Of a DNA stretch of 64,000 nt, positions 1 to 64,000 are shown piece by piece. The translations under genes were made by a program, and so were the position numbers. Source of the DNA: Desulfobulbaceae bacterium (GTDB lineage Bacteria > Desulfobacterota > Desulfobulbia > Desulfobulbales > Desulfocapsaceae). Within the stretch, counting starts at the first letter, position 1; each line of letters starts with the position of its first letter. The notes beneath the pieces were generated by a model. It ran no database searches, was not told where the DNA came from, and was given only the letters and a program-made list of their open reading frames with translations. Where the stretch lies: the NCBI GenBank assembly GCA_009773475.1, contig WSXV01000001.1, forward strand, positions 496,001 through 560,000. Reading direction: 5' to 3'.

Positions 1-307
1 CCAGGACATGAACAGTGAGTGAGGAGTCTGTCTTTAACTGTATGATTATGCTGATCTTGTTCTCCAGTTCTTTTTTATCTGCCTCTAGTTTTTTGATCTC
101 AGCCAGAATTTTATCATAGGTCTGTTTTTCCTGGTTCAGTCTGGTTATTTCTGTCTGAATTGCGCTGGCTTTATTGGCCTGCACCATACTGATGGCTCCA
201 AGAATGAGCAAAATTAAGATAAAGCATGCCACAAAACTGAAGAGCTCATTACGGGCTCCAGCTTGTCTTTGAAGCTGCCGGATGGGAAGCAGATTGATTT
301 TGAGCAT
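1..307 (-). CDS. pilN: Type IV pilus assembly protein PilN, 3'-truncated by window edge
   Basis: About 102 residues are visible; the gene runs off the left edge. The N-terminus MLKINLLPIRQLQ is the signature start of PilN. It is followed by one transmembrane helix (about residues 23-42) and then a charged coiled-coil stretch rich in E, K and Q, as in the PilN periplasmic stalk. In the family, PilN sits in the inner membrane, binds cytoplasmic PilM through the conserved N-terminal peptide and pairs with PilO in the pilus alignment complex. It lies 106 bp downstream of pilM on the same strand, the normal pilM-pilN order. The start ATG is preceded by TTAGG. Identification is firm despite truncation; pilO, pilP and pilQ would be expected beyond the edge. 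Confidence 0.9.
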   Translation of the reverse strand, partial: MLKINLLPIRQLQRQAGARNELFSFVACFILILLILGAISMVQANKASAIQTEITRLNQEKQTYDKILAEIKKLEADKKELENKISIIIQLKTDSSLTVHVL

Positions 308-413
308 GTTTAAAACCTAAGCCGCAATAATAAATAAAAAGAACGTTGCCTATAAATTAGATGAGGCTCCGAAAAAAATGAAATAAGTAACGTGACGCAT
401 TGCTTTACGGACT

Positions 414-1472
414 CTAAATAGCTGAAGTACGAATGGCAAGACCAGCCGCAATGGCCATTTCCGGGCCAATATTATTCAAGTATTCTGTATCTATCTGTTT
501 TGGATTCTTGAGCATTTTCATGAAAGGGTTGAAAATTTCAACCGGCACGTTCGTTTCTTTTTGCAAAAACTCTATCAGTCCAGCGACTTTGGATCCACCA
601 CCACTCAACACCAGTTTGTCCAGTTGCTGATTGGCTTTGTTGGAGTGATACAGGTCAATGGCTTTTTTTATTTCTAAAACCCACTGAGTACAAATGGAGG
701 TAAAGATTTTTCCTATTTGTTCCTGTTTGTCTTCGGCTGGAGTCTGCCCGATCTTTAATGCTTCGGCCTCTTCTGTGCTGATATCAAATGCTTCTGCAAT
801 CTGTTCAGTCAACTGTCGGCTTCCCATGACAATATCTTTTGCTATCACGGACGTGCCATTGCTGATGATGTTGATATGCATTTTCGTGGCTCCGATATCT
901 ACAATGGCAACATTCTCATTCAGTGGATAATTGGATTCATATATATTTTCCAAGGCAAAAGCATCCACATCGACAACCACTGGCTGGAGTCCAAGGTCTC
1001 GAAGCATGCTCAGATATTCATCTACAATTTCTTTTTTGGCTGCCACCAGGATGATGTCAGTCGAGTTTGAGTTTTCGGAGTTGGTTTTGAGATCCTGAAA
1101 ATCAAGATAGACGTCATCAATGTCAAAAGGAATATATTGCTCTGCTTCTGCCGTAATGTATTCCTCAAGTTGTTTCTCTTCCATGACCGCAAGGTGGATT
1201 TTCTTAACAATGACCGAATAACCGGAAATGGAGATGGCTATTTTTTTATGTTTAATTTTCAGATTTTTCAGGAGTTCGGTAATGGCTGAACCAACGGCTT
1301 CAGGATTGTGCAGTGAGCCATCTTCTACGGCTCCTTCAGGGAGAATGATGCTTCCAAGATTGACGATGGAATAGGTTTTGTCCGTGAGCTTCAATTCGCA
1401 TACCTTGATGGAATGGGAACCGATATCCAAGCCGAGGGCTAATTTTTCTGTGGAGAGAAAAGGCAGTTTCAT
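414..1472 (-). CDS. pilM: Type IV pilus assembly protein PilM (actin-like ATPase)
   Basis: 352 residues, the usual PilM length. It has an actin/FtsA-like fold: phosphate-1 loop LGLDIGSHSIKV (about 13-24), phosphate-2 loop VAIVDIGATKMH (about 188-199) and the adenosine motif LVLSGGGSKV (about 287-296). PilM is the cytoplasmic ring protein of the type IV pilus machine and docks on the N-terminal tail of PilN, whose gene follows. There are no membrane segments, as expected. The ATG at 1472 has only a weak ribosome site. Being first in the visible operon, it probably has its own promoter in the 1473-1890 gap; a TTGACA lies at 1581-1576 on the minus strand, but no convincing -10 partners it. Confidence 0.95.
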   Translation of the reverse strand: MKLPFLSTEKLALGLDIGSHSIKVCELKLTDKTYSIVNLGSIILPEGAVEDGSLHNPEAVGSAITELLKNLKIKHKKIAISISGYSVIVKKIHLAVMEEKQLEEYITAEAEQYIPFDIDDVYLDFQDLKTNSENSNSTDIILVAAKKEIVDEYLSMLRDLGLQPVVVDVDAFALENIYESNYPLNENVAIVDIGATKMHINIISNGTSVIAKDIVMGSRQLTEQIAEAFDISTEEAEALKIGQTPAEDKQEQIGKIFTSICTQWVLEIKKAIDLYHSNKANQQLDKLVLSGGGSKVAGLIEFLQKETNVPVEIFNPFMKMLKNPKQIDTEYLNNIGPEMAIAAGLAIRTSAI

Positions 1473-1890
1473 TATTGCTCGATCATACTTAATTTTCTTG
1501 TTAGGTACACTGCATACAAGTATTTTACTAATGATTACAACCCTGTTTTACATAAAGGCCATAAAAAAAAACCTTTGTCAAGAAAACTTATTGGAAAAAT
1601 AGTTTATTATTTCTAATAAAATAAATGGGTAAAGAGGTTCTTCGGTTTTTCTTGAATGGATGGGTACAACAGGTTGATGTTGAAGATATTTCAATATCCT
1701 TTAAGTTGTGTAATGGTCCTTTTTGCTGGAAGGGGTGGACTCTGTTACCCGTCAATATCTTTTTCCTTGTGGAACTTCCTTGAAAATAGAGGTTTTTTGA
1801 AGTATTCAGTGACGGGAAAGTTGTTTCAACATTGAGTTATGATTGTTTCGGTATTTTTGCCGTGAATCTTCTAGAATAGGATTGAGCAGC
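1473..1890. other. Intergenic region between divergent pilM and lepB
   Basis: About 420 bp, AT-rich. It must hold the divergent promoters of pilM and lepB. I see a TTGACA on the minus strand at 1581-1576 without a good -10 box, and short AT-rich palindromes such as GATATT/AATATC near 1687. No ORF with coding character and no RNA gene was recognised. Confidence 0.5.
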
Positions 1891-2526
1891 GTGGTCAAGA
1901 ACAAATCAGTTCTCAGAGAGTATGTCGAAGCCATCATCGTGGCAGTGCTTTTAGCTCTTTTTGTCCGGACCTTTGTGGTTCAGGCGTTTAAGATTCCTTC
2001 CGGCTCCATGCTGCCGACATTACAGATTGGCGACCATTTGCTGGTTACCAAATTTAGTTACGGGGTGAGGTTACCGATAACCGGTACTGTTCTGTTTTCG
2101 CGTCCTGGGCCAGTCCGTGGGGATGTGGTGGTTTTTCGTTTTCCTCGTGATCGTTCCCTTGATTATATCAAGCGGGTCATAGGGATAGGTGGAGATACCA
2201 TAGAAATTAGAGATAAACTGGTTTTTGTGAATGGGCAAAAGATTGCGGATACTTATGCCCATTATACCTCTCGTGACATCATGAGTGCAGTCGGTGGGCC
2301 CAGGGACAACTTCGGTCCGGTAACGGTTCCCGAAGGGAAAATCTTTCTCATGGGTGATAATCGTGACAATAGCTATGATAGTCGTTTCTGGGGCTTTGTT
2401 GATCTGCCGGAAGTCCTGGGGAAGGCTTTGATCATTTACTGGTCCTGGGATGTGGACAAAGCTCTTTTTTCTTTGAGTCGCTATACGTCCATTCGCTGGG
2501 ATCGTCTTGGGGATTTCGTCCATTAA
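1891..2526 (+). CDS. lepB: Signal peptidase I
   Basis: About 211 residues from the proposed GTG start, or 227 from an ATG at 1843. It has one N-terminal membrane anchor (EAIIVAVLLALFVRTFVVQAF), then the catalytic serine box PSGSMLPTL, the box around GDHLLVTKF, the catalytic lysine box DYIKRVIG and the C-terminal box GDNRDNSYDSRFWG. These are all conserved S26A motifs, giving a Ser/Lys dyad. It cleaves signal peptides from exported preproteins on the periplasmic face of the inner membrane. GTG 1891 is chosen because AGGA lies about 10 nt upstream and the residues before it (MFRYFCRESS...) are not family-like. pyrB follows after 134 bp. Confidence 0.93.
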   Translation: MVKNKSVLREYVEAIIVAVLLALFVRTFVVQAFKIPSGSMLPTLQIGDHLLVTKFSYGVRLPITGTVLFSRPGPVRGDVVVFRFPRDRSLDYIKRVIGIGGDTIEIRDKLVFVNGQKIADTYAHYTSRDIMSAVGGPRDNFGPVTVPEGKIFLMGDNRDNSYDSRFWGFVDLPEVLGKALIIYWSWDVDKALFSLSRYTSIRWDRLGDFVH

Positions 2527-2660
2527 TGTTTTCCTTGGAATCTGTGACGATCTTGTAGCAAGACTTTTTAAGATTCGGCAGCATGGAGCAGACAGAAAGT
2601 ATTCGAACCCAAAATACAAGTTCCGACTTTCTGCGAGAAGAATAATTAATAGTTTTCAAT

Positions 2661-3623
2661 ATGGATACGGACGTGAAAAAAAAATATCATTTCCGACATA
2701 AGCATATTCTGGAGATGGCCCAATTTTCAGTGGAAGACATTCTCCATGTCCTCGCGACAGCTCGCTCATTCAAAGAAATCTCTGCGCGTCCCATTAAAAA
2801 AGTTCCGACTCTGCGTGGCAAGACGATTGTCAATTTTTTCTTTGAGCCATCCACGCGCACCCGTCTCTCCTTTGAGATTGCTGCTAAGCGGATGAGTGCG
2901 GATACCTTTAATATCTCCGCTTCAACCAGTTCGGCACAAAAAGGGGAAACCCTTATTGATACGGCTCGTAATCTTCAAGCCATGAATCCCGATGTTATTA
3001 TCCTTCGACATCCTAGTTCAGGTGCGCCCCAACTTTTGACCCGGCATATCAATGCCTCCATAATTAATGCTGGAGATGGTGCCCATGAGCATCCCAGCCA
3101 GGGACTCCTTGATCTGATGACCGTGATGGAGCACAAGGGCAGTATCGAAGGGTTGACCATTGCGATCATCGGTGATATCGCCCATAGCCGAGTGGCTCAT
3201 TCTGATATTATTGGATTTACCAAGCTTGGCGCCCAGGTCAGAGTTGCCGGGCCCGCAACCTTTATTCCGCCCCGGCTTGACATGTTGGGGGCGCAGGTCT
3301 GCTCCTCCGCAGCCGAGGCAGTGGTAGGCGCTGATGTGGTGATGGCCCTGCGGATTCAACAGGAACGCCAACATGACCCATTGATTCCCTCCCTGCGTGA
3401 ATATGCCAGATTCTATGGAGTCAATCGCAAGTTACTTCAACTTGCCAAAAAGGATGTACTGATCATGCATCCTGGCCCCATTAATCGTGGGGTTGAGATG
3501 AGTCCGGATGTGGCTGATGGACCCGGGGCGGTCATTCTTGATCAGGTCGCCAATGGCGTGGCCATTCGCATGGCCTTGTTGTATCTGGTTATGGGCGGAG
3601 ATAAGGGCGCGGCCACAACGTAA
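2661..3623 (+). CDS. pyrB: Aspartate carbamoyltransferase catalytic subunit
   Basis: 320 residues, typical length. It catalyses carbamoyl phosphate + aspartate to N-carbamoylaspartate, the committed step of UMP synthesis, in the cytoplasm. The carbamoyl-phosphate motif [13 protein letters not shown] (about 59-71), the HPSQGLLDL motif and the late motif MHPGPINRG are all present. Its TAA stop overlaps the pyrC ATG by one base, indicating translational coupling. No pyrI regulatory subunit is seen nearby; in PyrC-linked operons the ATCase commonly works with dihydroorotase instead. Confidence 0.97.
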
Positions 3624-4924
3624 TGACGGGGATCATGACTGAGATGAGTGAGACAATTATTCTGCAGAATGGCCGGATTATTGATCCGGTAAACAAAGTT
3701 GATGCGCAAGGTGACCTGTGGCTGCGGGACGGCCGGATTGTAGCGCCGGAATCCTCTGTGCCGGAAGGGGCTAAGCAGTTTGACCTCCAAGGAAAGTGGG
3801 TGGTTCCTGGGTTGATTGACATGCATGTCCACCTACGCGAGCCCGGTCAAGAGTATAAGGAAACCATTGCCTCAGGGACGCGCGCTGCGGCTGCCGGAGG
3901 ATTTACGGCAGTGGCCTGCATGCCTAACACCAATCCGGTCAATGATACGGCTGCCGTCACTCGGTTTATCCTGGAGCAGGCGGCAAAGGGCTCGGCCCGA
4001 GTTTATCCGGTGGGAGCGATCAGCAAGGGCAGCGGTGGAACAGGGTTGGCTGAATATGGTGAGCTGGCAGTCGCCGGGGTGGTGGCCTTGAGTGATGACG
4101 GGCAGCCGGTGGTGGATAGTCAGCTGATGCGGCGGGCCATGGAATATGCGGCAAGCCATGGATTATTTGTTATTTCCCATGCTGAGGAGCTTTCACTGAG
4201 CCGCAATGGCTCCATGAATGAAGGGCAGGTCTCTACCCGCCTTGGATTGCGTGGAATCCCTTGGGCTGCCGAGTCTATTATGGTCTATCGGGAGCTGGCC
4301 TTAGCCGAGTTGACCGGTTCCCATGTTCATATTGCCCATGTCAGCACCGGGGCGGCCACCGATCTTATCCGGCAGGCAAAAAAACGAGGCGTGCGGGTCA
4401 CCGCCGAGACCACGCCCCATTATTTTACCCTGACCGAAGAGGCCGTGGGGGAGTACAATACCAATGCCAAGATGAGTCCACCTCTGCGAACTGAGGAGGA
4501 CCGTCAGGCCATTCGCCTTGGGCTGCAGGATGGTACCTTTGATGCCATCGCCACAGATCATGCACCCCATTCTGTTCTAGAAAAGCAGGTGGAGTTTGAC
4601 CATGCGGCCAATGGTATTATCGGGCTTGAGACCTCTCTGTCTTTGACCTTGGCCCTGGTTCGTGCAGGGGTGATTCATGAAGGGCGTCTGGTTGAGCTGA
4701 TGTCAAGCGCCCCAGCCCGTATCTTAGGTGTCTCGGGCGGGACACTCGCCATTGGTGATGTCGCTGATATCACCGTCATTGATCCGGATCGAAAGTTCCT
4801 TTTTACTGAGGACAGAATTGTTTCGCTGTCCAGAAATACTCCATTTCTGGGATGGCAGATGCAGGGCAAGGCAGTATTGACCTTGCTTGGCGGACGCATT
4901 ACCTATACTGATCTCCCGGACTAA
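3623..4924 (+). CDS. pyrC: Dihydroorotase (class I PyrC)
   Basis: 433 residues. The metal-binding HxH is in DMHVHLREPGQEYKE (about 67-81), and the late TDHAPH motif supplies further active-site residues. Because these metal ligands are present, this should be an active enzyme rather than the inactive PyrC-like partner found in some pyrB operons. It cyclises carbamoylaspartate to dihydroorotate. The ATG at 3623 overlaps the pyrB stop; internal ATGs at 3635 and 3644 are alternative starts. It is the last gene of the lepB-pyrB-pyrC run and converges on queC. Confidence 0.96.
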   Translation: MTGIMTEMSETIILQNGRIIDPVNKVDAQGDLWLRDGRIVAPESSVPEGAKQFDLQGKWVVPGLIDMHVHLREPGQEYKETIASGTRAAAAGGFTAVACMPNTNPVNDTAAVTRFILEQAAKGSARVYPVGAISKGSGGTGLAEYGELAVAGVVALSDDGQPVVDSQLMRRAMEYAASHGLFVISHAEELSLSRNGSMNEGQVSTRLGLRGIPWAAESIMVYRELALAELTGSHVHIAHVSTGAATDLIRQAKKRGVRVTAETTPHYFTLTEEAVGEYNTNAKMSPPLRTEEDRQAIRLGLQDGTFDAIATDHAPHSVLEKQVEFDHAANGIIGLETSLSLTLALVRAGVIHEGRLVELMSSAPARILGVSGGTLAIGDVADITVIDPDRKFLFTEDRIVSLSRNTPFLGWQMQGKAVLTLLGGRITYTDLPD

Positions 4925-4959
4925 ACACTCAGCATCTTTTCCTTGGAGATAGTGCCGGA

Positions 4960-5661
4960 TCAGGCATAATTTCCCGGATCCTTGAGCCCGGCCTCGGCAA
5001 ATCCTCTGAGACGCAGCAGGCAGGCGTCACATCTACCGCATGCCTTGTCGTCCTGCGGGTCATAACAGCTATGGGTGAGCTGATAGTCTATGTCCAGCCC
5101 AATTCCTATCTCGATGATTTCTCTTTTACTTTTAGAGAGCAGCGGGGCGTGGATGGTGAATCCTGTCTTGCCGGTCACACCAGCCCTGGTTCCCAGGTCT
5201 GCCATCTTTGTGAAGGCCTCTAAAAATTCCGGACGACAATCAGGATAGCCTGAATAGTCAACGGCATTGACCCCCAGAAAAATATCGGTGGCACCCAGAA
5301 CCTCGGCCCAGGCAACCGCATGCGCCAGAAAGATCATGTTCCGTGCGGGCACATAGGTGACTGGAATCTCTTCCGTCTCCTGGTCAAGATCTCGATCTTT
5401 CGGGACGCTGAGAGAGGTGGTCAGGGCAGAACCTCCTATTTTTCCTAAATCAAGCTGCAGGATCATGTGCCGCGCACAACCGAAGGTGCGGGCGATGTGG
5501 CTGGCTTTTTCCAACTCGATGGATTGGCGTTGTCCATATCGAAAACTGAGACAATAACAGGCGTAGCCCTGGGCCTTGGCAATGGCCAGAACCGTGGTGG
5601 AGTCAAGGCCGCCACTGAGAAGAACGACTCCTTTTTTTACAGACGTAGGCTTTTGTTTCAT
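4960..5661 (-). CDS. queC: 7-cyano-7-deazaguanine synthase
   Basis: 233 residues. The N-terminal PP-loop [14 protein letters not shown] binds ATP. The C-terminal zinc site is formed by cysteines in THSCYDP and CGRCDAC. It converts 7-carboxy-7-deazaguanine plus ammonia and ATP to preQ0 in queuosine biosynthesis. It sits 9 bp downstream of sfsA on the same strand, so the two are probably cotranscribed. queD, queE and queF are not in this window. Confidence 0.96.
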
Positions 5662-5670
5662 GGCTGAATG

Positions 5671-6369
5671 TTAGGTGAGAGAAAAGGGAAGGGGGCGGAA
5701 GATATGGATTTCCTGCGGGGTGACTTCTGCCTGATAAACCAGAATCCGAACCCCTTGTCGATGCACCTGCGACAGGGTCGCGGCATATATCGGGTCAGTC
5801 TGGACGGCAGGTCGGAACTGGTCTGCATCCAGGCGCTGGACACAGAAAAAGATGACCCCTTCATTGCCCTGGGCCACAAGGTCGGCAAGTTCATGCAGAT
5901 GTTTTGTGCCTCGGGTCGTGACGGCATCCGGGAACATGGCCCAGCCATTTTCTGCCAGGCTACAGCTTTTGATCTCCATATAGATGGTGCGAGCATCTTT
6001 TGTGAGCAGCAGGTCCAGCCGCGTTGATGCTGATGTCTTGATTTCTGACTGGACGCTGTCCATGTTCTGGAATTCGCTAATTCGTCCTGCGGCAATGGCC
6101 TCGGCCACCAGAGCGTTGGTGCGCATGGTGTTGACTCCGATCCAAGTTGTCCCGTTCAGGATCATTTCCAGGGTGTATGGGTATTTCCTATTGGGGTTCT
6201 CAGAACGGGAGAGAAAAACCTGGCTTCCAGGGGTGGAGCATCCGCGCATGGAGCCTGAGTTGGGGCAGTGAACGGTGGTCTCTCGGCCGTCTTCCATTTT
6301 GACATCAGCAAGAAAACGTTTGTAGCGCTTCAGAAGGGTTGCCGATTGCAAGGGGGGATTGAATTTCAT
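5671..6369 (-). CDS. sfsA: SfsA family DNA/RNA nuclease (sugar fermentation stimulation protein A homologue)
   Basis: 232 residues, full family length. Recognisable SfsA blocks include LLKRYKRFLADV, the CPNSGSM motif, a NRKYPYTLEM block, MRTNALVAEAI, the DLLL..IYMEIKSCSL stretch (catalytic acid and lysine region) and FPDAVTTRGTKHL. The family has a PD-(D/E)XK-like core; its cellular role remains poorly defined. It is first in a probable two-gene operon with queC. Confidence 0.94.
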   Translation of the reverse strand: MKFNPPLQSATLLKRYKRFLADVKMEDGRETTVHCPNSGSMRGCSTPGSQVFLSRSENPNRKYPYTLEMILNGTTWIGVNTMRTNALVAEAIAAGRISEFQNMDSVQSEIKTSASTRLDLLLTKDARTIYMEIKSCSLAENGWAMFPDAVTTRGTKHLHELADLVAQGNEGVIFFCVQRLDADQFRPAVQTDPIYAATLSQVHRQGVRILVYQAEVTPQEIHIFRPLPFSLT

Positions 6370-6568
6370 TCTTGGGCAAGGAATGAATGGGAAATTTTTG
6401 GAAGCATCATCTTTATAGTCTTTGAAGAATAGGCGGGAATACGGTATAAGAGTACAAAAACCTTTTCTACCTCTTTCAACTATAGGTTTTTATTCGTCTT
6501 GTCTTATTATATTTGCATGTAATGTGCTGATTTGAACTTTATTTTACCCGTAAAGGAGAAGCATTGCC

Positions 6569-7786
6569 ATGAAATTAGGGATAAACGGCCTTGGTCGGAT
6601 TGGGAAGCTGTCACTCTGGCACCATGTCTCAAGGAAGTATTTTTCAGAACTGACCATCAATGTCGGCCGGGAGATCGGTCGGGGCTTGCCAGATCTGGCA
6701 GCCTGTATTGAGCGTGATTCCACCTATGGACGCCTTACCAGTTATCTCCATGGACATAAGGGCGGCCGGGTGATTGAGAACCTCGATGAGGAAAAGGGCA
6801 CCATGGTTATTAACGGCGTGCCGGTCACTTTTCTGCGCACCGCTCGTGACCCGAAAGATATCGCCTGGCAGGCCAATGGCGTCAAGCTGGTCGTGGATAC
6901 CACTGGGGCCTTTACTGATCCCACGGCTGACAGTGATGCCAAGTGGGGGGCGTTGCGCGGTCATCTCCAGGCCGGGGCTGAAAAGGTTCTGCTTTCAGCC
7001 CCTTTCAAGATCAAGTCCAAGGGGATGGAGATGCCAGCGGATGCGGTGACCACCGTCATGGGAATTAATGATGAGGACTATGATTCTTCCCGGCACTCAT
7101 TGATCTCCGCTGCGTCTTGTACCACGACCTGTCTGTCGTATATGATTAAGCCATTGATGGAGAGTATCGGGGCCGAAAATTTTCTTTCTGCCTCCATGGT
7201 GACGATCCATGCGGCAACAGGCAGCCAGCAGGTGCTTGACCGACTGCCTAAAACTGGAGCCATTGATCTGCGGAAGAGCCGTTCCATCCTCAATAATATT
7301 ATCCTGACCACGACCGGGGCTGCCAAGGCCTTGTCGCTGGTCATCCCGGAGATGAAATCCATCGGTTTTATCGCGGAGTCAGTGCGTATCCCGACCTCCA
7401 CCGGCTCCCTGATTGTACTGGTGCTAAATGTCCAGGATGACCTGGAGAATCCCCTTAAGCGGGAGCGGATCAATGCCATTTATCGCGATTACGCCCAGAA
7501 TTCAGCCTATCTGGAATACACCGAAGAGCAGAATGTCTCTTCTGACATCATTGGGCTGCCTCAGGCGGCTGCGGTCATTGAAGGGACCGAGACCCATACC
7601 CGTACAGCCTCCATTGCCGTGAATCTGGACCGGATCAAGGCCTGTACTCTTGGGGCCGGCAGTGAGCGGACCCTCAGCGTGCCGGTGACTCAGGCGGTGG
7701 TTTATGGCTGGTATGATAATGAGTTGGGGAGTTACACCAATATGCTGGGTGATATGACGGTGCAGGTTGCCGACAAGATGCTGTAA
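6569..7786 (+). CDS. gap: Glyceraldehyde-3-phosphate dehydrogenase, long variant
   Basis: 405 residues against about 335 for classical GapA. The N-terminus has the Rossmann motif GINGLGRIGKL. The catalytic cysteine is in SAASCTTTC (Cys184 here, versus about 150 in standard enzymes), so roughly 35 extra residues lie in the N-terminal half. GWYDNELGSYTNML near the C-terminus is standard. The acidic residue that normally ends strand beta-2 and selects NAD is not evident: the segment reads LTINVGREIG. Cofactor preference is therefore uncertain. A clear AAGGAGAAG ribosome site precedes the ATG. It is first of a gap-pgk-tpiA run. Confidence 0.93.
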   Translation: MKLGINGLGRIGKLSLWHHVSRKYFSELTINVGREIGRGLPDLAACIERDSTYGRLTSYLHGHKGGRVIENLDEEKGTMVINGVPVTFLRTARDPKDIAWQANGVKLVVDTTGAFTDPTADSDAKWGALRGHLQAGAEKVLLSAPFKIKSKGMEMPADAVTTVMGINDEDYDSSRHSLISAASCTTTCLSYMIKPLMESIGAENFLSASMVTIHAATGSQQVLDRLPKTGAIDLRKSRSILNNIILTTTGAAKALSLVIPEMKSIGFIAESVRIPTSTGSLIVLVLNVQDDLENPLKRERINAIYRDYAQNSAYLEYTEEQNVSSDIIGLPQAAAVIEGTETHTRTASIAVNLDRIKACTLGAGSERTLSVPVTQAVVYGWYDNELGSYTNMLGDMTVQVADKML

Positions 7787-7831
7787 TAAAAGGCAAGAAA
7801 GTTTCTGGCCAACGAGGAAAGGAGAGATGCG

Positions 7832-9007
7832 ATGAAGACGATTCGTGATCTGAAGCTTGCCGGTAAGCGGGTGCTGGTTCGTGTCGATTTTAATGTCCCC
7901 ATGGATGAGCAGGGAAATATTACTGACGATATCCGGATTCGCATGGTGCTGCCCACCATTGAGTATGTCCTCGAACAAAAGGGGAAACTGATTCTTTGCA
8001 GCCATATGGGCAGGCCCAAAGGGCAGCGGGTTGAGGTCTTCAGCCTTGCTCCGGTTGCGGCCCATCTTTCTGTCCTTATAGGCCAGGAGGTGAAGTTGGC
8101 GCCTGATTGTATAGGGGATGCCACGGAGGCGATGGTGGAAACTCTGCAACCAGGTGAGGTGCTTCTTTTGGAGAACCTTCGCTTTTATAAGGAAGAGACG
8201 GAAAACGAGCCTGTTTTTGCTGCCAAGCTGGCGCAATTGGCGGATGTCTATATTAATGATGCCTTTGCCGCGTCCCATCGGGCCCATGCCTCGGTGGCTG
8301 CGGTTCCGATGCTTATCCAGGAGAAAGGCGCTGGTTTTCTCCTGGCAACGGAGCTGGATTTTTTTCGCAAGGCCATGACCGAGCCGGTTCGCCCTTTAGT
8401 GGCCATTGTCGGAGGGGCAAAGGTCTCCTCCAAGCTCAGTGCCTTGCAGAATATGCTTGATAAGGTCGACAGGATGATTATCGGCGGGGCCATGGCCAAT
8501 ACCTTTCTGAAGAGTCAGGGCGTTGCAGTTGGTGCCTCAAAGACTGAGGATGACCTGCTCGATGCCGCCCGTCAACTGGTGCAGATGGCTAAGGAAAAGG
8601 GGGTGAAACTTTATTTTCCGGTGGATTTTGTGGTGGCCGATCGTTTTGCGGCGGACGCGGTGGTGAAGAATGTGACCGCCCAGGATATCCCTGAGGGGTG
8701 GATGGCCCTTGACATCGGTCCCGCTTCCACCATCTGTTTTCAGGAGGCCTTGGCCGATGTTCGAACGATCGTCTGGAATGGGCCCATGGGTGCATTTGAG
8801 ATGGATTCCTTTGCCCGGGGGACCATGGCAATGTGTCATGCCATAGCCTCTTCCCATGCCCTTTCGGTGACGGGCGGAGGAGATTCCAACGCGGCGGTGA
8901 AAAAATCCGGTGAGGCTGGGAATATTTCCTATATGTCCACCGGTGGCGGTGCTTTTCTCCAGTTGATGGAAGGAAAGAGCCTGCCTGGTGTTGACGCCCT
9001 GGGCTGA
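7832..9007 (+). CDS. pgk: Phosphoglycerate kinase
   Basis: 391 residues, standard length. RVLVRVDFNVPMD (about 14-26) is the N-terminal substrate-binding block. SHMGRPKG, LLLENLRFYKEE and the nucleotide-binding VTGGGDSNAAV region near the C-terminus are all present. It makes ATP from 1,3-bisphosphoglycerate in glycolysis, or runs in reverse in gluconeogenesis. It follows gap by 45 bp with an excellent AAAGGAGAG ribosome site; tpiA follows after 140 bp. Confidence 0.97.
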   Translation: MKTIRDLKLAGKRVLVRVDFNVPMDEQGNITDDIRIRMVLPTIEYVLEQKGKLILCSHMGRPKGQRVEVFSLAPVAAHLSVLIGQEVKLAPDCIGDATEAMVETLQPGEVLLLENLRFYKEETENEPVFAAKLAQLADVYINDAFAASHRAHASVAAVPMLIQEKGAGFLLATELDFFRKAMTEPVRPLVAIVGGAKVSSKLSALQNMLDKVDRMIIGGAMANTFLKSQGVAVGASKTEDDLLDAARQLVQMAKEKGVKLYFPVDFVVADRFAADAVVKNVTAQDIPEGWMALDIGPASTICFQEALADVRTIVWNGPMGAFEMDSFARGTMAMCHAIASSHALSVTGGGDSNAAVKKSGEAGNISYMSTGGGAFLQLMEGKSLPGVDALG

Positions 9008-9147
9008 AAGGTATCCGAGAAGCAGATTCGCATCTTCGGAAATGCCATGCCGGAGAAAATTTATTTGACAGTATGTTGTGGCGGGCTGACATGGTTTAGC
9101 TGTGCTGGTTAAGCGCCGATAACGGCAATGTTTTACTGGAGCGAGTT

Positions 9148-9909
9148 ATGAAGAGAAGACCATTGATTGCCGGTAATTGGAAGATGCATACGACTGTCCT
9201 TGACGCCTGTCATCTGGCTGCAGATATTGCCAAAAGCTGTTCCGGTCTTGGAGACCGTGATGTTCTGTTGGCCCCACCCTTTACCGTTCTCAATCAGGTT
9301 GCCCATATGGTGGCCGAGAGTGGCATCTATCTTGCTGCCCAGAATGTCTGTTGGGAAGCGCAAGGGGCCTTTACCGGCGAGATCTCTCCCCTGATGGTAC
9401 TAGATGCTGGAGGCGTTGCGGCCATTGTCGGACATTCAGAGAGACGACAGATTTTTCATGAGGATGATGTCCTGATAAATAAACGGGTCCGGGGTGCTTT
9501 GGCGTTTGGACTCATGCCCATTCTCTGTGTCGGTGAAACACTGGGCGAGCGAGAGGATGGGGGGACCTTTGCAGTGCTGGAAAAGCAGATTCGGGCGGGC
9601 CTTTCAGGAGTTGTGGCAGGGGATATGGAACATGTTATTCTCGCGTATGAGCCGGTGTGGGCGATTGGGACTGGTAAAACAGCGAGTAAAGAGCAGGCCC
9701 AGGAGGTGCATTTTTATATCAGAAACCTGATAGCTGAAATATACGAAAAAAATATTGCTGATCAGATACGAATATTGTATGGTGGTTCGGTTAAACCTGA
9801 CAATATCGACGCATTGATGGCGCAGGAGGATATTGACGGCGCCCTGGTAGGCGGTGCGGCCCTCGATGTCGAGTCCTTTGGACGAATAATTCACTTTCAA
9901 GAGATATAA
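9148..9909 (+). CDS. tpiA: Triosephosphate isomerase
   Basis: 253 residues. Active-site elements are present: RPLIAGNWKMHT (Asn/Lys), GHSERRQIFHE (electrophilic His), AYEPVWAIGTGKTAS (catalytic Glu and the flexible loop) and GGSVKPDN. It interconverts dihydroxyacetone phosphate and glyceraldehyde 3-phosphate. Ribosome site GGAG lies 9 nt before the ATG. It ends 10 bp before secG, so glycolytic and secretion genes share a transcript. Confidence 0.97.
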   Translation: MKRRPLIAGNWKMHTTVLDACHLAADIAKSCSGLGDRDVLLAPPFTVLNQVAHMVAESGIYLAAQNVCWEAQGAFTGEISPLMVLDAGGVAAIVGHSERRQIFHEDDVLINKRVRGALAFGLMPILCVGETLGEREDGGTFAVLEKQIRAGLSGVVAGDMEHVILAYEPVWAIGTGKTASKEQAQEVHFYIRNLIAEIYEKNIADQIRILYGGSVKPDNIDALMAQEDIDGALVGGAALDVESFGRIIHFQEI

Positions 9910-9919
9910 ATAGTTTTTA

Positions 9920-10330
9920 ATGATCACTTTATTAACAGTTGTGCATGTGGCGGTCTGTCTGTTCTTGATCGTGATCGTTCTGCTTCAGCATGGCAAAGGA
10001 GCCGATGCCGGGGCAACATTCGGTGGTTCCGGTCAATCCCTGTTTGGATCAGAAGGACCGCTTCCCTTGCTGAACAAAATTACCACTGCCGTGGCCATTG
10101 TTTTTATGATGACCTCGGTTGCATTGGCATATTTTTCTTCCAGCAAAAGTACGAGCTCAGTTATGAGTGAGGTGGCCAAGCCGGGGGCAACAAGCGTTCA
10201 ACAAGTAGAAGGTAAAGCGCAACAAGAAGAAAAAGTTATTCCGATGCCTGCACCGGCCTCGGAGGATCAAAAGTCTGCTTCACCAGGGGCGGAGAGTTCG
10301 GCTGCACCTGGACAGGGAAGCACTAAATAA
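9920..10330 (+). CDS. secG: Preprotein translocase subunit SecG
   Basis: 136 residues. Two transmembrane helices (about 3-22 and 55-74) are separated by the conserved SecG block LLQHGKGADAGATFGGSGQSLFGS. The tail from about residue 80 is hydrophilic and rich in A, S, P, Q and K, longer than in E. coli SecG and low in complexity. SecG is the small accessory subunit of SecYEG in the inner membrane. The tpiA-secG-tRNA-Leu order is a recurring bacterial arrangement. Confidence 0.94.
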   Translation: MITLLTVVHVAVCLFLIVIVLLQHGKGADAGATFGGSGQSLFGSEGPLPLLNKITTAVAIVFMMTSVALAYFSSSKSTSSVMSEVAKPGATSVQQVEGKAQQEEKVIPMPAPASEDQKSASPGAESSAAPGQGSTK

Positions 10331-10349
10331 AAGTAAAAATAAGAAGTGC

Positions 10350-10435
10350 GCCGCAGTGGTGGAATTGGTAGACACGCTATCTTGAGGGGGTAGTGGCCCA
10401 CGGTCGTGCGAGTTCGAGTCTCGCCTGCGGCACCA
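10350..10435 (+). tRNA. tRNA-Leu (anticodon GAG)
   Basis: 86 nt with an encoded CCA end. Acceptor arms GCCGCAG / CTGCGGC pair perfectly. The anticodon stem CTATC / GGTAG encloses loop TTGAGGG, giving anticodon GAG (reads CUC/CUU). A long variable arm, typical of class II tRNA-Leu, and a GTTCGAGTC T-loop are visible. It begins 19 nt after the secG stop and is followed at once by an intrinsic terminator. Confidence 0.97.
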
Positions 10436-10442
10436 TTTTTTT

Positions 10443-10478
10443 AAGCCCACAACTTGTTGAAAGTTGTGGGCTTTTTTT
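10443..10478 (+). terminator. Rho-independent terminator after tRNA-Leu
   Basis: Perfect 13-bp stem AAGCCCACAACTT / AAGTTGTGGGCTT with loop GTTGA and a run of Ts. It closes the gap-pgk-tpiA-secG-tRNA unit just before the convergent DMT gene. Confidence 0.93.
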
Positions 10479-10532
10479 ATGTCCAGAACAGGGTGCCGTC
10501 TTTTCGGGGAGTGATCTGTTGGCACATTGCAA

Positions 10533-11477
10533 CTATTTCTCACCTTCCTGGTTAAGAGACAAGTCATGTTTTGTCACCGTATTTCTCTTTCCTGAGCGCC
10601 AAAGGTCCTGACTGATGATGACTCCTAAGAATATGGTGAAGCCGCCAAGGTACTGCAAGGCGGTAAACGACTCGTGAAACAGGAGTCTACTGAGCAGCAG
10701 GGTGAAAAGAGGAATCAGGGTTATGAAAATTGAGCTCTTGCTGGCCTCCATGTGAGCCAGTGAATAATTGTAAAGACTATAAGCGATCAGGGTGACTGCC
10801 AGGCCAAGGTAGAAAATGGCTGTTACAGGGACCATGAGAAATGCTTGGGGCAACGGGACCTGGGGCAGGGCAAGGAATGGAGCAAAGAAAAGTGCTCCGA
10901 TCCATGCCTGGATGGCGGTGAGAAAAAGTGCGGGGTAAAATGCCGTAAGCCGTTTGATGGTGATGGTATAGACCGTGGCACAGAGCATGGACATGAATTC
11001 ATAGGAATTTCCCAATAATGGAGCCGGTGCCAGGAGAGTTGGTGACCCTCCGAGGCTGAGCAGGATTGCGCCGCCCATGGCCAGAAAAAGGCCGATCAGG
11101 GTTTGCTTTGATGCCCGCTCACCAAGAAAGAAGACAGAGGCAATGGTGATTAACAGTGGCAGCATGGTGGTAATGAGGGATGCCTGAGCGGCGCTGGTGT
11201 TTTGCAGGGCAAGGGCTTCAAAGAAAAAATAGAGACAAGGTTCGCTCATCGCCATGATGACAAAGAGGTGCCGATCCTGACGACGAATCCGGATCTTTTG
11301 AAATCGGGGGAGAAAGAACAAAAAGGCCAGCGAGGCAACCCCCATTCTGCTGAAGATGATCACCATGGGGTGATACTCCTGCATGGCCAGTTTCATGGCA
11401 ACAAACGAACTGCCCCAGAGAAACATGGCGAGAATCAGGCCTACGAGGGGAAGGAGTCGGGGAGAATGTTGGTGCAT
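10533..11477 (-). CDS. EamA/DMT superfamily permease (probable metabolite exporter)
   Basis: 314 residues with about ten hydrophobic helices in two EamA repeats. The N-terminal repeat opens with LVGLILAMFLWGSSFVAMKLA, the typical WGSSF signature, and ends around LGERASKQTLIGLFLAMGGAIL. The second repeat ends LFHESFTALQYLGGFTIFLGV. It is an inner-membrane drug/metabolite transporter; substrate cannot be read from sequence. It is transcribed alone, convergent with the tRNA terminator and divergent from the next gene. Confidence 0.88.
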   Translation of the reverse strand: MHQHSPRLLPLVGLILAMFLWGSSFVAMKLAMQEYHPMVIIFSRMGVASLAFLFFLPRFQKIRIRRQDRHLFVIMAMSEPCLYFFFEALALQNTSAAQASLITTMLPLLITIASVFFLGERASKQTLIGLFLAMGGAILLSLGGSPTLLAPAPLLGNSYEFMSMLCATVYTITIKRLTAFYPALFLTAIQAWIGALFFAPFLALPQVPLPQAFLMVPVTAIFYLGLAVTLIAYSLYNYSLAHMEASKSSIFITLIPLFTLLLSRLLFHESFTALQYLGGFTIFLGVIISQDLWRSGKRNTVTKHDLSLNQEGEK

Positions 11478-11604
11478 GAAAAGTTTTTATTACAGTTTTC
11501 AGAGAATTGATTATTATTCTTTTTTGTAGGAATAAAGGGGGGAAACGTGGGCTACGGTGTGCTCCGACCCTCAAACAGGTAACCATAAAAGTGATGAAGT
11601 GGGA

Positions 11605-14301
11605 ATGCAAAATTTTACAAAGTTGTCATACGCTCAGAGTTCTTCCATTCTCCCGCAGGGAGTTTTTTTTCGCAGTCTATATTTCGTAAGTGACGTCGGA
11701 TCGTGTCTGGTGCGGACGGGTGTGTTTGTCTTTCTCGCTCTGGCCTTGCTTTTGCCCTGGCCAACGGATGCTTCTGCAGGCCTTGATTTTGAAGAGGGGA
11801 CGGTTCGCAAAGATATTGGTGTGAGTGCTGCTCCCAAGGCACAAGGCGTCAGCAAGACCAAGGGTGATCTTGCCTTGGAAGAGGCCATTGTGCAGACGGA
11901 AGCGGCCGTGGCCAAGGTCAAGCTGGATGAAAAGCAACTCGCCCGGGCTAAAGAGGTGATCAAGGGCCTGAATTATACCAATATGCGGATTCTTCGCGTT
12001 TTTTGCGGTCTGTCATCCATAACTCCAGAGGGAATTATGGATGCCTTGCGCCGACTGCCCCAGTCGCAGATCTCGTATGACCAGCTGATTATCTTGGAGC
12101 ATTTTGTGGCCCTTCCCGGTGTCGATGCAGATACGGCATGGCTCCTTCTGAAGAAGCTCGGTGGGTTAAATTATGTCTCGGGACGGGTGGCCTTAGCCAT
12201 TAGTCAGGCGAAGAATCTGCAGCCAAGGGTCATGCTGGCCCTTCTTGATCGACTGGCATCCCTGAGAGAGCCTGGCCTGTGGGCCTTCAAGGCCTATCTT
12301 GAGGTACCTGGCCAGACGGCGGACACGGTGGACAAAGGTTTGCTGCTTATTGACCAGATGACGGAGAAGCAGTGCTGGGCAGCCGAGATGAGTAACAAGA
12401 TCGCCGGTATGACCCCTGAATTGGCCTTGCTCAATATGAGCCATCTGCCCAGGCTGTCCAACACCAATGCCTCCAATGCGCGCTCGATGTTTCAGCTCCC
12501 GGGAATGTCCCCGGCTGCCTCTCTGGCCTGGATTACCAATTATTTTCTGCTTGCTCAGGAGAATCAGGAGGCCCTGTTCTTTTCCATGAACGCTGAACAG
12601 CAAAGCCAGCTCCTGCTTGCCTTTGCCGACGGTTCTGAATATCTCATCTGGAAGATCAATAACCTCCATGACATTACTGATATCAATGGTCAAGAAGTAG
12701 GTATTCGTGTTCTTTCCTCCTGCCCGCTCAGTACCTTGCGAGAGATTTTTCAGCGCCTGGATGGCAACGTCCAGGCCAGGTTCAACGGGGAATTCTCGGC
12801 AGGTCTTGATGCCGGCCGGGGACCGGCCATTGCTGCGCTACGCCGTGCCACTTCAGCTGCCCGGTTGCAGGCAGCGAAAGATTGCACCACAGCCAACGCT
12901 TACATCTTGCTCTCCCGGGGCAGCGATCTCTATGATTCCTCTTTCCGGGAGATCCTGGTGCCGGTACTGAAGGACCGGATAAACAGTCGTTCTGGCGGGA
13001 ACCTTCTAGCCTTTCTTAAGACTATTGATCAGAAAGGTGTTCATGTCTCTGACTTTATTATCAGTCTGGCTCAGAAAGGAAAGCTTGTCGTATTTTTTCC
13101 GGCATCGGTGGCTGAACAGGAGCAGGTGCTTGATCTGGTGGCGCGGTCCGCGTTCCGGGATGAGAAAAGTCTGATCCTGTTTTCGGCCACCTTCATGACC
13201 CTGCTGGAGACCATTCAGCCGCAGACACGAACCTACCTGATTGCCAAGATGCTCACCGCCATTCGTGAAAAAGATTCGGTTTTCAGCACCCAGTTGCGGG
13301 TCATCCTCCAGTATTATATCCAGGAGTATCCGCAATTAGTCGGTGAGGTGGACAAGATTAGAATCAGGTTGATGATGTCGCAGTACGGGACGCTTGCCTT
13401 GGATCAGTATGTCAAGACCAGTTTTGCCGAGTGGAAGATGGATAGTAAATTGAGTAGTTTGTCCATCTTTCAGAGTGATGATGACGGCAGCCAGTCCTAT
13501 CGTTCCAATTGTCAGACCTTGATGGCGCACGGCTATCGGCCGCGGCTTTCCACCTCTTTTTCTCTGATGGCGGCCGACAGCGCCCAGGGGCGAGCTGCCG
13601 GGGCCCAACTGAAGGGCCTGCTCGGTGCGCCGTCGCAGAATCTGGGCGGGATTCAGGAGATGCAGGCTCGCTATCCCCTGGTGGTGGACTGGGTAAAGAG
13701 TGTGAATGGTCTTGAAATCTCCCACTCCGTGGTGGTCTATCATGATGTCAGCCATCAACAGGAGCTGCTCCGGCAGTTCCTCAAGGGGGGCCATGAGATG
13801 TTTGTCCAACGCGGCCACAGCTATTGGCGAAAGGAACAGTTACTCGACCCTCTGCAGGAGCTGCTTAAGACCGGTGCGGTGACCGAGGCGGATCTGATGA
13901 GTAAGCAACGGTTCTTAAGCCTTGGCTCTTGTGGCGGGATTCGGGTGTATTCTGAGTTGGCCATGATTTTCCACAACAAGGTCGATATCCTCGCCACCGT
14001 GGGCACAGGGAAGGCCATTATCAATGATCCTTACAATCAGTTCCTATTTGAGCTGGTTGCTTCCCGTTCCGATACTCTGAGCTGGAAGGCGGTCAGTGAT
14101 CAGGCCGCGGTGATCTTCAAGCATGGGATGGGAGAGGATTACCTGCAGCCCGGCTCGCTGCCGGCTATCCTGCACAAGATCATGGATCAGAAACAGATTG
14201 ATAAACAGGCCGGAGGCCAGGGCGGTAAGCAGGCTGAGATACAGAGTGGGGGAGGGCTGGAAGTGAGGCCATCCGTAGATTTGGATCCCAACCGCAACTG
14301 A
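11605..14301 (+). CDS. Large secreted protein with a C-terminal caspase-like (clan CD) His/Cys signature
   Basis: About 898 residues from ATG 11605; the frame is open from a GTG at 11557, and a GTG near 11716 would give a tighter signal peptide. A hydrophobic export segment VFVFLALALLLPWP ending DASA is clear. The first ~600 residues are mostly helical with no family I recognise. The last third contains HSVVVYHDVSHQQE, then EMFVQRGHSYW (codon 13810-13812 is the His) and RFLSLGSCGGIRVY (Cys codon 13930-13932). A hydrophobic strand ending in His-Ser followed about 38 residues later by a strand ending Ser-Cys-Gly resembles the clan CD (caspase, gingipain, CHAT) dyad. That assignment is inference. 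It is followed 2 bp later by holA, an odd partner for an exported protein. Confidence 0.7.
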   Translation: MQNFTKLSYAQSSSILPQGVFFRSLYFVSDVGSCLVRTGVFVFLALALLLPWPTDASAGLDFEEGTVRKDIGVSAAPKAQGVSKTKGDLALEEAIVQTEAAVAKVKLDEKQLARAKEVIKGLNYTNMRILRVFCGLSSITPEGIMDALRRLPQSQISYDQLIILEHFVALPGVDADTAWLLLKKLGGLNYVSGRVALAISQAKNLQPRVMLALLDRLASLREPGLWAFKAYLEVPGQTADTVDKGLLLIDQMTEKQCWAAEMSNKIAGMTPELALLNMSHLPRLSNTNASNARSMFQLPGMSPAASLAWITNYFLLAQENQEALFFSMNAEQQSQLLLAFADGSEYLIWKINNLHDITDINGQEVGIRVLSSCPLSTLREIFQRLDGNVQARFNGEFSAGLDAGRGPAIAALRRATSAARLQAAKDCTTANAYILLSRGSDLYDSSFREILVPVLKDRINSRSGGNLLAFLKTIDQKGVHVSDFIISLAQKGKLVVFFPASVAEQEQVLDLVARSAFRDEKSLILFSATFMTLLETIQPQTRTYLIAKMLTAIREKDSVFSTQLRVILQYYIQEYPQLVGEVDKIRIRLMMSQYGTLALDQYVKTSFAEWKMDSKLSSLSIFQSDDDGSQSYRSNCQTLMAHGYRPRLSTSFSLMAADSAQGRAAGAQLKGLLGAPSQNLGGIQEMQARYPLVVDWVKSVNGLEISHSVVVYHDVSHQQELLRQFLKGGHEMFVQRGHSYWRKEQLLDPLQELLKTGAVTEADLMSKQRFLSLGSCGGIRVYSELAMIFHNKVDILATVGTGKAIINDPYNQFLFELVASRSDTLSWKAVSDQAAVIFKHGMGEDYLQPGSLPAILHKIMDQKQIDKQAGGQGGKQAEIQSGGGLEVRPSVDLDPNRN

Positions 14302-14303
14302 TC

Positions 14304-15680
14304 GTGGGCCTGATCAAGCGCATAGAACTTTCCTCCTGGCTGACCCAGGAAGATCCGGGCGATAATGCCCGGGTCTTCCTCTTTTTCGGGGAGAGGTATC
14401 TGTGCCGCGAGGCGGCTGATCTGGTGGAACGAGCTCTGCTCGCCAGGGGTGGGGGAATGGTGCATGGGATAGATGGCGATCAGGAAGATCCGAGCCGGAC
14501 CCTGGGCCAGCTTATGAATTTCAGTCTGTTGCCGGGCCGACAGCTCTATCGGGTCACGGACAGCCGGCTTTTTCACTCCCGGGCCGTGGCCAAAGAGATC
14601 TGGAATAAGGCGGTTCAGGCGCAAGAGGCGGGGCGACCAGGTTCGGCCCGATTGCAGCTCAAGAGTCTTGCCGGTTTGGCTGACTTGAAGGCCGGAGAAT
14701 CCCTGGCTGATCTCGGCGCGGATCAATGGCAGCAGCTTTTTGGTTTTGCCAAACCGGGTGGCGATCTGGCCTGGACTGACAGGCTCCTTGCCGAGGGCGT
14801 CTCCCCGTCAGGTGGGAAGGGTGGGGAGGCGGCAAACATCGCTGATCGCTACCTTGGTGCTCTGGAGAAGGGGCTGCCGGGACAGAACTATCTTCTTCTC
14901 AGCGCTGAAAATGTCGACAAAAGGAAGGCCCTGTTTACCTTGATCAAAAAACATGGCCTGGTTGTGGACTGTTTTGTTGAGACAAAAAGCAGCTCGACGG
15001 CAGCCCAGAAGGAACAGAAAGAGGTGCTGCGCGAGCTGGCCCAGAAGACCTTGCTTTCCTTTCAAAAGAAAATGGAGCCCCGGGCTCTGGACATGCTCTT
15101 TGAGCGGGTGGGGTTTCATCCGGTGGCTGTGGTCATGGAGCTGGAAAAGCTCGCCCTTTTTGCCCTTGATCGCCCCCTGATCAGTTGCACGGATGTTGAC
15201 GCCATGATTGGCCGGACCCGGGAGGATGCCCTTTTTACCCTAACGGAGGCTTTCGGGAATGGAAACCTGGCCTTAACCCTGGTGCTCCTCGGACGTCTGC
15301 TGGAAAATGGAATTCATGACCTTGCCATTCTTGCCACCATGCGTAATTATATACGGAAGATGCTCATCTTTCGTTCCCTGCAGCTGCAGGCAAGCCCCCC
15401 CTGGCAACGGGGAATGCAAGCCAAGGCGTTTCAAGATGTTTATCTGCCGGCACTCAAGGAAAAGGGGGAGTGGGTTGAGCTCTTGAAAGTTCACCCTTAC
15501 GCCTTGTATATGGGGTTCAAGAAGGCGGAAGAGTTTTCCTGTTCGGTGCTCAAGGAGTGGATGGCCCTTCTCTTGAAGGCCGAGTATCAGATGAAAGGCT
15601 CACCTCTGCCGCCCACCCTGTTTCTGGAAGAGCTCTTTCTTGCCATGTTATCGAAAAAAGAAGGCGGATCAGTAGGATAA
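14304..15680 (+). CDS. holA: DNA polymerase III delta subunit
   Basis: 458 residues, well above the usual ~340. The N-terminal ARVFLFFGERYLCREAAD is the HolA opening. LLSAENVDKRKALF, VVDCFV and the AQKTLLSFQKKMEPRALDMLFERVG..LEKLALF blocks are typical, as is the C-terminal collar domain (GRTREDALFTLTEAFGNGN onward). The extra length is mostly an insertion around residues 90-170. It is the clamp-loader subunit that opens the beta clamp. The GTG start lies 2 bp after the preceding stop, so translation is probably coupled. There is no Walker box, as expected for delta. Confidence 0.9.
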   Translation: MGLIKRIELSSWLTQEDPGDNARVFLFFGERYLCREAADLVERALLARGGGMVHGIDGDQEDPSRTLGQLMNFSLLPGRQLYRVTDSRLFHSRAVAKEIWNKAVQAQEAGRPGSARLQLKSLAGLADLKAGESLADLGADQWQQLFGFAKPGGDLAWTDRLLAEGVSPSGGKGGEAANIADRYLGALEKGLPGQNYLLLSAENVDKRKALFTLIKKHGLVVDCFVETKSSSTAAQKEQKEVLRELAQKTLLSFQKKMEPRALDMLFERVGFHPVAVVMELEKLALFALDRPLISCTDVDAMIGRTREDALFTLTEAFGNGNLALTLVLLGRLLENGIHDLAILATMRNYIRKMLIFRSLQLQASPPWQRGMQAKAFQDVYLPALKEKGEWVELLKVHPYALYMGFKKAEEFSCSVLKEWMALLLKAEYQMKGSPLPPTLFLEELFLAMLSKKEGGSVG

Positions 15681-15728
15681 TCGCGACTCCGTATTGAGAC
15701 AGACCTTTATTGATGTGATTTTTGAGAG

Positions 15729-16049
15729 ATGGGAATGGGCAAGGTAAAAGAGGAACACAAGACAGCAGCAGCCACCCGGGAGCGGGAGGAGACGCGTGAG
15801 CCATCCTTGTATAAGGCGCTGCTCCATAATGATGATTATACCTCCATGGAGTTTGTGGTGTCGATTCTTGAAAATATCTTTGGCAAATCCACTTCGATGG
15901 CGACAAAAATCATGCTTGACGTCCATCAGGAAGGAGTTGGTGTTGCCGGGGTCTATACCCGTGAGATTTGTGAAACCAAGATCGAGCTGGTTCATCATCT
16001 GGCCCGGACGAATGGCTTTCCACTTCGCTGTTCCATGGAGAAAATATAG
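15729..16049 (+). CDS. clpS: ATP-dependent Clp protease adaptor ClpS
   Basis: 106 residues. A flexible charged N-terminal tail (1-26) is followed by the ClpS core LYKALLHNDDYTSMEFVVSIL. The NDDYT motif and downstream acid residues form the N-degron pocket. The later ..MLDVHQEGVGVAGVYTREICETK block is also diagnostic. ClpS delivers N-end-rule substrates to ClpAP. clpA follows directly, the usual pairing. Confidence 0.96.
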   Translation: MGMGKVKEEHKTAAATREREETREPSLYKALLHNDDYTSMEFVVSILENIFGKSTSMATKIMLDVHQEGVGVAGVYTREICETKIELVHHLARTNGFPLRCSMEKI

Positions 16050-16146
16050 GGACTGTATTTGGTTGCGGGGTTTGAGACAGCCCTCTGATCTCAGAAGATA
16101 AATGGGGAATAGCTTCCCCTCTTTGACAGTAAAAATGGTGAACAAA

Positions 16147-18450
16147 ATGTTGAATAAAACATTGGAAATGGCGCTCGTAAGGGCGATTCGAGAGGCGAAG
16201 GGATATCGGCATGAATATGTCACCGTGGAACATATGCTCTACGGTCTGCTCTATGATGAGCTGACGAACCATATTATCAGCCATTGCGGGGGCTCCATTG
16301 ATAACTTGAAGCAACGGCTGGAGGCTTTTTTCACCGGCGAGCTGCCCACTCTGGGTGCTGACGATGCCAGTGACCCGGCCCAGACCGTCGCCTTCAATCG
16401 GGTATTGCAGCGGGCGGTCTCCCATGTCCAGAGCTGCGGCAAGAATGAAGTGGATAGCGGCGATGTCCTGGCTGCCATTTTCGCCGAGGCAGAGTCGCAT
16501 GCCGTCTATTTCCTTGCCTCGGAAGGGGTTGGGCGACTGGCGGTGTTGGAGTATATTTCGCACGGCCTTCCCTCTGAGGGCTTGCAGAAGGAGCCCTTGC
16601 CGCGGCCTCCCGGTGGCCCCGGGGCCGATGCCGAGACTCGGGAGATGGAAAAAGACGAAAAGGTCTTGCAGGATTTTACGGTTAATCTGGCCCGTCGGGC
16701 GGCAGAGGGGCGACTTGACCCCCTCATTGGTCGGCAGAAGGAAGTGAATCGGATGATGCAGGTTCTCTGCCGGCGCAAAAAGAACAATCCCCTGCTGGTG
16801 GGGGAACCCGGGGTCGGGAAGACCGCCATTGCTGAGGGACTGGCCCTGCGGATTCATGACGACGGTGTGGCCCGGAGCGCAGGCCATAAGGCGCTGATCC
16901 CCGATCTGTTGCAGGGCGTGGAAATTTATCTGCTTGATATGGGAACGCTGGTGGCCGGCACCAAATATCGGGGCGATTTTGAGAAGCGGATGAAGAGTGT
17001 GGTGGAGGCGGTGGAACGCAAGAAGAACGCCATTCTTTTCATCGATGAGATGCACACCATCGTTGGTGCGGGTGCGACCAGCGGTGGCTCCATGGATGCC
17101 TCCAACCTGTTGAAACCGGCCCTGCAGTCCGGGGTTTTGCGCTGTATCGGTTCCACCACCTATGAAGAGTATAAAAACCATATCGAAAAGGATCGGGCCC
17201 TGTCCCGCCGTTTCCAGAAGATCGATGTGGAGGAGCCATCGGTGGAGGAAACCCGCTTGATTCTCCAGGGATTGCAGGAAAAATATGAGCAGCATCATCA
17301 GGTGCGTTACGCTGCCACTGCCATTAAGGCCACGGCAGAGTTGGCTGGTCGCTATATTAACGACCGCTTTCTGCCGGACAAGGCCATCGATGTGATGGAT
17401 GAGGTGGGTTCTTCTTTTCGCCTGGCTGGGAAAATCGGCAGGACGGTGACGACTCGAGACGTGGAGGCCGTGGTGTCACGCATGGCCAGGGTTCCCGCCA
17501 AGACCGGCAGCAGCAATGAGCTTGGGTCTTTAAGGGATCTGGCTGGCACCATGAAAGGGGTGATCTTTGGGCAGGATGCCGCCATTGACACCGTGGTCGC
17601 CGCCGTTAAGCGGGCTCGGGCCGGGCTTGGCCATCCGCAGTCGCCCACGGGTTGTTTTCTCTTTGCCGGCCCCACCGGAGTTGGCAAGACCGAGGTGGCA
17701 CGACAGCTGGCGCAGAGTCTGGCGATCCACTTTGAGCGGTTTGACATGAGTGAATACATGGAAAAACATGCGGTGGCCCGCCTTATTGGTGCGCCTCCCG
17801 GATATGTGGGCTTTGATCAGGGCGGCCTGCTCACCGAGGCCATCCGCAAGCATCCTTATTCCGTTCTGCTGCTTGATGAGATCGAAAAGGCCCATGCCGA
17901 TATCTTCTCCATTCTCCTGCAGGTCATGGATCATTCAACCCTCACCGATAATTCCGGGCGCAAGGCCGATTTTCGCAACGTGATCCTGATCATGACCACC
18001 AATGCCGGTGCCCGTGAGATGAACACGACCCCCATTGGTTTTATGGCCGATAAAAAGGGCCGCGATCAGAAGGCGGTCAAGGGGTTGTTCTCACCAGAGT
18101 TCCGCAACCGGCTGGATGCCACCATTTCCTTTGGCACGCTCAGTGCCGAGTCGGTGGAAAAGGTGGTGGACAAGATGATTCTTGAATTGCAGGGACAGCT
18201 GGCCGAGCGCAAGGTGGTCATCTCTCTGAGTCCTGCTGCCCGCAAGCATCTGGCTGGCAAAGGTTATGATCCTGATTATGGAGCCAGGCCGCTCAGGCGG
18301 CTGATCATGGCCGAAATCGGGGATGTGCTCACTGATGAGATCCTGTTTGGCGCCTTGACGCGGGGTGGTGAAGCCAGGGTTGATCTCCAGGGGAAAAAAC
18401 TGAGTTTTACTTATCTCGCCAAAGGCCTTGAGGTGATCGCCGCTAGGTAA
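16147..18450 (+). CDS. clpA: ATP-dependent Clp protease ATP-binding subunit ClpA
   Basis: About 767 residues from ATG 16147 (alternatives at 16135 and 16102). The start [23 protein letters not shown] aligns with the E. coli ClpA N-domain, hence the choice. Two AAA+ modules follow: D1 Walker [14 protein letters not shown] with Walker [12 protein letters not shown], and D2 Walker [14 protein letters not shown] with Walker [11 protein letters not shown]. The D2 sensor and C-domain end ..[15 protein letters not shown]. It lacks the long ClpB middle domain. It unfolds substrates for ClpP; clpP is not in this window. It ends next to the antiporter gene. Confidence 0.96.
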
Positions 18451-18459
18451 TTTCCGGTG

Positions 18460-20565
18460 ATGACCACCATGACCATCGCTGTCCTTCTTGCGGCTGGCCT
18501 GCTGGCCGCCAAGATGTGTCAGCGATGGCGCCTTCCCTCCGTCACTGCCTATATTCTGGCTGGTCTTCTCCTCGGCCCCAGCGGTTTTGCCCTGGTTACC
18601 CGTGAGTCTCTGGGTGGCGGGCTCGATCATTTCAGCCATATTGCCCTGATGCTCATTGCCTTTGGCGTTGGTGAACATCTTGAGCTGAAGACCCTGCGGG
18701 GACAGGCGCGCAGTGTTCTCTGGATTGCGGTGTGCGAGGCACTTGGCGCTTTTATTCTTGTGACCCTGGCGCTTTTTCTGGTCATGCAGCTCAGTGGATT
18801 GCAGATCGAGGGATGGGCCGGCTCGGATTATCTGGTGCTTTCAATTCTTCTGGGAGCGGTGGCGGCCTCCGGGTCACCGGCGGTCACACTGCTGGTGGTG
18901 AGAGAACTGAAGGCCCATGGGCCTTTCACCACAAGTCTTTTAGCGATGGTGGCCATTGACAGTGGTCTGGCCCTGATGATTCTTGGCCTTGCCGTCTCTC
19001 TGGTGCACAGTATCCTGGGGCAGGCCGGAAGTTCGCTGCTGTTGGTTGCGGGAAACGGATTGCTGGAAATCGTGGCCTCCCTTATTCTGGGCGTTGGCAC
19101 CGGATTTAGCCTTGATTTGGCGGCCAAGAGGTTCAAAAATAGAGGCGAAATCCTTGTCGGCGGGCTGGCCCTGCTCCTGCTGTGCAGTGAGGGCTCCGTT
19201 TATCTGGGACTCTCACCGCTGCTTGCCGGGATGGCTGCCGGCTTTACCCTGGTGAACCGGGCGGAGCGTGATGTTCGACTTTTCCGTGCCCTGAACTTCT
19301 TTGAGCCGCCGGTATATGTGATTTTTTTTACCCTGGTTGGCATTGGCTTTGACCTGAAGCTCCTGGGTACGGCCGGTCTGGTGGGAGTGGTTTATTTCCT
19401 CACCCGGATCTGCGGCAAGATCCTGGGGGTAAAAGTGGGCGGGCGACTGGGACAGGCCTCGCCGGTTGTGCGGCAATACATGGGGGTGGCTTTGGTGCCG
19501 CAGGCGGGTGTTGCCGTTGGGTTGCTTTATTTTTTGACAGGTGATCCTGCTTTGGCGGCGTATTCAGCCATTACGACTCCGGTTGGTTTGACCGGGGTTT
19601 TTTTGTCCCAGCTGTTTGGCTCTTCGTGCTTGCGTTCAGCCCTGATCCGGTCGGGAGAGGCAAGTGCAGGGAGTAATCAGCATTTACCTGACACCTGTGA
19701 CGGGCTGACGGCTGAGGCCTGTGTTCTCCATCTGAAATCGACGGAAGGGGTGTCTGTTCCGCCCTGGGTGGGGGGCAAATTGGTCCCGTTCAATGCTGTT
19801 CAGAGGGTTGTTGTCTTTGCTGCCGCCCATCATGCAACGGCTGGACTTGCCCGTTTGGCCACAATCTTTGCCCATTACTGTCATGCCTTGCCTATGGCAG
19901 TGAGGGTGCAGAAGTCAGGGGAGAAAGAGCCTGCCCTGCAGTTTCAGAGCGAGGAGAAGGAGGTCGCCGGTATGGGCTATCCTTTGGTCACGGAGATGGT
20001 GCCGGATATCAGTGTTGCCTCCGGACTGGTGGCGGCAGTGGAATATAATATGGCCCACGCCGTATTTCTTGGTTATCCTCCGGAAGGTGAGGATGGTCAA
20101 TTCCAGGAAATGCTTGAAGTGGTTGCTGAAAACGTCCAGTGTCCGGTGATTGTGGTTCGTTTCTACGGGGAGCTTCATTTAGAGCGTATTCTGGTGCCGG
20201 TTGTTGATTTGGATGAACTGAAAACAGTGTATCCACTGGTGGCAGCTCTCAGCGCCATTGGTGCGCATCAACTTGAACTGTTGTATCTCCTCCCGTCTGA
20301 AGCTCGGGAAGATCGGATGACAACTGAAAGACAGGCTGTATTAGCGTGGATATCGGCCCGGGGGGCCGATATCCCTGTGAAGGTGGTGGCCACCGACAGC
20401 CGGGTGCAGACCATTCAGGACGAGGCCGAAGGCTATGATCTGGTGGTGATGGGGACAGTGAGGAGCCAAGGGGTCAAAAAGTTTTTCTTTGGTTCGCTGG
20501 CTGATGCCATGATCCATGGTCTGCAGAAAACTCTGCTTGTTGTGTATGCACCGACAGTTTTATAG
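18460..20565 (+). CDS. CPA2-family cation:proton antiporter with C-terminal Usp-like domains
   Basis: About 701 residues. The first ~390 form a Na+/H+ exchanger domain of about 12 helices (TAYILAGLLLGPSGFAL, then AFGVGEHLELKTLRGQ, and SILLGAVAASGSPAVTLLVVRELK). The remaining ~300 residues are soluble. They include two segments like universal stress protein domains (VQRVVVFAAAHHATAGLARLA; LERILVPVVDLDELKTVYPLVAAL ... DLVVMGTVRSQGVKKFFFGSLADAMIHG). The ending matches the Usp ATP-binding Gx9GS pattern only loosely. ATG 18460 immediately follows a GTG at 18457, 6 bp after the clpA stop, suggesting cotranscription. Ion specificity is unknown. Confidence 0.87.
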   Translation: MTTMTIAVLLAAGLLAAKMCQRWRLPSVTAYILAGLLLGPSGFALVTRESLGGGLDHFSHIALMLIAFGVGEHLELKTLRGQARSVLWIAVCEALGAFILVTLALFLVMQLSGLQIEGWAGSDYLVLSILLGAVAASGSPAVTLLVVRELKAHGPFTTSLLAMVAIDSGLALMILGLAVSLVHSILGQAGSSLLLVAGNGLLEIVASLILGVGTGFSLDLAAKRFKNRGEILVGGLALLLLCSEGSVYLGLSPLLAGMAAGFTLVNRAERDVRLFRALNFFEPPVYVIFFTLVGIGFDLKLLGTAGLVGVVYFLTRICGKILGVKVGGRLGQASPVVRQYMGVALVPQAGVAVGLLYFLTGDPALAAYSAITTPVGLTGVFLSQLFGSSCLRSALIRSGEASAGSNQHLPDTCDGLTAEACVLHLKSTEGVSVPPWVGGKLVPFNAVQRVVVFAAAHHATAGLARLATIFAHYCHALPMAVRVQKSGEKEPALQFQSEEKEVAGMGYPLVTEMVPDISVASGLVAAVEYNMAHAVFLGYPPEGEDGQFQEMLEVVAENVQCPVIVVRFYGELHLERILVPVVDLDELKTVYPLVAALSAIGAHQLELLYLLPSEAREDRMTTERQAVLAWISARGADIPVKVVATDSRVQTIQDEAEGYDLVVMGTVRSQGVKKFFFGSLADAMIHGLQKTLLVVYAPTVL

Positions 20566-20673
20566 GCGAGGAAATGGGGATAAACGGGGCAAACAAGGAT
20601 GGCGTTGTTCCTGTTTACCGTAATAAATATCGGATCAGTGAGAGTGTAAACTCAGCAAAAACGGTGACATTGC

Positions 20674-21282
20674 ATGCATAACATCATTAACTGGCTCGTC
20701 GAGAGCATTGGGGCCATGGGCTATCCTGGGATTTTTCTCCTGATGGCGATGGAGAGCTCGATTATTCCAATCCCCAGCGAGCTGATCATGCCGCCGGCCG
20801 GGTATCTGGTTCAGGCAGGCAAGATGGATATGCTCACCGCCATTCTCTGCGGTACCTTCGGCAGCCTTTTTGGGGCCTATGCCAATTATTTTGCTGCTCG
20901 CTATCTGGGTAGGCCGCTTATTCTCAAATATGGCCGCTATGTCTGGATCACCGAAGAGAAGTTTATGAAGGTCGAGGCCTTTTTCCTGCGGCACGGCGAG
21001 ATTTCCACCTTTATCGGGCGGCTCCTGCCGGTGGTACGGCATCTAATCTCCCTGCCGGCAGGCCTTGCCGGCATGAATCACCTGAAGTTTTCCCTTTATA
21101 CTCTGCTCGGTGCGGGGATCTGGGTGACGATCCTAACCTGGATCGGCTATTTTATCGGCAGTAATCAGGAACTGATTGTGAAGTATTCCCATCAGGCCCT
21201 GTACGGAGTCCTTGCCGTATCCGCCCTGCTCATTATGATTTATGTCAAGTTACAGCCGAAAAGGGGAAAAGTTGCAAAATGA
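20674..21282 (+). CDS. DedA family membrane protein
   Basis: 202 residues with 4-5 hydrophobic segments. Typical DedA/VTT features are present: the amphipathic re-entrant region IFLLMAMESSIIPIPSELIMPPAGYL with a conserved Glu and prolines, GTFGSLFGAYANYFAARYLGR, and FIGRLLPVVRHLISLPAGLAGM carrying the conserved Arg residues. The family supports membrane homeostasis and acts as lipid (undecaprenyl phosphate) translocases. Its stop overlaps the start of the CAP-domain gene by ATGA. Confidence 0.93.
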   Translation: MHNIINWLVESIGAMGYPGIFLLMAMESSIIPIPSELIMPPAGYLVQAGKMDMLTAILCGTFGSLFGAYANYFAARYLGRPLILKYGRYVWITEEKFMKVEAFFLRHGEISTFIGRLLPVVRHLISLPAGLAGMNHLKFSLYTLLGAGIWVTILTWIGYFIGSNQELIVKYSHQALYGVLAVSALLIMIYVKLQPKRGKVAK

Positions 21283-21905
21283 GCCGGATTCATGTGAGTA
21301 AGCGGGAAAAGGCTAAAGATTGGATGCCGGGGATGAAAATGGGTTATTGGTCAGCCATGATTCTTCTGGGCGCCTTGCTCTTTCCTGATCACCCTCTGTA
21401 TGGAGGGCAGCAGTCCGCGCCAGTGGCCTCTACAGCCAGAGCAAAAAATCTGGCGGCTGGCTCTCCTCTTTCTCAAGAAGACGCCAGACAAATGGTCAGC
21501 CAGCATAACCAGGTGCGGGCGCAAGTCGGCGTTCCTCCGGTCCGCTGGTCGGAGCAGCTGGCCGACCATGCCCAGCAGTGGGCCGATCATCTGGCGGCCA
21601 CCAGCTGCGGACTGCAGCATCGGCCGCGCTCGGGCCAGTGGCGCCGGGTGTACGGTGAGAACCTGTTTATGGGGACCGTCGGCTATTATGGCATCGCCGA
21701 TGCGATCAAGGAGTGGGCGGACGAAAAGAAGCTCTATCCCGGCGGCCCCTATCAGGCCTCCTGGAGAGGGGTTGGCCATTATACCCAGATCGTCTGGCGG
21801 GATACCAGGCAGATTGGCTGTGCCACTTCGGTGTGTCGGGGAAATCTGGTCGTCGTCTGTAATTATGATCCTCCCGGCAATTATATCGGCCAGAGCCCCT
21901 ACTAA
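21279..21905 (+). CDS. CAP-domain (SCP/PR-1) extracytoplasmic protein
   Basis: 208 residues. An N-terminal export segment (MKMGYWSAMILLGALLFPDH) is followed by a full CAP fold. Visible are HNQVRAQVGVPPVRWSEQLADHAQQW, then GENLFMG, then GHYTQIVWRDTRQIGCA, and finally VVVCNYDPPGNYIGQSPY, a very canonical PR-1 ending. The two His and Glu residues of the central cavity are present. Function of bacterial CAP proteins is not settled. It overlaps dedA by 4 bp, implying coupled expression. Confidence 0.93.
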   Translation: MSRIHVSKREKAKDWMPGMKMGYWSAMILLGALLFPDHPLYGGQQSAPVASTARAKNLAAGSPLSQEDARQMVSQHNQVRAQVGVPPVRWSEQLADHAQQWADHLAATSCGLQHRPRSGQWRRVYGENLFMGTVGYYGIADAIKEWADEKKLYPGGPYQASWRGVGHYTQIVWRDTRQIGCATSVCRGNLVVVCNYDPPGNYIGQSPY

Positions 21906-22066
21906 GGGGCCTGCAATCCCTGGAAAAAAATGCGTAAGGCCTTTTCCCCTAGCTCAGGAATGCAGAAGAATTCGAGCCTCTTGACATAATTCTCAAACAA
22001 CCTTTGTTCTCCCTCTTCATCCGGCCCCTGAGCAGGGACGAGATCGCCGCCGGAAAGGAAATTCTT

Positions 22067-23308
22067 GTGAGTTCACCGCGTATTGCTACTGACCTGCCTG
22101 CAGAAAAAACAGCCTTTACCATCCTGATCATTATCAGTGTCTGTCATCTGCTCAACGATATGATGCAGACCCTGCTGTCGGCCATTTATCCCCTACTCCA
22201 TGCCAGTTATAACCTGAGTTTTGCCCAGATCGGCGCGATCACCCTGACCTTTCAGGGGACGGCCTCTGTTCTTCAGCCCATCATCGGGTATTCCACAGAT
22301 CGCCATCCCCGCCCTTACTCCCTGGCTCTGGGCATGGGCTTTACCTTAACGGGGCTGGTGTTGTTTTCCCGGGCGGGAAGTTTTCCGATGCTGCTGGTGG
22401 CAGCGGCACTGGTGGGGACTGGGTCATCGGTGTTTCATCCGGAGTCATCAAGGGTGGCGCGCATGGCCTCAGGGGGCCGGCATGGTCTGGCGCAGTCGCT
22501 CTTTCAGGTTGGAGGAAATGCCGGGTCGGCCCTGGGGCCGCTTTTTGCCGCGCTCATCGTTTTGCGCTATGGCCAGAGCAGTATCGCCTGGTTTTCCATT
22601 GCCGCTCTGCTGGGGATCTACCTTTTGATTAAGGTTGGGCACTGGTACAAGCGGCATGGGATGCGGCGGCTGACATCACGGGCAGTGGCGGGTGAGCCTG
22701 AGGCGCCGGAGTCTCGCCGGACCGTGGTGCAGACCCTTGCCGTCCTGATGGCCTTGATCTTCTCCAAGTTCTTTTATATGGCCAGCATGAGCAATTATTA
22801 TATCTTTTATCTGATCGATAAATTTGATCTTCCGGTGCGCAGTGCCCAACTCTATCTCTTCGTGTTTCTGGCGTCGGCGGCAGTGGGGACGATTTCCGGG
22901 GGGCCCATTGGGGATCGGTTTGGTCGGCGGGTGGTGATTTGGGGATCCATTCTGGGAGTGCTCCCTTTTACCCTGGCCCTGCCCTATGCCAATCTCTTCT
23001 GGACCGTGGCGCTCACTGTGCCCATCGGCGTGATTCTTGCCTCAGCCTTCCCGGCTATTGTGGTGTATGCCCAGGAGCTTCTGCCGTCCAGGGTCGGCAC
23101 GGTGGCCGGGATGTCGTTTGGTTTCGCCTTTGGTCTGGCCGGGATAGCGGCGGCAGTGCTTGGGCATCTTGCCGATCTGACCAGCCTTGCCTATGTCTAT
23201 CGCCAGTGCGCGTTTTTGCCTGCCATTGGTTTGCTTGCCGTATTCCTTCCTGATCTGAAAAAAGAATCCAGGTTGCGGCAGCGGTCGATTGCCACCGGAT
23301 CTCGATAA
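22067..23308 (+). CDS. MFS transporter, fosmidomycin-resistance (Fsr)-like
   Basis: About 413 residues with 12 predicted helices. The N-terminal SVCHLLNDMMQTLLSAIYPLL and LTFQGTASVLQPIIGYSTDRHPRPYSL, then VFHPESSRVARMASGGRHGLAQSLFQVGGN, are strongly Fsr-like. The MFS loop GGPIGDRFGRRVVIW opens the second half. GTG 22067 is preferred because GGAAAGGAA lies 5-13 nt upstream; the in-frame ATG at 22004 would add 21 non-hydrophobic residues. It is a probable proton-driven drug efflux pump of the inner membrane. Confidence 0.9.
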   Translation: MSSPRIATDLPAEKTAFTILIIISVCHLLNDMMQTLLSAIYPLLHASYNLSFAQIGAITLTFQGTASVLQPIIGYSTDRHPRPYSLALGMGFTLTGLVLFSRAGSFPMLLVAAALVGTGSSVFHPESSRVARMASGGRHGLAQSLFQVGGNAGSALGPLFAALIVLRYGQSSIAWFSIAALLGIYLLIKVGHWYKRHGMRRLTSRAVAGEPEAPESRRTVVQTLAVLMALIFSKFFYMASMSNYYIFYLIDKFDLPVRSAQLYLFVFLASAAVGTISGGPIGDRFGRRVVIWGSILGVLPFTLALPYANLFWTVALTVPIGVILASAFPAIVVYAQELLPSRVGTVAGMSFGFAFGLAGIAAAVLGHLADLTSLAYVYRQCAFLPAIGLLAVFLPDLKKESRLRQRSIATGSR

Positions 23309-23328
23309 GAGCCCGGGGAGGAGTGGTT

Positions 23329-23931
23329 ATGGGAAATACCGCCGTCATTGTCCTTGATTTTGAGACTTCAGGTTTGTCGCCCCGGCGTGGAGATCGTGCC
23401 ATTGAGATCGGTGCTGTGCTCATTGAGGAGAACCGGATTGTTGATCGTTTCCAAAGTCTGATCAATCCGGGCATGGTGGTGAGCCCCTTTATTGAGCAGT
23501 TGACCGGTATCAGTAATGCGATGCTGGAAGATGCTCCGTCAGGGGGCGAGGTCATGATGAGGTTTTTAGATTTTATCGGGGACTACCCGCTGGTGGCCCA
23601 TAACGCCCCTTTCGACGGCAGATTTCTCGATGCCGAACTGGCACGGATCGGCCAGACAAAAAACAATGAACTGCTTTGTACCTTGAAGACGGCGCGACGC
23701 ATTTATCCCCATATCGCCAGTCATAAGCTGGAGACCTTGGTCAGATATAAAAAACTGCCGGTAAGTGGGGTTTTTCATCGGGCCCTGGCCGATGCCGAGA
23801 TGACCGGGCGACTCTGGCTGGCTATGATTGAGGATATGAAAAGGCTTTTTGGACTGTCTCAGATTTCACTGGAGTTTGTGCAGAAGCTATCCCGTATTTC
23901 CCGGGCTCGGGCGCAAGCCCTTTTTGCATAA
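23329..23931 (+). CDS. DEDDh 3'-5' exonuclease (DnaQ/PolC epsilon-like)
   Basis: 200 residues. Exo I LDFETSG (D10, E12), Exo II VAHNAPFDGRF and Exo III HRALADAEMT make a complete DEDDh active site. Start ATG 23329 is set by GGGGAGGAG 6 nt upstream, rather than the GTG at 23323. No polymerase or UvrC-type domain is attached. It could be a proofreading-like or RNA-trimming nuclease; the precise role is unknown. It ends 246 bp before the convergent GGDEF gene. Confidence 0.91.
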   Translation: MGNTAVIVLDFETSGLSPRRGDRAIEIGAVLIEENRIVDRFQSLINPGMVVSPFIEQLTGISNAMLEDAPSGGEVMMRFLDFIGDYPLVAHNAPFDGRFLDAELARIGQTKNNELLCTLKTARRIYPHIASHKLETLVRYKKLPVSGVFHRALADAEMTGRLWLAMIEDMKRLFGLSQISLEFVQKLSRISRARAQALFA

Positions 23932-24097
23932 TTGGTTTGCTTTGCCGCAGACCGATTCTTCTGCCGATCCCCCCACGCAACGAATACTATCGCAACTGTC
24001 TGTCGTCTTTCAGGGCTTCTTTCTTCCCGTCCCTTTTTTCCTGACCTACACTCCATTGAAATGTCCATGATGTGCGGCCGCTGGCTAATCAGTTTCC

Positions 24098-24152
24098 AGG
24101 CGTAGCAATGACGACTGGCGGTTATCTCCGACTGATTGTTATTGCTACGCCT
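24098..24152. repeat. Long inverted repeat between convergent genes
   Basis: Arms AGGCGTAGCAAT (24098-24109) and ATTGCTACGCCT (24141-24152) are perfect 12-mers. The pairing extends three more steps in RNA (GAC with GTT), enclosing about 25 nt. There is no T tract on either strand. It may act as a bidirectional processing or termination hairpin for the exonuclease and GGDEF transcripts, or be a REP-like element. Confidence 0.75.
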
Positions 24153-24177
24153 GTCAACGGGAAGGGATCTTTATGAA

Positions 24178-25218
24178 TCAACAAAAAGTGGTGGGGTTTG
24201 TGATTTCTGAAAAACTGATGATCGCATTTTTCCCTTTGCGTTTGGTCTCGAACAGGGCCAAATCAGCATTGTCGAGCAATTCTGTCAGGGTATGGGCATC
24301 ATCGGGAAAGGTGGCCACGCCGCAACTCACCGTAATATGGACGGCGAGATCGCAAAAGGTGAGAAAGCGGGCTTCTTCGACGGCACGGCGAAGCTGTTCC
24401 GCCACCAGAGCCCCTTGCTTTCGGTCGTGGTTGGCCAGGACCACGACGAATTCATCGCCACCATAACTCACCCCGTAACTGTTTTCCGGTAAGCCCTGCA
24501 TGATGATTTCAGCAAGCTCGGCAATGGTGCTGCTGGCATTGAGGTGTCCGTGGGTGTCCACCACTTTCTTGAAATTGTCGATGTCGATGAAAATGATGGA
24601 GATGGGATGCTGCTTGTGACTGCAGATCTGTTCGTCGAGGGTTTGATAGAGGTAGCGGGTATTGAACAGGCCGGTGAGATCGTCCAGAACCGAGAGGTTC
24701 CGATAACGGAGTACACTTGCCTGGAGTTCCTGTCGCGCCTTGCTCAGGGCGATATGGGTCTGCACCCGGGCCAACAGCTCTTCCTTGGTGAACGGCTTGA
24801 GGATGTAGTCTTGACCGCCGGCGTCAAATCCGGCGATAATATCCTTTCTCTCGGCACAGCCGGTGACGAAAAGGATGGGAATTTCTTTGGTCAGGGGGTT
24901 CTGCTTGATGACTCGGCAAACTTCAAACCCGGAAACGCCCGGCATGTCTACATCGAGAAGAATTAGATCCGGCTGAATCGTGGCGATGACCGTCAGGGCC
25001 TGCTCGCTGCTGCTCACGTCAGCTACCAGGTACCCGGCGTTGGTCAGCAGTTCTTTCATCAGTCTGATGATAACCTTGTTATCATCGGCAATAAGGATGG
25101 TCTGGGGTGAGGGAGTGGTATTTTCTTTCATGGTCGTCAGCATGGCGGAAAGTGGGGGAAAAGTCAAGTTTTCCAGATGAAGATTCTGCTGTTCATAAAA
25201 GATATCCGGTTCCTCCAT
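24178..25218 (-). CDS. Response regulator with GGDEF output (diguanylate cyclase)
   Basis: 346 residues from the first ATG; starts at 25143 or 25131 are also possible, as none has a well-spaced ribosome site. The receiver domain starts at TILIADDNK (acidic pair 45-46), with phospho-acceptor Asp89 in LILLDVDMPG and Lys141 in ILKPF. The GGDEF domain is intact, with the signature YGGDEF at about 252-257 and IDIDNFKKVVD for metal binding. No RxxD inhibitory site precedes the signature, so product feedback is probably absent. It should make c-di-GMP on phosphorylation. A partner kinase is not adjacent; the PAS-LuxR gene lies upstream on the same strand after 73 bp. Confidence 0.93.
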   Translation of the reverse strand: MEEPDIFYEQQNLHLENLTFPPLSAMLTTMKENTTPSPQTILIADDNKVIIRLMKELLTNAGYLVADVSSSEQALTVIATIQPDLILLDVDMPGVSGFEVCRVIKQNPLTKEIPILFVTGCAERKDIIAGFDAGGQDYILKPFTKEELLARVQTHIALSKARQELQASVLRYRNLSVLDDLTGLFNTRYLYQTLDEQICSHKQHPISIIFIDIDNFKKVVDTHGHLNASSTIAELAEIIMQGLPENSYGVSYGGDEFVVVLANHDRKQGALVAEQLRRAVEEARFLTFCDLAVHITVSCGVATFPDDAHTLTELLDNADLALFETKRKGKNAIISFSEITNPTTFC

Positions 25219-25291
25219 TCCTTTTGATCCTGCTTGGCAATCCCTGCGTATTCTGCGGTCAGTTTTTTGCCGGCCGTGGTCGAATAACCTT

Positions 25292-26146
25292 CTATTGCAG
25301 AGAGAGCAGATAGGTGCGCAAGTTCATTGCCCGGTCATGCAGGCCCAGTTTACGGCGCAGGTTCTTTCGATGGAAGCTGATGGTGTCCACCGATACCCGG
25401 AGTACATCGGCAATCTCCTGACTGCTTTTCCCCTGGCGAACCAGGGAGGCCACCTCTACCTCCTGGGCGGTGAGCAGAAGCTGGATGGACGAGAGGCGAT
25501 TGAGGAAGGGGCTGACGATGTCATGGAGGTGGGATTCCACTATGTCGATCAGGGTTTGCTCACGACCTCCCTGCAGGGATTTTTTCAACCTCTCCACATA
25601 GGGCAGCACCAACTCATGGATATTGGCTATCATCCTCTGTTCCAGGTCTCTCAGGTCGCGGTCACGGTGTTCTAATAGTACCTTGAGCGCCACATTCATC
25701 TCCTCCAACTGCTCGCTTTTGTTTCGGATTTCTTGTTCGTTCTTTTGTAATTTCTCCTGTGCCAGGATGATGGGGCTTATGTCCTCATGGACAATAATGA
25801 TCCGGTGCACATCCTTTGCGAGATAGGGCAGAATACGAAGAGTAAACCACCTGCGTTTGGTGGGGGAATGACAGGGGTACTGGGTCACAAATTCCAGCAG
25901 CTCGCCCTGGAGTACCTTGCGGATGCCTAAAGCGACAATGTCTCCTTCCCGCTCTCCTGCCTCCCGTGCGGTATCGCAGATGGAAAGATAGTTGATTCCG
26001 ATACAGTCTGTTTTTCCCTGCATCCCGTTTTCCGCAGCGTAACCTTGCCAGGCTCGATTGGTCTCGATGATTACCCCTTGATTGTCAAGGACTGCCACAT
26101 GGGCGGAGAGAGAATTGACAATGACTTCATACATATTGCTGTCCAT
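25292..26146 (-). CDS. PAS-domain LuxR-type transcriptional regulator
   Basis: 284 residues. An N-terminal PAS domain (about 1-125; VAVLDNQGVIIETNRAW ... VHEDISPI) is followed by a coiled coil (about 130-170), a helical linker and a C-terminal LuxR/GerE helix-turn-helix (LTAQEVEVASLVRQGKSS through RKNLRRKLGL, about 228-273). It has no membrane segment or receiver domain, so it is a one-component cytoplasmic sensor. The ligand or cofactor of the PAS domain is unknown. A near-perfect AAGGAGG ribosome site sits 5-11 nt before the ATG. A 30-bp dyad overlaps the leader immediately upstream. It is divergent from the tandem small genes, suggesting it controls them. Confidence 0.92.
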   Translation of the reverse strand: MDSNMYEVIVNSLSAHVAVLDNQGVIIETNRAWQGYAAENGMQGKTDCIGINYLSICDTAREAGEREGDIVALGIRKVLQGELLEFVTQYPCHSPTKRRWFTLRILPYLAKDVHRIIIVHEDISPIILAQEKLQKNEQEIRNKSEQLEEMNVALKVLLEHRDRDLRDLEQRMIANIHELVLPYVERLKKSLQGGREQTLIDIVESHLHDIVSPFLNRLSSIQLLLTAQEVEVASLVRQGKSSQEIADVLRVSVDTISFHRKNLRRKLGLHDRAMNLRTYLLSLQ

Positions 26147-26157
26147 GGGAAACCTCC

Positions 26158-26187
26158 TTATAATGGTAGCTTATGTTACCATTATAA
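26158..26187. promoter_or_regulatory. Perfect dyad, candidate operator of the PAS-LuxR regulator
   Basis: Arms TTATAATGGTA (26158-26168) and TACCATTATAA (26177-26187), 11 bp each, are perfectly symmetric around an 8-bp spacer. It lies just upstream of the PAS-LuxR ribosome site and 17 bp upstream of a -35 box for the small genes. If transcription starts near 26239, it is centred about 66 bp upstream, a common activator position. Role inferred. Confidence 0.7.
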
Positions 26188-26203
26188 CCTTATTTTACCA
26201 GTA

Positions 26204-26232
26204 TTGTTTTTCGATATTGAAACAACTATTAT
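26204..26232 (+). promoter_or_regulatory. Sigma-70-type promoter for the tandem small genes
   Basis: TTGTTT (26204-26209), a 17-bp spacer and TATTAT (26227-26232), placed 47 bp before the first small ORF. Spacing is ideal and both boxes are near consensus. The dyad at 26158-26187 is immediately upstream. Confidence 0.6.
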
Positions 26233-26279
26233 TAAATCAAAGGAAAAAAAAGACCAAAAACTTGACAACTGAGGACATT

Positions 26280-26456
26280 ATGAGAGACGATTTAAAAGGT
26301 GAATATGGTGATATGGTATGGGTACGGGACAAGGACGGCAAAGAGTATGCCTGCTCCATAGATGCCCTGAAGGGAAAAATCAAAACCAAGGAAGAGATGT
26401 CGGAGGCAGAGTTATCCGGTTGCACCGATCTCAGCACTGTGATTGGTGATTGGTAG
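26280..26456 (+). CDS. Small Cys-containing protein, tandem copy 1
   Basis: 58 residues, starting MRDDLKGEYGDMVWVRDKDG. All three copies share the core YGDxVWVRDKDGKEYAC, then DALKGKIKTKEEMSEAEL, then GCTDLSTVIGxW. There are two conserved cysteines, about 28 residues apart, and no signal peptide or membrane helix. Ribosome site GAGGAC lies 5 nt before the ATG. I do not recognise the family. This copy differs most from the others at its N-terminus. Conservation of the frame while DNA diverges argues that it is a real gene. Confidence 0.8.
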   Translation: MRDDLKGEYGDMVWVRDKDGKEYACSIDALKGKIKTKEEMSEAELSGCTDLSTVIGDW

Positions 26457-26546
26457 GGTGATAAACAAGGACGTGAGGATGTTGTTTTGATGAAGTTGTC
26501 AGGTCAACTGGAATGGAAGTCTGAAAACTTAGCAATGGAGAATATC

Positions 26547-26720
26547 ATGAGTGATGAAAAAGCTGGATACGGTGACTTGGTATGGGTGCGGGATAAGGAC
26601 GGCAAGGAGTATGCATGCTCTATCGATGCCCTGAAGGGAAAGATCAAAACCAAGGAAGAGATGTCAGAGGCGGAGTTAGCCGGTTGTACCGATCTCAGTA
26701 CCGTGATTGGCAACTGGTAG
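26547..26720 (+). CDS. Small Cys-containing protein, tandem copy 2
   Basis: 57 residues beginning MSDEKAGYGDLVWVRDKDG and ending STVIGNW. It is nearly identical to copy 3 in protein, with one change (Ile versus Val after YACS), while many third codon positions differ. The longer frame upstream (from 26487) is not preferred, because the N-terminus, spacing and GGAGA ribosome site all match copy 3 at ATG 26547. Function unknown. Confidence 0.82.
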   Translation: MSDEKAGYGDLVWVRDKDGKEYACSIDALKGKIKTKEEMSEAELAGCTDLSTVIGNW

Positions 26721-26811
26721 GCTTGATGATCAAGGACGTGAGTATGTTGTTTTAAATTGCTTGTCAGGTCAACAGGAAAGGAAGTCTTAAAACTTAATAA
26801 GGGAGAAAATC

Positions 26812-26985
26812 ATGAGTGATGAAAAAGCTGGATACGGTGATTTGGTGTGGGTACGGGACAAGGACGGTAAAGAGTATGCTTGCTCCGTTGATGCCTTGAA
26901 AGGAAAGATTAAAACCAAAGAAGAGATGTCAGAGGCAGAATTGGCTGGTTGTACCGATCTCAGTACCGTGATTGGAAACTGGTAA
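26812..26985 (+). CDS. Small Cys-containing protein, tandem copy 3
   Basis: 57 residues, ATG 26812 to TAA 26985, with a strong GGGAGA ribosome site 6 nt upstream. Same core as copies 1 and 2, with cysteines in EYACS and AGCTD. Synonymous differences from copy 2 (for example GTG/GTA, GCC/GCT) outnumber the amino-acid change, which points to purifying selection. A dispersed repeat starts 10 nt after its stop. Function unknown; it could bind a metal or cofactor through the two cysteines. Confidence 0.82.
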   Translation: MSDEKAGYGDLVWVRDKDGKEYACSVDALKGKIKTKEEMSEAELAGCTDLSTVIGNW

Positions 26986-26995
26986 GCTGCTCAAT

Positions 26996-27037
26996 AAAAT
27001 AACCTGCAAGGCACTTCTCCCGTTCATCGGGGGAGAT
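26996..27037 (+). repeat. Dispersed CCCGTTCATCGGGG repeat, copy D (partial)
   Basis: Contains AAAATAACCTGCAAGGCAC followed by CCCGTTCATCGGGG, matching the distal half of the elements at 40524-40595 and 35976-36042. The long A/T-rich palindrome is missing here apart from its last arm. It is located just 3' of small-gene copy 3. Confidence 0.75.
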
Positions 27038-27067
27038 GTTTTCAGCAGCTGTTGCAAGGCAGTAAAA

Positions 27068-27163
27068 ATTGTTAGGGAAGCTCGGATTACACCGGGTTAA
27101 GAAGTCTTCAGACAGAAGACCCCTTGGCACCCGATCTGGATAATACCAGCGTGGGGAAACAAT
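27068..27163 (+). ncRNA. TPP-riboswitch-like aptamer with altered pyrimidine-sensing half
   Basis: The 3' half CACCCGATCTGGATAATACC followed by AGCGTGGGGAA closely matches the THI-box P4-P5 arm (consensus ..CCTGATCTGGNTAATNCCAGCG..GGGAA). ATTGTT (27068-27073) and AACAAT (27158-27163) form the closing P1. GGG (27075-27077) with CCC (27120-27122) can form P2. CTCGG / CCGGG encloses P3. The positions normally reading GGGGTGC and CTGAGA read AGGGAAGC (27074-27081) and TTAAGA (27097-27102). A short extra hairpin (GTCTTC/GAAGAC) follows. In known TPP aptamers that half contacts the pyrimidine. It is followed 14 nt later by an intrinsic terminator. Either degenerate or of changed specificity. Confidence 0.65.
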
Positions 27164-27177
27164 AACGAACCAAAGGT

Positions 27178-27212
27178 AAAGGCGCCGTCTGTCTGGACGG
27201 CGCCTTTTTTTT
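27178..27212 (+). terminator. Rho-independent terminator after the riboswitch-like element
   Basis: Stem GGCGCCGTC / GACGGCGCC, extendable by AAA/TTT, with loop TGTCTG and eight Ts. Very strong. Position after the aptamer suits transcription attenuation of the genes at 27332 and 27744, though no clear antiterminator pairing was found. Confidence 0.93.
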
Positions 27213-27331
27213 AGGAAAGTACCATGCGAATGACCCTGATTGTGCCGTTGCCTAATGGGCGGATTCTTAAAATTTAACAGGCTGACCAATGAGAAGGAAA
27301 TCTTCTGGTCGGCCGGGGAGAAGAGTGAGTC

Positions 27332-27727
27332 ATGAATCTTGAAGCATATTTTTCTGAACATACCGGTGTCGGGGTCTTGGCCACCAGCGATGCTGCCGGA
27401 GTGGTGGATACCGCCATTTACTCAAAACCCCATGTTGAAGGCATTGACACCATTGTCTTTATCATGCGTGATCGCCTCACCCACAAAAACCTGCAGGAAA
27501 ACGGCCATGCCAGTTATCTGTTTCTTGAAGATGGTCGGGGCTATATTGGTGCCCGCATGTTTTTGACCAAGGTTGATGAGAGTACGGATCAGGAGCTGAT
27601 TGCCTCCATGACCAGGCGCCATCTCAGTCCGGAGGAGGACAAGGCCAAGGGAGACAAATTTCTGGTTCGTTTCCGGGTGGGAAAAGTCCTGGCTCTGATC
27701 GGCGGCGAAGAGATCGCCCTTCAGTAA
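27332..27727 (+). CDS. Pyridoxamine 5'-phosphate oxidase-family split-barrel flavoprotein
   Basis: 131 residues forming one FMN-binding split-barrel domain: LATSDAAGVVDTAIYSKPHV, VFIMRDRLTHKNLQENGHASYLFLED and RFRVGKVLALIGGEE. These small PNPOx-like proteins bind FMN, F420 or haem; the cofactor here cannot be told. GGGAGAAG lies upstream of the ATG. It is 16 bp before the desaturase-like gene, so the two probably form an operon downstream of the aptamer and terminator. Confidence 0.85.
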   Translation: MNLEAYFSEHTGVGVLATSDAAGVVDTAIYSKPHVEGIDTIVFIMRDRLTHKNLQENGHASYLFLEDGRGYIGARMFLTKVDESTDQELIASMTRRHLSPEEDKAKGDKFLVRFRVGKVLALIGGEEIALQ

Positions 27728-27743
27728 GACTGATTGATGGTGT

Positions 27744-29243
27744 ATGGCAGAGACAACCAGCGACGAATCAGGGAGTGCTGTGGAAAAATATGATGTGATC
27801 ATTGTTGGCGGCGGCATCGGCGGTGTGGTAGCCGGCGGGCTTCTGGCTCGCAGCGGGGCAGGGGTGCTTCTGATTGAGCAGGGCGCCCATGTTGGAGGCT
27901 GTGCCGCCACCTTTTCCCATCGCGGCTATCGTTTTGATGCCGGTGCCACCATTGGCTGCGGATTCCATCGCGGCGGGCCCATGCATTGGCTGGCCGAGCA
28001 ACTTGATATCACTTGGCCCTTGCGTCCTCTGCCGGTGGCTTGGGAGTATTGTGATGGGATTTTGAACCTTCCCCTTGATCCCGCCAGAATCAGCCTGCTC
28101 CAGCAGTTTCCTGAAAGCAGGGGGTTTTGGCGGGAACAGGCGGAGCTCGCCGACAGCCTCTGGGATTTGTCGGAATGTCTGCTCGCCCTTTATGGTCAGG
28201 GGCGGATGCAGCAGTCCATCTCCCTTGGGGCCTGCCTCTTGCCCAGGATCAAGGATGTCCGGCTCCTACGGCTGGCCTTGATGTCGGTTGCGCAGTGGCT
28301 GAAGGGGCATGGGCTGGCCGACAATAAGGCCTTTTGCCGTTTCATCGACGCCCAGCTGCTGATCTCTGCCCAGACTACGGCGGGGAATTGTAACGCCCTC
28401 TTTGCAGCCCTCTCCCTGGATCTGCCGAGGCGGTCTCCCTGCGTCTTTGATGGCGGCATTGGGAGTGTTGCGGAGTTGATCCGGCAGGCCATGGTCAAAA
28501 ACGGCGGGCAGGTTCGACTGGGAGAAAAGGTGCAGTCGTTTACCCTCAAAGGGAAAAAGATCAGCGAGGTTGTGACCGAGAAAGGACGCTACCGGGCCAA
28601 AGAGGTGGTACTCAACGGTTCCAGTGTGACCCTGGCCTCGTTGCTGGGCAAACAACTTGCCGGTGTGGGAGGCGGGGACGTCTCCGGCCGTGCCGCCTGG
28701 AGCGCCTTTGTCCTTCATCTGGGGGTGGAAGACACCATTATGGCCGAGCGGCCAGGGGATCATCTGCAACTGCTTCGACCGGAAAGCATCGGTCTGGCCG
28801 AAGGCGACTCTCTCTTTCTCTCCGCCTCACCGTTGACCGATGCCACACGGGCGCCCATCGGCAAAAGGGCAATCACGCTCTCCACCCACACCAAGGTCGG
28901 CCCCTGGTGGCAGGCCTGGGGGCAGGGCAAGGAGGCGTATCGGAGTTTGAAAGCCGAGTACACCGAAGCGGCGCTCAATGTCGCCGAAGGCTACATTCCT
29001 GGGATGCGTCGAGGCATGGATCTCTGCCTGGCCGGTTCGCCGGTGACCTATGCCCGCTATACCGGCCGCCATCTCGGGCTTGTCGGCGGCTACACCCAGA
29101 CCAAATTGCAGGCCCCAAAGCAGAACCTGTTCGGCCTCAAAAACTGTACCCTGGTGGGAGACAACTCCTTCCCCGGGCAATCCGTGGCCGGGGTTACGGT
29201 GGGGGCGACCATGGCGGTGGACACCCTGCTCCGTCAACTCTAA
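27744..29243 (+). CDS. FAD-dependent oxidoreductase, CrtI/phytoene desaturase-like
   Basis: 499 residues. The N-terminal dinucleotide-binding motif is YDVIIVGGGIGGVVAGGLLARSG followed by LLIEQGAHVGGCAATF. The C-terminal block LVGDNSFPGQSVAGVTVGAT is typical of the phytoene dehydrogenase / carotenoid isomerase / retinol saturase clan. Substrate may be an isoprenoid but is not proven; no crtB or crtE is nearby. A GTG at 27780 (VEKYDV) with GGGAG upstream is an alternative start. It meets the pseudogene of a MerR/B12-type regulator tail to tail with overlapping stops. Confidence 0.85.
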   Translation: MAETTSDESGSAVEKYDVIIVGGGIGGVVAGGLLARSGAGVLLIEQGAHVGGCAATFSHRGYRFDAGATIGCGFHRGGPMHWLAEQLDITWPLRPLPVAWEYCDGILNLPLDPARISLLQQFPESRGFWREQAELADSLWDLSECLLALYGQGRMQQSISLGACLLPRIKDVRLLRLALMSVAQWLKGHGLADNKAFCRFIDAQLLISAQTTAGNCNALFAALSLDLPRRSPCVFDGGIGSVAELIRQAMVKNGGQVRLGEKVQSFTLKGKKISEVVTEKGRYRAKEVVLNGSSVTLASLLGKQLAGVGGGDVSGRAAWSAFVLHLGVEDTIMAERPGDHLQLLRPESIGLAEGDSLFLSASPLTDATRAPIGKRAITLSTHTKVGPWWQAWGQGKEAYRSLKAEYTEAALNVAEGYIPGMRRGMDLCLAGSPVTYARYTGRHLGLVGGYTQTKLQAPKQNLFGLKNCTLVGDNSFPGQSVAGVTVGATMAVDTLLRQL

Positions 29244-29598
29244 GAATAGGGGAGATCCAAACCACCATGAATCCCCTGGCCGAACTCCAGACGATTGTTG
29301 ACAGCGGCTAAGTCTGTGCGATATTTTTGAAACCGGACCGGATCGCTGACCGACAGCCAGATACTCTCCGGTCGTATCTGCCGGATACTCTCTTCCACCG
29401 CCGACAGAGGCATGGACGATCCCAGAAACACGACATTCCATCCCTGGCGGGCCAGGGCGTAGGCCACGGTGAGCAAGACGGTCCTGTTGCGCAAGCCTTA
29501 AGGAGCACGCTCTCTGCCCAGGGCCGGAGTAAGTGCGGCGAAATGCCGCACTCCCGGGCCTGGATTCCAATCTTGTAGACCTGAATGTCGGGGTTCAT
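29240..29598 (-). pseudogene. Remnant of MerR-type HTH / B12-binding regulator (CarH/LitR-like)
   Basis: Two broken pieces in different frames. The 5' piece, from ATG 29598, reads VYKIGIQARECGISPHLLRPW, the start of a MerR helix-turn-helix. The 3' piece (from about 29494 to TAG 29240) reads TVLLTVAYALARQGWNVVFLG followed by SSMPLSAVEESIRQIRPE, which looks like a cobalamin-binding (B12-type) Rossmann domain end. A full protein would need about 150 more residues between them, and a TAA lies in frame at the junction. The ATG overlaps the stop of the methyltransferase gene, so it was once operon-coupled. The assignment as CarH/LitR-like is inference. Confidence 0.75.
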
Positions 29599-30803
29599 CA
29601 GGCCTTTTTCCCCCAGGCCATGAAAACCGGATCACTCAACGGCAGCTCCTGGTGCGGATCATCCTCGGGCCTTGGCCACCCCCGTTTACTCAGACTGGCC
29701 AGCTCGGTAAATCCGCCGGTCTGGTGAAACATCTCCAGTACCATCCCCAATCGTTCAAATTCATGCAGCTCAGACCAGATCCTGATGGCCTTGGGGGGAA
29801 ACCAGCGATTGGAAAAGGCCAGGGCCAGCACCCCACCGGGAACCAGGACCCGCTTAATTTCAGCAAAGATGGCCAGCGGGTCGGTCAGATATTCCACCGA
29901 GGCGGTACAGATGACGGCATCCATGCTGTTGTCGGCCAGGGGGATGTCCGGCGTATGGTTGAGATCATGGAGCATTGTCGTGCTGGCCTTGTTGTTGGCG
30001 GCAAGCTCAACCTCGTTCATCCCGAGAACGGTGAGTGTCTGCAGTGGGAGCTGTTCCGGCAGGTGGGAATCCCAGCTGCCCATAAGATCAAGGACCCTGG
30101 CCCCTGGGTTGATAAGTCGTGCGTATTGATCGCGAATCGTAGCCCTGGCGGTGGAGTCCAGGTGCTGTACCATGCGGGGCCCTCCATAAAACAGCTGGTC
30201 GGGACCCTCGTCTTGCCGCTGCCTGCCTTCGGGGCGGAAAAAATCGGTGGCCATATTCTGGTAGCGGGCCTGCATGCCGGGACCATTCTCACAGATCAGG
30301 GCCAGCCAGTCCTCGCATCGCCCGCCCCGCTCCACCCCGGAGGTATGAATCTGGATGACTTTTGCGTTTACGGCAAGATCGTGTCCCGCCAGGGGATGAT
30401 TGAGATCAAAGAGGAGTTTTTCGTCCTGCCCAACACATCGGGCCGGGGCCGTTGAGACCTGAAAGACATTGCTGACCCCGTGCAGAAAACCCTGCGGATA
30501 AAAGCGGCCAGTATGGGGAGAGAGGATTTTTGCCGGACTTCCCGGGGCGTAAAATTGGTGGGGTCGGATTTTCACCAGTTTATTCTGAAAATACGGGGCA
30601 GGGACGACATCGGCCGGGACCCGGGCCTGTGCCGCTTCTCCCTCGCCTGTGTCGTTCAGGGCCGAGGCCAGCCCAGGGACAAAGCAGTCGCGCCACATGT
30701 TGACCTGATCCGTCCACAGGCTGTCCTGATGTCGCACCCCATTGCTCTGCCAGTCCAGCGTAAACTCAATGGTGGCTTTGCTGTAGCCGTTGATTTTTTC
30801 CAT
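29598..30803 (-). CDS. Fusion of FKBP/SlyD-like domain and class I SAM methyltransferase
   Basis: About 401 residues; ATG 30803 is set by GGAGGA 7 nt upstream. The first ~165 residues resemble an FKBP-type peptidyl-prolyl isomerase of the SlyD kind: FVPGLASAL, RFYPQGFLHGVSNVF and LLFDLNHPLAGHDLAVNAKV, the last being the classic NHPLAG strand. The C-terminal ~200 residues are a methyltransferase with motif I ARVLDLMGSWDSHLP, ending strand SMDAVICTASVEYLTDP and LVPGGVLALAFSNRW. The substrate is unknown. In other bacteria such methyltransferases occur in B12/light-regulated LitR gene clusters, which fits the regulator remnant beside it. Confidence 0.83.
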   Translation of the reverse strand: MEKINGYSKATIEFTLDWQSNGVRHQDSLWTDQVNMWRDCFVPGLASALNDTGEGEAAQARVPADVVPAPYFQNKLVKIRPHQFYAPGSPAKILSPHTGRFYPQGFLHGVSNVFQVSTAPARCVGQDEKLLFDLNHPLAGHDLAVNAKVIQIHTSGVERGGRCEDWLALICENGPGMQARYQNMATDFFRPEGRQRQDEGPDQLFYGGPRMVQHLDSTARATIRDQYARLINPGARVLDLMGSWDSHLPEQLPLQTLTVLGMNEVELAANNKASTTMLHDLNHTPDIPLADNSMDAVICTASVEYLTDPLAIFAEIKRVLVPGGVLALAFSNRWFPPKAIRIWSELHEFERLGMVLEMFHQTGGFTELASLSKRGWPRPEDDPHQELPLSDPVFMAWGKKA

Positions 30804-30958
30804 GGCCGTTCCTCCGGGAGACAAGAAGAATTGTTAAAGTTAGACAATGTCTACATATTTTTGAAAAATCTAAATTGAAACAGCCAGAAATCAATCAAAA
30901 ATATAGACAAAACGTTAACAAACAATTTGTTCCCGGGGATTCGGTTGGAAAGGAATGA

Positions 30959-31939
30959 CTACATCTTCTCCTTGAGTTCCTGGACTGCCTTGATGGTGGT
31001 GTTGATCTTGTAAAAATCATACCAGGTTTCGTTCTCAACGGGGAGATTGAGGTTGCTGCCGTAGACCCTCCAACCGTCATGATAAATGGCCACGTTTTCA
31101 TAGCCCAGTGTCCTGAGAACGAGGTAGGAGTAGGCAGCCCGCTGACCGGTCTGGCAATGGGTGATAACCCGGCCATCGGCAGGAATATCCTTATACAGTG
31201 ATTTTAGCTCCGAAAGGGGGCGCATGCGAGACGAGGTGGCGTTGAAGTTTTTGAAAAAGTCGACATTCACTGCCGTCGGCATGTGCCCTCCGCGCAGGGC
31301 ACGAATATCCGTCCCCTGAAACTCGCCGGCTGTTCTTACGTCTATGATGACCGCTTTTTTTCCGCCCTCAATCACCTGCATCAGCTCGTCGGTTTTCACC
31401 CCTCTTTTGGTCTCCGGTACCGCCTTGAACGTGGCCGCCGCTGGGTTTCCCGCAGTCTTTTCGAGACTTTCCCCCTCTGTCTGCCAGCCCTCTATCCCAC
31501 CGTCATAAAACTGCACCGTACACTTGGCAAGGGAGCTGTTGCATCCCATGGTTTCCAGGGCCCAGAACATCACCGCATTCCAGGTTGTTCTGCCTACGGC
31601 CCCATAGAGGATGACATGGCTTTCGTTGCTGATCCCCAGGGCGCCGAGCTCTTTTTCAAGGCGAGGGAGCAACGTCTCTGAGCGTTTGGTGTCTTCGGCG
31701 TAGAGGGTGGAAATCCATCCCGGCATAAGCACCGCCCCTGGAATATGCCCCTCCGCATATTCATCGGGAAATCGCATATCCATGCAGGCCCAGCCCGGTT
31801 TGCTGATCTTGTCTTTGAGGAAAACCTTATCGACGATGAGGTCCGGCCCGCTTGCGGCAAAAACTGGCGGGGAAGAGCAGCAGAAGACTGCCCCCGCAAG
31901 GATGATTTTAAACAGGTGTTTTGTGCCCTTGATATTCAT
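30959..31939 (-). CDS. Periplasmic tandem-rhodanese protein, first domain lacking the catalytic Cys
   Basis: 326 residues from ATG 31939, chosen because AAAGGAGAA lies 6 nt upstream and a signal peptide (FKIILAGAVFCCSSPPVFAA) follows. Two rhodanese modules are visible. The first has the active-site loop VILYGAVGRTTW, with no cysteine. The second has VITHCQTGQRAAYSY, with Cys in the CxxGxR loop. Thus only the C-terminal module should transfer sulfane sulfur, as in classical tandem rhodaneses. Exported location suggests a role in periplasmic sulfur metabolism. A symmetric element lies upstream (31989-32039). Confidence 0.9.
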   Translation of the reverse strand: MNIKGTKHLFKIILAGAVFCCSSPPVFAASGPDLIVDKVFLKDKISKPGWACMDMRFPDEYAEGHIPGAVLMPGWISTLYAEDTKRSETLLPRLEKELGALGISNESHVILYGAVGRTTWNAVMFWALETMGCNSSLAKCTVQFYDGGIEGWQTEGESLEKTAGNPAAATFKAVPETKRGVKTDELMQVIEGGKKAVIIDVRTAGEFQGTDIRALRGGHMPTAVNVDFFKNFNATSSRMRPLSELKSLYKDIPADGRVITHCQTGQRAAYSYLVLRTLGYENVAIYHDGWRVYGSNLNLPVENETWYDFYKINTTIKAVQELKEKM

Positions 31940-31988
31940 TTTTGTTCTCCTTTGGTTTGGATAGTACCTGAGCATCTCTTCGAATACC

Positions 31989-32039
31989 GGTGACAGCGCT
32001 GATTTTGCAAGCAGTCTCTGGAAAATCAACACTGTCACC
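31989..32039. repeat. Interrupted inverted repeat upstream of the rhodanese gene
   Basis: GGTGACAG, 3 nt, TGATTTT, a 15-nt centre, AAAATCA, 3 nt, CTGTCACC. Both arm pairs are perfect and equally spaced. It could be an RNA hairpin in the 5' leader or a two-part operator; it lies about 50 nt before the rhodanese start. Confidence 0.7.
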
Positions 32040-32114
32040 TCAGAACGTGGAAAAACCTTTCTGGCGCTCACTTCCCGCAAGGGAAAATATGGAGCGATTT
32101 CATGGAGAGAAAGA

Positions 32115-34658
32115 TTATCTTCTTCCGCCTCCACCACCGGCTCTACCACCGCCGCCACCGCCGCCCGACCTGCTTGCGCCTCCTGCTCCCGAAGAACTAG
32201 CTGATCGTGATCCAAAGTCGCGGCTGCTCTGGCTCAGTTGATTGCCGCGAGAACGAGCCTGGGCCTGGGACTCCATGTTGCCCGCACGTGAGCTGAACTG
32301 GCTGTCGCGTGATGGCTGCTGCCTCTGGACTGAGCGGTCGGACTGGCTGGCGCTGGTGCGAGCCTGGGCCTGTGGCTGAACATTGGCCTTGGCTGCGCTG
32401 TTCTGGGTGCTCCGTGAGACATCCTGCTTCTGCTTTGCGCTGTCGGTCTGGCTGGCGCCGGCGCGAGTCTGGGTCTGTGGCTGGGTATTTGCCCTGGCTG
32501 CACTGTTTTGTGAGACATCCTGCTTTTGTTGGGCCCGGTCGGTCTGGCTGGCACTGGAGCGGGTCTCCGCCTGTGACTGAGCATTACTTCTGGGCTCCGG
32601 TTTATTGACATCTTCCCAGCCGCTGCCGGAATTAGAGCTCCAGTTGCCGTCGCTGTCTCGTTTATAGACATTGCCGTCCTTGCCGGCATAGACGTCCCCT
32701 GATTTGCCTTTGACAACCGCGCCCTGACTGTTTTTGGTGTCCCAGGCAACGGCACCTGTTCCCTTATTGGTCTGGACACCAGCGACGGTTCCATTCTCAT
32801 TGCTGCGGTATCCGCCTCGCACGGCGGTACCGGTGCTGGGATTATACGCTGCCCCTCTTCCGGCTGAGCCATAGGCGGTATCCACCCGGGCGCCAGCGGC
32901 ACTGGCCCCGGTATAGGGATTATAGGCCCGTCCTGCTGAGGCACTGCCGCCGGGTCCATAGACAGTGGCGCCGCGTGCGTAGGTGCCGGTGTTGGGGTTG
33001 TAGGCTGCCCCATACCCTGCCCCCCCGTAAGGACCATACACCTGTGCCGCCCGATAATAGCCGCCGTAGGCATAACTGTATCGTGCCCCGCAACCGTAAG
33101 AGTAGGGGACGGGATAATGGTAGTAATCATTGTAGTGATCGTTGAGAAGGGCTCCCACAATCATCCCGGCACCAAACATCAGGACTCCGTTCGCCGCCAC
33201 GTATTCGCCGCTGTAGCCCGCTGTCTGGGTATAGATCACGGTGCTTGGGGTGCTGCTCTGGACGGTTACGTAGGTCACGTTGTGGGTCGGGTGGCTGGGA
33301 GGAATGGCATAGATGGCGGCCGGCACGTTGAGGCAATAGGTCCAGGGACCGCCGGCGGCAGGGCTGGTGTACCAGACGCCCCCTTGGCAGCAATAGTAGG
33401 CGTTGCTCACCAGAAAGACGGCACTGGCGGTGTTGGTGGCATACTGGACAGTGGTGGATGGGATGGCTTGAAAACTTGGCTGGCCGTTGTAGGTCACCTC
33501 CACTTTGGCTGGGGTATTGACATCTATGGCCGTGGTTTCCGGCACGGAGGCCAGCAGGACAGCGTCCTTCGCCTCGGTGGTTCCCGGTACCGAGGCCTTG
33601 ACAAAGGCGGAGGGGTCGTTATCCGGGATATGAGCAAAGTCCGCGGGAAGATCGCTGCTGGCACTGGTCCAGGGACCGTCCAGACTGGTGGATCGGAACC
33701 AGCGTCCGGCAGTCAGAAAGTAGGTGTTGCCGTCTCCGGAGTTGAGAAAGACCGGGGCATCGGTGTTGCTCATGCGCAGGAGTTTGGTGCCGGGAATGGG
33801 AGTATAGGCCGGTTCGCCGCGGGTGAGGATCAACTCTGCCGCTTCCTTGCTGACCAGAACAACCGGTGAGTTTTTGTCAGGCTTGCCTGGAATATTTTTG
33901 CGCACCTCGGCCCAGTTGTCATCCGCCGGCAGGGAAGAGAGTCCTTTGGGCAGGGCTTCGGCCGAAGTCCAGGGGCCGTTGATAAGGTCGGTGGTGCTCA
34001 ACCAGCTCTGCTGATTGAGGAGGTAGTAGCGCTTTTCACCGGTATCATAGAAGATATCCCAGTTGGTGTTGGCCACAAACATCAGCTCGCTCTTGTCCTT
34101 GACCACGGCCTGGAGCTGTGGTTCGCCCAGAATCATCACCAGAATGGCGGGCTTTTTACTGTGGAAGATCTTTGGTGGATCCAGATTCAAGGGAACCGGT
34201 GGCTGGAGCTGCTGTTGTGCCGGATCCAGATAGGCCAGAATGCGGTCCAGCGAAACGGTCATTGCCTGACCAAAGGGCTTCAGCTCCTCAACCACCTTTC
34301 GCAGACCGGCAGCTTCCGCATCCGTGGTGTTTGGGAACCGCAGCTCACGTGTTTTGGGGAGCACCGCCACCACTCGGGTGGACTGGTCGACGACGGTCTC
34401 GGCATCCAGTTCGGCCACGCCGAAGGTCTCTTTCTTGGATTTCCCATCCTTGACGGCAATGGCAAACCGGACATGGATATTCTTGTACTCCGGCCAGGAA
34501 TCGACCTGGGGTTGATAAATGGTCAGCTCCTTGCCGTTCTTCTTGAGCACTCTCGGCCAGCCTGGATCATCGGCAGGCAAGGGGTCCGAAAAGGCGAGCC
34601 GGGTTCCAGCCAGGAGAATAAAAAACGTCAGCATAAAAAGAATGGAACGGGTTTTCAT
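32115..34658 (-). CDS. Large exported repetitive protein (three GPW modules, low-complexity C-terminus)
   Basis: 847 residues. A signal peptide (LFMLTFFILLAGTRLAFS) is followed by a globular N-terminal half. In it, a module reading roughly W(F/Y/L)xS...GPW..., then ...LP and an acidic turn, occurs three times: SWLSTTDLINGPW, RWFRSTSLDGPW and VWYTSPAAGGPW. A Tyr/Gly-rich region contains five or so AYNP(N/Y/S)TG repeats. Then come three to four ~33-residue repeats rich in Q, S, T and A (for example SASQTDRAQQKQDVS). It ends in Gly/Arg runs. Similar proteins are sometimes labelled carbohydrate-binding family V/XII. Probably a surface or periplasmic structural protein; function unknown. Confidence 0.8.
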   Translation of the reverse strand: MKTRSILFMLTFFILLAGTRLAFSDPLPADDPGWPRVLKKNGKELTIYQPQVDSWPEYKNIHVRFAIAVKDGKSKKETFGVAELDAETVVDQSTRVVAVLPKTRELRFPNTTDAEAAGLRKVVEELKPFGQAMTVSLDRILAYLDPAQQQLQPPVPLNLDPPKIFHSKKPAILVMILGEPQLQAVVKDKSELMFVANTNWDIFYDTGEKRYYLLNQQSWLSTTDLINGPWTSAEALPKGLSSLPADDNWAEVRKNIPGKPDKNSPVVLVSKEAAELILTRGEPAYTPIPGTKLLRMSNTDAPVFLNSGDGNTYFLTAGRWFRSTSLDGPWTSASSDLPADFAHIPDNDPSAFVKASVPGTTEAKDAVLLASVPETTAIDVNTPAKVEVTYNGQPSFQAIPSTTVQYATNTASAVFLVSNAYYCCQGGVWYTSPAAGGPWTYCLNVPAAIYAIPPSHPTHNVTYVTVQSSTPSTVIYTQTAGYSGEYVAANGVLMFGAGMIVGALLNDHYNDYYHYPVPYSYGCGARYSYAYGGYYRAAQVYGPYGGAGYGAAYNPNTGTYARGATVYGPGGSASAGRAYNPYTGASAAGARVDTAYGSAGRGAAYNPSTGTAVRGGYRSNENGTVAGVQTNKGTGAVAWDTKNSQGAVVKGKSGDVYAGKDGNVYKRDSDGNWSSNSGSGWEDVNKPEPRSNAQSQAETRSSASQTDRAQQKQDVSQNSAARANTQPQTQTRAGASQTDSAKQKQDVSRSTQNSAAKANVQPQAQARTSASQSDRSVQRQQPSRDSQFSSRAGNMESQAQARSRGNQLSQSSRDFGSRSASSSGAGGASRSGGGGGGGRAGGGGGRR

Positions 34659-34879
34659 GGTGTGCCTCCTTAATGAGGGAAAAATGGTGGGTCTTGTTCC
34701 TGTGATAACTCAATTGTACGCGTTGATGAATAAAACGGCCTGAATCGCATGATCTCCATGGATTCAATTGCACCTCTTTGCCTGCTTCCTCTCTGGGGAA
34801 AATCGCCATTACAGGATCCCTTGCGGCGGCTGTTCAATGCACTAATGGAACGGTCGCCATTGGCAAACTGGTTTTATTG

Positions 34880-35884
34880 TTATGGGGCAGGGGTTGTATC
34901 AAGAGAAAAGCTCACCAGCACCGCAGAGCGTCGCAGCTCTTCCTGCAAGGAAAACTCGGCAAGCCTGATGTCGTTGCCTTTGCTGTCCGGATCATTGTCC
35001 ACCCGTACGCCCATCCAGTTGAGCCGGAGACTTTGAGTCCGGGCGAACAGCATCTTATCGGGCTCCCGCATAATTGCCTCAAGATATCCCAGAGACTGCT
35101 CCGGCAGGGCTATCTGAGCCTGCAGCTCCTCGAACTCACGATTTGCCTCGTCCAGGAGTTGCTCGATCTTGCGCAGCTCTTCCCGGTCTTGAATGTCGGG
35201 AGGCGCAAACATCGCCTGCCGATAGGATTTACCGCTGTAAATTTTTGCCATGCCCTTGAGATATTCTCTTTTCCCCGTCAGTTCGGCTTTTCTTGCCCGC
35301 AACGTAGTTATTTTCTCCATGGCGACACTGGCCAGCACCTCGAGGCCACGTTCAACGATCCCGGTTTTCGTCACCTCCAGATCGCCTGCCGGGGCCACCA
35401 CCCTGTGACTGGAAAAACTCACCGCCTGCATCTGAACCTCACGCAGGAGCATCTCTCCCTCCTGCTTGCTGCCGAAAATGGTCCGTTCATTCTGCACCAT
35501 GGTCATCATCGCCACCACCTCACCTGTGTGTCCCTGCTGACGGAGGGCGTTGACCTCCGGGCTGAGCCGGAGCACCTCTTCAAGTTCGTCGGGCGAGGCG
35601 AACAGTGCCTTGACCAGAGGGTCGTCATAATAGCGATTGCGATGGAGGACGACCGGGCCGGGAATAACTTCGGTCAGTGATTGGAAATAGGTCATGGCGC
35701 CGGCGATGGGGTCACGCAGAACCTGCCGATAACGCCTGGCCTGGCGGATAACCGGATCCGCGATCTCCACGACATGCTCGGTTGCCAGGGTGACCTGGTC
35801 ATTTTTAGTGGAAGAACTCTGGAGCTGTTGCCAGAGTTTGCCGATCCAGCCTCCGATCCCTGTTCCTTCAATTTGTTCGTTCAT
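34880..35884 (-). CDS. Conserved hypothetical protein, alpha-helical, cytoplasmic
   Basis: 334 residues, no signal peptide or membrane helix, mostly helical and charged. Features seen: LSPEVNALRQQGHTGEVVAMM, a coiled-coil prone KAELTGKREYLKGMAKIYSG and a Glu-rich EELRKIEQLLDEANREFEELQAQ segment. I do not recognise the family. It stands alone between the GPW-repeat protein and the SulP gene, each about 160-220 bp away. The coding frame is convincing over its whole length. Confidence 0.75.
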   Translation of the reverse strand: MNEQIEGTGIGGWIGKLWQQLQSSSTKNDQVTLATEHVVEIADPVIRQARRYRQVLRDPIAGAMTYFQSLTEVIPGPVVLHRNRYYDDPLVKALFASPDELEEVLRLSPEVNALRQQGHTGEVVAMMTMVQNERTIFGSKQEGEMLLREVQMQAVSFSSHRVVAPAGDLEVTKTGIVERGLEVLASVAMEKITTLRARKAELTGKREYLKGMAKIYSGKSYRQAMFAPPDIQDREELRKIEQLLDEANREFEELQAQIALPEQSLGYLEAIMREPDKMLFARTQSLRLNWMGVRVDNDPDSKGNDIRLAEFSLQEELRRSAVLVSFSLDTTPAP

Positions 35885-35975
35885 GTTCTGCCCTCCTTGC
35901 CCATGATGGAGATGCTATTCCGTTGAATCACCTTAGGTTGTCAGCCCCGGGCCGGTCTCCTGCTTCGGGGTGTTT

Positions 35976-36042
35976 CTAGCCCCGATGAACGGGATAAGTG
36001 CCGTTCGCAGATTATTTCTTTAAAAAACAAGAAAAGAATCTG
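35976..36042 (-). repeat. Dispersed CCCGTTCATCGGGG repeat, copy A
   Basis: On the minus strand: a palindrome CAGATTCTTTTCTT ... AAGAAATAATCTG, then GCACTTATCCCGTTCATCGGGG. Same order as copies B and D. It begins 4 nt after the SulP gene ends. Confidence 0.8.
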
Positions 36043-36046
36043 TAAC

Positions 36047-37747
36047 TCACTCACTGTTATTTTCCTGTTTTCTTTGTTTGAAGGCCTCCACCGCCGAGGT
36101 CAGGGTATTATAGCGGACTCGCTTTTTAAGCTGGAATTGACTGGCAACCCAGGAGGAGCTGAAAAAAGTCCACAGGGATTGTTTGACTCGGGCGAAACGG
36201 AGGGTGATCCCACGTCCGTTAAGCTCCTCAATTAAATCCCTGAGATGATGCAGGGCGGTAATATCAATGGCATTGATGGGGGCGGCATCGACCACGACCC
36301 ATTCCAAGGGGGTGGGCGATGCCGCAATCTCTTTAAGGATACGTTCCTTGAAGTACTCGACATTAAAAAACAGGATACTGCTGTCAAATCGGTAGAGCAG
36401 AAGTCCGGGGAAGGTGACTGCATTGGGGAAATCCTTGATGTTATGGTAGCCACTGATCCCGGGAACACGTCCGAGAACCGCGTCATGGGGACGGGAGGCG
36501 GCCAGCAGCATCCACAGCAAGGTCAGTAGGATGGCGAAAAAAACGGCAGGAAGCACATCAAAATAAAGTACGGCCGCCGTGGTCACCAGTGAGAAGCTCA
36601 GCTCACGCCGACTGGCGGCGTAGAGCTCCCGCAGCGAGGGGAAGTCAAAGAGGCCGATGCTGGAGACAATAATAATAGCCGCCAGGGCCGCGTTCGGGAG
36701 AGAGGCCAGAGGGGAGGTGAAAAAGAGGAGAAAGAGAATCATCGCACCGGCGGCGATGATCCCGGCTAGCCGGGTTCTGCCGCCCATGGCGCTGTTGACC
36801 GCGGTTCGAGAATCGGCGCCGGTGACCGGAAAGCCCTGCATAAGCCCGGAGACGATATTGCAGGCCCCGAAGGCGATCATCTCCTGGTTGGCATCAATGG
36901 AATAGCGGTTGCGACTGGCAAAACTCTTGGCGGTCAAGACACCGCTGGTAAAACTGATCAAGGCGATGCTGGCGGCGTGCTGGACAAGAATTTTAAATCG
37001 TTCCGGATCAAAGGACGGTAGATGCAAGGTTGGGAATCCGGACGGGACTGTTCCCAGCACCGCTACGCCGTGGGCATGCAGTTGGAAAACCTCGACCGTG
37101 ATGATGCTCAGGACAGCGACTATCAGGGCGGCCGGCAACTGAGAAGCCCAGCGTTTCAAGGCAAACAGGAGGATAATGGCGACGATGCCGAGGATCAGGG
37201 TAGGGAGGTGGATCGTATCGATTTTTTGAGAGAATTCCAATAATTTTCCAAAAAAATCTCCAGCTTCAGCCTTGTAGCCAAACAGTTTTGGTAACTGTCC
37301 CACTAAAACAATCAGGGCGACACCGTTGAGATAGCCAACAAGAATAGGATGGGATAGAAAATTAGCCATAAAGCCGAAGCGGCAAAGGCCGAAGATGATG
37401 TTGAATACGCCGGTAATCAGGGTGATGGAAATCATCAGCTCCATGTAGCGTTGCGGATTGCCGCTGGCCAAGGGCGCAAGGGCGGAGGCGACCATCAGGC
37501 AGGTGGCCGCGTCCGGACCGACAATGAGCTGGCGTGAGGAACCAAAAAAAGCATAGATCAGGAGAGGTATGAATGCCGAATAGATGCCGTACACGGCTGG
37601 GACTCCCGCAATTTCGGCATAGGCAATGCCCACCGGCAGGGCCACTGCTGCCACCGAGAGTCCGGCGACGCAGTCAAAACGAAAATCGGCCCGTTGATAA
37701 TGCAGAAACGTTGGTAGACCGGGAAGAAAACGGGTAATCCAGTTCAT
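36047..37747 (-). CDS. SulP/SLC26-family anion permease with STAS domain
   Basis: About 566 residues from ATG 37747 (AGGA 6 nt upstream; ATG at 37786 lacks a site). About 10-14 helices start at FRFDCVAGLSVAAVALPVGIAYAEIAGVPAVYGIY, a textbook SulP signature. Later GFPVTGADSRTAVNSAMGGRTRLAG is also family-specific. A C-terminal STAS domain (about 440-550) contains WVVVDAAPINAIDITALHHLRDL. Likely imports sulfate or another oxyanion such as bicarbonate; substrate is not decided by sequence. In a sulfate reducer an uptake role would fit. The neighbouring genes concern storage and polyphosphate rather than sulfur. Confidence 0.91.
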   Translation of the reverse strand: MNWITRFLPGLPTFLHYQRADFRFDCVAGLSVAAVALPVGIAYAEIAGVPAVYGIYSAFIPLLIYAFFGSSRQLIVGPDAATCLMVASALAPLASGNPQRYMELMISITLITGVFNIIFGLCRFGFMANFLSHPILVGYLNGVALIVLVGQLPKLFGYKAEAGDFFGKLLEFSQKIDTIHLPTLILGIVAIILLFALKRWASQLPAALIVAVLSIITVEVFQLHAHGVAVLGTVPSGFPTLHLPSFDPERFKILVQHAASIALISFTSGVLTAKSFASRNRYSIDANQEMIAFGACNIVSGLMQGFPVTGADSRTAVNSAMGGRTRLAGIIAAGAMILFLLFFTSPLASLPNAALAAIIIVSSIGLFDFPSLRELYAASRRELSFSLVTTAAVLYFDVLPAVFFAILLTLLWMLLAASRPHDAVLGRVPGISGYHNIKDFPNAVTFPGLLLYRFDSSILFFNVEYFKERILKEIAASPTPLEWVVVDAAPINAIDITALHHLRDLIEELNGRGITLRFARVKQSLWTFFSSSWVASQFQLKKRVRYNTLTSAVEAFKQRKQENNSE

Positions 37748-37839
37748 GATGTTCCTGGTTTGGGTGAGTGGATTTGAGTGTCGCATTGGCTTTTCTCAAG
37801 AAGGTGTATTGAGTCCTGGGTGATGAATGAGTCGAAAGA

Positions 37840-40362
37840 TCAGGCTCGGGAGGCAGACCTGACCTTGGGGAAGACAATCCCTTCCTTGGGCAGACGTTCC
37901 CATCGGAGGGCCACGGGTGCACTCTTGACCCTCCAGATCTTCTTGCAATATTCGGTAATGGAACGGTCAGAGGAAAATTTGCCCATGCGGCTGACATTGA
38001 GGATGGCCATTTTGCTCCACCGTTCCTGGTTACGAAAGATCTCCCCCACCCCTTGCTGGCAATCGACATAGGCCTGATAATCGGCAAGCACCATAAAGGG
38101 ATCGTGGGAAAGCAGAGAATCAATCAGGGGGCGGAACAGCTCACGGTCGCCATGGGAGAAATGGCCGCTGCCAATCAGGTCCAGTGCCGCCCGCAGGTGC
38201 TCATTTTTTTCGTAGACCGTGCGGGGACGATATCCAGCGGCCGAGAGCGCCTGCACCTCTTCCACCTGCATGCCGAAGAGGAAGAAGTTGTCGGCGCCGA
38301 CCTCCTCGCGGATCTCCACATTGGCGCCGTCCAGGGTGCCGATTGTAAGGGCGCCGTTCATGGAAAATTTCATGTTACCGGTGCCGGATGCCTCCTTGCC
38401 GGCGAGGGAAATCTGTTCGCTGAGATCGGCCATGGGATAGATGACATGCCCGATCTGGACATTAAAATTGGGAACATAATAGACTTGAATACGGTTATTG
38501 ACAGCAGGGTCGCTGTTGATCACCTCGGCCACGGCGTTAATCAGCTTGATGATCAGCTTGGCCATGAAATAGCCGGGAGCGGCCTTGCCGCCGAACAGGA
38601 AAACGCGCGGCGGGATGTCGAGCCCCGGATTGTTTTTCAGCCAGTGATAGAGGGTGATGATATGGAGCAGATTGAGATGCTGACGCTTGTATTCGTGGAT
38701 TCGCTTGACCTGGACATCAAACATGGCCTCAGGGTTCAGGCGCAGGCAGGCATCGGTTGAATAGAGATCACAGGCTTTACGTTTGTTGGCCAGCTTAACC
38801 TGCCGCCATTTTTCCCGAAAGCCTGGATCGTCGGCCAATGCTTCCAGATCGCGTAACCGTTCCAGGTCGGTAATCCAGCCCTCCCCGATGGCCTCGCTGA
38901 TCAACCCGCTCAGGCCGGGATTGCTGAGTACGAGCCAGCGCCTGGGCGTTACCCCGTTCGTAATATTTACCAGTTTATCCGGCCAGAGGCGGTGGAAATC
39001 GGCCAGGGTATGCTCCTTAAGCAGGCGAGTGTGTAGCTCAGCCACCCCGTTGATCCGGTGGCTGCCGATGCAGGCGAGGTTGGCCATACGAATAGAGCGC
39101 TCGCCGGATTCATCGATGATCGACAAATTGCGTATCATTGCCTCATTGCCTGGAAACTGGAGTCGGACCTGGTCAAGAAATCGGCGGTTGATTTCAAGGA
39201 TGATTTCTAAGTGCCGAGGCAGCAGGCCGCCCAGCAAGCTCACCGGCCATTTCTCCAGGGCTTCCGGCAGCAGGGTGTGGTTGGTATAGGCAAAGGTGGA
39301 CGAGGTGATGTCCCAAGCTTGCTCCCAATCAAACCTATGGATATCGATCAGCAGTCGCATCAACTCAGGAACGGCGATGGCCGGATGGGTGTCATTGAGC
39401 TGGACGGCGAAATGCTGGTGAAAATTGTCCAGTTTGGCGTGCTGGAGGAGATGGAGGCGAATCATGTCCTGCAGAGAGCAGGCAACAAAAAAGTACTGCT
39501 GGCGCAGGCGGAGCACCTTTCCCTGGAACTGCTCGTCATTGGGATAGAGGACCTTGGTGATGTTCTCGGCCTGGATCTTCTCCGCCACCGCTCCAAAATA
39601 GTCGCCGACATTGAAGTCATCAAAATCAAAACTTCTCGGCGCCTCGGCGCTCCACAATCTGAGGATGTTGACCGTATTGACCCGATATCCGGGCACCGGG
39701 GTGTCATAGGGGATGCCCTTGACCACCAGTCCCGGGATCCAGCGCACACGGTATCGACCATCGTCATCGAAGAAAGAAACGGTGTGTCCCCCGAATCCCA
39801 CTGTCACCGCAATATCAGGTTTCTTGAATTCCCAGGGGTTGCCCGGCTGCAGCCAGCGATCGCTCAACTCTTTCTGCCAGCCCTCATCAAAGGCTTGATC
39901 GAACATTCCGAACTCGTAGCGAATCCCGTAGCCAATGGCTGGGATCTCCAGGCTGGCAAGGGAGTCAAGGTAGCAGGCCGCCAAACGCCCGAGGCCGCCA
40001 TTGCCCAAGCCTGGTTCCTCCTCGTGGTCAATAATCTGTTGCAGATCCAGCCCGCACTCCTCGGCGGCCTGAGAAAATTCGTCATCCAGGCCGAGGTTGA
40101 TCAGATTGTTGAGCAGATGGGGCCCCATGAGGAACTCGGCAGAGAGATAACAGACGACTCTGCTTTTGTTCTCACGAAGCGCTGCCACCGAATTGATGAA
40201 CAATCCCTGCATGCGGTCGCGCAGGGCAAAACTCACCGCCAGATAGTAATCGTTCAACGAGGCGGTGAAGGGAAGTACCCCCTGCTGGAAGAACAGTTTG
40301 TAGGCAAAAGCGCGTTTGAGCTTATCAATGGTTGCACGGTCGGCTTTTTTCTTCTCCGGCAT
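37840..40362 (-). CDS. glgP: Glycogen/alpha-glucan phosphorylase
   Basis: About 840 residues from ATG 40362, set by GGAGGA 6 nt upstream. Full-length GT35 enzyme. Visible blocks are AEFLMGPHLLNNLINLG, EPGLGNGGLGRLAACYLDSLASLE, VTPRRWL and the pyridoxal-phosphate lysine motif EASGTGNMKFSMNGALTIGTLDGANVEI (Lys in NMKFS). It phosphorolyses alpha-1,4-glucan to glucose 1-phosphate. There is no regulatory extension. It lies between SulP and PPK2 genes, hinting at a carbon/phosphate reserve cluster. Confidence 0.97.
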   Translation of the reverse strand: MPEKKKADRATIDKLKRAFAYKLFFQQGVLPFTASLNDYYLAVSFALRDRMQGLFINSVAALRENKSRVVCYLSAEFLMGPHLLNNLINLGLDDEFSQAAEECGLDLQQIIDHEEEPGLGNGGLGRLAACYLDSLASLEIPAIGYGIRYEFGMFDQAFDEGWQKELSDRWLQPGNPWEFKKPDIAVTVGFGGHTVSFFDDDGRYRVRWIPGLVVKGIPYDTPVPGYRVNTVNILRLWSAEAPRSFDFDDFNVGDYFGAVAEKIQAENITKVLYPNDEQFQGKVLRLRQQYFFVACSLQDMIRLHLLQHAKLDNFHQHFAVQLNDTHPAIAVPELMRLLIDIHRFDWEQAWDITSSTFAYTNHTLLPEALEKWPVSLLGGLLPRHLEIILEINRRFLDQVRLQFPGNEAMIRNLSIIDESGERSIRMANLACIGSHRINGVAELHTRLLKEHTLADFHRLWPDKLVNITNGVTPRRWLVLSNPGLSGLISEAIGEGWITDLERLRDLEALADDPGFREKWRQVKLANKRKACDLYSTDACLRLNPEAMFDVQVKRIHEYKRQHLNLLHIITLYHWLKNNPGLDIPPRVFLFGGKAAPGYFMAKLIIKLINAVAEVINSDPAVNNRIQVYYVPNFNVQIGHVIYPMADLSEQISLAGKEASGTGNMKFSMNGALTIGTLDGANVEIREEVGADNFFLFGMQVEEVQALSAAGYRPRTVYEKNEHLRAALDLIGSGHFSHGDRELFRPLIDSLLSHDPFMVLADYQAYVDCQQGVGEIFRNQERWSKMAILNVSRMGKFSSDRSITEYCKKIWRVKSAPVALRWERLPKEGIVFPKVRSASRA

Positions 40363-40523
40363 ACTGTTCCTCCAGGGCACATGGCCAGTGTTTCATAGGC
40401 AAAAAACCATGGTGATCTCTTCCATTGTACGTTCAAGTCAGCACCTTTGTGGCAATGAAGCGTGACACTTCACCAAACTTCCAGTACTGCTTCGTCGCGA
40501 ATGCAACTGAGAAAGAGTGACCT

Positions 40524-40595
40524 GCAGATTATTTACTTGTTTTTTCACAAGAAAATAATCTGCAAAAGGCACGTATCCCGTTCATCGGGGTTAGT
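40524..40595 (+). repeat. Dispersed CCCGTTCATCGGGG repeat, copy B (full)
   Basis: Palindrome GCAGATTATTT ... AAATAATCTGC (40524-40563) with centre CTTGTTTTTTCACAAG, then AAAAGGCACGTAT and CCCGTTCATCGGGGTTAGTA. Its last bases include the ppk2 stop codon (40591-40593, minus strand), so the element has inserted at, or forms, the gene end. Confidence 0.85.
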
Positions 40596-41445
40596 ATATC
40601 TCCGGGATAAACTTGAAGGGGTACTCTTTGCCCGGTGCGATTTTGTCGATTTTCCGTTTGGGCAATACTATTTTCTCTCCCTTGATTTCCTTGTATTCGA
40701 TGGCGTTGAGAATATGGGTGATGATGTTCAGCCTGGCCCGCTTCTTGTCGTTAGAACGGGCTACATGCCATGGTGCCCAGGGGGTATCGGTGGCATTGAA
40801 CATGTCATCACGGGCACGGGTATAGTCATTCCACATGTCATAGGACTTAATATCCATGGGCGAGAGCTTCCAGATTTTACGGGGATCATCGATGCGGGCA
40901 GTCAGGCGCCTGGTCTGCTCCTCGGGGCTCACCTCCAGCCAGAACTTGAGCAGGATGATGCCGGATTCTTTCATCATTCTTTCAAAGGCCGGGACCACCT
41001 CGAGGAAGCGTTTGCACTGCTGCTCAGCGCAAAAACCCATCACCCGCTCAACGCCGGCCCGGTTGTACCAGCTCCGGTCAAAGATGACCACTTCGCCCGC
41101 TGCTGGAAAGTGGGGAATATAGCGTTGCGCGTACATCTGGGACTTTTCCCGCTCCGACGGAGTCGGCAGGGCGACAACCCGGAAAACTCTGGGACTGACC
41201 CGCTCGGTGATGGCCTTGATTGTGCCGCCTTTTCCAGCGCCATCCCTGCCTTCAAAAACGATGCACACCTTGAGGCCCTTATGGATCACCCATTGCTGAA
41301 GCTTGACCAGCTCTCCATGCAGTTTGGCCAATTCTTTGTCATAGGTTTTCGGGTTGAGTTTTTTGCTGCCGGTCTCTTGTGCGGCCGTATTGATCTCTGT
41401 TTTTTGCTCCGTAATCTCTTCTTTTGTTCCCTTTTCTTTTTTCAT
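40591..41445 (-). CDS. ppk2: Polyphosphate kinase 2 (PPK2 class I)
   Basis: 284 residues. The N-terminal ~30 residues are charged and variable. The P-loop kinase core has Walker A VFEGRDGAGKGGTIKAI (about 63-79), lid-region arginines in LPTPSEREKSQMYAQRYIPHFPAAG, and Walker B/lid DRSWYNRAGVERVMGFC. RLTARIDDPRKIWKLSPMD follows, as in class I PPK2. These enzymes phosphorylate NDP using polyphosphate (or the reverse). Single domain, so not the fused class II form. Its stop codon lies inside the dispersed repeat. Confidence 0.95.
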   Translation of the reverse strand: MKKEKGTKEEITEQKTEINTAAQETGSKKLNPKTYDKELAKLHGELVKLQQWVIHKGLKVCIVFEGRDGAGKGGTIKAITERVSPRVFRVVALPTPSEREKSQMYAQRYIPHFPAAGEVVIFDRSWYNRAGVERVMGFCAEQQCKRFLEVVPAFERMMKESGIILLKFWLEVSPEEQTRRLTARIDDPRKIWKLSPMDIKSYDMWNDYTRARDDMFNATDTPWAPWHVARSNDKKRARLNIITHILNAIEYKEIKGEKIVLPKRKIDKIAPGKEYPFKFIPEIY

Positions 41446-41573
41446 AGTACCCCTCCTTTTTTAGGTTTCTGGTAAGGTGTATTGCCATTGGAGCTGTTCT
41501 AACCAGGTTGAACGCATGTGGTGTCTGCTCTGATATCTGGTGCTGCATCCTTCATTGCAGGATGCGCCAGGGT

Positions 41574-42668
41574 TTATTGAAGATCTGTTATCTTGTCGCT
41601 GCCGTTCGTATTGCTGCGTTCCGCTCCCTTCATCCAGGCAAGGAGCAGGGTATAGGTGACGGCCAGCATCACCGGTCCGATGAACAGGCCAATTACCCCA
41701 AAGGCGAGAAGGCCGCCGATGACCCCGGCTATAATCAGGATGATGGGCAGGTCGGCTCCTTGTCTGATGAGAAACGGCCGGACAAAATTATCAATGAGAG
41801 CAACAAAGACCGACCAGACAAGCAGGATGCTCGCCCAGGTCGTCTGGTCGCTCCAGTACAGCCAGATCACTGTGGGAAAGAGGACCAGGCCTGGCCCGAT
41901 CTGGGCGATACAAAGGATCATCATGACCGCTATCAGCAGAGCCGCCGATGGAACTCCGGCGACAATCAAGCCAAGGCCGCCGAGGGCTGACTGGATGAAG
42001 GCCGTGCCGACAACGCCGAGGGCAACACTGCGAATGGCCGCAGCCGAGAGCATGGCTGCCTCTTCACCGCGATCTCCGGCCAGACGCCTGGCAAACCCGC
42101 AGACCAGATTCGCTGCTTTTTCGCCTTGTGCGAAGAGAACGGCGGAGAGGATGATCATCAAGGAAAATTGCACCACCAGCAGCCCGATGTTGCCGACTTG
42201 GCCGACAAACCACTTTAAGGTTGTATTTACATACGGCGCCAGTTTTTCGGAGAGTTCCTGGGGACTGATCATCGATAATTGCTCCCAGCGATCAATCAGG
42301 GTTTGGGAGAAAAACGGAACCTTCTCGAACCAGTCCGGTGGTGGGGCTATGCGCACGGATTTCAGTGATTTGAGGAGAGTAATCAGATCACCAGCTCTCT
42401 CGAGAATGGTGAGGATGGCAAACGAGAGGGGAATTACCAGGAGCAGGAGCAGGGCCAGTGACATGACCAGAACGGCCAGCCATCGTTTGTTCCAGCATCG
42501 CTTCTGGATACTCAACATGAATGGCCAGGTCGCCACAACGATCATCACTGCCCAGCCCAGGGAAAAGAGAAAAGGCCTCAAGATCCAAAGGCAGGAGGTG
42601 ATAAGCAGGCCTATAAACAGAACGGCCAGGGTGGAGCGGGCAATTTCGGTGGGTTGGTTCATGGTCAT
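41574..42668 (-). CDS. AI-2E family transporter (YdiK/PerM-like permease)
   Basis: 364 residues with about 8 helices and a central soluble segment. Diagnostic elements are WILRPFLFSLGWAVMIVVATWPF near the N-terminus, the GVPSAALLIAVMMILCIAQIGPGLV segment, and the terminal DNFVRPFLIRQGADLPIILIIAGVIGGLLAFG...GPVMLAV. This pattern fits the UPF0118/AI-2E exporter superfamily. Some members export AI-2 and others act as ion antiporters; the substrate here is unknown. It stands between ppk2 and the pqi operon on the same strand. Confidence 0.91.
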   Translation of the reverse strand: MTMNQPTEIARSTLAVLFIGLLITSCLWILRPFLFSLGWAVMIVVATWPFMLSIQKRCWNKRWLAVLVMSLALLLLLVIPLSFAILTILERAGDLITLLKSLKSVRIAPPPDWFEKVPFFSQTLIDRWEQLSMISPQELSEKLAPYVNTTLKWFVGQVGNIGLLVVQFSLMIILSAVLFAQGEKAANLVCGFARRLAGDRGEEAAMLSAAAIRSVALGVVGTAFIQSALGGLGLIVAGVPSAALLIAVMMILCIAQIGPGLVLFPTVIWLYWSDQTTWASILLVWSVFVALIDNFVRPFLIRQGADLPIILIIAGVIGGLLAFGVIGLFIGPVMLAVTYTLLLAWMKGAERSNTNGSDKITDLQ

Positions 42669-42779
42669 AATTGCTCAGACCTCCGTTGTCAGACAGGATC
42701 GTATTTCCTCCGGAAAACAGTTCTTCTTCCCGCCTGTTTTATTATTCGCCGGTAAATCACCCAGCCGCTTTGGGCAGGA

Positions 42780-43385
42780 TTAAGGTGCCGCTTTGATCGC
42801 GGCGGCGATCTCTTCACTAAGCCGGGTGATATTGTGACGCTGGGCCGTGACCCAGGCATCATAACCGTCATCGGATGGTTTTTCGCTAAAGGCGCTGCGG
42901 CGGGTTATCCGCACCGTTTTGCTTTGGGGCTCAACCAGAGACCACCGCACGATCAGGCTTGCTTCTTTTCCCAGATCCCCTTCCATGGTCAGTATGTCAA
43001 AGATGATTTGATGCGTTGCCGTCAGATGTTGCCCCATGGGAAAGATGGCTATCTGCTCGGTTCCGAGGCTGCCAGCCAACTGCTCGCCAACGGCCCGGGA
43101 GAAATCGCGGTTGACTTCACCGGCCCAACGATGCTGCTCGCTGAGTTGATACCGTCCGCCTGTAGTTCCGGTGGCGATTTGGGAGCTCTTGAGGATGTCG
43201 GGAACTGAGACAGGTCCCACCAGGATCGCTAATTGACCCTGCGTTCCGGTCGGATTTTGCGCCAGGTCGAATCCGGCCAGGCTGTGGTACGCGACCGGGG
43301 GGGAGACCGGGCTGCAACCGGTGAGGGTGAACGCAACCGGTCCGAAAGATACCAGGCAGACGAGGATGCTGAGGAATTTATTCAT
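42780..43385 (-). CDS. pqiC: PqiC-type outer-membrane lipoprotein of MCE transport system
   Basis: About 201 residues from ATG 43385. The signal peptide ends in lipobox LTGC. The ABC-type transport auxiliary (PqiC/YmbA) domain includes YHSLAGFD, LAILVGPVSVPDILKSSQIATGT and the HRWAGEVNRDFSRAVGEQLA stretch. PqiC anchors the PqiB tube to the outer membrane in intermembrane lipid transport. It overlaps the end of pqiB by 8 nt. It is the last gene of pqiA-pqiA-pqiB-pqiC. Confidence 0.93.
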   Translation of the reverse strand: MNKFLSILVCLVSFGPVAFTLTGCSPVSPPVAYHSLAGFDLAQNPTGTQGQLAILVGPVSVPDILKSSQIATGTTGGRYQLSEQHRWAGEVNRDFSRAVGEQLAGSLGTEQIAIFPMGQHLTATHQIIFDILTMEGDLGKEASLIVRWSLVEPQSKTVRITRRSAFSEKPSDDGYDAWVTAQRHNITRLSEEIAAAIKAAP

Positions 43386-45009
43386 CGGCTTTTTTCTCCT
43401 TTCCATAAATAATCGACTGTGGCTGGTTCTTCAGGGTGTCGGTCAATTCACGCAGGGAACGAAGGGTCATGGACAGCTCCTCCAACGATTTGGTGGTGTT
43501 ATAGTTCAGGGGAGAATCAGCGCCCACCCCTTTTTGGACGTCCACCAGGGTTTTTTGCAGTTCGTTCAAGGTCGTGTTCAACTGGGGCGAGGTTTCACTG
43601 TTTATCTTTTTGGCTAAATCACCGATCTCGGCGACAGCGGTCTTCGCCTCTTTCAGCACCTGCTGGAGATCGGAGCCGATCTGGTCGAACTGGACATTTT
43701 CAAGGTTGGCAATGACTTTACTCAGACCTTCCTGCAGCTTTTCAAAGGAACCGGGGATGGTCGGTATCACCCGGAACCCTGCGTAATGGCTCAAGCTGAC
43801 TTTTGGGGCATCCTTCACAAAGGTCATATTGATCGTGAGCTGACCGGTGAGCAGGTTGCCGCTCTGCAATTGGGCCCTGAGACCTTTCTGTTCCACCATT
43901 ATCCTCATGAGCGCTTCCGGATCATCCTTGGAGAGCTTGAGTGCTGCCTCTTTCTGGGTGGAACCTATTCGTTCCGGTTCTATGGCCACGATGACCGGGA
44001 CCTGGAACTTCTTCTTGTCAAGATCGAATTCCAGGTTAAGGTCAACGACCTCGCCGATCTTGATCCCATAGAGCTCGACAGGAGCCCCCACGCTGAGTCC
44101 TCGAACCGATTCATCAAATTGAAGCATCCAGTAATTACGAATCGAGTATTTTTTTTCTTTGATGGCTGCCTGATCGGCATACAGGTAGAAGGGTGTATTT
44201 TCCTGGGCCTCATTCCCAGGCGGCGCGTTATTGACCACGTCAAATGCAATGCCGCCACTGATGATGGAAATCATGGATTGGGTATCAACCTTGAGGCCTT
44301 GAGAGTTGAGGGTGACATCAAAACCGCTGGCATTCCAGAAACGGGTGTTTTCACTCACCTTGGTGTGATGCGGCGCTTCAATGAAAATCTTGATATCAAC
44401 AGCCTTGCCATCCTCATTAAAGCCGTAACTCACCACCTGTCCCACAGGGATCTGTCGATAATAGACCGGGGCCCCGATGTCGAGGGAGCCAAGCATTTCG
44501 GCCTTCAGGATGAAATGCCGGCCAGGCTGGCCGATGGTAATCACCGGCGCGACCTCAAGCCCGATAAAGGTACGGGTTGGTTTGCCTTTCTCGCTGCCAT
44601 CGATGCCGATATAGGCGCCGGAAAGCATCGTGCTCAGCCCGGAGACGGAACCGCCGCTGATTCTCGGGCGAACCACCCAGAACTTTGTCTGGTCGGTCAG
44701 ATAGGACTCGCAGCCCTTGACCATCTTGGCGGTGACCATGACCTTGGAGACATCACTGTTCAAGGCTATGGTCTCCACCTGGCCGATATCCACCTCCCGG
44801 TATTTGATCTTGGTTTTACCGGCCTCAAGACCGTCTGCGGTGGAAAAAGTGATGGTAATGGTCGGGCCTTTTTCGCTGATGGCTTTAAAGGCCAGCCAGC
44901 CACCGATGACCAGGGCCACCAGAGGGATGACCCAGACGATGGAAAAAACGCGTTTCTTCTGGATTTCGGCAGCAGCAGCATGTTGCTCGATGGATGAGCG
45001 GTCGTTCAT
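43378..45009 (-). CDS. pqiB: Intermembrane transport protein PqiB (three MCE domains)
   Basis: 543 residues. One N-terminal transmembrane helix (VFSIVWVIPLVALVIGGWLAFKA) is followed by three MCE/MlaD modules. Each has a start like GPTITITFSTADGLEAGKTKIKYREVDIGQV, and later GAPVYYRQIPVGQVVSYGF and GAPVELYGIKIGEVVDLNL. A helical C-terminal region (after about 440) corresponds to the PqiB needle. It spans the periplasm to carry lipids between membranes. It overlaps pqiA2 by ATGA and pqiC by 8 nt: tightly coupled. Confidence 0.95.
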   Translation of the reverse strand: MNDRSSIEQHAAAAEIQKKRVFSIVWVIPLVALVIGGWLAFKAISEKGPTITITFSTADGLEAGKTKIKYREVDIGQVETIALNSDVSKVMVTAKMVKGCESYLTDQTKFWVVRPRISGGSVSGLSTMLSGAYIGIDGSEKGKPTRTFIGLEVAPVITIGQPGRHFILKAEMLGSLDIGAPVYYRQIPVGQVVSYGFNEDGKAVDIKIFIEAPHHTKVSENTRFWNASGFDVTLNSQGLKVDTQSMISIISGGIAFDVVNNAPPGNEAQENTPFYLYADQAAIKEKKYSIRNYWMLQFDESVRGLSVGAPVELYGIKIGEVVDLNLEFDLDKKKFQVPVIVAIEPERIGSTQKEAALKLSKDDPEALMRIMVEQKGLRAQLQSGNLLTGQLTINMTFVKDAPKVSLSHYAGFRVIPTIPGSFEKLQEGLSKVIANLENVQFDQIGSDLQQVLKEAKTAVAEIGDLAKKINSETSPQLNTTLNELQKTLVDVQKGVGADSPLNYNTTKSLEELSMTLRSLRELTDTLKNQPQSIIYGKEKKADE

Positions 45010-45635
45010 ATTTTCTCCTCAATAACATCCCAGATTAGTCGGGGGTCAAAACTTTCAGCGGCAAACATCGTCGTCACCACTACAGCGGCAAAATAGACGG
45101 CGGCCGGGCCGGCCTCAATGGAGGCCACGGCGCCGAGTTTAACCAGGGCCACCAGGATGGTCACCACATAAATATCAACCATCGACCAGCGGCCGACCAG
45201 TTCGGTCAAACGGTACAGGGCGGTACGGTCTTTTGGTCTCCAGCTTGATTTAAATTGCACACTAATCAACAGAAAAATCAGGAGAAGCAGTTTGCAGAAC
45301 GGAACAAAGATGCTGGCAATGAAGATCACCGAGGCGATCTCCCATGAGCCGGTCTGCATGAAATAAATAACCCCGCTCATGATCGTGTCGCCCTGCTTGG
45401 CGCCAAGCGTTGTGGTGATAGTCATGGGCAGGAAGTTGGCCGGGATGATTAAAATAATGGCCGTCCAGACCAGCGCCCAGGTGCGTGTCAAGCTGTTGGG
45501 CTTACGCTGGTGCAGATGAGCGCCGCAACGTGGACAGTGCGGGTGCCCCTGGAACTGCTCCTCTGGAATCATTAGATGGCAGTCGTGGCAGGTGATCAGG
45601 CCCATCTGGCGGGCGGTGGCGGCAGATTTATGCAT
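45006..45635 (-). CDS. pqiA: PqiA-like membrane protein, second half-gene
   Basis: 209 residues: a zinc-ribbon-like head with CHDCHLM and CPRCGAHLHQ (two CxxC pairs), then four helices ending around VYFAAVVVTTMFAAESFDPRLIWD. This equals the C-terminal half of E. coli PqiA/YebS, which is one ~420-residue protein with two such units. It overlaps pqiA1 by 8 nt and pqiB by 4 nt. PqiA forms the inner-membrane partner of PqiB. Confidence 0.92.
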   Translation of the reverse strand: MHKSAATARQMGLITCHDCHLMIPEEQFQGHPHCPRCGAHLHQRKPNSLTRTWALVWTAIILIIPANFLPMTITTTLGAKQGDTIMSGVIYFMQTGSWEIASVIFIASIFVPFCKLLLLIFLLISVQFKSSWRPKDRTALYRLTELVGRWSMVDIYVVTILVALVKLGAVASIEAGPAAVYFAAVVVTTMFAAESFDPRLIWDVIEEKI

Positions 45636-46347
45636 ATCGGCGAAGATCCAGTCGGTCCCAAAGCAGGGCCGGGTCCAGATTGGAAAAGGCGGCGGCCATG
45701 ATAAAAATCAAGGCCCCGAAGGAAAAAACCGATATACCTGGAATGATGGTTGCCATATGCCCCAACTTGACCAGAGCGACTAGGATCCCCATCATGAACA
45801 CCTCCATCATGCCCCAGGGGGCAACTTCCTGCACCAGACGCAGAACCCGGGCGGCCTGAACAGCCGGACGAAGGCCCAGCTTGAGCGGCGCCAGAATGTA
45901 TAGCAACCCCAGCATCTGCAGCAAAGGCACCAGCACACAGGTGAGCAGGACAAGGAATGCCAGCCCATACAGCTCCTGTTTCCAGAGTTCGTGAATGCCG
46001 GTCAACAAGGTGGTCTCCTGGATGAACCCCCCGCTTTTCATGGCCAGAAAGGGAAAGCAGTTGGACAGGATAAAAAGTATCAAGGCTGCCAGGGTCAGGG
46101 CGAGGGCGCGATCAATGCTGTTTGGTTTATACTGGTAGAGCACGGCACCGCAGCGTGCGCAAAGCAGGGTTGTGGTTGCGCCTTCGGGCAGCCGGTTGAG
46201 CAGGTCGCAGTCGTGACAGGCGATAACGGTGTGAGAACCGATGTGTAAAGCCAGACCGGAGGCAAGGGGGCTTCCTTCCAGCGGCACCGGTTGAGGCGTT
46301 GCTGCATTGGGCTTGCGCAATAGCTGCTGGATGCGATGAAAAATCAT
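45628..46347 (-). CDS. pqiA: PqiA-like membrane protein, first half-gene
   Basis: 239 residues. After a polar N-terminus (~40) comes CHDCDLLN ... CARCGAVLYQ, the same ribbon as in the next gene, and four helices with FPFLAMKSGGFIQETTLLTGI between them, a PqiA hallmark. It ends DPALLWDRLDLRRYA. It corresponds to the N-terminal half of PqiA. First gene of the operon; a long hairpin-forming sequence (46410-46469) precedes it. Confidence 0.92.
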   Translation of the reverse strand: MIFHRIQQLLRKPNAATPQPVPLEGSPLASGLALHIGSHTVIACHDCDLLNRLPEGATTTLLCARCGAVLYQYKPNSIDRALALTLAALILFILSNCFPFLAMKSGGFIQETTLLTGIHELWKQELYGLAFLVLLTCVLVPLLQMLGLLYILAPLKLGLRPAVQAARVLRLVQEVAPWGMMEVFMMGILVALVKLGHMATIIPGISVFSFGALIFIMAAAFSNLDPALLWDRLDLRRYA

Positions 46348-46409
46348 GGGCGCAATGTCCGAAATTGAAGAATGACAGAAGGTGCGAAGTCTGTTTGATA
46401 CTACTCACA

Positions 46410-46469
46410 ATGGGAATTATGAGTAGTCTCGGAATGAGTTCTCGTTCCAATGGCTCCCATAATTCCCAT
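46410..46469. repeat. Nested inverted repeat upstream of the pqi operon
   Basis: Outer arms ATGGGAATTATG (46410-46421) and CATAATTCCCAT (46458-46469) are perfect. Inside, GGAATGAG and CTCGTTCC pair (one G-T) around TT. A separate small dyad CTACTCA / TGAGTAG overlaps the left arm. Lies 60-120 nt upstream of pqiA1; may be an operator cluster or a leader hairpin. Confidence 0.75.
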
Positions 46470-46620
46470 GATCATGCAAAGTTGCTTCAATCTTGATTGA
46501 GTATTGCAAATACTTCTTCGGTGCTGACGATGCCCGTTGGAAGGGACAACAGGGGCCGTATCCGGGATGATGGATTCTCATTCCCGCAACTACAAGCCCC
46601 TGCTTCAGGCAAAGGGTGTA

Positions 46621-47457
46621 TCAGAAGGCGTAGCCAACTCCCATTCCGCCCATCCATTGGGTTGAATCGCCCTGCTGATCGACAAGGGGGCTGTCGGCCG
46701 GGTCACCGGCGATGACTGAGCCGCGAACGCCTGCCGTCATCAACCAATGTTGATCCAGATAGAAGATGCCGCCCACGACCACGTAATACTCATTCACTCC
46801 GCCATTAGCAGTAAAGAAGGGCAGAGCGGAGGAGCCGACATTTTCGGCATTGACCCCAAAATAGTGGTCGGCGTAATCGTCATCCTGATAGAAGGCGCCA
46901 GCGGTAATCCCGAGATCCAGAGGCTTGGACACCGGATGCCAGTAACGAGCGCTGATATTGGCCCGCAAGCCGTCGCTTTCATCACCCACATCCTGAAAGA
47001 GCTTGGCGCCAAGGATGAATCGTTCCCGTTTGTCTTTAGAATCAGCCCAGACGATGTCGACAAAGGCACCGGCCTCAACGGTATCGTCAATCTCCGTCAT
47101 TCGGCTGACCTGCTCATCGTCAACATCGTCGGTGCGACCGAAGTGATAGTTGACCAGGGGCCCAAAGCGGAACATTTTATCGTTGAGCAGATTCACCGTC
47201 AGCTCGTTGGCGAGCAACTGGACAAAACGCTCCTGGCCATGAAAGGTATAGCGGAATATCGGGGCAACGCCCAGAGTGTAGTCATCGGAACCGCGATAGT
47301 CCGGCATGGCTCCCACGGCTAAACCAATAACAGTGGGGACTTCCAACTCAAGTTCGAGGGAACCGGCAGCTTTGGCCGGTGTATTCGGTAAAAGCGTCAT
47401 GGTACCGGTGAGAGCCATAGCCAGTGCCATTGGTTTGATCTTCTTCAATTGCTGCAT
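46621..47457 (-). CDS. MipA/OmpV family outer-membrane protein
   Basis: 278 residues. Signal peptide (MALAMALTGTMTLLPNTPAKAA) then a beta-rich chain with MipA/OmpV features: VIGLAVGAMPDYRGSDDYTLGVAP near the start, the RFGPLVNYHFGR strand, and a terminal ..MGGMGVGYAF ending in Phe, as outer-membrane barrels do. Some members scaffold murein enzymes, others are porin-like. Stands 56 bp after the DUF3313 gene on the same strand. Confidence 0.9.
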   Translation of the reverse strand: MQQLKKIKPMALAMALTGTMTLLPNTPAKAAGSLELELEVPTVIGLAVGAMPDYRGSDDYTLGVAPIFRYTFHGQERFVQLLANELTVNLLNDKMFRFGPLVNYHFGRTDDVDDEQVSRMTEIDDTVEAGAFVDIVWADSKDKRERFILGAKLFQDVGDESDGLRANISARYWHPVSKPLDLGITAGAFYQDDDYADHYFGVNAENVGSSALPFFTANGGVNEYYVVVGGIFYLDQHWLMTAGVRGSVIAGDPADSPLVDQQGDSTQWMGGMGVGYAF

Positions 47458-47513
47458 TTCTTCTCCTATTCCTGTTTTAACTGCTTTATTCTTGGAACGT
47501 GTTGAGAGCTTAG

Positions 47514-48191
47514 TTATTGGGCAGTCTTACCGTGGGCTTTGTCCAGGGTCACCCGCAACCGTTTGCCCCAGAATTCAAAGGCCTCCTTGGCCGCTCCGTA
47601 CTTGCTCAAACCTCTTAGTTTAGAACCGTTAAAGGTATCGATGGCGGCGCCCAGGCGTTCGCCGGAAATGGAGTCAACAAGTTCCACTTCCATGCTTGCC
47701 CCACCCACTCCGGTGTGCGAGCCGCCGGCGCCTTTACTGACGGCGCTGACTGCCAGGCCCACCGGCAGCACGGTGGTCAGGCCGCTGAGGGCCGGATTGC
47801 TCGGCTCAATATCGGAGACCGCCAGGCGAACATGCAAGACGTCGGGCCCCGGCTGGGCGACGATGGGGTAGGCCGTTCCCAGGGCATTGATGACTGCTTG
47901 ATGAAATGAGTTCGTCAGCTCGGTCAGTTCGGTGGCCTCAATGCCTTTATAGTCGGCGTCTTTCTTGATGAAAAACTGAACCTTGTCGAGCATTACCTTG
48001 TTATATTTTTTTAAGTCCGTGCCTGGCTTGACGTAGACAAGGTCGGCGCCGTCTGACGGTCCCGGCTGAAAAGTCGGATATTCCTTGAGAAATCCGGAAC
48101 GGCCCACCGTGGAGGTGGAGGCGCAACCGGAGAGAACGCAGCAGCTCAAAGCGATGAGCAGGCCGGTGGTCATATATCGTTTTTTCTTCAT
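47514..48191 (-). CDS. DUF3313-type lipoprotein
   Basis: 225 residues. Signal peptide with lipobox CVLSGC. The mature part matches the DUF3313 pattern: GADLVYVKPGTDLKKYNKVMLDKVQFF near the start, then PDVLHVRLAVSDIEPSNP, GGASMEVELVDSISGERLGAAID and a final AFEFWGKRLR. Function of the family is unknown. Next to SYLF, MipA and another lipoprotein gene, forming an envelope cluster. Confidence 0.88.
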   Translation of the reverse strand: MKKKRYMTTGLLIALSCCVLSGCASTSTVGRSGFLKEYPTFQPGPSDGADLVYVKPGTDLKKYNKVMLDKVQFFIKKDADYKGIEATELTELTNSFHQAVINALGTAYPIVAQPGPDVLHVRLAVSDIEPSNPALSGLTTVLPVGLAVSAVSKGAGGSHTGVGGASMEVELVDSISGERLGAAIDTFNGSKLRGLSKYGAAKEAFEFWGKRLRVTLDKAHGKTAQ

Positions 48192-48234
48192 GAGCTTTGC
48201 CCTCTATTGATGAAAGGTGGATGAAATCCACTGA

Positions 48235-48840
48235 TTATTTGTCTGGTTGAATTTTGCTGATCTTACTGCCTTGAATTCCCAATCCCGCCATCAAGCCTTT
48301 TTGGTTAAAGAAGAACGCGTAAACGCCTGATTTTGCAGTGGTGGTGGTGTACGAGCGGGACAGGCCCTCGTCCATAACCACAACAGTGGGTCCGACGCCG
48401 ACTTCCCAGCCCTCACTTTTTTTCAGATACTTCAGATCGTCATCAGAAAGGAAAAACATGGCATAACCAAAGGATTGTGCCCCGGCCTGCAAACCATAGG
48501 AAGCGGCAACCGTCTGATAATACCCGGTTGTTTTGCCGCCAACGCGCAATGCCCCTTCACCATACTGTCCGCCGATGATGAATCCACCCTTAATGATGCT
48601 GGGGAAGACCAGTACGCCTTTGGCAATTTCCGACATTTTCTTGGCGGCCGGAGTCGTTTTGTACAATGTATTCAAGGCATTGGTGACGTCCCGGTTGATT
48701 ACAGCGGCCGTCTCGGCCTGCGAGTTCTGGGGAATGGCCAGCAGCATCAGGGCCATCAGGACTCCCAGACGAATGCATGTTGACCGCATGGTTTGCCGCA
48801 AGGTTGGTTTCAGTATCTCTGTTGCTCTTTCTGTCATCAT
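48235..48840 (-). CDS. SYLF (Ysc84-like) domain exported protein
   Basis: 201 residues. After a signal peptide (LGVLMALMLLAIPQNSQA) the SYLF domain covers most of the protein. GVLVFPSIIKGGFIIGGQYGEGAL, YGLQAGAQSFGYAMFFLSDDDLKYL and GVYAFFFNQKGLMAGLGIQGSKI are its hallmark strands. Eukaryotic members bind phosphoinositides; bacterial roles are unclear. Starts ATGATG; 43 bp before the DUF3313 gene. Confidence 0.92.
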   Translation of the reverse strand: MMTERATEILKPTLRQTMRSTCIRLGVLMALMLLAIPQNSQAETAAVINRDVTNALNTLYKTTPAAKKMSEIAKGVLVFPSIIKGGFIIGGQYGEGALRVGGKTTGYYQTVAASYGLQAGAQSFGYAMFFLSDDDLKYLKKSEGWEVGVGPTVVVMDEGLSRSYTTTTAKSGVYAFFFNQKGLMAGLGIQGSKISKIQPDK

Positions 48841-48928
48841 GGTGTTCTCCTGTTTTTAAGAGGGTTGACGTGTTGTTTTATCCAGATGGTGATCACACCC
48901 GTTTAATGGTTGTGATCACTATGTTGTA

Positions 48929-49558
48929 TCAGCGTTTTTTACCTGTAACCTTAATTCCAACAGCTTCTATATAGGTGATGGCGATAATGTCACCGACCTT
49001 GACCTTGTCAAGATTGGCCGGATTTTGCACTTTTACTGTTGCCACAGAGCCGTCCGCCATTTTCAGGGTGGCGAGCTCATTGACTTTATCCAGATCAAGA
49101 ATGGTGGCGGTAATAACGGTCTCGGTGATTTCGACTCCTGCCGGCTTGGAGCCGGGCTTTGCTCCAGCGATAAGGGTTCCGGTTTCATTCCTGACCTCGC
49201 CCGGTTCGGCCATTCGGACCTCCAGGGATTGGGCGTAGGTGACTTCCACCTTGTCACCCACCTTTGCCTGGGGAAGATTGACCGCTTCCTCACTCACATG
49301 AATGGTAAAGGATTTGCCCTCAAGGCTGCGCAACTTGACCATCCGCGTCTTCAGATTGATGGCTTCAATGGTGGCAACGGTGGTGCTCACTGCGGAGCGT
49401 TCCACGCTGAGATTGCTTGGTGCGGGTGGGGGAGTGGCGGGCTGCTCCACTTTGGCAGCATTGTCTGCCTTGAGATTGGCCTGTTGATCTTTATCGGCAC
49501 AGGCAGCCATGCTTGTGGCAAGCAGCACTAACATCGCAATCCGTAACTTTTTTTTCAT
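48929..49558 (-). CDS. Lipoprotein with two OB-like repeat segments, unrecognised family
   Basis: 209 residues. Signal peptide with lipobox SMAAC. A Pro/Ala-rich linker is followed by two similar halves: TVATIEAINLKTRMVKLRSLEGKSFTIHVSEEAVNLPQAKVGDKVEVTY and TATILDLDKVNELATLKMADGSVATVKVQNPANLDKVKVGDIIAITY. Both read as one ~50-residue beta module, so the gene holds an internal duplication. Probably periplasmic; function unknown. Confidence 0.8.
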   Translation of the reverse strand: MKKKLRIAMLVLLATSMAACADKDQQANLKADNAAKVEQPATPPPAPSNLSVERSAVSTTVATIEAINLKTRMVKLRSLEGKSFTIHVSEEAVNLPQAKVGDKVEVTYAQSLEVRMAEPGEVRNETGTLIAGAKPGSKPAGVEITETVITATILDLDKVNELATLKMADGSVATVKVQNPANLDKVKVGDIIAITYIEAVGIKVTGKKR

Positions 49559-49690
49559 ACGTTCCTCCGGAATGTTGTTTTATATCGTTGAATTCAAGGC
49601 CAAAAAGACTTCAGCCTTGACGGTCCCAGGACGATAATCCCGCTCAAGCGGCTGCTGGCTCGGGATCTTCCTCCTTGGTGCTTCTTCCTT

Positions 49691-51139
49691 TTATTGTTTT
49701 TCTCTCTTCTCCGTTAATGGTGCGACAGGCGTTTGTGCGAGCTGGTCGGCCTGTTGGATCCAGCCCCCACCCATGGCCTTGTAGAGATTAATCGCAGAGA
49801 TATAAAGGGCCCCTTTGGTCTGGGTATAGGCCAGCTCGGCGTTGAACAGACTTCTCTCCGCGTCGAGGACGGACAGATAGTCGGTATAGCCATTGTCATA
49901 GCGCAAACGGGCAATGCCAGCATATTGCCGGAGTGATTCGACCTGGCTCTTCTGGACGGTCAGCTGTTTGCTGGTTTGAGTCTGATCCGTCAAGGCGTCA
50001 TTGACCTCACGAAAGGCATTTTGCACGGCCTGCTGATAGCCGAGGAGTGCCTGTTGTTGAATGGCCTCGGCTTCCTTGACTCCACCCGCGATCTTGCCGG
50101 CGGTAAAAATCGGCAGGCTGACTGGGGCGCCGTATTGCCAGATCTTGGACGGCCCCTTAAACAGGTCGCTGAGATCACCGCTGGCCGAACCAAAGGAGCC
50201 GGTGAGGGAAATGGTGGGGAAATAGGCGGCCTTGGCCACGCCGATCTGAGCATTGGCGGCAATCAGGGTCTGTTCTGCTTGGCGCAGGTCCGGACGGCGC
50301 TCCAGCAGGTCCGAGGGCATCCCCGCAACGATGGCAGGCAGGATCAGCTCGTCAATATTCAGGCCCCGGGCAATGGGCCCAGGATTGCGGCCCAGCAGAA
50401 TGCTCAGGCCATTTTCCTGGAGGGTGACCGCCTTCTCCAAGCTGGGAATACTGGCCAGTGCTTCTTCATACTGGGACCGGTTCTGGCTCAATTCAAGCTC
50501 GGAGATGACCCCGCCGGCAAACCGCTCCTTGAATAGGGAGTAGGAATCACCACGGCTCTTGGCGGTGTTGCGGCTGATCTCGAGCTGACGATCAATGGCA
50601 CGCAGGTTGATGTAGGCAGTGGCTACGTTGCCCACCAGAGACAGGATGACGGCTCGACGGCCTTCCTCGCTGGCGATAAACTGGGCCTTGGCCGCCTCGG
50701 TGCTGCGACGGACCCGGCCCCAGAGATCAAGCTCCCAACTGGTATTGAGGGTGGCGGAAAACGAGTCGGTGGTAACCTTATACCCAGGAGACAGGGGATT
50801 CGCCCCGGCCTCGGTGATCCGTCCCCGGCTGTAATCGCCCGAGGCGCCCAGCTGTGGAAAGAGATCGGCGCGGACAACACCGTAACGTCCGGCATACTCC
50901 TCGATGCGTGCCACCGCTATCAGGAGATCCTTGTTATCATTGAGGGCCACGCCAATCAGGTCGTTGAGCACCGGGTCATTGAACTGCTGCCACCAGGCGG
51001 TGTTTGCAAGTTCTTTGGCATCAGGAGTCATTACCCGCCACTCTGCCGGCGTGTCCACGACAGGACGCTGATAATCCGGGCCAATGGTACATCCTCCGGC
51101 CAGCAGGGACACAATAAGGAAGGTTGACAGTTTACGCAT
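49691..51139 (-). CDS. RND efflux outer-membrane factor lipoprotein (NodT/OprM type)
   Basis: 482 residues from ATG 51139, preceded by GGAGG. Lipobox LLAGGC, then TIGPDYQRPVV, the standard OprM/NodT opening. Two OEP repeats (WWQQFNDPVLNDLI ... and, in the second half, LLERRPDLRQAEQTLIAANAQIGVAKAAYFPTISLTGSFG). Forms the trimeric TolC-like exit duct. It overlaps the pump gene by 8 nt and is last of the operon. Confidence 0.95.
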   Translation of the reverse strand: MRKLSTFLIVSLLAGGCTIGPDYQRPVVDTPAEWRVMTPDAKELANTAWWQQFNDPVLNDLIGVALNDNKDLLIAVARIEEYAGRYGVVRADLFPQLGASGDYSRGRITEAGANPLSPGYKVTTDSFSATLNTSWELDLWGRVRRSTEAAKAQFIASEEGRRAVILSLVGNVATAYINLRAIDRQLEISRNTAKSRGDSYSLFKERFAGGVISELELSQNRSQYEEALASIPSLEKAVTLQENGLSILLGRNPGPIARGLNIDELILPAIVAGMPSDLLERRPDLRQAEQTLIAANAQIGVAKAAYFPTISLTGSFGSASGDLSDLFKGPSKIWQYGAPVSLPIFTAGKIAGGVKEAEAIQQQALLGYQQAVQNAFREVNDALTDQTQTSKQLTVQKSQVESLRQYAGIARLRYDNGYTDYLSVLDAERSLFNAELAYTQTKGALYISAINLYKAMGGGWIQQADQLAQTPVAPLTEKREKQ

Positions 51140-54100
51140 GATGATCACCTCCACTCTCCGTAAGGGTACCGGCGGATGGCTCTTTCTTCTTGCCCTGCCC
51201 AATTTTTTCCACCACATAAAAGGTGACCGGAATGAGGAAGATGGCGATGAACGAGGCGGCCAGCATCCCGAAGATAACGGTGTAGCCCATGACCTGACGG
51301 CCAATGGCTCCGGCCCCGCTGGCGATGGCCAAGGGCACGCAGCCAAGGATGAAGGCGAATGAAGTCATGAGGATGGGACGGAGACGGAGGCGCGCTCCCT
51401 CGAGGGTCGCCTCGACCAGCGGTTTTCCTTTCTCAACCTCCATCTTGGCGAACTCAACGATCAGGATGGCATTCTTCGCCGCCAGCCCGATGAGCATGAC
51501 CAGACCGATCTGGGCATAGATGTTGTTTTCAAACGAACCGAAAAGCAGGCCGGCAAAGGCGCCGAATATGGCGACAGGGGTGGCGAGGAGGACCGAGAAC
51601 GGCAGTGACCAGCTCTCGTACTGGGCAGCAAGAATCAGGAAGACGCAGAAGAACGAGAAGGCGAAGATCGCCATCGGCGACACGCCCTGCTGGGCCTTCT
51701 TTTCCTGGAACGACATACCGCTGTAGGCAAAACCCATTTCAGCTGGCATGGTCTCGGCAAAGACATTCTCCAGAGCCTTCATGGCCTGGGCCGAACTGAA
51801 GCCCTGAGAGGCCGTGGCGTTGATCTGGACCGAGCGGTAGAGGTTGAAGCGGGTGGTGAATTCAGGCCCGGTGATGCTGCGGATGGAGGTCAGCGCCGAC
51901 AGCGGCACTGATTTTCCTTCCTTGTTTCGTACATAGAACTGGCCGATGTTGTCGATGTTGGTTCGGTACTCCCCTTCAGCCTGAATGTAGGTCTGCCACT
52001 GGCGGCCGAATTTGTTGAAGTAGTTGATGAAACCGCTGCCCATGAAGCTCTGCAGGACCTTGTAGACGTCGCTGATCTCAACGCCCTGTTTCAGCACCTT
52101 GTCCCGATCCACATCCACGAACAGCTGGGGCACGCTGGGGAGGAAGGTCGTGGTGACCCGGGCCAGCTCAGGCCGTTTCCTGGCCGCTTCAATGAATTTT
52201 TGGGTATTCTCGGCCAGGAATGCGACATCCTTGCCTGCCTTGTCCTGCAGCATGAAGGTGGCCCCGCCTGAAGTGCCGATACCCATGATAGCCGGTGGCG
52301 GAAATGGAAAGGCGATGGCGCCGGGAAGCCCGCCCAGTTTTTTCGTCAGGGAGGCCTTGATTGCCTCGTACTGATCTTCCGGAGCCTTGCGCTCCTTCCA
52401 CTCTTTCAGGGAGATGAAGAAAAAGGCGCTGTAGGTGTTAGAGACCTGACTGAGCATGCTGTAGCCGACGACCGTTGAGCAGTACTCGACCCCCGGTGTC
52501 TTCATGATGATCTCTTCGGCCTGAGCGGCCACTTCACTGGTTCGCTGCAGCGAAGAGGAGTTGGGAAGCTGGATATTGGCAAAGATAAAGCCCTGGTCCT
52601 CGTCGGGGAGAAAGCCGGTGGGGATTTTATTCGCCGCCATTGCGGTGAGGATGGTCACACCGAGCAGCAGGAGCAGGCTGGTCTTGCTCTTCCTGATGGC
52701 GACGCCGCAGATTGACACATAGCCGTTAGTGGCCCGGCCGAAAACCCGGTTGAACCAGTCATAGAACTTCTGGAGCAGACCGGTCCCTCTGACTTTTGGC
52801 TTGAGCAGCAGTGCGCAGAGGGCTGGAGAAAGGGTGAGGGCGTTGAAGGCGGAGATGATGACAGAAATGGCGATGGTCACGGCGAATTGCTGGTAAAGCT
52901 GGCCGGTAATGCCGGGGATGAAGGCGGTCGGCACGAAGACCGCCGCCAGGATGAGGGCGATGGCGACGACCGGGCCGGAGACCTCTTCCATGGCCTTAAA
53001 GGCCGCATCCCTGGCTGACAGGCCCTTTTCAATATGGTGTTCAACCGCCTCCACTACGACAATGGCGTCATCGACGACCAGGCCGATGGCCAGCACCATC
53101 CCGAAGAGCGATAGGGTGTTGATGGAAAAGCCGAGCAGCGGGAAGAGCGCGAAGGTCCCTATCAGCGACACCGGCACCGCCAGCAGCGGGATCAGGGTTG
53201 CCCGCCATCCCTGTAGGAAGATGAAGACCACGATGATAACCAGGATCAGCGCCTCGAAGAAAGTCGTCTTGATCTCCTTGATCCCTTCGGTAACCGCCAG
53301 GGTGGTGTCCAGCGCCACCGTGTATTCCATATCGGGCGGGAAGCTTTTTTGCAGCTCCTTCATCAGTTTTTTGGCGCCGTTGGCCGAGTCCAGGGCGTTG
53401 GTGCCCGGCATCTGGTAGAGGGCGATCAGGGCGCAGGGCTTACCGTTGAGGCGCCCTTCCATTTTGTAGTTCTGTGCCCCCAGTTCGATGCGGGCCACGT
53501 CCTTGACCCGGACGATGGAGCCGTTGGGATTGGCGCGGAGCACGATGTCGCCGAACTCTTCCTCGCTCTGTAGGCGTCCTTGGGCGCGAACCGTGTAGGT
53601 GAACTCCTGTCCCGTGGGTACCGGCTGGCTCCCGACCTGTCCGGCCGGGTTGACGGTGTTCTGGGTTTTGACGGCGTTGATGATCTCCGGGATGGTGATG
53701 TTGAGCTTGGCCAGTTGGTCGGGCCGGACCCAGATCCGCATGGCGTACTGGCCGGCGCCGAAGACCGAAACGCTGGCAATCCCCTTGACCCGGGTCATCT
53801 GGTCGTTGATGTTAATGAAGGAGTAGTTGGCCAGGAAGACGTTATCGTAGGTGCCGCCCGGTGAAGAGAGGGCGAACAGAAGCAATGGCGCCGAGGTGGA
53901 TTTGGCCACTGTGACCCCGTAGTTGGTGACATCGGCCGGCAGTTGCGATGCGGCCTGATTCTGGCGCATCTGGGCGAGAATCTGGTCGGTGTTGGCGTCG
54001 GTACCCAGTTCAAAATAGTTGTAGAGGGTCATGGAACCGTCGTTGCCGTTGACGGAGTACATGTACTCCATATTGTCAACGCCGGACATCTGCTGCTCGA

Positions 54101-54293
54101 TGGGGGTCGCCACCGACTGCTCCACGGTAACAGCGTCGGCACCGGTGTAAACGGCATTCACCTGGATCGCCGGCGGGACGATGTTGGGAAACTGGGCGAT
54201 GGGAAGCCCCGACATGGCCACCACGCCAAGGATGACCATGAAGATCGAGATCACCATGGCCACAATGGGCCGATTTATAAAGAATTTCGACAT
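51132..54293 (-). CDS. RND multidrug efflux pump, HAE1 (AcrB-like)
   Basis: 1053 residues, full length. N-terminus FFINRPIVAMVISIFMVILG and the TM4 proton-relay pair in GLVVDDAIVVVEAVE are canonical. GQLYQQFAVTIAISVIISAFNALTLSPALCALLL follows. A late NAILIVEFAKMEVEKGK and RPILMTSFAFILGCVPLA complete the HAE1 set. It captures hydrophobic compounds from the periplasm. Sits between the adaptor (6 bp upstream) and the outer-membrane factor. Confidence 0.97.
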   Translation of the reverse strand: MSKFFINRPIVAMVISIFMVILGVVAMSGLPIAQFPNIVPPAIQVNAVYTGADAVTVEQSVATPIEQQMSGVDNMEYMYSVNGNDGSMTLYNYFELGTDANTDQILAQMRQNQAASQLPADVTNYGVTVAKSTSAPLLLFALSSPGGTYDNVFLANYSFININDQMTRVKGIASVSVFGAGQYAMRIWVRPDQLAKLNITIPEIINAVKTQNTVNPAGQVGSQPVPTGQEFTYTVRAQGRLQSEEEFGDIVLRANPNGSIVRVKDVARIELGAQNYKMEGRLNGKPCALIALYQMPGTNALDSANGAKKLMKELQKSFPPDMEYTVALDTTLAVTEGIKEIKTTFFEALILVIIVVFIFLQGWRATLIPLLAVPVSLIGTFALFPLLGFSINTLSLFGMVLAIGLVVDDAIVVVEAVEHHIEKGLSARDAAFKAMEEVSGPVVAIALILAAVFVPTAFIPGITGQLYQQFAVTIAISVIISAFNALTLSPALCALLLKPKVRGTGLLQKFYDWFNRVFGRATNGYVSICGVAIRKSKTSLLLLLGVTILTAMAANKIPTGFLPDEDQGFIFANIQLPNSSSLQRTSEVAAQAEEIIMKTPGVEYCSTVVGYSMLSQVSNTYSAFFFISLKEWKERKAPEDQYEAIKASLTKKLGGLPGAIAFPFPPPAIMGIGTSGGATFMLQDKAGKDVAFLAENTQKFIEAARKRPELARVTTTFLPSVPQLFVDVDRDKVLKQGVEISDVYKVLQSFMGSGFINYFNKFGRQWQTYIQAEGEYRTNIDNIGQFYVRNKEGKSVPLSALTSIRSITGPEFTTRFNLYRSVQINATASQGFSSAQAMKALENVFAETMPAEMGFAYSGMSFQEKKAQQGVSPMAIFAFSFFCVFLILAAQYESWSLPFSVLLATPVAIFGAFAGLLFGSFENNIYAQIGLVMLIGLAAKNAILIVEFAKMEVEKGKPLVEATLEGARLRLRPILMTSFAFILGCVPLAIASGAGAIGRQVMGYTVIFGMLAASFIAIFLIPVTFYVVEKIGQGKKKEPSAGTLTESGGDHHA

Positions 54294-54299
54294 GGCCGC

Positions 54300-55490
54300 C
54301 TACTCCTTCTTTGCCGGCGCAGGGGCAACCGTTGTTGCATCCGGCGAGAAAGCTTTGGGGGTCACGGTCATCCCGGCCCGCACTTTTTGGGTTCCTTCGG
54401 CAACCACCTGCTCACCAGGGTTCAGCCCCTTGTCGATGATCCATTCCGATCCAATCCGCTCTCCCACCTGCACCGGGCGGACATCAATCTTGTTGTCCGC
54501 TCCCACCACCGCCACCAGGTGTTTTCCCTGGAGCTCAGTGACCGCCCGTTGGGGGATCAGCAAGGCCCCCTGTTTGACCCGGACTGTCGCCCGGATGCGG
54601 CCGTACTGGCCGGGACGAAGGATGTTGTCTTTATTGGGAAAAAGGGTTCCGATCTTCATTGTTCCGGTGGTGGGGTCGATCTGCCGATCCATCATGGCGA
54701 AATGTCCCTGATGGGGGTAGATGCTGCCGTTGCCCAGAATCAGCTCCAGAGGCAGCTCTTCGATTTGTTTTCCGGCCTCGGCCGCGTTCAGGTATTCCCG
54801 CTCGCTGATATTGATATAGACCTTGATTGGATCCAGGGTGGAGACCGAGGTGAGTTCTTCCTGGGCACTCGGGCCCACCAGATCACCTATCTGGGTCTTG
54901 GCGAAGCCGGCGATGCCGTTCACGGGAGAGGTGATTTTGGTGAATTCCAGGTTGAGTTGCGCCTCTTCCACGGCTGCCTGGGCGGCCTCCACGGAGGAAC
55001 TGGCGGAAAGCTCCATGCCGATGGCGTCATCCAGATCCTTCTGGCTGACCGCGTTCTTGGCCGCCAGCGGTTTGATCCGCCCCAGGTTGGCCTTTGCCTG
55101 CTCATGGCGGGCCTTCTGCTGGGAAACTTGCGCCTTGGCCTTGTTCAGGGAAGCCTGGAAACTGCGTGGGTCAATCTCAAAAAGGACCTGCCCTTTTTTC
55201 ACCGGCTGTCCCTCAAGATAGTTCTGACGAGTAAGATAGCCGGAGACCTGAGCACGGATGGTGGCGTTCACCATCCCGTCGAGGACGCCGATCCACTCCT
55301 TTTTAACCGGCACATCCTTCTGGGTGACGGTGACGGTTTCAACCACCGGCACCATGGCCACCGCCGCTTTTTCCTCTTTGCGGCAGGCTCCCAGGGCCAT
55401 GGCCATGGAGAGAAGGACAACTGCGGTCAACAGACCTGAGACGTGACGATTGGCGCGTGAACATTTGATCAGATGATTGGCTTTTTGCAT
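54300..55490 (-). CDS. RND efflux periplasmic adaptor (AcrA-like lipoprotein)
   Basis: 396 residues from ATG 55490 (GGGAGAAA upstream). Lipobox ALGAC at about 36-40. Barrel-sandwich/lipoyl halves flank a helical hairpin (FQASLNKAKAQVSQQKARHEQAKANL...). IRAQVSGYLTRQNYLEGQPVKKGQVLFEID is the conserved lipoyl start, and LRPGQYGRIRATV the beta-barrel block. First gene of the three-gene pump operon; the divergently or separately encoded regulator was not seen, although a receiver and FixJ-type regulator lie upstream. Confidence 0.95.
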   Translation of the reverse strand: MQKANHLIKCSRANRHVSGLLTAVVLLSMAMALGACRKEEKAAVAMVPVVETVTVTQKDVPVKKEWIGVLDGMVNATIRAQVSGYLTRQNYLEGQPVKKGQVLFEIDPRSFQASLNKAKAQVSQQKARHEQAKANLGRIKPLAAKNAVSQKDLDDAIGMELSASSSVEAAQAAVEEAQLNLEFTKITSPVNGIAGFAKTQIGDLVGPSAQEELTSVSTLDPIKVYINISEREYLNAAEAGKQIEELPLELILGNGSIYPHQGHFAMMDRQIDPTTGTMKIGTLFPNKDNILRPGQYGRIRATVRVKQGALLIPQRAVTELQGKHLVAVVGADNKIDVRPVQVGERIGSEWIIDKGLNPGEQVVAEGTQKVRAGMTVTPKAFSPDATTVAPAPAKKE

Positions 55491-55657
55491 TGATTTCTCC
55501 CGACGGGTCACTCCTGATATTTTTTGAGGTTGTTATGTCCGTGTGTTGCCATTGACACAGCGGACTCGCCATCCCCTACTTTATGTTTTTTGTCGCAGAA
55601 AAAAGCTAAAAAAGCAACCCTTTAATCCATGAAATGTTGACGGCAAGTGGTGGTTTC

Positions 55658-56050
55658 TTAGCTTGCAACATTTTCTTTCAGCTTGATCATGTGATGGATT
55701 GCTGCAAGGATCTCCACACCAGGGTCGGTCTTACGAAAATAAGCGCCGCCATCGAACGCCTCCACTTGTGCTCGCACCTCGGAACTGTCCTGGGCGGTGG
55801 TAAAAATAACAGGGGTGCTGTCCTGGACCGCTTGCAGCCGTTTGCTCAGATCCAGACCGGACATCCCTGGAAGTTGAATGTCGAGCACCAGGCAGGAAAA
55901 AGTCGGACGTTTTTTGTCCGCGAGAAAGGCTTCGGCAGAGAGATACGTGACGGGCTGAAAGTGCGCGGCCCTGAGCAAACGACTCATCGAGAGACAGATA
56001 CTGTCGTCGTCATCAATGACCGCGATATAGATGTTTTGTCCCTTCTCCAT
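55658..56050 (-). CDS. Stand-alone response-regulator receiver domain
   Basis: 130 residues: acidic cluster AVIDDDDS (about 10-17), phospho-acceptor Asp57 in CLVLDIQLPGMSGLDL, Thr/Ser in VIFTTAQD and Lys in YFRKTDPG. No output domain. Likely a phosphorelay intermediate or decoy of the nearby histidine kinase/FixJ pair, all on one strand. 87 bp, including a repeat, separates it from the FixJ-type gene. Confidence 0.92.
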   Translation of the reverse strand: MEKGQNIYIAVIDDDDSICLSMSRLLRAAHFQPVTYLSAEAFLADKKRPTFSCLVLDIQLPGMSGLDLSKRLQAVQDSTPVIFTTAQDSSEVRAQVEAFDGGAYFRKTDPGVEILAAIHHMIKLKENVAS

Positions 56051-56086
56051 AAAAAGAGTAATAACAGGGATGGGTTAGGCTGTCAC

Positions 56087-56104
56087 CTGCCCTTTAGGGA
56101 AGGT
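56087..56104 (+). repeat. Dispersed 18-bp repeat around CCCTTTAGGG, copy 1
   Basis: CTGCCCTTTAGGGAAGGT, recurring exactly in inverted orientation at 61181-61198. The following GGGGTGAGGGGAGGG resembles widespread proteobacterial intergenic G-rich repeats. Confidence 0.8.
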
Positions 56105-56137
56105 TGGGGTGAGGGGAGGGAAGGTGATGAGGAGATT

Positions 56138-56761
56138 CTATGACCCTTGCATGCCGTCGAACTCCAGCCATAACTTCGTCAGCTCGGCGGTGGAGTCCAC
56201 ATGCAGCTTGGTTTTGATGGCGGTTCGATGGAGTTTTACCGTGCGTTCGTGGATGCCAAGGTTCGAGGCAATCTGCTTGTTCAGCTTTCCCTGGACGACA
56301 TGCTGAAGCACCTCGTATTCACGGGGACGGAGGGTGTTGAACAGGTCTTTCAGGGACTTTATCCGGCCATGTTCGGTTCGTTCTCTGGCATCGCGTTGGA
56401 TGGCGCGGTTCACCGCCTCGAGCAGGGCTTCTTTTGAGGCACGTTTTGTCAGGAAGTCCTCTGCGCCCTGTCGCATCGCCTTGACAGAGGTCGGAATATC
56501 TCCTTGACCAGTGAGAAAGATGACCGGCAATGGCTCTCCTTCCCTGGCGAGGGCCTCCTGCAGATCCAGTCCGCTTAAACCAGGCATCTGCAGATCGACA
56601 AGGACGCATCCGGGGATATCCAGCTCCGGCCGGGCGAGAAATTCGGCAGCCGAGGCAAAGGTCTTCACGGCAAATCCGGATGCCCGCAACAACCGGGCAA
56701 CCGCGGTCAGGAACGAGGCGTCATCGTCGACAATCCGGACAATGGGAGCGGTGCCATTCAT
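56138..56761 (-). CDS. FixJ/NarL-type response regulator
   Basis: 207 residues. Receiver domain 1-120: [10 protein letters not shown], Asp56 in [25 protein letters not shown] and Lys in DFLTKRAS. LuxR/GerE output domain ~140-200: [36 protein letters not shown]. The start overlaps the stop of the kinase's displaced C-terminal frame, so kinase and regulator were translationally coupled. The partner kinase is now damaged, so signalling may come from elsewhere. Confidence 0.94.
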
Positions 56762-58507
56762 CCCAAGTCACCGTCCTTCGCAATCGGCAGGGAGAGGGTG
56801 AAGGTTGCCCCGCCTACTCCATTGGTTTCCGCCCACAACCGCCCTCCGTGTGCCTCGATGATGGTGCGGGAGATGGCCAGTCCCATTGTCACTCACCGCA
56901 ATCTCGACAGCCGCGTCGGCTGTTTTTGCAGCCACCGTCACCAGAGGTTTTACCCGATGATTGCTATCCAAAGCATCCAGGGCGTTGAGCAGCAGGTTGA
57001 TTAAAACCTGCTGTAATTGCACCCGGTCGCCGTGGACAGGCGGCAGAGTCAGGGGAATATCCACTGCCAGCCGTACCTGGCGCTTTTCGGCATCCGACTT
57101 CACCAGAGTGATGACTTCCCTTGTCATGAAGGTAAGGTCGAGACGGCTCCGTTCGGCTTGGCGTTGTTTCATCATGGCTCGCATCCGATCGATGACTTTC
57201 CCGGCCCGTTGGTCGTCCTTGCGGATATCCGCCAGAATGGCACGCACTTCGTCAAGGTCCGGCGATGGATTCTGCAAAAACAGTTCTGCGGCTTCGGCGT
57301 TGCGCAGGATGGCGCCCAGGGGCTGGTTCAGCTCGTGCGCCAGGGTGGAGGCAAGCTGCCCCATGGTGGTGACGCGGCAAACGTGGGTCAGCTCGTTGCG
57401 TTTTTGCTGGAGTTCCATCTCCATTTGTTTTTGCAGGGTGATGTCGATGGATATTCCGCTCATCCGCTCCGATGCCCCCGAAGGGCCAAAAAATGGTTTG
57501 GCGAGCACCCGGAACCATCGGAGTCTGCCATCGGGCAGAACCACACGGTAGTCATACCGGAAATCAGCTCCTTCATGAAGAGACTTCTGGGAGGCCTGGA
57601 TGACCCAGTCCCGGTCATCGGGGTGCAGCCTGGAAAGAAATGCCTCAAAGGAGATCTGCTCATCCGTTGAAAAACCATAGAGTTGACGGCTTCTTTCGGT
57701 GGCCCAGATAAGGTTGGTTTTAAAGTTCCATAACCAGAATCCCACATCGTTGGAATCCGCTGTCAGGTCCAGCCACGTCTCATTTTTGGACAGATCATCG
57801 GATAATTGGGAGGCCTGCACTGTTGTACGGGCCATTTCACTGGCCATTGCCGCGATGATGCCCATGAAGAAGAGACTCAGCATCACCGGCTGGTTGATAA
57901 TCTGCTGAATAGCCAGTGAACCCTGAATTGTTGAAGTCAATGCAAAGAAGATACAACTGCCGCCCACTACCATTGCCTGGCGCCTGTCACCGCGTCGCCA
58001 AACGGTGCGCGTAGCATCGGCAAGGAAAATCCAAGATGCGACCATGCTTACCAGGCCGGTATAGAGTATCGGATTTAAAATTCCCTCGGGGGCAGAAACG
58101 GTGCCACCCAGGAATGGTATCGTTCGTAAATTGGTAAGCTCGAGAAAATAGAGATTCTGTCCCACAAGAAAATTCAGCAGCAGCACACAGGTGCGCAGGG
58201 TAATGACAATCCAGGCGAGCCACAGCCGGCCAGCCTGCAGATAAATCAGGACGAAGCCCGTCAGAGCCACAATGACCACCCAGATGGGGACATGAATCCA
58301 GCGCAGCGCGGTGGCAAATTGTGCCGGGGTCTCTGCCTGCATCATCCATACCTCGCATCCTCCCATGGCGGCGGTGGCGATTGCCGCCAGAGAAAAGAGC
58401 AGGTTCGCCCAGGCCGTGCGCCTTTTCCACCAGACCAACAGGTGCATGGCTGCCAGGGTCAGGCAGGCTGAGGCCACCATGGACCAGATGATAAGAACCA
58501 GATGCAT
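56758..58507 (-). pseudogene. Membrane PAS histidine kinase disrupted in its ATP-binding domain
   Basis: The main frame runs from ATG 58507. About seven helices (to ~215) are followed by a PAS domain (TADSNDVGFWLWNFKT ... GISIDITLQKQ) and an intact phospho-acceptor box LASTLAHELNQPLGAILRNAE. The ATPase N-box QVLINLLLNALDAL is followed by [10 protein letters not shown], where homology stops. The expected F/G2 boxes (about 30 residues, including a FEPFFTTK-like stretch) are absent. The true tail [20 protein letters not shown] ... IAKDGDLG continues in another frame (56886-56758). The junction ATGGGACTGGCC reads both as NGTG and MGLA, which suggests deletion between short direct repeats. Kinase activity is probably lost. 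Confidence 0.85.
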
Positions 58508-58861
58508 ACAGGTGGTCAATACGTGGGAGTCTTTAGTCGGATCAGGGGGCTAAAACTTCAGCTTTCTATCCTGAGCATTGATTAGGCCTTTGGCTACGGC
58601 TTTTATCAGGAAGCCGTGTGCACAGTCGTATTTTACGTCGTAATCAAGCCAAGACCTTTGTCGACTGTGTGCGCTTGTCTACTCAATTCTTGGATTGATT
58701 ACAGTTCAGAATGAACCAGAATTTTTCAGAAGGCGCTACTTTTTAGTGACTTACAGAGTATGTTCTTGTTTTTTTACAAGAACATACTCTGTAAGTCACT
58801 AATTCCATTGATCGGGGTTAGTTCAATTGTCTCATTCTCGCCTGGTAGTTTGCGATATTTG
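58508..58861. other. Intergenic region upstream of the kinase and downstream of pta
   Basis: About 350 bp without a convincing gene. It must hold the kinase promoter and contains the long palindrome described at 58745-58824. An imperfect TACGGC / GCCGTG dyad lies near 58600-58620; no RNA family was recognised. Confidence 0.5.
58745..58824 (+). repeat. Perfect 25-bp-stem palindrome plus ATCGGGGTTAG tail, repeat copy C
   Basis: Arms 58745-58769 and 58776-58800 are exact reverse complements (25 bp) around TTTTTT. The tail ATTGATCGGGGTTAGTTC matches the ending of copy B with one change in its loop. Core TTCTTGTTTTTTTACAAGAA resembles the B palindrome centre. Sits 38 nt beyond the pta stop. Confidence 0.85.
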
Positions 58862-60961
58862 TCATGAAGCCGCTTTTGGGTTCTGGGCCTGGATGGCGGT
58901 GATTGCGATGGTATTGACAATATCGGGAACCAGGGCACCCCGGCTTAGATCATTCACCGGTTTGTTCAGTCCCTGCAGCACAGGGCCGATGGCAATGGCC
59001 CCGGCGGCTCGCTGCACTGCCTTGTAGGCATTATTGCCGGAGCTCAGATCAGGAAATATAAAGACCGTGGCGTGGCCGGCGACATCGCTTTCCGGCATCT
59101 TGATTTTTGCCACTGTGGCATCAACTGCCGCATCATACTGGATTGGTCCTTCAACCTTGAGTGCAGGCATCCGCTCACGGACAATGCGGGTCGCCTCCCG
59201 CACCCGGTCAACATCCGGGCCGGTGCCTGAGCTGCCGGTGGAGTAAGAGAGCATGGCGACCCGGGGCTCAATGCCGAAGGCAGCCGCAGTCATGGCGGAG
59301 CTGATGGCAATGTCGGCAAGCTGGGCTGAGGTGGGCTCGGGGACGATGGCGCAGTCACCGTACACCAGAACCTGGTCGGCAAGACACATAAAGAAGACGC
59401 TGGAGACCACGGAAATTCCCGGTTTGGTCTTCACAAACTCCAGCGCCGGTCGGATGGTATACGCCGTGGTGTGGACTGCGCCGGAAACCATGCCGTCGGC
59501 AAGCCCCTGATGAACCATCATGGTGCCGAAATAGCTGGTGTCATTCATCGTATCGAGGGCCATCTGCTGAGAAATGCCCTTGTGCTTGCGCAGTTCAAAA
59601 TAGGCGGAGGCAAATTCAGGCAGCAGTTCAGAGCTTTTGGGATCGATGACTGGTGCGCGGTCAAGGGAAAGTCCGAGGCGGGAGATTTTTTCCCGCACCT
59701 CGTCGGTGTCGCCAAGCAGGGTAAGGTCGCAGACGTCACGCAGAAGGATGATCTCCGCTGCCCTGAGGACGCGCTCATCGCTGCCTTCCGGCAGGACAAT
59801 ATGGCGGCGCTGTTCTTTGGTCTTGCGGATGAGTTCATACTGAAACATCAGCGGCGTGATCCGATCGGCAAGGGCCAGGGTGTCCCGCTCCAGAAGTCCC
59901 GGCATGTCCATGGAAGATTCCACCATGCCGATGGCCGCAGTAATTTTCCGCCTGGTCGCCACCGTGAGAACCGGCCGGACATTGCTGACCTCTAAGGCCG
60001 TGGTGAAGGTGTCCGTCTCGACCGCAAACACCGGCACCGGGGAGACCCGTAGTCCTTCGAGCAGGCGCTGGATCTGGGGTGCTGGCTTCAGATTGCCGGT
60101 CAGGATCAGGCCGGCAACGCGGGGATAGCGGGTGGAACGGTCGGCGGCAAGGGTGCCGAGGATGATATCAGACCGATCTCCGGGCGTGATGACCAGACTG
60201 CCCTCCTCGAGATGATCAAGAAAATGGCGCAGCTCCATGGCGGCGACTTTGATGCTGTTTACTTCTCCATCCATCCAGTTGTCATCGCCGCTGAGCAGTT
60301 CCGCACCAATGGCCGTGGCAATCTCGCGCACCGTGGTTTTTCCGAGGATGGGTTCTTCTGCAAACACATACACCGGTTTGCTGGCGGGAAGGTCCTGCTT
60401 TAACCCGGCAAGGAGACTTCCTCGCTGATTCCCTTCGATCCGGTTGACGATGACGGCAAGGACGTTGCACTTCCTGACCTCCAGGGATTCGAGCAGTGCC
60501 CGTATCGATCGGATAATTGCCTTGGGATCCTTGCCGCGTCCGTTGATAATCGGCAGTAACGGCGCCCCGAGATTTCTGGCAACCTCGACGTTGAAATCAA
60601 ATTCAAGGGCCGTTGATACCCCGGTATAATCGGTGCCTACGCAGAGGACAAAGTCACACCGGCTCTCCAGGGCCATAAACTTTTCCAGAATCTGATTGTG
60701 CAGCTCCTCATATTTGCCGGCAGAGAGGAGCGCCTGGGCAACCTCGTAGGTGACTCCGTACAGCTCTTCGGCAGCAAACGGCAGGAGGTAGAGCTCGGTC
60801 ATGATTGCAATCAGATTGTCCGGGCTGCTGCCTTCCGTAATCACCGGTCTGAACACGCTCACCCCCTTGAAATGGCCACACAGCTGGTCCATCAGGCCCA
60901 CCGCCGCCACCGCCTTCCCGCTCTCCTGCTCAAGACTTGTGATGTAAAGACTCTTCACCAT
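58862..60961 (-). CDS. pta: Phosphate acetyltransferase, long (DRTGG-containing) form
   Basis: 699 residues. The N-terminal ~340 residues form a P-loop-like (BioD/CobQ-type) domain opening KSLYITSLEQESGKAVAAVGL, then a DRTGG domain. The C-terminal PTA_PTB catalytic domain starts about 375 (HIVLPEGSDERVLRAAEIIL). SPVFFMCL-type core, VHTTAYTIRPALE and LSYSTGSSGTGPDVDRVREA follow, ending LSRGALVPDIVNTIAITAIQAQ. It interconverts acetyl-CoA and acetyl phosphate. ackA is not in the window. GAGGT lies 9 nt before the ATG. Confidence 0.96.
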   Translation of the reverse strand: MVKSLYITSLEQESGKAVAAVGLMDQLCGHFKGVSVFRPVITEGSSPDNLIAIMTELYLLPFAAEELYGVTYEVAQALLSAGKYEELHNQILEKFMALESRCDFVLCVGTDYTGVSTALEFDFNVEVARNLGAPLLPIINGRGKDPKAIIRSIRALLESLEVRKCNVLAVIVNRIEGNQRGSLLAGLKQDLPASKPVYVFAEEPILGKTTVREIATAIGAELLSGDDNWMDGEVNSIKVAAMELRHFLDHLEEGSLVITPGDRSDIILGTLAADRSTRYPRVAGLILTGNLKPAPQIQRLLEGLRVSPVPVFAVETDTFTTALEVSNVRPVLTVATRRKITAAIGMVESSMDMPGLLERDTLALADRITPLMFQYELIRKTKEQRRHIVLPEGSDERVLRAAEIILLRDVCDLTLLGDTDEVREKISRLGLSLDRAPVIDPKSSELLPEFASAYFELRKHKGISQQMALDTMNDTSYFGTMMVHQGLADGMVSGAVHTTAYTIRPALEFVKTKPGISVVSSVFFMCLADQVLVYGDCAIVPEPTSAQLADIAISSAMTAAAFGIEPRVAMLSYSTGSSGTGPDVDRVREATRIVRERMPALKVEGPIQYDAAVDATVAKIKMPESDVAGHATVFIFPDLSSGNNAYKAVQRAAGAIAIGPVLQGLNKPVNDLSRGALVPDIVNTIAITAIQAQNPKAAS

Positions 60962-61180
60962 GGATCAGTACCTCATGTAATCGGGTTTTTTGTGAGGGAG
61001 CTGCCGCAGAGAATGGCTCATATCTCTAACACCGGCGTCAACGACGGAAGATTGACTACGACTATCATCTCGTGCATTGGCATCCACATGCAGGCAGTCA
61101 TATTCGTTCATCAGTACGGTATCGTCATAACTTTGATTTTGCAATGAACGATTTTTCATCCCCGTTTCTTCAAAGCCTTG

Positions 61181-61198
61181 ACCTTCCCTAAAGGGCAG
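61181..61198 (-). repeat. Dispersed 18-bp repeat around CCCTTTAGGG, copy 2
   Basis: ACCTTCCCTAAAGGGCAG is the exact reverse complement of 56087-56104. The flanks differ, so the shared unit is short. Confidence 0.8.
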
Positions 61199-61317
61199 TA
61201 GGCAGCCCTGAACCATCCATGCTATTGTTGATCCTTTGTGGAGTTCGTTGAGAAACAGACTGGCGATGCGGACAGGTAGTCGAACTTGCGATAAAATTTG
61301 TCGGGGCTAGAATTTGT

Positions 61318-61347
61318 TTGACAATGGTCAGGCCTGTCATGTTGTAT
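61318..61347 (+). promoter_or_regulatory. Candidate sigma-70 promoter of the antiporter gene
   Basis: TTGACA (61318-61323), an 18-bp gap and TTGTAT (61342-61347), about 90 bp before the start. The -35 is perfect, the -10 matches only half. Confidence 0.4.
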
Positions 61348-61436
61348 TGAGAGAGTATAAGAAAATCGATAGTCGTTGAAGAAGGCTTTCTCGATGTTGC
61401 AAAATGTCATACCTATGGAACACTGGAGAAAAACTT

Positions 61437-63030
61437 ATGGATGAAATCAGGCTGCTGCTTGAAACTCAGTTGCTGTTCACTCTTTTTCTGACGATTGCCC
61501 TGGGATATCTGGTTGGTGAGATTAACATTAAAGGTTTTTCCCTCGGCTCCGGTGCGGTGCTTTTTGTTGGTCTGGCAGTAGGCGGCTTTGCACCAAAGGC
61601 GGCACCTCCGGCACTGCTCGGAACCTTGGGCCTGCTCCTCTTCCTCTACGGCGTGGGCGTTCAGTATGGCGCGCAGTTTTTTAAGGGGCTCACCAGCGCA
61701 GAGGGTCTCAAGGCCAATGCCGCCGCTGCCTTAGGGGTCATTTGGTGCCGGGTTTGTAGCCATGGCCCTGGCTCCTTTGGCCGGTATTCAAGTTGATGAA
61801 ACCCTTGGGCTCTTCGCCGGATCTGGAACCAGCACCGCTACGTTGCAGGCAATCATCGCCGCCCTGAAAACCGACGGGGCGGCCGTTGGCTACAGCGTCG
61901 CGTACCCCTTTGGTGTGGCCGGACCCATCTTGTGCATGTACGCACTGAACGCATGGCTTAAACCCAAAATTGAGCCACCGGCCGCGCAGCAGATCGAAAC
62001 CGCGGAAATCGTGTTCAATAATCCAGGCTTCTCAGGCATACGTTTTTCGGAACTCGTTGCCAAGTTGCCCGCGGGCGTTGCCATTGCCGCCGTGCGCAGG
62101 AAGGGGCACAATTTTCTTCCCTCCGAAGAGCTTGTGCTGGAGCTAGGGGATGCACTGCTGGCAACAGCGATCAATAAGGGTGTGCTGAACGAGACGGTGG
62201 CCCTTCTGGGTGAGGTGCAGACCGGGATCATTGCCAAAGATCGTCAGGATATTGACTATTTCAGAGTGTTCGTGTCGAAACCCGGTGTCGTCGGGCTCAC
62301 CATCGCTGAGCTTGTCTTTCCTTCGGACGTGGAGTGCTCCATCGTCCAGATTCGACGCGGTGACAGTGATTTGATGCCCAGCCCGGAGCTGCTCCTCGAG
62401 ATTGGTGATCGAGTCGGTGTGCTGGTGCACCGGTCGAAAATCAAGGTCGTTCGGGCATTTTTTGGTGATTCGATCAAGGGGACAGCCGACCTTCGCTTTA
62501 TCTCCATTGGTATCGGCGCCGCGCTCGGTCTGCTGGTCGGCTTGATTCCGTTCCCGGTTCCAGGAATCGGCAAGCTGACGCTGGGTCTGGCCGGCCTGCT
62601 GCTCCTGGCCCTGTTCCTCGGAAAGGTCAGAAGGACAGGCCCCTTTGTGTGGACCATGCCTTTGTCAGCTAATCTGGTGCTGCGCAACTTTGGGCTGACC
62701 ATTTTCCTGGCTCAGGTCGGCTTGGCATCCGGGCCGAAGTTTTTTGCCACCGTGGGGACAACGGGTGTTTCTTATCTGCTCTATGGTGCCATTATCGCGC
62801 TGTCGCTGGTCCTGATCACTGCGGCTTTCTGCCTGTGGGTTTTTCGTCTTCCCTTTGACACCTCGATGGGCGTGATATCCGGCGCCACCGGCAATCCTGC
62901 CATTCTTGCCTTTGCCAGCCGCATCGCCCCTACCGACAGGCCCGATATCGGCTATGCGATGATCTTTCCCTCGATGACCATTCTTAAAATACTTTTTGTG
63001 CAGATTGCTGCGGTATTGATGGGGGGATGA
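61437..63030 (+). pseudogene. AspT/YidE-type (AAE family) antiporter split by a one-base frameshift
   Basis: The 5' part from ATG 61437 (GGAG 8 nt upstream) encodes about 100 residues of membrane segments (FTLFLTIALGYLVGEINIKGF ... LYGVGVQYG). It passes out of frame at GTCATTTGGTGCC (61737-61749). Reading one T fewer in TTT (61741-61743) restores VIGAGFVAMALAPLAG and continues to 63030. The rest has AGSGTSTATLQ, two RCK_C (TrkA-C) domains (about PGFSGIRFSELVAKLPAGV and PGVVGLTIAELVFPSDVEC) and a second membrane block with GATGNPAILAFAS. Total ~530 residues suits the aspartate:alanine exchanger family. Could be a pseudogene, a sequencing error or slippage. Confidence 0.85.
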
Positions 63031-63243
63031 GAAGGCGGATCTTTAGCATCAGGAATAATAGTTCGCGGCCGTAAATCGAAGATTTCAGGGGCGAAGAACA
63101 TCACTGTGACGAGGAATTGCACATAGTTTTCCCCCGGAATGTCCAGTTACTGCATGCTGAAATATAGATCGAGGGCAATATCGCTCGTATGGAGCCGACA
63201 ATTCACCATGCCGGTTTAAATCATCAAAAAAAGGAGGGGAAAT

Positions 63244-64000
63244 ATGGGAAATCACAGAAAAATTATTTTGATAGTCGCTGTCTTGGCAATGTTGTTGCCA
63301 GTCGGCCTGCTTCAGGCCAAGACAGATATTCAGGTTGCCGGAGGGAATATCGCTCTGGCTGAACTGCATAAGGCCAATAAGGTCGGCTGTGTTGAATGTC
63401 ACGGCGTGTCTGAAAAGATCGTTGTGGATGACAGTGAAAAAGGGATCAATATTAAATGTATCGAGTGTCATGGTGCACTCAGTGAGCTGTCCGCCAAGTC
63501 CAAGGATCCTATTAATCCCCATGGCTCACACCTTGGTGAGATCAACTGCACGGTATGCCATAGTGGGCATGAACAGTCCAGGGTCTACTGCAACAGTTGT
63601 CACTCCTTTAACTTGCCCATAGCTGGTGGAAGCAGTGAAATCAAAAAGATTGTTGTCCCTTCCGGCAAATCAACGAAGAAGTCGGCAGTTGAAAAATGCG
63701 ATGTGGTTGTGATAGGAACTGGTGCAGCCGGTATGACCGCTGCGATCACCGCCCATGATGCCGGCGCCAAGGTGATTCTGCTTGAAAAACAGCCGATTAC
63801 CGGTGGAAACAGTATGCTCGCTGCCGGCGGCATGAATGCAGCCGAGACCAGCTTCCAGAAGGCTAAGAACATCAACGATTCAGTTGAGCTTATGTACGAG
63901 GACACCATGAAGGGGGGCAAGAATACGAACGACCCTGAACTGGCCAGAATTCTCGCCAAGAACTCTGCTTCTTCTGTCGACTGGCTGACCTCCATCGGCG
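63244..64000 (+). CDS. Tetraheme flavocytochrome c (fumarate reductase-like), 3'-truncated by window edge
   Basis: 252 residues visible. Signal peptide (IILIVAVLAMLLPVGLLQA), then a small cytochrome domain with four CxxCH haem sites: CVECH, CIECH, CTVCH and CNSCH. An FAD domain starts at CDVVVIGTGAAGMTAAITAHDAG with VILLEKQPITGGNSMLAAGGMNA. This is the layout of soluble periplasmic flavocytochrome c3 from Shewanella. Substrate could be fumarate, urocanate, methacrylate or similar; the deciding residues lie beyond the edge. A strong AAAGGAGGGG ribosome site precedes the ATG. Confidence 0.93.
   Translation, partial: MGNHRKIILIVAVLAMLLPVGLLQAKTDIQVAGGNIALAELHKANKVGCVECHGVSEKIVVDDSEKGINIKCIECHGALSELSAKSKDPINPHGSHLGEINCTVCHSGHEQSRVYCNSCHSFNLPIAGGSSEIKKIVVPSGKSTKKSAVEKCDVVVIGTGAAGMTAAITAHDAGAKVILLEKQPITGGNSMLAAGGMNAAETSFQKAKNINDSVELMYEDTMKGGKNTNDPELARILAKNSASSVDWLTSIG

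Follow-up and report, generated by a model that had tools for sequence, protein, structure and literature searches.

VqmA, a one-component receptor of Vibrio that joins a PAS sensor to a GerE-type HTH, activates an adjacent small-RNA gene, and EL222 is a LOV-LuxR photoreceptor. The PAS-LuxR regulators of Streptomyces antibiotic clusters have the same pair of domains as the protein studied here; they belong to another phylum and have other targets. Regarding the response to light and oxygen, the RpoE (sigmaE-ChrR) singlet-oxygen regulon of R. sphaeroides includes a fasciclin protein, a DNA photolyase, a cyclopropane-fatty-acid synthase and proteins of unknown function, according to the part of PMC7074977 considered. 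The class II LitR regulons, in the excerpt of PMC9758184 considered, include a photolyase, an FAD oxidoreductase and the fatty-acid synthase UfaM.

The locus described here lies in a stretch of 64,000 nucleotides from a Desulfobulbaceae bacterium (the window). From its sequence, the system would be a PAS-LuxR one-component regulon in Desulfobulbales, and the open-access PMC literature yielded nothing on this operator or regulon. We think it probable that a dyad in the window is the operator core of the divergently encoded PAS-LuxR regulator, which would activate the small genes on the other side and run a wider regulon.

The regulator, the small genes and the dyad

The proposed operator-binding protein (25292..26146, minus strand, 284 aa) has the order PAS_4, coiled coil, GerE/LuxR. 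Both the C-terminal GerE HTH (PF00196, E 4.2e-14) and the N-terminal PAS sensor (PF08448 PAS_4, E 5.5e-6) were found over the cut-off, and the AlphaFold (AF2) model, with a mean pLDDT of 82.2, consists of a PAS fold, a long helix and the HTH. The protein therefore has the HTH and PAS features of GerE/LuxR-type one-component regulators, and it is predicted to bind the dyad as a dimer. No Pfam match to the autoinducer-binding domain of AHL quorum-sensing LuxR proteins was found in it (protein P0001, E up to 0.1). The Foldseek matches of the model were mostly generic PAS matches (LOV, PYP, VqmA), thus no ligand can be named. VqmA (6ide, 6kju, 6ugl, 7dwm) was among the top matches, with about 15% identity in the fold match and the same PAS and GerE-type HTH; however, the targets here are protein genes and the operator is different. 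EL222 likewise has a PAS-type sensor fused to a LuxR HTH, but the motif of the flavin-binding cysteine of LOV domains, GxNCRFLQ, was not seen by eye in our regulator, where the stretch reads GINYLSIC, and a LOV photoreceptor of the EL222 type was rejected. Among 72 orthologues, Cys92 and His120 are conserved in 100%, His93 in 99% and Cys57 in 96%.

On the plus strand, three tandem copies of a small protein follow, with 58 aa (26280..26456), 57 aa (26547..26720) and 57 aa (26812..26985), the third differing from the second by one residue. An intrinsic terminator-like hairpin with a T tract (27178..27207, plus strand) is the likely end of their transcript. The family has invariant W, D and G and two invariant cysteines, its members in relatives end in GTERW at the C terminus, and up to 8 copies per genome occur elsewhere. 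No Pfam model passed the cut-off with the member listed in full, the matches among 28 members were all weak (best E 0.013), NCBIfam gave no match for the one member searched, and the family profile found no relative among solved structures (best E 0.2). For the small protein, AF2 gave a model of low quality (pLDDT 64.5). Behind the terminator lies a PNPOx-like flavoprotein gene (27332..27727, plus strand; Pfam match below the cut-off); in some relatives, members of the PNPOx family have the operator upstream.

The perfect dyad of 11-bp arms and an 8-bp gap that the earlier note had claimed is present as described at 26158..26187 (TTATAATGGTA-8-TACCATTATAA, no mismatch between the arms). Its conserved core is an 18-mer (26164-26181) with the family consensus TGRTAGY-N4-RCTAYCA. 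A second match with up to 3 mismatches was found neither in the window nor in the whole 3.03-Mb genome. When perfect arms of at least 11 and a gap of at most 10 were taken as the criterion, a comparable dyad turned up in 43 of 20,000 Markov-shuffled versions of the local AT-rich 133-bp region and in none of the 10 shuffles of the complete window. The real window holds 11 such matches at 5 places, one of which is a terminator, and therefore the dyad by itself is weak evidence. Further perfect dyads with arms of at least 11 lie at 10443 and 58757.

The case for the dyad thus rests on its conservation, not on the palindrome alone. We found PAS-LuxR orthologues (E up to 1e-60) in 64 of the 257 genomes of the order Desulfobulbales. 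Named relatives include Desulfocapsa, Desulfofustis and Desulfopila MAGs, which places the window in this order. The 71 loci with enough upstream DNA were scored over 14 informative positions after the duplicate locus L025 had been dropped; this first test used mononucleotide shuffles, and the later DUF3833 and fasciclin scans used Markov-1 shuffles. The divergent small gene is present at 35 of the 71 loci. Where both genes are kept, 31 of the 35 loci reach at least 12 of the 14 positions and 34 reach at least 11, so the lack of conservation that would have spoken against the note's interpretation was not seen. Among the loci without the divergent small gene, 13 of 36 reach at least 12 positions and 23 fall below, and only one of the 7 loci with an identity below 45% reaches 12.

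The alignment of the 48 best sites revealed a longer arrangement, namely CAAT (-25..-22), AAA (-14..-12), a TGATAG-like half-site at -11 and then TGATAGTNAAAACTATCA. An additional T(A/G)GG half-site, a weak one, starts at -22, which together with the one at -11 means that half-sites recur at 11-bp steps. In the window this composite operator of 43 nt occupies 26164..26206 on the minus strand (in the sense of the regulator, CAATACTGGTAAAATAAGGTTATAATGGTAACATAAGCTACCA), with the dyad as its core, and the two accessory direct half-sites of relatives are degenerate in it.

These comparisons also bear on two other explanations of the palindrome. A chance origin in AT-rich DNA, for which the 43 shuffles could be quoted, has virtually no probability left, as the dyad is kept in four families of the order and its conservation already refutes this reading. 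We give no more credit to an RNA hairpin or terminator, although a terminator-like match was listed at 26158-26187: the identity of the bases is conserved rather than their pairing, with 15 A/C mismatches at pair 1-16 and 7 at pair 2-15 among the 48 sites, the dyad lies upstream of the predicted start of the small genes, and its tail is not a T run. Both explanations were rejected on conservation, shuffles, mismatch pattern and position. Sequence comparison identifies the palindrome as a genuine regulatory DNA element that relatives share.

The operator also stays with the small genes where these are detached from the PAS-LuxR gene. The small gene of G178 and G179 follows the regulator on the same strand, with the site between the PAS stop and the small start, and in G082 and G164 the site is also at the small gene; none was found at the regulator in G082, G178 and G179. 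At locus L006 (G003) the operator is retained beside the regulator, and the small gene is only a decayed remnant (tblastn, 24 residues).

Promoter geometry and the direction of control

The promoter TTGTTT-17-TATTAT proposed in the earlier note has its -35 element at 26204..26209 and its -10 element at 26227..26232 on the plus strand. Both elements and the spacer of 17 (family mode 16) were recovered, but the dyad ends 16 bp before the -35, not 17. The TTG of the -35 corresponds to the conserved CAA read on the other strand. The predicted start is near 26239, which puts the centre of the dyad at about -66. TTGTTT and TATTAT are a poor match to the consensus, and this promoter was absent from the output of a sigma-70 consensus scan. 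On the other side, the ribosome-binding-site core of the regulator (reverse complement of CCTCC, 26153..26157, minus strand) directly touches the dyad, as the note had said.

Regarding the -10 element, the 95 sites with a recognised target have, at spacer 16 and toward the target, T in 88%, A in 66% and T in 75%, and in the 32 targets that are not small genes the values are 94%, 72% and 78%. These -10 positions were not selected by the search pattern, whereas the TTG is invariant in the 95 sites because it is part of it. The fixed distances to a -35 and a -10 downstream, with the dyad centre near -66, are what is predicted for an activator. This phased promoter is the strongest sign that the operator would serve activation of the gene on the small side. 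In the direction of the regulator, TTGACA-like hexamers (at least 4 of 6) were found in 20 of the 48 sites and -10-like elements in 19, thus only some lineages could start the regulator transcript within the dyad.

We infer binding by the regulator, activation, self-repression and a signal as follows. A dimer of the regulator would bind the two inverted half-sites, TGRTAG and CTAYCA, whose centre lies near position -66 of the promoter of the small genes, and in many relatives weaker half-sites would continue at 11-bp steps toward the -35. In the active state of the PAS domain, the bound regulator would recruit RNA polymerase to the poor -35 (TTGnnn) and -10, and the tandem small genes would be switched on. 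In the window, the bound protein would also lie over the region where the regulator's own gene starts, and would probably repress that gene. The same operator would run genes for DUF3833 lipoproteins, fasciclin, UvdE, PNPOx and methyltransferases and further small-protein genes, and the regulon would most likely be a response to damage by light or oxygen.

The same PAS-LuxR protein might instead repress the small genes until a signal relieves them, since the site is close to both genes and divergently encoded regulators often repress. We regard this as very improbable, because the dyad keeps a fixed distance upstream of the -35, and because this -35, like those of activated promoters, is poor. 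An activator-type site linked to PAS-LuxR, as proposed in the earlier note, is well supported by conservation, promoter spacing and co-occurrence. Autoregulation, which the note had also suggested, is plausible for adjacent genes but does not hold in general, considering the 13 of 36 loci and the three genomes with the site away from the regulator given above. The idea of a sensor driving the tandem small proteins kept its core but was too narrow, as it missed the composite operator and the wider regulon.

Targets and the reader of the operator

A 43-nt pattern taken from the consensus of the PAS-LuxR-linked sites, allowing up to 3 mismatches, was run on the 257 genomes and found 111 sites in 60 of them, versus 2 sites for the reversed pattern. 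Outside the order, 17 of 379 genomes were matched, most of them at 3 mismatches, and the reversed pattern gave a similar result, so we take these matches to be near background. A single operator match with 1 mismatch was seen in a genome of another order (G412:C1:4161402-4161444).

The PAS-LuxR gene lies downstream of 39 of the 111 sites. The other 72 are located before genes of the small family (34), DUF3833 genes (12, and one more site with DUF3833 on the divergent side), fasciclin genes (4), PNPOx genes (2), methyltransferases (2), another small family (2), chalcone-isomerase-like genes (2, and one more behind a DUF3833 gene) and an ADP-ribosylglycohydrolase-like gene (1), and 13 are unclassified, without a recognised target. 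For the rarer classes the reference sequences were taken from the same matches, and single cases prove little. Pfam searches, made with N-terminal pieces only, put UvdE, fasciclin, DUF3833 and lipocalin over the cut-off and the chalcone-like and PNPOx proteins below it. Divergent from PAS-LuxR, UvdE replaces the small gene in G028 and G170, and in G005, G226, G239 and G041 the closest gene that was recognised is PNPOx.

In an independent test, the Pfam model alone was used to collect DUF3833 genes, which gave 37 matches in 35 genomes; 30 loci were taken, and the 29 testable ones were scored with a matrix built only from PAS-linked sites. Upstream of 15 of the 29 the score was at least 18, and the best shuffle gave 14.8. 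The site was present in 13 of 24 cases with the regulator and in 2 of 5 without it, therefore this set alone does not tie the site to the regulator. Among fasciclin genes (14 matches, 12 testable), 5 score above 20. Of the unlinked small genes, 15 of 54 reach 12 of the 14 positions with p up to 0.02 (the duplicates L026 and L027 not counted; L133, one of the 15, lacks the CAAT array), and many copies have no site. A negative control with regions upstream of arbitrary ORFs consisted mostly of operator loci and was therefore set aside. In the genome of the window, a search with the short 18-mer pattern was uninformative (84 matches versus 150 in the control), and a second site lies on another contig (G000:C21:31433-31475) before a gene of another small family, a site that the relatives G004 and G009 also have. 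Altogether, the predicted operator precedes unlinked small paralogues, DUF3833 lipoproteins, fasciclin, UvdE, PNPOx-like flavoproteins and methyltransferases.

Regarding the protein that reads these sites, the operator occurs in 53 of the 64 genomes that have the regulator versus 7 of the 193 that lack it (Fisher 5e-36), and, among the genomes with a small gene, in 47 of 56 versus 3 of 25. Within genera we observed 42 co-occurrences versus 19.2 expected (z 9.0), a test that removes shared promoter ancestry only partly, and 23 versus 11.3 (z 5.8) when sites immediately upstream of the regulator were excluded. In the genus of the window, all 7 genomes with the regulator and none of the 10 without it have the operator. 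In G052 (L095), only the HTH part of the regulator is left next to the small gene, and the operator is gone. The regulator went undetected in 7 operator genomes. Next to the site of G041 there is a PAS-LuxR-like frame that missed the E-value bar, the sites of G155, G197 and G044 lack a recognised target and may be chance matches, and G062, G018 and G190, genomes 63-91% complete, have sites at recognised targets.

The last three genomes would fit a different regulator that reads the operator and has PAS-LuxR as just one of its targets, as would the several regulator orthologues without an upstream site and the resemblance of the operator-bearing genes to the LitR and sigmaE-ChrR regulons. This is rather unlikely in our view, because the operator co-occurs with PAS-LuxR within genera, the PAS-LuxR gene adjoins 39 of the 111 sites and the operator was lost where the regulator is truncated. 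Moreover, the class II LitR motif in the portion of PMC9758184 considered, T(G/A)TACA-N12-TGTACA, is unlike TGRTAG-N6-CTAYCA. The neighbouring PAS-LuxR gene thus encodes the most likely reader of the operator.

Likeness to light and oxygen stress regulons

UvdE repairs UV damage, and it is one of the putative damage-response families among the targets, together with fasciclin, DUF3833, lipocalin and chalcone-isomerase-like proteins. By analogy, the target set resembles photo-oxidative or singlet-oxygen regulons of other bacteria, and from this likeness we infer light or oxygen as the signal. The sigmaE-ChrR regulon of Rhodobacter has a similar target set with fasciclin (PMC7074977), but it is run by an ECF sigma factor, whereas the present system would be run by an activator with a dyad operator. 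The light regulons of LitR/CarH also have targets of the light-stress type, but these regulators are of the MerR-B12 type; an identity of the operators was rejected, as the consensus of the 48 sites differs from the LitR/CarH motif in the excerpt of PMC9758184 used here. We suggest, tentatively and with slightly more doubt than confidence, that Desulfobulbales have a light or oxygen damage regulon under PAS-LuxR instead of sigmaE-ChrR or LitR, with the family of about 58 residues and two invariant cysteines as its main output. If so, strict anaerobes living where sediments meet oxygen and light would handle both with a regulator that differs from those compared in other proteobacteria. The regulator, the operator and the list of targets can now be tested in cultured Desulfobulbales, and the unnamed small-protein family has a first context.

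Further downstream in the window, the relaxed own-genome pattern gave no operator site at the methyltransferase gene 29598-30824, the product of which is about 39-40% identical to the operator-bearing methyltransferases of G176 and G182. Between it and an FAD oxidoreductase gene there are broken frames (29240-29635), perhaps a decayed gene, one of which has a weak B12-binding match below the cut-off.

Follow-up and report, generated by a model that had tools for sequence, protein, structure and literature searches.

The three tandem small-protein genes in the window (the whole 64,000-nt stretch of Desulfobulbaceae DNA analysed here) probably form an operon of photo-oxidative-stress effectors, made in three copies under the control of a divergently encoded PAS-LuxR activator. 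The functional information lies in this regulator and its operator, neither of which had been seen in the initial annotation of the array.

All three genes lie on the + strand and have good Shine-Dalgarno sequences. Copy 1 (26280..26456, 58 aa) is matched by the family HMM and is orthologous to copy 1 in the relatives G009 and G004. Copy 2 (26547..26720, 57 aa) starts at ATG 26547 and not at the upstream TTG 26487 given in the mechanical ORF list, and copy 3 (26812..26985, 57 aa) is supported by homology and by its substitution pattern. A single residue separates copies 2 and 3 although 18 of 31 synonymous sites have changed (dS 1.1, dN 0.008, dN/dS 0.008), as expected from the earlier claim that near-invariant proteins with differing codons are under selection. 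An orthologous triplet is present in the nearest relative, G009, with dN/dS between the species at or near zero. Across the window copies and this triplet dN/dS was approximately 0.00-0.05 in nearly all pairs, far from the value near one that the initial annotation had set against its own reading; the exception, N1-N2 (0.25), results from two substitutions only. The small protein is thus under strong purifying selection. The homology search that had also been proposed found homologues in 37 of 97 relatives (protein searches), and a profile search added distant homologues in 29 of 395 genomes sampled from the phylum. The small size of the ORFs and the lack of a curated family could suggest spurious ORFs or a non-coding repeat, but the near-zero dN/dS, ribosome-binding sites and homologues already contradict this, and we consider its chance practically nil. 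The array of three copies of an unrecognised protein of about 58 residues is therefore real and lies where it had first been placed.

The array is covered by a 265-nt repeat family with a spacing of 264/265 nt, unit 3 being 86% and unit 1 65% identical to unit 2. Duplication of whole 265-bp leader-plus-gene units, as first proposed, holds for copies 2 and 3, whose leaders are 82% identical over 80 nt. It does not extend to copy 1, where the 5' region is only 45-50% identical to these leaders because it is the promoter/operator region of the whole array. Copy 1 had also been called an older relative. It is indeed a distinct lineage, whose N-terminal differences recur in the first copy of relatives. 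Synonymous distances, however, do not clearly place it before the split of copies 2 and 3 (dS 0.87 for copies 1 and 2, 1.10 for copies 2 and 3). The G009 triplet (L034 5734-6435) is near-identical in DNA (dS 0.03-0.14), unlike the window copies, between which up to two thirds of the synonymous sites have changed. The G009 copies have been homogenised, either by gene conversion or by recent re-amplification. A need for dosage, as originally suggested, may lie behind the amplification. Multiple or tandem copies recur in independent genomes, with three in tandem in G036, two in G020, six copies in G041 and seven in G050.

The family is spread through the Desulfobulbales and, more distantly, the Desulfobacterota, its nearest named relatives being in MAGs of Desulfobulbaceae, Desulfocapsa, Desulfofustis and Desulfopila. 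The two cysteines on which the initial annotation had remarked, C24 and C47, do not vary across 56 diverse homologues. D16, G19 and the C-terminal W are likewise invariant within the near family, and distant relatives keep D16, G19, C24 and C47. Conservation in the near family is also among the highest at W13, Y22, C24, C47 and W57, residues that oxidise readily. Neither the small protein nor its distant relatives matched Pfam or NCBIfam above cut-off. A beta-hairpin (VWVRDKDGKEYAC) has weak local likeness to the SH3-like domains Tudor_2 and Myosin_VII_N, far below gathering cut-offs (Tudor_2, PF18104: 14.1-16.0 of 31.4 bits). The best match in a profile search of solved structures had an E-value of 0.37, two AF2 runs gave poor models (pLDDT 57 and 63.5), and a tblastn search of plasmids gave no match. 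A second uncharacterised protein of 73 aa (MKQCSLNHFTESLEPWL...), without a Pfam match, is encoded 3' of the small-protein gene in several gene islands (L081 8714-8947; L082 13516-13737; L138; L139).

Upstream of copy 1 we found a 42-bp operator/promoter element (26165..26206, + strand; PWM score 41.7, E = 4.9e-6 in its own genome). It begins with the dyad GGTAGCTTATGTTACC (26165-26180), which lies within a longer inverted repeat (26158-26187), and abuts a sigma70-type promoter, TTGTTT-N17-TATTAT (26204..26232; -35 at 26204-26209, -10 at 26227-26232). In general the dyad GRTAGTnnnnACTAYC is followed by a third half-site, CTATC, and at the 3' end by the TTG of the -35 box, all in rigid spacing. 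The element precedes 22 genes of the family with matrix scores of 32.7-51.2, against at most 3.3 for other upstream regions. Many family members have no element within 220 bp of their 5' end; some of these are internal tandem copies and some may sit behind other promoters. Copies 2 and 3 of the window have no element, hence the three copies are probably expressed as a single transcript. In 60 of 71 sites detected family-wide, a -10 box (TAnnnT) follows 17 bp beyond the -35 box (offset 22/23). The model held no base downstream of the TTG, leaving the -10 outside its training; its emergence at a fixed spacing marks the element as an activator site immediately next to a promoter of sigma70 type.

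These 71 distinct sites came from scanning 93 family-level genomes, 41 of which contained the element; a reversed-matrix control gave none. The commonest target was the small protein itself (41 sites), a result that is partly circular as the model was trained on small-protein promoters, whereas the other targets and the -10 box are independent of the training. The element also preceded DUF3833 (12 sites), PNPOx-like genes (8) and fasciclin genes (4). Single sites lay ahead of genes for UvdE (a UV endonuclease), BLUF, DUF2878, an ADP-ribosylglycohydrolase and a methyltransferase, as confirmed with Pfam; three sites had no assigned target and one was at a contig end. The DUF3833 operons contain chalcone-isomerase-like, SnoaL-like and SDR genes, or DUF1365-CMAS-DUF2878. 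The array thus very likely belongs to a regulon defined by the element.

The genome of the window has a weaker second element (G000:C21:31434), with a matrix score of 18.3 against 11.5 for the next best over 46 strands of about 20 kb. In this genome the strict covariance model recovered the site of the array alone; the second site came to light only in the matrix scan. It precedes a small ORF, the genome's only photolyase gene and an SDR gene. DUF1365 was not found in this genome, which is 91% complete, and its response is therefore reduced. A third uncharacterised protein, of about 85 aa (NWTGR..VxDTIITATIxALE), is encoded directly 3' of the element, ahead of the photolyase gene here (G000:C21:31434-33465; L214 8935-10966) and ahead of a PNPOx-like gene in two relatives (L154; L155).

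Divergent from the array is a gene for a 284-aa protein (25292..26146, - strand) with Pfam matches to PAS_4 (27.0 bits) and GerE (52.4 bits), and none to a receiver domain. The protein is thus a LuxR/NarL-type one-component regulator with a PAS sensor, in which NYLxxC and YPCHSP cysteines recur. Full-length orthologs are present in 41 of the 93 family genomes and their distribution follows that of the element: 37 genomes have both, 48 neither, four have the element without a full-length ortholog and four the reverse (Fisher p = 6e-17). Co-occurrence of the regulator with the small protein was also significant (p = 3e-7). The two genes adjoin in many loci of several genera. A PAS-LuxR or PAS-sigma54 activator gene lies immediately 5' of some distant small-protein relatives; in one of these loci (L093 8243-9748) the fusion partner of a similar PAS domain is a sigma54 activator and not a LuxR HTH. 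Cobalamin riboswitches are found near the PAS-LuxR gene in two genomes of one genus (L155 55-251; L128 2544-2740).

The islands around small-protein loci in relatives carry genes for photolyase, RudS (TudS-DUF1722), lipocalin, CMAS, DUF1365, amine oxidase and DUF2878, including homologues of the furan-fatty-acid enzymes UfaM, UfaO and UfaD. DUF1365 is UfaO; in the response to singlet oxygen, UfaO, UfaD and UfaM jointly produce furan fatty acids (PMC7380195). The fullest example is in G048 (L082), where lipocalin, photolyase, TudS-DUF1722, a glutaredoxin-like protein, DUF2878, CMAS, DUF1365 and amine oxidase are joined by DUF2177, DUF1295, an FAD oxidoreductase, PNPOx and three small-protein genes adjoining the divergent regulator. 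Marker genes lay within 20 kb of 8 of 12 near loci and 11 of 28 distant-relative loci, compared with none of the 20 loci in a small control set. In the window the array is followed by genes for a PNPOx-like flavin-fold protein (27332..27727, +; PNPOx_N sub-threshold at 24.3 of 28.1 bits) and an FAD-dependent oxidoreductase of the amine-oxidase/phytoene-desaturase type (27744..29243, +; Pfam), which has orthologs in islands L080, L081 and L082. In G005 the ortholog of the PNPOx-like gene is preceded by an operator of its own, and in G008 and G012 the ortholog is located downstream of one.

The window also bears traces of gene loss. A TPP riboswitch with terminator is followed only by a 17-codon remnant (MRMTLIVPLPNGRILKI; 27064-27277), where G009 has an intact thiC-like gene (L034 6681-7970). 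Having lost its gene, the riboswitch is an orphan that now lies 5' of the PNPOx-like gene. We rejected it as a regulator of the array, as it lies downstream of copy 3 and precedes thiC in G009. At 29240-29600 (-) a MerR-B12 gene has been broken by deletion, and of the adjoining membrane-protein gene, with its start at 29267, only 14 codons are left.

In the mechanism that we propose, the PAS domain would sense a consequence of light and oxygen, such as singlet oxygen, redox state or a photoproduct. Adjacency and co-occurrence suggest that the LuxR domain binds the dyad just 5' of the -35 box to activate the sigma70 promoter. One polycistronic message would then yield the three small proteins in quantity. 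Their two cysteines would do the work, most likely in a cytoplasmic thiol redox protein or a sacrificial scavenger that shields other proteins while the cell is briefly exposed to light and oxygen. This cysteine-based protective role, read from residue conservation, is put forward tentatively. The stress, by comparison, is quite likely photo-oxidative rather than a general oxygen stress. An operon for general oxygen or redox stress, with light incidental, would suit hosts related to anaerobic sulfur bacteria, and DUF1365/UfaO chemistry requires O2 (PMC7380195), but photolyase, UV endonuclease, BLUF, RudS and MerR-B12 point specifically to light or UV, which makes this alternative unlikely.

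The constant linkage of small protein and regulator, seen even where PAS-LuxR or PAS-sigma54 activators lie directly 5' of distant relatives, could instead mean that the small protein binds PAS-LuxR or another component of the response, serving as a regulatory partner in feedback or in relaying a signal, with no protective action of its own. With three to seven copies per genome, tandem amplification and many copies far from the regulator, the protein looks more like an output, and we regard a partner role as improbable. Still less probable is a carrier of a metal (Zn or Fe) or cofactor whose site is formed jointly by two subunits. It would be compatible with the invariant cysteine pair and the conserved acidic residues, but there are only two thiol ligands, no conserved histidine and a variable cysteine spacing in the alignment, and no metal-handling gene is among the identified operator targets. 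From the conserved residues, two thiols without other conserved ligands seem to fit a redox or sacrificial role better. Of the two guesses made in the initial annotation, the metal or cofactor carrier is thus disfavoured, a mononuclear site in a monomer being unlikely, and the stress protein is the better.

Protective effectors under PAS-LuxR control, our preferred reading, would assign an unannotated protein family of the Desulfobacterota to a functional class and to a regulon open to testing. On this reading, bacteria that reduce sulfate or disproportionate sulfur are predicted to have a dedicated programme against light and singlet oxygen, served by a regulator and a DNA site of its own. 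These sulfur bacteria are usually regarded as anaerobes. If true, the prediction would bear on their life in illuminated sediments and mats, a habitat suggested by what some relatives are called (the pink-berry Desulfofustis PB-SRB1, for example). A bolder proposal, which we consider doubtful, is that PAS-LuxR is a third kind of bacterial photo-oxidative-stress control that directly senses light-derived damage in these bacteria, and that amplified arrays supply its main output, two-cysteine proteins of a new class that quench singlet oxygen or act in redox chemistry. The literature searched gave no description of the PAS-LuxR regulator, the promoter element or the small protein.

Among known light-linked proteins, those of the DUF2256 type are also tiny, cysteine-bearing and linked to photolyase operons, but have four cysteines in zinc-finger spacing, whereas the array protein has two, 23 residues apart. 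The RpoE-ChrR (ECF11) system of Rhodobacter, Caulobacter and Vibrio shares the effectors CMAS/UfaM, DUF1365/UfaO, amine oxidase/UfaD and photolyase (PMC7380195, PMC6852236, PMC5241685); furan-fatty-acid and photorepair genes occur together in the islands of relatives, and this genome has photolyase only. It differs in its promoter, as the sigma70-type -35/-10 boxes and upstream dyad found here are not the sigmaE motif TGATC-N18-CGTAT (by reading, there is no TGATC in 26160-26280), and in its targets, the commonest here being an unannotated two-cysteine protein. The anti-sigma factor ChrR (TIGR02451) was over cut-off in none of the 93 genomes, in a search that detected it in the Caulobacter control. 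LitR/CarH (MerR-B12) of Pseudomonas likewise has similar targets, namely phrB, ufaM, SDR, FAD oxidoreductase and RudS, and LitR controls light operons holding RudS and photolyase (PMC9758184, PMC11417400), but the element described here co-occurs with a PAS-LuxR protein. In Vibrio the blue-light response is controlled by ChrR and a MerR protein (PMC5241685). An intact regulator with MerR HTH and B12-binding domains is absent from the window's island, which has the remnant only, and present in that of G009 (LitR/CarH-like; L034 10423-11400). With the same effectors, but ChrR absent from the 93 genomes and MerR-B12 intact only in the relative, we therefore assign the array to a photo-oxidative-stress regulon whose type of regulation differs, outside the ChrR and LitR systems.
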